NCBI GenBank assembly: GCA_017628775.1
Contig: JAGBYN010000051.1
Location: 1-5,104 of the forward strand
DNA from: Bacteroidaceae bacterium
GTDB lineage: Bacteria > Bacteroidota > Bacteroidia > Bacteroidales > Bacteroidaceae
Length of the DNA stretch: 5,104 bases
Direction of reading: 5' to 3'
In this document: positions 1-5,104 of the stretch, piece after piece
Layout: each line of letters opens with the position of its first letter
How positions within the stretch are numbered: the first letter of the stretch is position 1
Notes under the pieces: generated by a model
The model's input: the letters and a program-made list of their open reading frames with translations, nothing else
Told to the model about the DNA's origin: nothing
Database searches by the model: none
Program-made: the position numbers and the translations under genes

Positions 1-366
1 GCCAAGGATGTTACGGTTACGGGTTCGTTCACGGTTAATAAGTATCAAGTTACTTTCGTGATTGGCGAAGAAGTCGTTTATACCGATTCTGTGGCTTACG
101 GTGATGCCATCGCAGAACCAGAGTTTCCAACTAAGGAAGGCTACACGTTCAGCGGATGGCGTGAAATTCCCGAAACGATGCCAGCCAAGGATGTTACGGT
201 TACGGGTTCGTTCACGGTTAATAAGTATCAAGTTACTTTCGTGATTGGCGAAGAAGTCGTTTATACCGATTCTGTGGCTTACGGTGATGCCATCGCAGAA
301 CCAGAGCTTCCAACTAAGGAAGGCTACACCTTTAGCGGTTGGCAGAACCTGCCCGAAACGATGCCG
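1..366 (+). repeat. 183-bp tandem DNA repeat encoding InlB modules
   Basis: Bases 1-123 are identical to 184-306, an exact period of 183 bp (61 codons). Identity falls off from base 124 onward (124 T versus 307 C), with many substitutions by 147-180 versus 330-363. The following modules (from about 403 and 589) match only at protein level. The array probably continues to the left of the window. The pattern suggests recent unequal crossing-over or slippage in the 5' modules and older, diverged modules towards the 3' end. Confidence 0.9.
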
Positions 367-930
367 GCTAAGGATATTGAGGTGACGGGTAGTTACACCC
401 CCAATAAATATCTGATAACATTCATGGTTGATGATCAGGTGATAAAATCCGATTCATTGCTTTATGGAACTCCGATAGAAGTACCTGACGCACCTGAGAA
501 GGAAGGACACACGTTTATCGGTTGGTCGCCTGAAGTAGAAGCGTATGTATCTGCAAGCGATGTGACATATTATGCGCAGTACGAAGTGAATGTTTATAGC
601 ATTACGTACTATCTCAATGACGAGGTGATTTATCAAGAGCAAGTGCCTTATGGTACCCCCATTACGGTCTATACACCCGAGCTCAACGATGGTGAGGTCT
701 TCAATGGATGGGATACGCAAATTCCCAAAACGATGCCTGCTCATGATTTGCACATTTACGGAACCACCACCATCTCTGGTTTGGCTGCTGTCGTTGTGGG
801 CGATACACCTGTGGATGTCTATGCACTTAATGGCAAACTGGTAGCCAAGAGCGTTAAGGCTTCATGGATTCGTACGCACCTCAAGTCAGGTATTTACATC
901 ATTAACCGCCAAAAGGTATTGGTGAAGTAA
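1..930 (+). CDS. InlB B-repeat surface protein with Por/T9SS-like C-terminal tail (5' end outside window)
   Basis: The reading frame is open from base 1, so only the last 309 codons are present. A GTG at 58 lies inside a repeat and is not a credible start. The visible protein is four InlB_B (Listeria-Bacteroides, Flg_new) modules at residues 13-73, 74-134, 135-196 and 197-258. Each begins NKY or NVY, has a central YG and a conserved GYTFSGW-type core, and modules 1, 2 and 4 contain a TMPA motif. These modules are small beta-grasp-like folds common in secreted or surface proteins. Residues 259-309 form a short tail with VYALNGKLV, then LKSGIYIIN, and end KVLVK. This resembles type A C-terminal sorting domains of the Bacteroidota type IX secretion system, so export and surface attachment are inferred. 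No catalytic domain is visible. Ligand and function are unknown, and the family assignment is confident. Confidence 0.9.
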   Translation, partial: AKDVTVTGSFTVNKYQVTFVIGEEVVYTDSVAYGDAIAEPEFPTKEGYTFSGWREIPETMPAKDVTVTGSFTVNKYQVTFVIGEEVVYTDSVAYGDAIAEPELPTKEGYTFSGWQNLPETMPAKDIEVTGSYTPNKYLITFMVDDQVIKSDSLLYGTPIEVPDAPEKEGHTFIGWSPEVEAYVSASDVTYYAQYEVNVYSITYYLNDEVIYQEQVPYGTPITVYTPELNDGEVFNGWDTQIPKTMPAHDLHIYGTTTISGLAAVVVGDTPVDVYALNGKLVAKSVKASWIRTHLKSGIYIINRQKVLVK

Positions 931-936
931 AATATT

Positions 937-989
937 AAAAACACAGAATCTTCCACGTTATTCAAACGTCAAGATTCTGTGTTTTTTTT
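937..989 (+). terminator. Rho-independent terminator of the surface-protein gene
   Basis: ACACAGAATCTT (941-952) pairs perfectly with AAGATTCTGTGT (971-982). The stem extends through AAAA (937-940) and the T-run. The loop contains a second small stem, ACGTT (955-959) with AACGT (965-969). Eight T residues follow at 982-989. It starts 7 nt after the TAA stop. Because the stem is flanked by A and T runs it could also work on the minus strand for the convergent reductase gene. Confidence 0.9.
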
Positions 990-1024
990 GACTGAAATAA
1001 TCTGTAGTTTAATTTCAAAAACTT

Positions 1025-1087
1025 GATTATAGTTGAGAGGTGAGAGTTGAGAGATTAGAGAGGAGAGTTGAGAGACTATAGATTATG
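1025..1087. repeat. Heptanucleotide minisatellite (consensus near GTTGAGA)
   Basis: Nine consecutive 7-bp units fit one phase. GTTGAGA occurs three times, at 1032, 1046 and 1067, exactly 14 and 21 bases apart. The units between are variants such as GGTGAGA, GATTAGA and GAGGAGA, and both edges are AT-rich variants (GATTATA, GACTATA, GATTATG). It is noncoding, lying between the terminator at 937-989 and the hairpin repeat at 1113. The strand is strongly purine-rich. Confidence 0.75.
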
Positions 1088-1112
1088 ATTCTCCGTTTTT
1101 TTGAGGAGCATC

Positions 1113-1183
1113 GGCCTGAAGGTCCAGCAAGCACCCAGCCCAGGGCAAGCGAACAGCGTGAGAGACACCCTGGGTGTGATTCA
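1113..1183 (+). repeat. Hairpin repeat copy R1 (hairpins A and B; C missing)
   Basis: Hairpin A is GGCCTGAAGGTCC (1113-1125). Hairpin B is CCCAGGG (1139-1145) pairing with CCCTGGG (1168-1174) around a 22-nt loop. After hairpin B the sequence GTGATTCA (1176-1183) matches GTGATCCA in copy R4 (4840-4847) with one difference. Similarity then stops, and the hairpin C expected about 20 nt further on is absent because the reductase coding sequence begins. The copy therefore looks truncated at its right end by the junction with that gene. Confidence 0.8.
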
Positions 1184-2128
1184 ATCGTGGATTGCACCTA
1201 AACTATCAGCCAATTGCTCAACGGAACTGGCACCAACGATAACAGAGGTCACCCCTTCGTGGTCCAGCACCCAACGTAAGGCCATCTGCGCCAGGGTTTT
1301 TCCTCGTGCTGCGGCTTCTTCATTCAGCGCAGTCAAGTGTTGTTCTAACTCTGGAGTAAGCACTGAGGGTTGAAGCGAAGCTTCTTTGCGCATGCGTGAA
1401 TCCTGAGGAATGCCATTCAGATATCGATTGGTGAGTAAACCCTGTGCTAATGGTGAGAAAGAAACAAAACCGACGCCTGCATCATGAACGGCCTTGAGGA
1501 CGCCTGATGTCACCACCTCTTGATCAAGCATATTAAGGCGCCCCTGATAACACAGGCAACGCACATGATGTTCCTGTAAATATTTCAAGCCAAACAATGT
1601 GGCTTCAAGTGGCCAACGCGAAATGCCAACGTATAAAGCCTTGCCCATCTTCACAATGTCCACCAAAGCTTGTAAGGTTTCTTCAAGTGGGGTGAGCGGA
1701 TCATAACGATGGATATAGAACAGGTCAACGTAGGATAGGTTCATGCGTTTTAAACTTTGGTCCAAACTTGCCATGAGCGATTTCCTGGAGCCCCAATTTC
1801 CATATGGTCCGTTCCACATTTCATAACCAGCCTTTGTGGAAATGAAAAGTTCATCACGATAGGGGGCAAACGATGTTTTAATGATTTGTCCGAAACGCTC
1901 TTCTGCAGCTCCTGGAGGCGGTCCGTAATTGTTGGCTAAGTCAAAGTGCGTAATGCCATGGTCGAAGGCATAGTGCAATAACTCACGAGCTTGGGAACTG
2001 TCAGCTTTTTCGCCAAAGTTCTTCCATAAGCCAAGCGACACTTGAGGGAGCAGGATGCCGCTATTGCCGCAACGGCGGTAAAATGAGTCGTCGCAGTATC
2101 GTGTGGTTGAAGCGGTGTAGTTGTTCAT
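1181..2128 (-). CDS. YghZ-type aldo/keto reductase, C-terminally shortened
   Basis: The 315-residue product is a TIM-barrel NAD(P)H-dependent oxidoreductase close to E. coli YghZ (L-glyceraldehyde 3-phosphate reductase, AKR14). The family core is clear: RRCGNSG and SLGLWKNFG near the N-terminus, HFDLANNYGPPPG, STKAGYEMW, SLDQSLKRM, GKALYVGIS, SPLAQGLLT, NGIPQDSRM and VIVGASSVEQL. The catalytic tetrad is intact as D63, Y68, K99 and H140. The ATG at 2128 is chosen because it matches the family's N-terminus; the frame extends upstream only to a GTG at 2203. Two oddities stand out. The usual QPSYN or QPRYN motif, whose Tyr stacks on nicotinamide, reads QGRLN (195-199). The protein stops at GAIHD, about 30 residues before the family's usual end, with its TGA inside a hairpin repeat. 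It may be a decaying gene or an active variant. It appears monocistronic and converges on the surface-protein gene. Confidence 0.85.
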   Translation of the reverse strand: MNNYTASTTRYCDDSFYRRCGNSGILLPQVSLGLWKNFGEKADSSQARELLHYAFDHGITHFDLANNYGPPPGAAEERFGQIIKTSFAPYRDELFISTKAGYEMWNGPYGNWGSRKSLMASLDQSLKRMNLSYVDLFYIHRYDPLTPLEETLQALVDIVKMGKALYVGISRWPLEATLFGLKYLQEHHVRCLCYQGRLNMLDQEVVTSGVLKAVHDAGVGFVSFSPLAQGLLTNRYLNGIPQDSRMRKEASLQPSVLTPELEQHLTALNEEAAARGKTLAQMALRWVLDHEGVTSVIVGASSVEQLADSLGAIHD

Positions 2129-2264
2129 GATGAATGATTTATAGAGGTTTATGTCTGTACTTAAGCCGTAGCCAATCGTGAAAACCTGGTGGCCATGATT
2201 CACGACCTCTTCTACAGTCCAAAATACGGATCATATCAACGGAGTAAAAATCGTTTTAATGGGA

Positions 2265-2272
2265 CAAAGTTA
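2265..2272 (-). promoter_or_regulatory. Candidate -7 box for the aldo/keto reductase
   Basis: Read on the minus strand this is TAACTTTG, a full match to the Bacteroidota TAnnTTTG -7 element. No clear TTTG/TTG -33 box lies about 19-23 nt upstream, so the call is tentative. It would give a leader of roughly 130 nt before the ATG at 2128. The MITE-like element begins about 36 bp upstream of it. Confidence 0.45.
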
Positions 2273-2349
2273 AATAAATGTCATCATATAACCCCTTCTA
2301 TGGGTGTTAAAAAAGTTATTGCTGTCCGATAAAGTTATTGAGAAGTAAC

Positions 2350-2434
2350 GGCCTGAAAGGCCACTAAGCACCCAGCCCAGGGCAACGCCCTGGGTCTAAG
2401 GATATTTGGAGTTGCGCCCTGTAGGGGCAAAAGC
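2350..2434 (+). repeat. Hairpin repeat copy R2f (left arm, inside the MITE)
   Basis: This is a complete unit. Hairpin A is GGCCTGAAAGGCC (2350-2362). Hairpin B is the perfect short-loop form CCCAGGGCAACGCCCTGGG (2376-2394), an 8-bp stem with loop AAC. A spacer of about 20 nt follows, then hairpin C, GCCCTGTAGGGGC (2416-2428), followed by AAAAGC. The stems are supported by compensated differences between copies: for example hairpin C has GCCC/GGGC here and GCTCT/AGAGC in R3f. Confidence 0.85.
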
Positions 2435-2458
2435 ACTGAACCTAAAGTCCTTATCATT

Positions 2459-2544
2459 GCTTTTGCTCTTTCAGAGCGCAATTCTCGACTGCAACAACAC
2501 CCAGGGCGTTGCCCTGGGCTAATGGCTTTATCCCCTTTCAGGGG
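2459..2544 (-). repeat. Hairpin repeat copy R2r (right arm, inverted, inside the MITE)
   Basis: This is a complete unit in reverse orientation. Hairpin C with its AAAAGC tail occupies 2459-2480, hairpin B is CCCAGGGCGTTGCCCTGGG (2500-2518), the exact reverse complement of the left-arm hairpin B, and hairpin A is CCCCTTTCAGGGG (2532-2544). Together with R2f it makes a large imperfect palindrome whose centre (2435-2458) is unpaired AT-rich sequence. The arrangement is like a BIME, a head-to-head pair of REP-type units. Confidence 0.85.
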
Positions 2545-2635
2545 AATTATCCAAGTTGTGGGGCTTATACTAATCGCACAACTTTATATTCACAGAGTTA
2601 GAGGGGTTTACCGGACAGTAATATAAAAAAGTAAA

Positions 2636-2676
2636 TGGAAGTTCTGCTGGCTTCCATCGATCTACAGCTTCTGTAG
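2636..2676. other. Two small adjacent inverted repeats of unknown role
   Basis: TGGAAG (2636-2641) pairs with CTTCCA (2651-2656), and CTACAG (2662-2667) pairs with CTGTAG (2671-2676) across a 3-nt loop. No promoter or T-run marks this as a terminator or RNA gene. The rest of 2633-2760 shows no gene or other structure that I can support; it could be the remnant of a decayed sequence. Confidence 0.3.
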
Positions 2677-2760
2677 TTTCTATTCTCCCATAAAGCCGCA
2701 TGACAACCCATTTCAACTCGTTCGCTACGTCCCAACTTAAAATAAATTAACACGAAACAC

Positions 2761-2791
2761 TTTAGTGAAATAAAATAAAATTGTACATTTG
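2761..2791 (+). promoter_or_regulatory. Bacteroidota housekeeping promoter for the FKBP operon
   Basis: TACATTTG (2784-2791, followed by C) fully matches the TAnnTTTG -7 consensus. TTTA (2761-2764) sits 19 bp upstream and matches three of four bases of the TTTG -33 element. Transcription would start near 2796-2799 and give a leader of about 57 nt before the ATG at 2855. The leader ends in A-rich sequence without a Shine-Dalgarno motif, as is usual in Bacteroidota. Confidence 0.75.
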
Positions 2792-2795
2792 CCAC

Positions 2796-2821
2796 CGATT
2801 TTGCAAAAAATCGTCTTTTTT
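2796..2821 (+). promoter_or_regulatory. 5'-leader hairpin with GNRA loop and U-run (possible attenuator or 5' stabiliser)
   Basis: CGATTTT (2796-2802) pairs with AAAATCG (2807-2813) in a 7-bp stem closed by GCAA, a GNRA-type tetraloop. TCTTTTTT follows at 2814-2821. It lies at or next to the predicted transcription start of the FKBP operon. The shape is that of a weak intrinsic terminator. Only the two terminal C-G/G-C pairs are strong, so attenuation, mRNA protection and no function at all remain possible. Confidence 0.45.
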
Positions 2822-2854
2822 ACTGAAAATCATCGTTATAAACACAAATAAACA

Positions 2855-3442
2855 ATGGAAAAACTTTCTTACGCTTTAGGTATGATTATTGGTCATAACC
2901 TTAAAGGCATGAATATCGAAGGACTTAACACTCAGGAATTTGCACAGGCAGTGGCTGATGTGATTGATGGAAAAGAAACACGTTTGGGCGATATGGAAGC
3001 TCAAACACTCGTGCAAAAGTATATGCAGGAAAAGGAAGCTGAGCAAAGCAAGGCTCTTCGCGCTGAAGGCGAAGCATTCCTAGCAGAGAACGCCAAGAAG
3101 GATGATGTTGTGGTATTGCCCAGCGGTTTGCAGTACACTGTGCTTGCTGAAGGTAATGATAAGAAACCTTCTGCAACCGACAATGTGAAGTGCCACTACG
3201 AAGGACGCCTCATTAACGGCACAGTGTTCGACAGCAGTTACAAGCGTGGCGAACCCGCAGTATTCCCCTTGAACGGTGTAATCGCTGGTTGGACCGAAGG
3301 TGTTCAACTCATGGGCGAAGGTGCGAAGTTCCGCTTCTTCATCCCTTATCACCTTGCCTATGGTGAGCGTGGTGCAGGTCAAAGCATTCCTCCTTATGCA
3401 GCCCTCATCTTTGATGTTGAGTTGATCGAAGTTATGGCTTAG
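2855..3442 (+). CDS. Cytoplasmic FKBP-type peptidyl-prolyl cis-trans isomerase (FklB/FKBP22-like)
   Basis: The 195-residue protein catalyses cis-trans isomerisation of Xaa-Pro bonds and assists folding. No signal peptide is seen, so a cytoplasmic location is inferred. Residues 1-45 form an FKBP_N-type helical segment (SYALGMIIG..., then FAQAVADVIDGK), which dimerises such proteins in the FklB/Mip family. A charged helix follows at about 46-82 (QKYMQEKEAEQSKALRAEGEAF). Residues 88-193 are the FKBP domain with active-site residues matching FKBP12: Y115, F125-D126, F137, V142-I143, W146, Y169 and F186. The ATG at 2855 follows a typical A-rich leader. Length agrees with E. coli FklB (about 206 residues). 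The gene leads an operon with the FKBP lipoprotein 33 bp downstream. Confidence 0.95.
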   Translation: MEKLSYALGMIIGHNLKGMNIEGLNTQEFAQAVADVIDGKETRLGDMEAQTLVQKYMQEKEAEQSKALRAEGEAFLAENAKKDDVVVLPSGLQYTVLAEGNDKKPSATDNVKCHYEGRLINGTVFDSSYKRGEPAVFPLNGVIAGWTEGVQLMGEGAKFRFFIPYHLAYGERGAGQSIPPYAALIFDVELIEVMA

Positions 3443-3475
3443 TGAAATTAGTAAAATCTACAAAAAACAAACAAT

Positions 3476-4375
3476 ATGAAAAAATCTATTCTTCTCGCTG
3501 CTGTTGTAGCAGCAGGTTCACTCTTTACTTCATGTAATGGTGGCGCAGGTTCTTCAGACTTGAAGACTGATGTTGACACAATCACTTATGAATTGGGTAT
3601 GGCTGCTTCGCCAGGCGAATTCCTCGTTAGTTACTTGCAACGCATGGGTTGTGATTCAACAGATGTTGCTGAATACCTCAAGGGTTTCAAGGATGGTATG
3701 AAGACCGACGATTCTAAGACAGCCTACAACCTCGGTATGCAACACGGTATGCAAACAAAGACTCAGATGTTGGCTAATGTCGCACAACAAGTGTTTGGCG
3801 AAGGTTCTGCTGAAAAGCTCAACGACCGTGTGTTCCTCCAAGCGTTTATCGATCAAATTGAAGGCAACACTAAGCTTTTTGTGGACACTGTTAAGGTAAC
3901 TCAGCAAATGGCTCAGATGGATGTTCAACAACGCATCGAAAAGCGTGTTGAAGAACGCGAAGCTTTGGAATACGCTCCAAACCTCCAGGCTGGTCAGGAC
4001 TTCCTCGCTGCTAAGGCTCAGGAAGAAGGTGTTGTGGCATTGGCTAACGGTGTACTTTACAAGGAAATCAAGGCTGGTAAGGTAAACGGCAAGAAGCCTG
4101 CGCTCACAGATAAGATTAAGGTGGCTTACAAGGGTACACTCATCGATGGTACTGAATTCGATAGCAGCAATGAAGTGGAATTCCCCCTCAACAATATGAT
4201 TGAAGGTTGGAAGATTGCTATCCCTGAAATGACTGAAGGCAGTAAGTGGGAAATCTACATTCCTCAAGAATTGGCATACGGCAAGCGTGGTTCTATGCCT
4301 ACCATCAAGCCTTACTCTGCTTTGATCTTCGAAGTAGAACTCTTTGAAATCGTTACAGATAAGAAAAAGAAGTAA
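3476..4375 (+). CDS. FKBP-type peptidyl-prolyl isomerase lipoprotein
   Basis: The 299-residue product starts with a lipoprotein signal peptide: MKK, a hydrophobic stretch, then SLFTSC with the lipid-modified Cys at 20. The mature N-terminus, CNGGAGSSD, lacks the acidic run of the Bacteroidota surface-export signal, so it probably faces the periplasm. Residues about 36-130 contain two FKBP_N-like modules, each opening with YxLGM (38-42 and 84-88) and closing with an FKDGM or FIDQIEG helix. A long charged helix spans about 140-185. The FKBP domain (about 188-293) keeps Y218, F228-D229, F236, I242, W245, Y268 and F285, so isomerase activity is expected. It is 33 bp after the first FKBP gene with no terminator between, and ends at a strong terminator. 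Its likely role is folding of exported proteins. Strong preference for a few codons (AAG, GAA, GGT) hints at high expression. Confidence 0.93.
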   Translation: MKKSILLAAVVAAGSLFTSCNGGAGSSDLKTDVDTITYELGMAASPGEFLVSYLQRMGCDSTDVAEYLKGFKDGMKTDDSKTAYNLGMQHGMQTKTQMLANVAQQVFGEGSAEKLNDRVFLQAFIDQIEGNTKLFVDTVKVTQQMAQMDVQQRIEKRVEEREALEYAPNLQAGQDFLAAKAQEEGVVALANGVLYKEIKAGKVNGKKPALTDKIKVAYKGTLIDGTEFDSSNEVEFPLNNMIEGWKIAIPEMTEGSKWEIYIPQELAYGKRGSMPTIKPYSALIFEVELFEIVTDKKKK

Positions 4376-4383
4376 TAAGCCAT

Positions 4384-4415
4384 AAAAAACGTGGAGCATG
4401 CTCCACGTTTTTTTT
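4384..4415 (+). terminator. Perfect palindromic terminator of the FKBP operon
   Basis: CGTGGAGCATGCTCCACG (4390-4407) is a perfect 18-base palindrome preceded by six A (4384-4389) and followed by eight T (4408-4415). It begins 9 nt after the TAA stop. The A/T flanks make it symmetrical, so it should also stop transcripts entering from the right. Confidence 0.93.
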
Positions 4416-4416
4416 A

Positions 4417-4487
4417 GTTCAAGAACGGTTCAAGAACGGTTTGAGAACGGTTCGAGAAGTTCTGAGGAGTTCAAAGAGTTCTGAGGA
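4417..4487. repeat. Short tandem array, GTTC-led units of 9-11 bp
   Basis: Two exact 11-mers GTTCAAGAACG (4417-4427 and 4428-4438) are followed by GTTTGAGAACG (4439-4449). Four shorter units follow: GTTCGAGAA, GTTCTGAGGA, GTTCAAAGA and GTTCTGAGGA. The first units contain GTTC and its reverse complement GAAC two bases apart, so each is a tiny palindrome. The array occupies the gap between the operon terminator and the first hairpin repeat, as the heptamer array does at 1025-1087. Confidence 0.75.
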
Positions 4488-4495
4488 AAAAGGGC

Positions 4496-4598
4496 GGGCT
4501 GAAGGCCCAACCTGCTCCCAGCCCAGGGCAGAGCGAACGCAGTGAGCGACACCCTGGGTATACAGGCCGCATGGTTTCCGCTCTGTAAGAGCAAAAGC
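4496..4598 (+). repeat. Hairpin repeat copy R3f (left arm of a head-to-head pair)
   Basis: Hairpin A is GGGCTGAAGGCCC (4496-4508). Hairpin B is CCCAGGG (4522-4528) with CCCTGGG (4552-4558) around a 23-nt loop containing GCAGTGAGCGAC. Hairpin C is GCTCTGTAAGAGC (4580-4592), followed by AAAAGC. The 6 nt before hairpin A (AGGGCG region) are shared with copy R4. Confidence 0.85.
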
Positions 4599-4637
4599 AT
4601 TTCCGATTCGCCCAACTTTCGTAAAACAAAAGTTTTT

Positions 4638-4733
4638 GCCCATTCAGGGCGCCATCCGGGGTTGTCTTCAACCTAGGGTGCCGCTCGCTATGCTCGCTTG
4701 CCCTGGGCTGTTAGCTATTGCCCTCTTCGGGGC
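4638..4733 (-). repeat. Hairpin repeat copy R3r (right arm, inverted)
   Basis: In reverse orientation: hairpin C is GCCCATTCAGGGC (4638-4650). Hairpin B is CCTAGGG (4672-4678) with CCCTGGG (4701-4707), long-loop form, with one C-to-T change that still allows a wobble pair. Hairpin A is GCCC (4720-4723) with GGGC (4730-4733). With R3f it forms a second head-to-head pair like the one inside the MITE. No matching terminal repeats or target duplication were found around this pair. Confidence 0.8.
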
Positions 4734-4776
4734 GTTAACCATCCGGACTGCAAATCTGCTTTTTCCTTAAAAGGGC

Positions 4777-4878
4777 GGGCTGAAGGCCCAGTGAGCACCC
4801 AGCCCAGGGCAAGCGAGCGCAGTGAGCGACACCCTGGGTGTGATCCAGAGGATGAGTCCGCCCTGAATGGGCAAAAGC
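4777..4878 (+). repeat. Hairpin repeat copy R4 (complete single unit)
   Basis: Hairpin A is GGGCTGAAGGCCC (4777-4789), identical to R3f. Hairpin B is CCCAGGG (4803-4809) with CCCTGGG (4832-4838), long-loop form. A spacer follows beginning GTGATCCA, then hairpin C, GCCCTGAATGGGC (4860-4872), followed by AAAAGC. It is the best reference for the long-loop unit. The frame open across this region (4698-4883) is only a by-product of the repeat. Confidence 0.85.
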
Positions 4879-4884
4879 TTTAAA

Positions 4885-4920
4885 CCCAGGCTATGCGAAT
4901 GCTGTGAACTGCATTTAGCC
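4885..4920 (+). repeat. Decayed hairpin B remnant
   Basis: CCCAGG at 4885-4890 and the next 23 bases align without gaps to the R4 hairpin B left arm and loop at about 20 of 29 positions, including GCGA and GTGA. The right arm has decayed to TTAGCC. Between this and the next copy (4921-5028), nothing recognisable was found: an A-run after CCCCCC, then AT-rich sequence with no open frame of note. Confidence 0.45.
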
Positions 4921-5028
4921 AAGCGCCTCCCCCCAAAAAATAGCGGGCACCAATATTTGTATAATGTCTGAATCAGGAGTTAAATCCAGAGTATTTTATC
5001 GTCATTTAAGAACAAAGCCGAATGGTAC

Positions 5029-5090
5029 GCCCTGAAGGGGCATCAGCTATTAGCCCAGGGTAAGTGACCGTAGGGAACGGCACCCTGGGT
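5029..5090 (+). repeat. Hairpin repeat copy R5 (cut by the window end)
   Basis: Hairpin A is GCCCTGAAGGGGC (5029-5041). Hairpin B is CCCAGGG (5054-5060) with CCCTGGG (5083-5089) around a 22-nt loop that is more diverged than in R3f or R4. Any hairpin C would lie beyond the last base. Confidence 0.8.
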
Positions 5091-5104
5091 GGGGGTATCC
5101 CGGA

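Follow-up and report, generated by a model that had tools for sequence, protein, structure and literature searches.

A short IS4-type element of Bacteroidaceae that very probably carries a REP-like hairpin doublet as cargo

What kind of mobile DNA has the ends of an insertion sequence and, between them, hairpins of a type that also occurs outside it? The question is raised by a segment of a 5,104-nucleotide stretch of a Bacteroidaceae genome (contig JAGBYN010000051.1, assembly GCA_017628775.1), which at its full length is here called the window. A preliminary description of this DNA, made from the letters alone, had proposed a 307-bp element with 17-bp terminal repeats matching at 15 of 17 positions and abutted exactly by identical copies of TAAAAAAGT, and all of this was confirmed. 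The element occupies positions 2317-2623, its left end being identical at 15 of 17 positions to the complement of its right end, and a perfect 9-bp duplication lies directly against both ends (Table 1). We scanned the window for inverted 17-mers matching at 15 or more positions, spaced 150-1000 bp apart and with identical 9-mers outside them, and found this element alone; in 300 dinucleotide shuffles of the window there were 0 comparable structures. Terminal inverted repeats and a target duplication of fixed length (9 bp, also in those relatives that have one) are properties of MITEs, as is the lack of a transposase gene, the longest stop-free frame within the element being 89 codons.

Table 1. 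Features of the element and its surroundings, in window coordinates
Feature	Position	Strand	Basis
Free REP-like unit outside the element	1098..1183	+	repeat families D2, D3 and D5; has the 5' spacer too
Aldo/keto reductase, flanking gene	1181..2128	-	divergent from the FKBP gene
Target duplication, left copy, TAAAAAAGT	2308..2316	.	sequence and shuffle scan
Left terminal inverted repeat, IS4-type, TATTGCTGTCCGATAAA	2317..2333	+	ends also on IS4-type elements
Spacer, left end to doublet	2334..2349	+	repeat family D2; kept in G359 copies
First REP-like unit	2350..2442	+	hairpins GGCCTGAAAGGCC 2350-2362, CCCAGCCCAGGGCAACGCCCTGGGT 2371-2395, CGCCCTGTAGGGGC 2415-2428
Second REP-like unit, inverted	2452..2544	-	hairpins GCTCTTTCAGAGC 2465-2477, ACCCAGGGCGTTGCCCTGGGCT 2499-2520, CCCCTTTCAGGGG 2532-2544
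Right arm	2545..2606	+	contains GGGGCTTA at 2560-2567
Right terminal inverted repeat, TATTACTGTCCGGTAAA as complement	2607..2623	-	end comparison
Target duplication, right copy, TAAAAAAGT	2624..2632	.	sequence and shuffle scan
FKBP-type prolyl isomerase, flanking gene	2855..3442	+	divergent from the reductase gene
Free REP-like array, some units inverted (BIME-like)	4481..5090	.	repeat comparison

The interior was said to be a head-to-head pair of hairpin units and not a shrunken transposase, and our comparison agrees, finding a REP-like doublet in its place. Two units of three hairpins each face one another, with arms that are 82% complementary at 2352-2395/2499-2542 and 81% at 2409-2439/2454-2484. 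The DNA folding energy of the element is -76 kcal/mol, against a mean of -39 for shuffled sequences (z = -9.55). As had been noted, the unit is not confined to the element; further examples lie at 1112-1183 and 4481-5090, and a stretch resembling the spacer of the left end precedes the free hairpin at 1098 as well. Dispersed palindromes in inverted pairs are what defines REPs and BIMEs in part; the conserved GT[AG]G foot of REPs was not found in 11 doublets, which is why the term REP-like is used here and the doublets are not counted among the REPs proper. An alignment of twelve doublets, MITE-borne and free ones mixed, contains two-sided changes with pairing kept at 14 of the 58 predicted pairs, most clearly in the outer hairpins. 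A search of Rfam returned three matches, all under the gathering score and none within the element, which we judged to be chance matches of shape.

The element lies between divergent genes, one for an aldo/keto reductase and the other for an FKBP isomerase. On both sides there are putative promoter-like TAnnTTTG boxes, read by eye at 2265-2272 (- strand) and 2784-2791 (+ strand). Placed between divergent promoters, the element could putatively alter supercoiling or insulate transcription. Elsewhere in the window, positions 1-930 encode a protein containing Listeria-Bacteroides repeats, and a 183-bp sequence is present there in two copies, 94% identical, at the window start; short direct repeats of the GTTCAAGAACG type with 11-bp spacing (4417-4458) follow just past the terminator-like hairpin of a second FKBP gene, and the REP-like array at 4481-5090 is likewise downstream of that gene. 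Among the 80 loci listed, the reductase is matched at up to 70% by Prevotellaceae and their relatives. The nearest genome found, G359, matches the first FKBP gene at 79% and the second at 72%, and we infer that the window belongs to the same genus, which as used here comprises 58 genomes, among them G018 (Prevotellamassilia timonensis, the genome of locus L020).

The 17-bp end, allowing at most one mismatch, was found in 109 of 201 family genomes; its reversed control, present in 21 of them at no more than two matches per genome, shows that some of the single matches are due to chance. The preliminary description had suggested a search for full-length insertion sequences with the same ends, and such elements, of IS4 type, do exist in the genus. 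One of them, L121, is 1441 bp long, has the ends of the window element and encodes a transposase of 411 aa that combines a DUF4372 with a DDE_Tnp_1 domain and that the NCBI model NF033592 assigns to the IS4 family. Relatives of this transposase, often fragmentary and in some cases distant, are present in 22 of the 58 genus genomes, so that an autonomous insertion sequence with equal ends is available at the level of the genus. Among 14 IS4-type copies of 1298-1468 bp, perfect 9-bp duplications flank L317, L318 and L327 and one of 10 bp flanks L330; the remaining ten, L121 included, lack a duplication where one would be expected, for which recombination between copies could be a putative cause. 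Since both the ends and the 9-bp duplication are common to the IS4-type insertion sequences of the genus, the window element is to be classed as an IS4-type MITE. In L121 and L178 the motif GGGGCTTA of the right arm also directly follows the stop codon of the transposase gene, a hint that the arm might contain a remnant of an IS 3' end; the motif occurs 63 times on both strands of the 1.56 Mb of fetched DNA. In G018, IS4-type ends also surround another long palindrome, at L137 (2493-2851), with the perfect 9-bp duplication ATTTACTAA, and at L138 (425-675), with a duplication matching at 7 of 9 positions.

Copies of the element occur at other sites. Two in G359 can be aligned to it along its entire 307 bp with no gap, at 87.9% and 87.6%, compared with 79% and 72% for the two FKBP genes, and the flanks of these copies differ from those of the window. 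One of the two, L164, lies within a perfect duplication, ATTTAATTT, unlike that of the window; the other full-length copy is without one. Seven places in G359 match over more than 200 bp (71-89%), one at a contig end and several with decayed ends, and shorter matches sit at the ends of other contigs. In the 57 remaining genomes of the genus, the matches listed (the best seven candidates or fewer per genome) did not cover the full element. Thirteen doublet-bearing elements have perfect 9-bp duplications, namely that of the window, L164, L158 (G327), L170 (G364), L154 (G391) and eight of the 17 full-length doublets of G101. The 9-mer of L170 is identical to that of the window, with the element in reversed orientation. 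At L160, L131, L157, L156, L166 and L172 no duplication was present at the expected place. A group of shortened relatives (L162, L166, L157, L168 and L165) lack much of the doublet, as if by deletion between hairpin arms.

In G101 the element takes two forms, of 349 bp and of 368 bp; the longer one has an additional end beyond the first, and in both the duplications lie outside the outermost end. The form of about 368 bp comprises L353, L354, L355, L360 and L363, the second IS end standing 19 bp beyond the first; because four of these five have a perfect duplication outside the outer end, either end can serve. For the nine full-length doublets of G101 other than the eight with perfect duplications, the repeats match at 8 of 9 positions (L364), 7 of 9 (L365) or 6 of 9 (L366), L353 has an 8-base repeat and L358 none, and in L352, L361, L367 and L368 a credible second end was not found. 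Seven of the 349-bp cores differ from an eighth by 0-3 bases (one 348-bp core was left out), and this near-identity indicates recent movement. Both G359 and G101 contain multiple copies at unrelated sites, as MITEs do, and judged by these comparisons of sequence the element is mobile. An orthologous empty site was not found among the fetched loci compared with the window flanks, none of which keeps the reductase-FKBP junction. Genus searches with window positions 1900-2950 (best seven candidates or fewer per genome) and with a G101 copy and its flanks (best five) likewise found the neighbouring gene in most genomes and the junction in none.

We then searched 399 family genomes for the exact pattern of an IS4-type end, at most 60 bases, and the outer hairpin. 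Other loci combining ends and hairpin pair, which the preliminary description had proposed to look for, appeared as 38 matches in eight genomes, against 0 for the reversed control: 21 in G101, seven in G364, three each in G327 and G359, and one each in G003, G282, G360 and G391. The G282 match has a weak end only. That in G360 has no 17-bp end nearby and looks like chance. Of the two results that the preliminary description had named as refuting it, empty sites with other breakpoints and a lack of further loci joining the ends to the pair, neither appeared, no empty site of any kind having been found. With the doublet in the opposite orientation beside the end, the exact pattern occurred in 0 of the 399 genomes; the sole opposite-orientation element seen, L131 of G018, has variant ends that escape the exact pattern, is without a duplication and, if it is a capture at all, is a separate one. 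The left end is close to the doublet in most lineages, the junction measuring 16 bases in the window and G359, a few in G101, G364, G327 and G003, and about 20 in G391 and G282. Capture between IS4 ends probably happened more than once. Viral contigs gave 0 matches, and in one plasmid record and four phage records the match covers the doublet part only.

Doublets of the same design are also found free, without IS ends, elsewhere in the genus. For each doublet we asked if an IS4-type end with at most three mismatches lay within 130 bp of it. No such end adjoins any of 20 doublet regions in G437, G375, G294 and G414, hand-chosen from the listing of the genus search, and one adjoins 1 of 17 regions in G018, a few of which had been fetched for an already known end. 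In G101, by contrast, all 17 full-length doublets have at least one IS4-type end beside them and 12 have both; the query there was derived from a MITE, yet it also recovered copies at 72% identity, and the count leaves out the shorter pieces, which make up 10 of 27 places examined and several of which have no pair of ends. The difference between 17 of 17 in G101 and 0 of 20 and 1 of 17 elsewhere argues that IS4 ends came to enclose doublets by capture and that these doublets afterwards spread as cargo. The preliminary description had offered spread as the cargo of a MITE and capture of hairpin pairs between IS ends as alternatives; at the level of sequence both are supported, capture coming first and spread as MITE cargo after it.

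Beyond what had been described before, the hairpin unit itself is a REP-like repeat tied to a clade of Y1 transposases. Y1_Tnp genes are present in 28 of the 58 genus genomes, and the analysis covered 30 of the 42 places listed. At six of these 30 loci the Y1 gene is flanked by doublet units (26 blocks in 95 kb), as it is by its repeats in REP/BIME systems, versus one of 28 IS4-transposase loci (a single block over 92 kb) and 0 of 14 control loci around a different gene (52 kb; four of them from the six genomes concerned). In a tree of 23 Y1 proteins the six lie on one side of one branch, with 0 of 500 label shuffles as low; the branch has a modest support of 57/83, recurs in 59% of bootstraps and concerns six loci. 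The six proteins have DH[VI]H and WQ motifs and, in five of them, Y...Q..HH, the frame of L272 breaking before that motif, and 17 other Y1 proteins of the genus that share the Y..Q..H motif have no such doublets nearby. Five of the six ORFs have the signature of Y1 subclass 1.2 (PMC6006769), an assignment made by motif and not by placement on the tree of that paper. Two doublet-flanked proteins scored 24.3 and 23.7 bits with the RAYT model NF047646, and L267, a Y1 protein of G101, scored 20.2, all below the cut-off of 80; with the IS200 model the values were 48.2, 48.7 and 53.8, for a cut-off of 55. A sequence search of the PDB with one Y1 protein gave 0 matches. In L265, L266 and L274 the REP-like units extend into the Y1 stop-to-stop frame upstream of the likely MAQSL start, and would encode an N-terminal extension only if translation began earlier. 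G101 has two Y1 genes, L267 with no doublet near it and another about 7 kb from the nearest listed doublet match. Subclass 1.2 is generally without typical terminal structures according to PMC6006769, whose table states 'no'. TIRtrons (PMC3733652), in which a Y1 gene lies between long inverted repeats that have no relation to GTAG REPs, are the nearest described kind to our Y1-doublet loci.

Taken together, these data make it very probable that the element is a non-autonomous IS4-type MITE whose REP-like doublet was captured as cargo between IS4 ends and has since multiplied. The doublet itself appears to be part of another mobility system, that of a Y1 (HUH) transposase clade. Doublets would have been generated and dispersed by a Y1 enzyme, their presumed original mover, and one would then have ended up between two IS4 ends, by Y1-mediated insertion near an end or by an IS deletion beside a doublet. 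A DUF4372/DDE_Tnp_1 transposase would recognise the 17-bp ends in trans and move the element to A/T-rich sites, leaving a 9-bp duplication and giving identical junctions at many sites. That IS4-type machinery moved the packaged doublet is strongly supported by the sequence comparisons, and its action in trans appears probable. No L121-type transposase was found in G359, a fragmented assembly, or in G101; PF01609 genes of G101, G364 and G327 are without a flanking pair of these ends, and a PF01609 match was not found in G359. Against this reading stand these absences in G359 and G101, the lack of an empty site, the IS4-type copies and doublet-bearing elements without a duplication, the modest support of the Y1 branch, the 17 Y1 proteins without doublets and the missing GT[AG]G foot.

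Could the ends have met an ordinary hairpin repeat by chance? An A-rich target, and the identical 9-mer at the copy in G364, would suit such an accident, but the 0 of 300 shuffles and the same ends with other duplications at other loci refute it, and we give it practically no weight. A different possibility is that cargo-free MITEs spread first and that Y1-mediated doublets were inserted separately at each site. Doublets do exist outside MITEs, and identical ends bound elements with other palindromes (L137 and L138); independent insertions would scatter, however, and the copies at different sites share their junctions, through 307 colinear bases in the window and G359 and in the near-identical G101 cores. 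Nested insertion is contradicted as the route of spread and is improbable as a general account, and may be the founding event in each lineage. Slightly less probable still is gene conversion between free doublets and MITE interiors. It would fit the G359 copies, whose doublet parts are 98.0% alike as against 85.3% for the first 34 bases and 93.0% for the right parts, but new sites with duplications are left unaccounted for.

The alternative to which we give the most credit, while considering it unlikely, makes the doublet a working part of the MITE, aiding transposition or shielding it from transcription, and not a passenger. Several genomes have doublet-bearing forms, each with the same outer hairpin towards the left end (38 against 0 opposite), G018 elements with these ends carry other long palindromes, and pairing is kept by the two-sided changes; these changes include free doublets, so the pairing is not specific to MITEs. 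IS4-type elements, moreover, move without a doublet, and copies with a partial doublet exist, one of them (L162) with a duplication matching at 8 of 9 positions.

A broader reading, to which we assign even chances, goes beyond the captured-cargo element itself: REP-like doublets made and formerly moved by a Y1 enzyme of the little-known subclass 1.2 may have changed vehicle and, in some lineages, now travel between IS4 ends, with a DDE transposase spreading them. This would be seen most clearly in G101, with its 17 full-length doublets by IS4-type ends and its two Y1 genes without an adjoining doublet. Such packaging offers a concrete route by which REP-type repeats could spread without a dedicated transposase, each jump being marked by a duplication; CGTC REPs apparently have none, according to the abstract of PMC3733652. 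Among related genomes some have free doublets and others packaged ones of a like design, and a Y1 subclass described as generally without terminal structures becomes tied to a repeat family, so that its activity can be tested.

Searches of the open-licence literature turned up no description of IS4-type MITEs with REP doublets packaged inside. With MITEs derived from the IS4 family the window element shares its 17-bp ends, its 9-bp duplication, its multiple copies and the lack of a transposase gene, but its interior is a REP-like doublet and not the product of a deletion in a transposase gene. Dispersed palindromes, inverted pairs, arrays and clustering at a Y1 gene recall REPs, BIMEs and REPINs with their RAYTs, as REPtrons are presented in the accessible part of PMC6006769; unlike those REPs, the doublets have three hairpins per unit and no GT[AG]G foot, and the Y1 proteins resemble subclass 1.2, whose entry in the table there has no such structures. 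TIRtrons, with their TIRYT genes, are similar in joining Y1 genes to long non-GTAG-REP repeats, some in dimers or clusters, and packaging between the ends of another IS family goes unmentioned in the available text of PMC3733652. BrickBuilt of Porphyromonas gingivalis, going by the extract of PMC4596501, is also a Bacteroidota MITE with a repeat interior that is not a transposase remnant, although its interior is a tandem minisatellite, its ends are ISPg1/ISPg9-like and its duplications vary in length. QMITE2 of Coxiella burnetii, as outlined in part of a review (PMC10969869), is a MITE containing a REP-type palindrome; there the REP is a target for IS1111, whereas here the doublet is packaged between IS4 ends.
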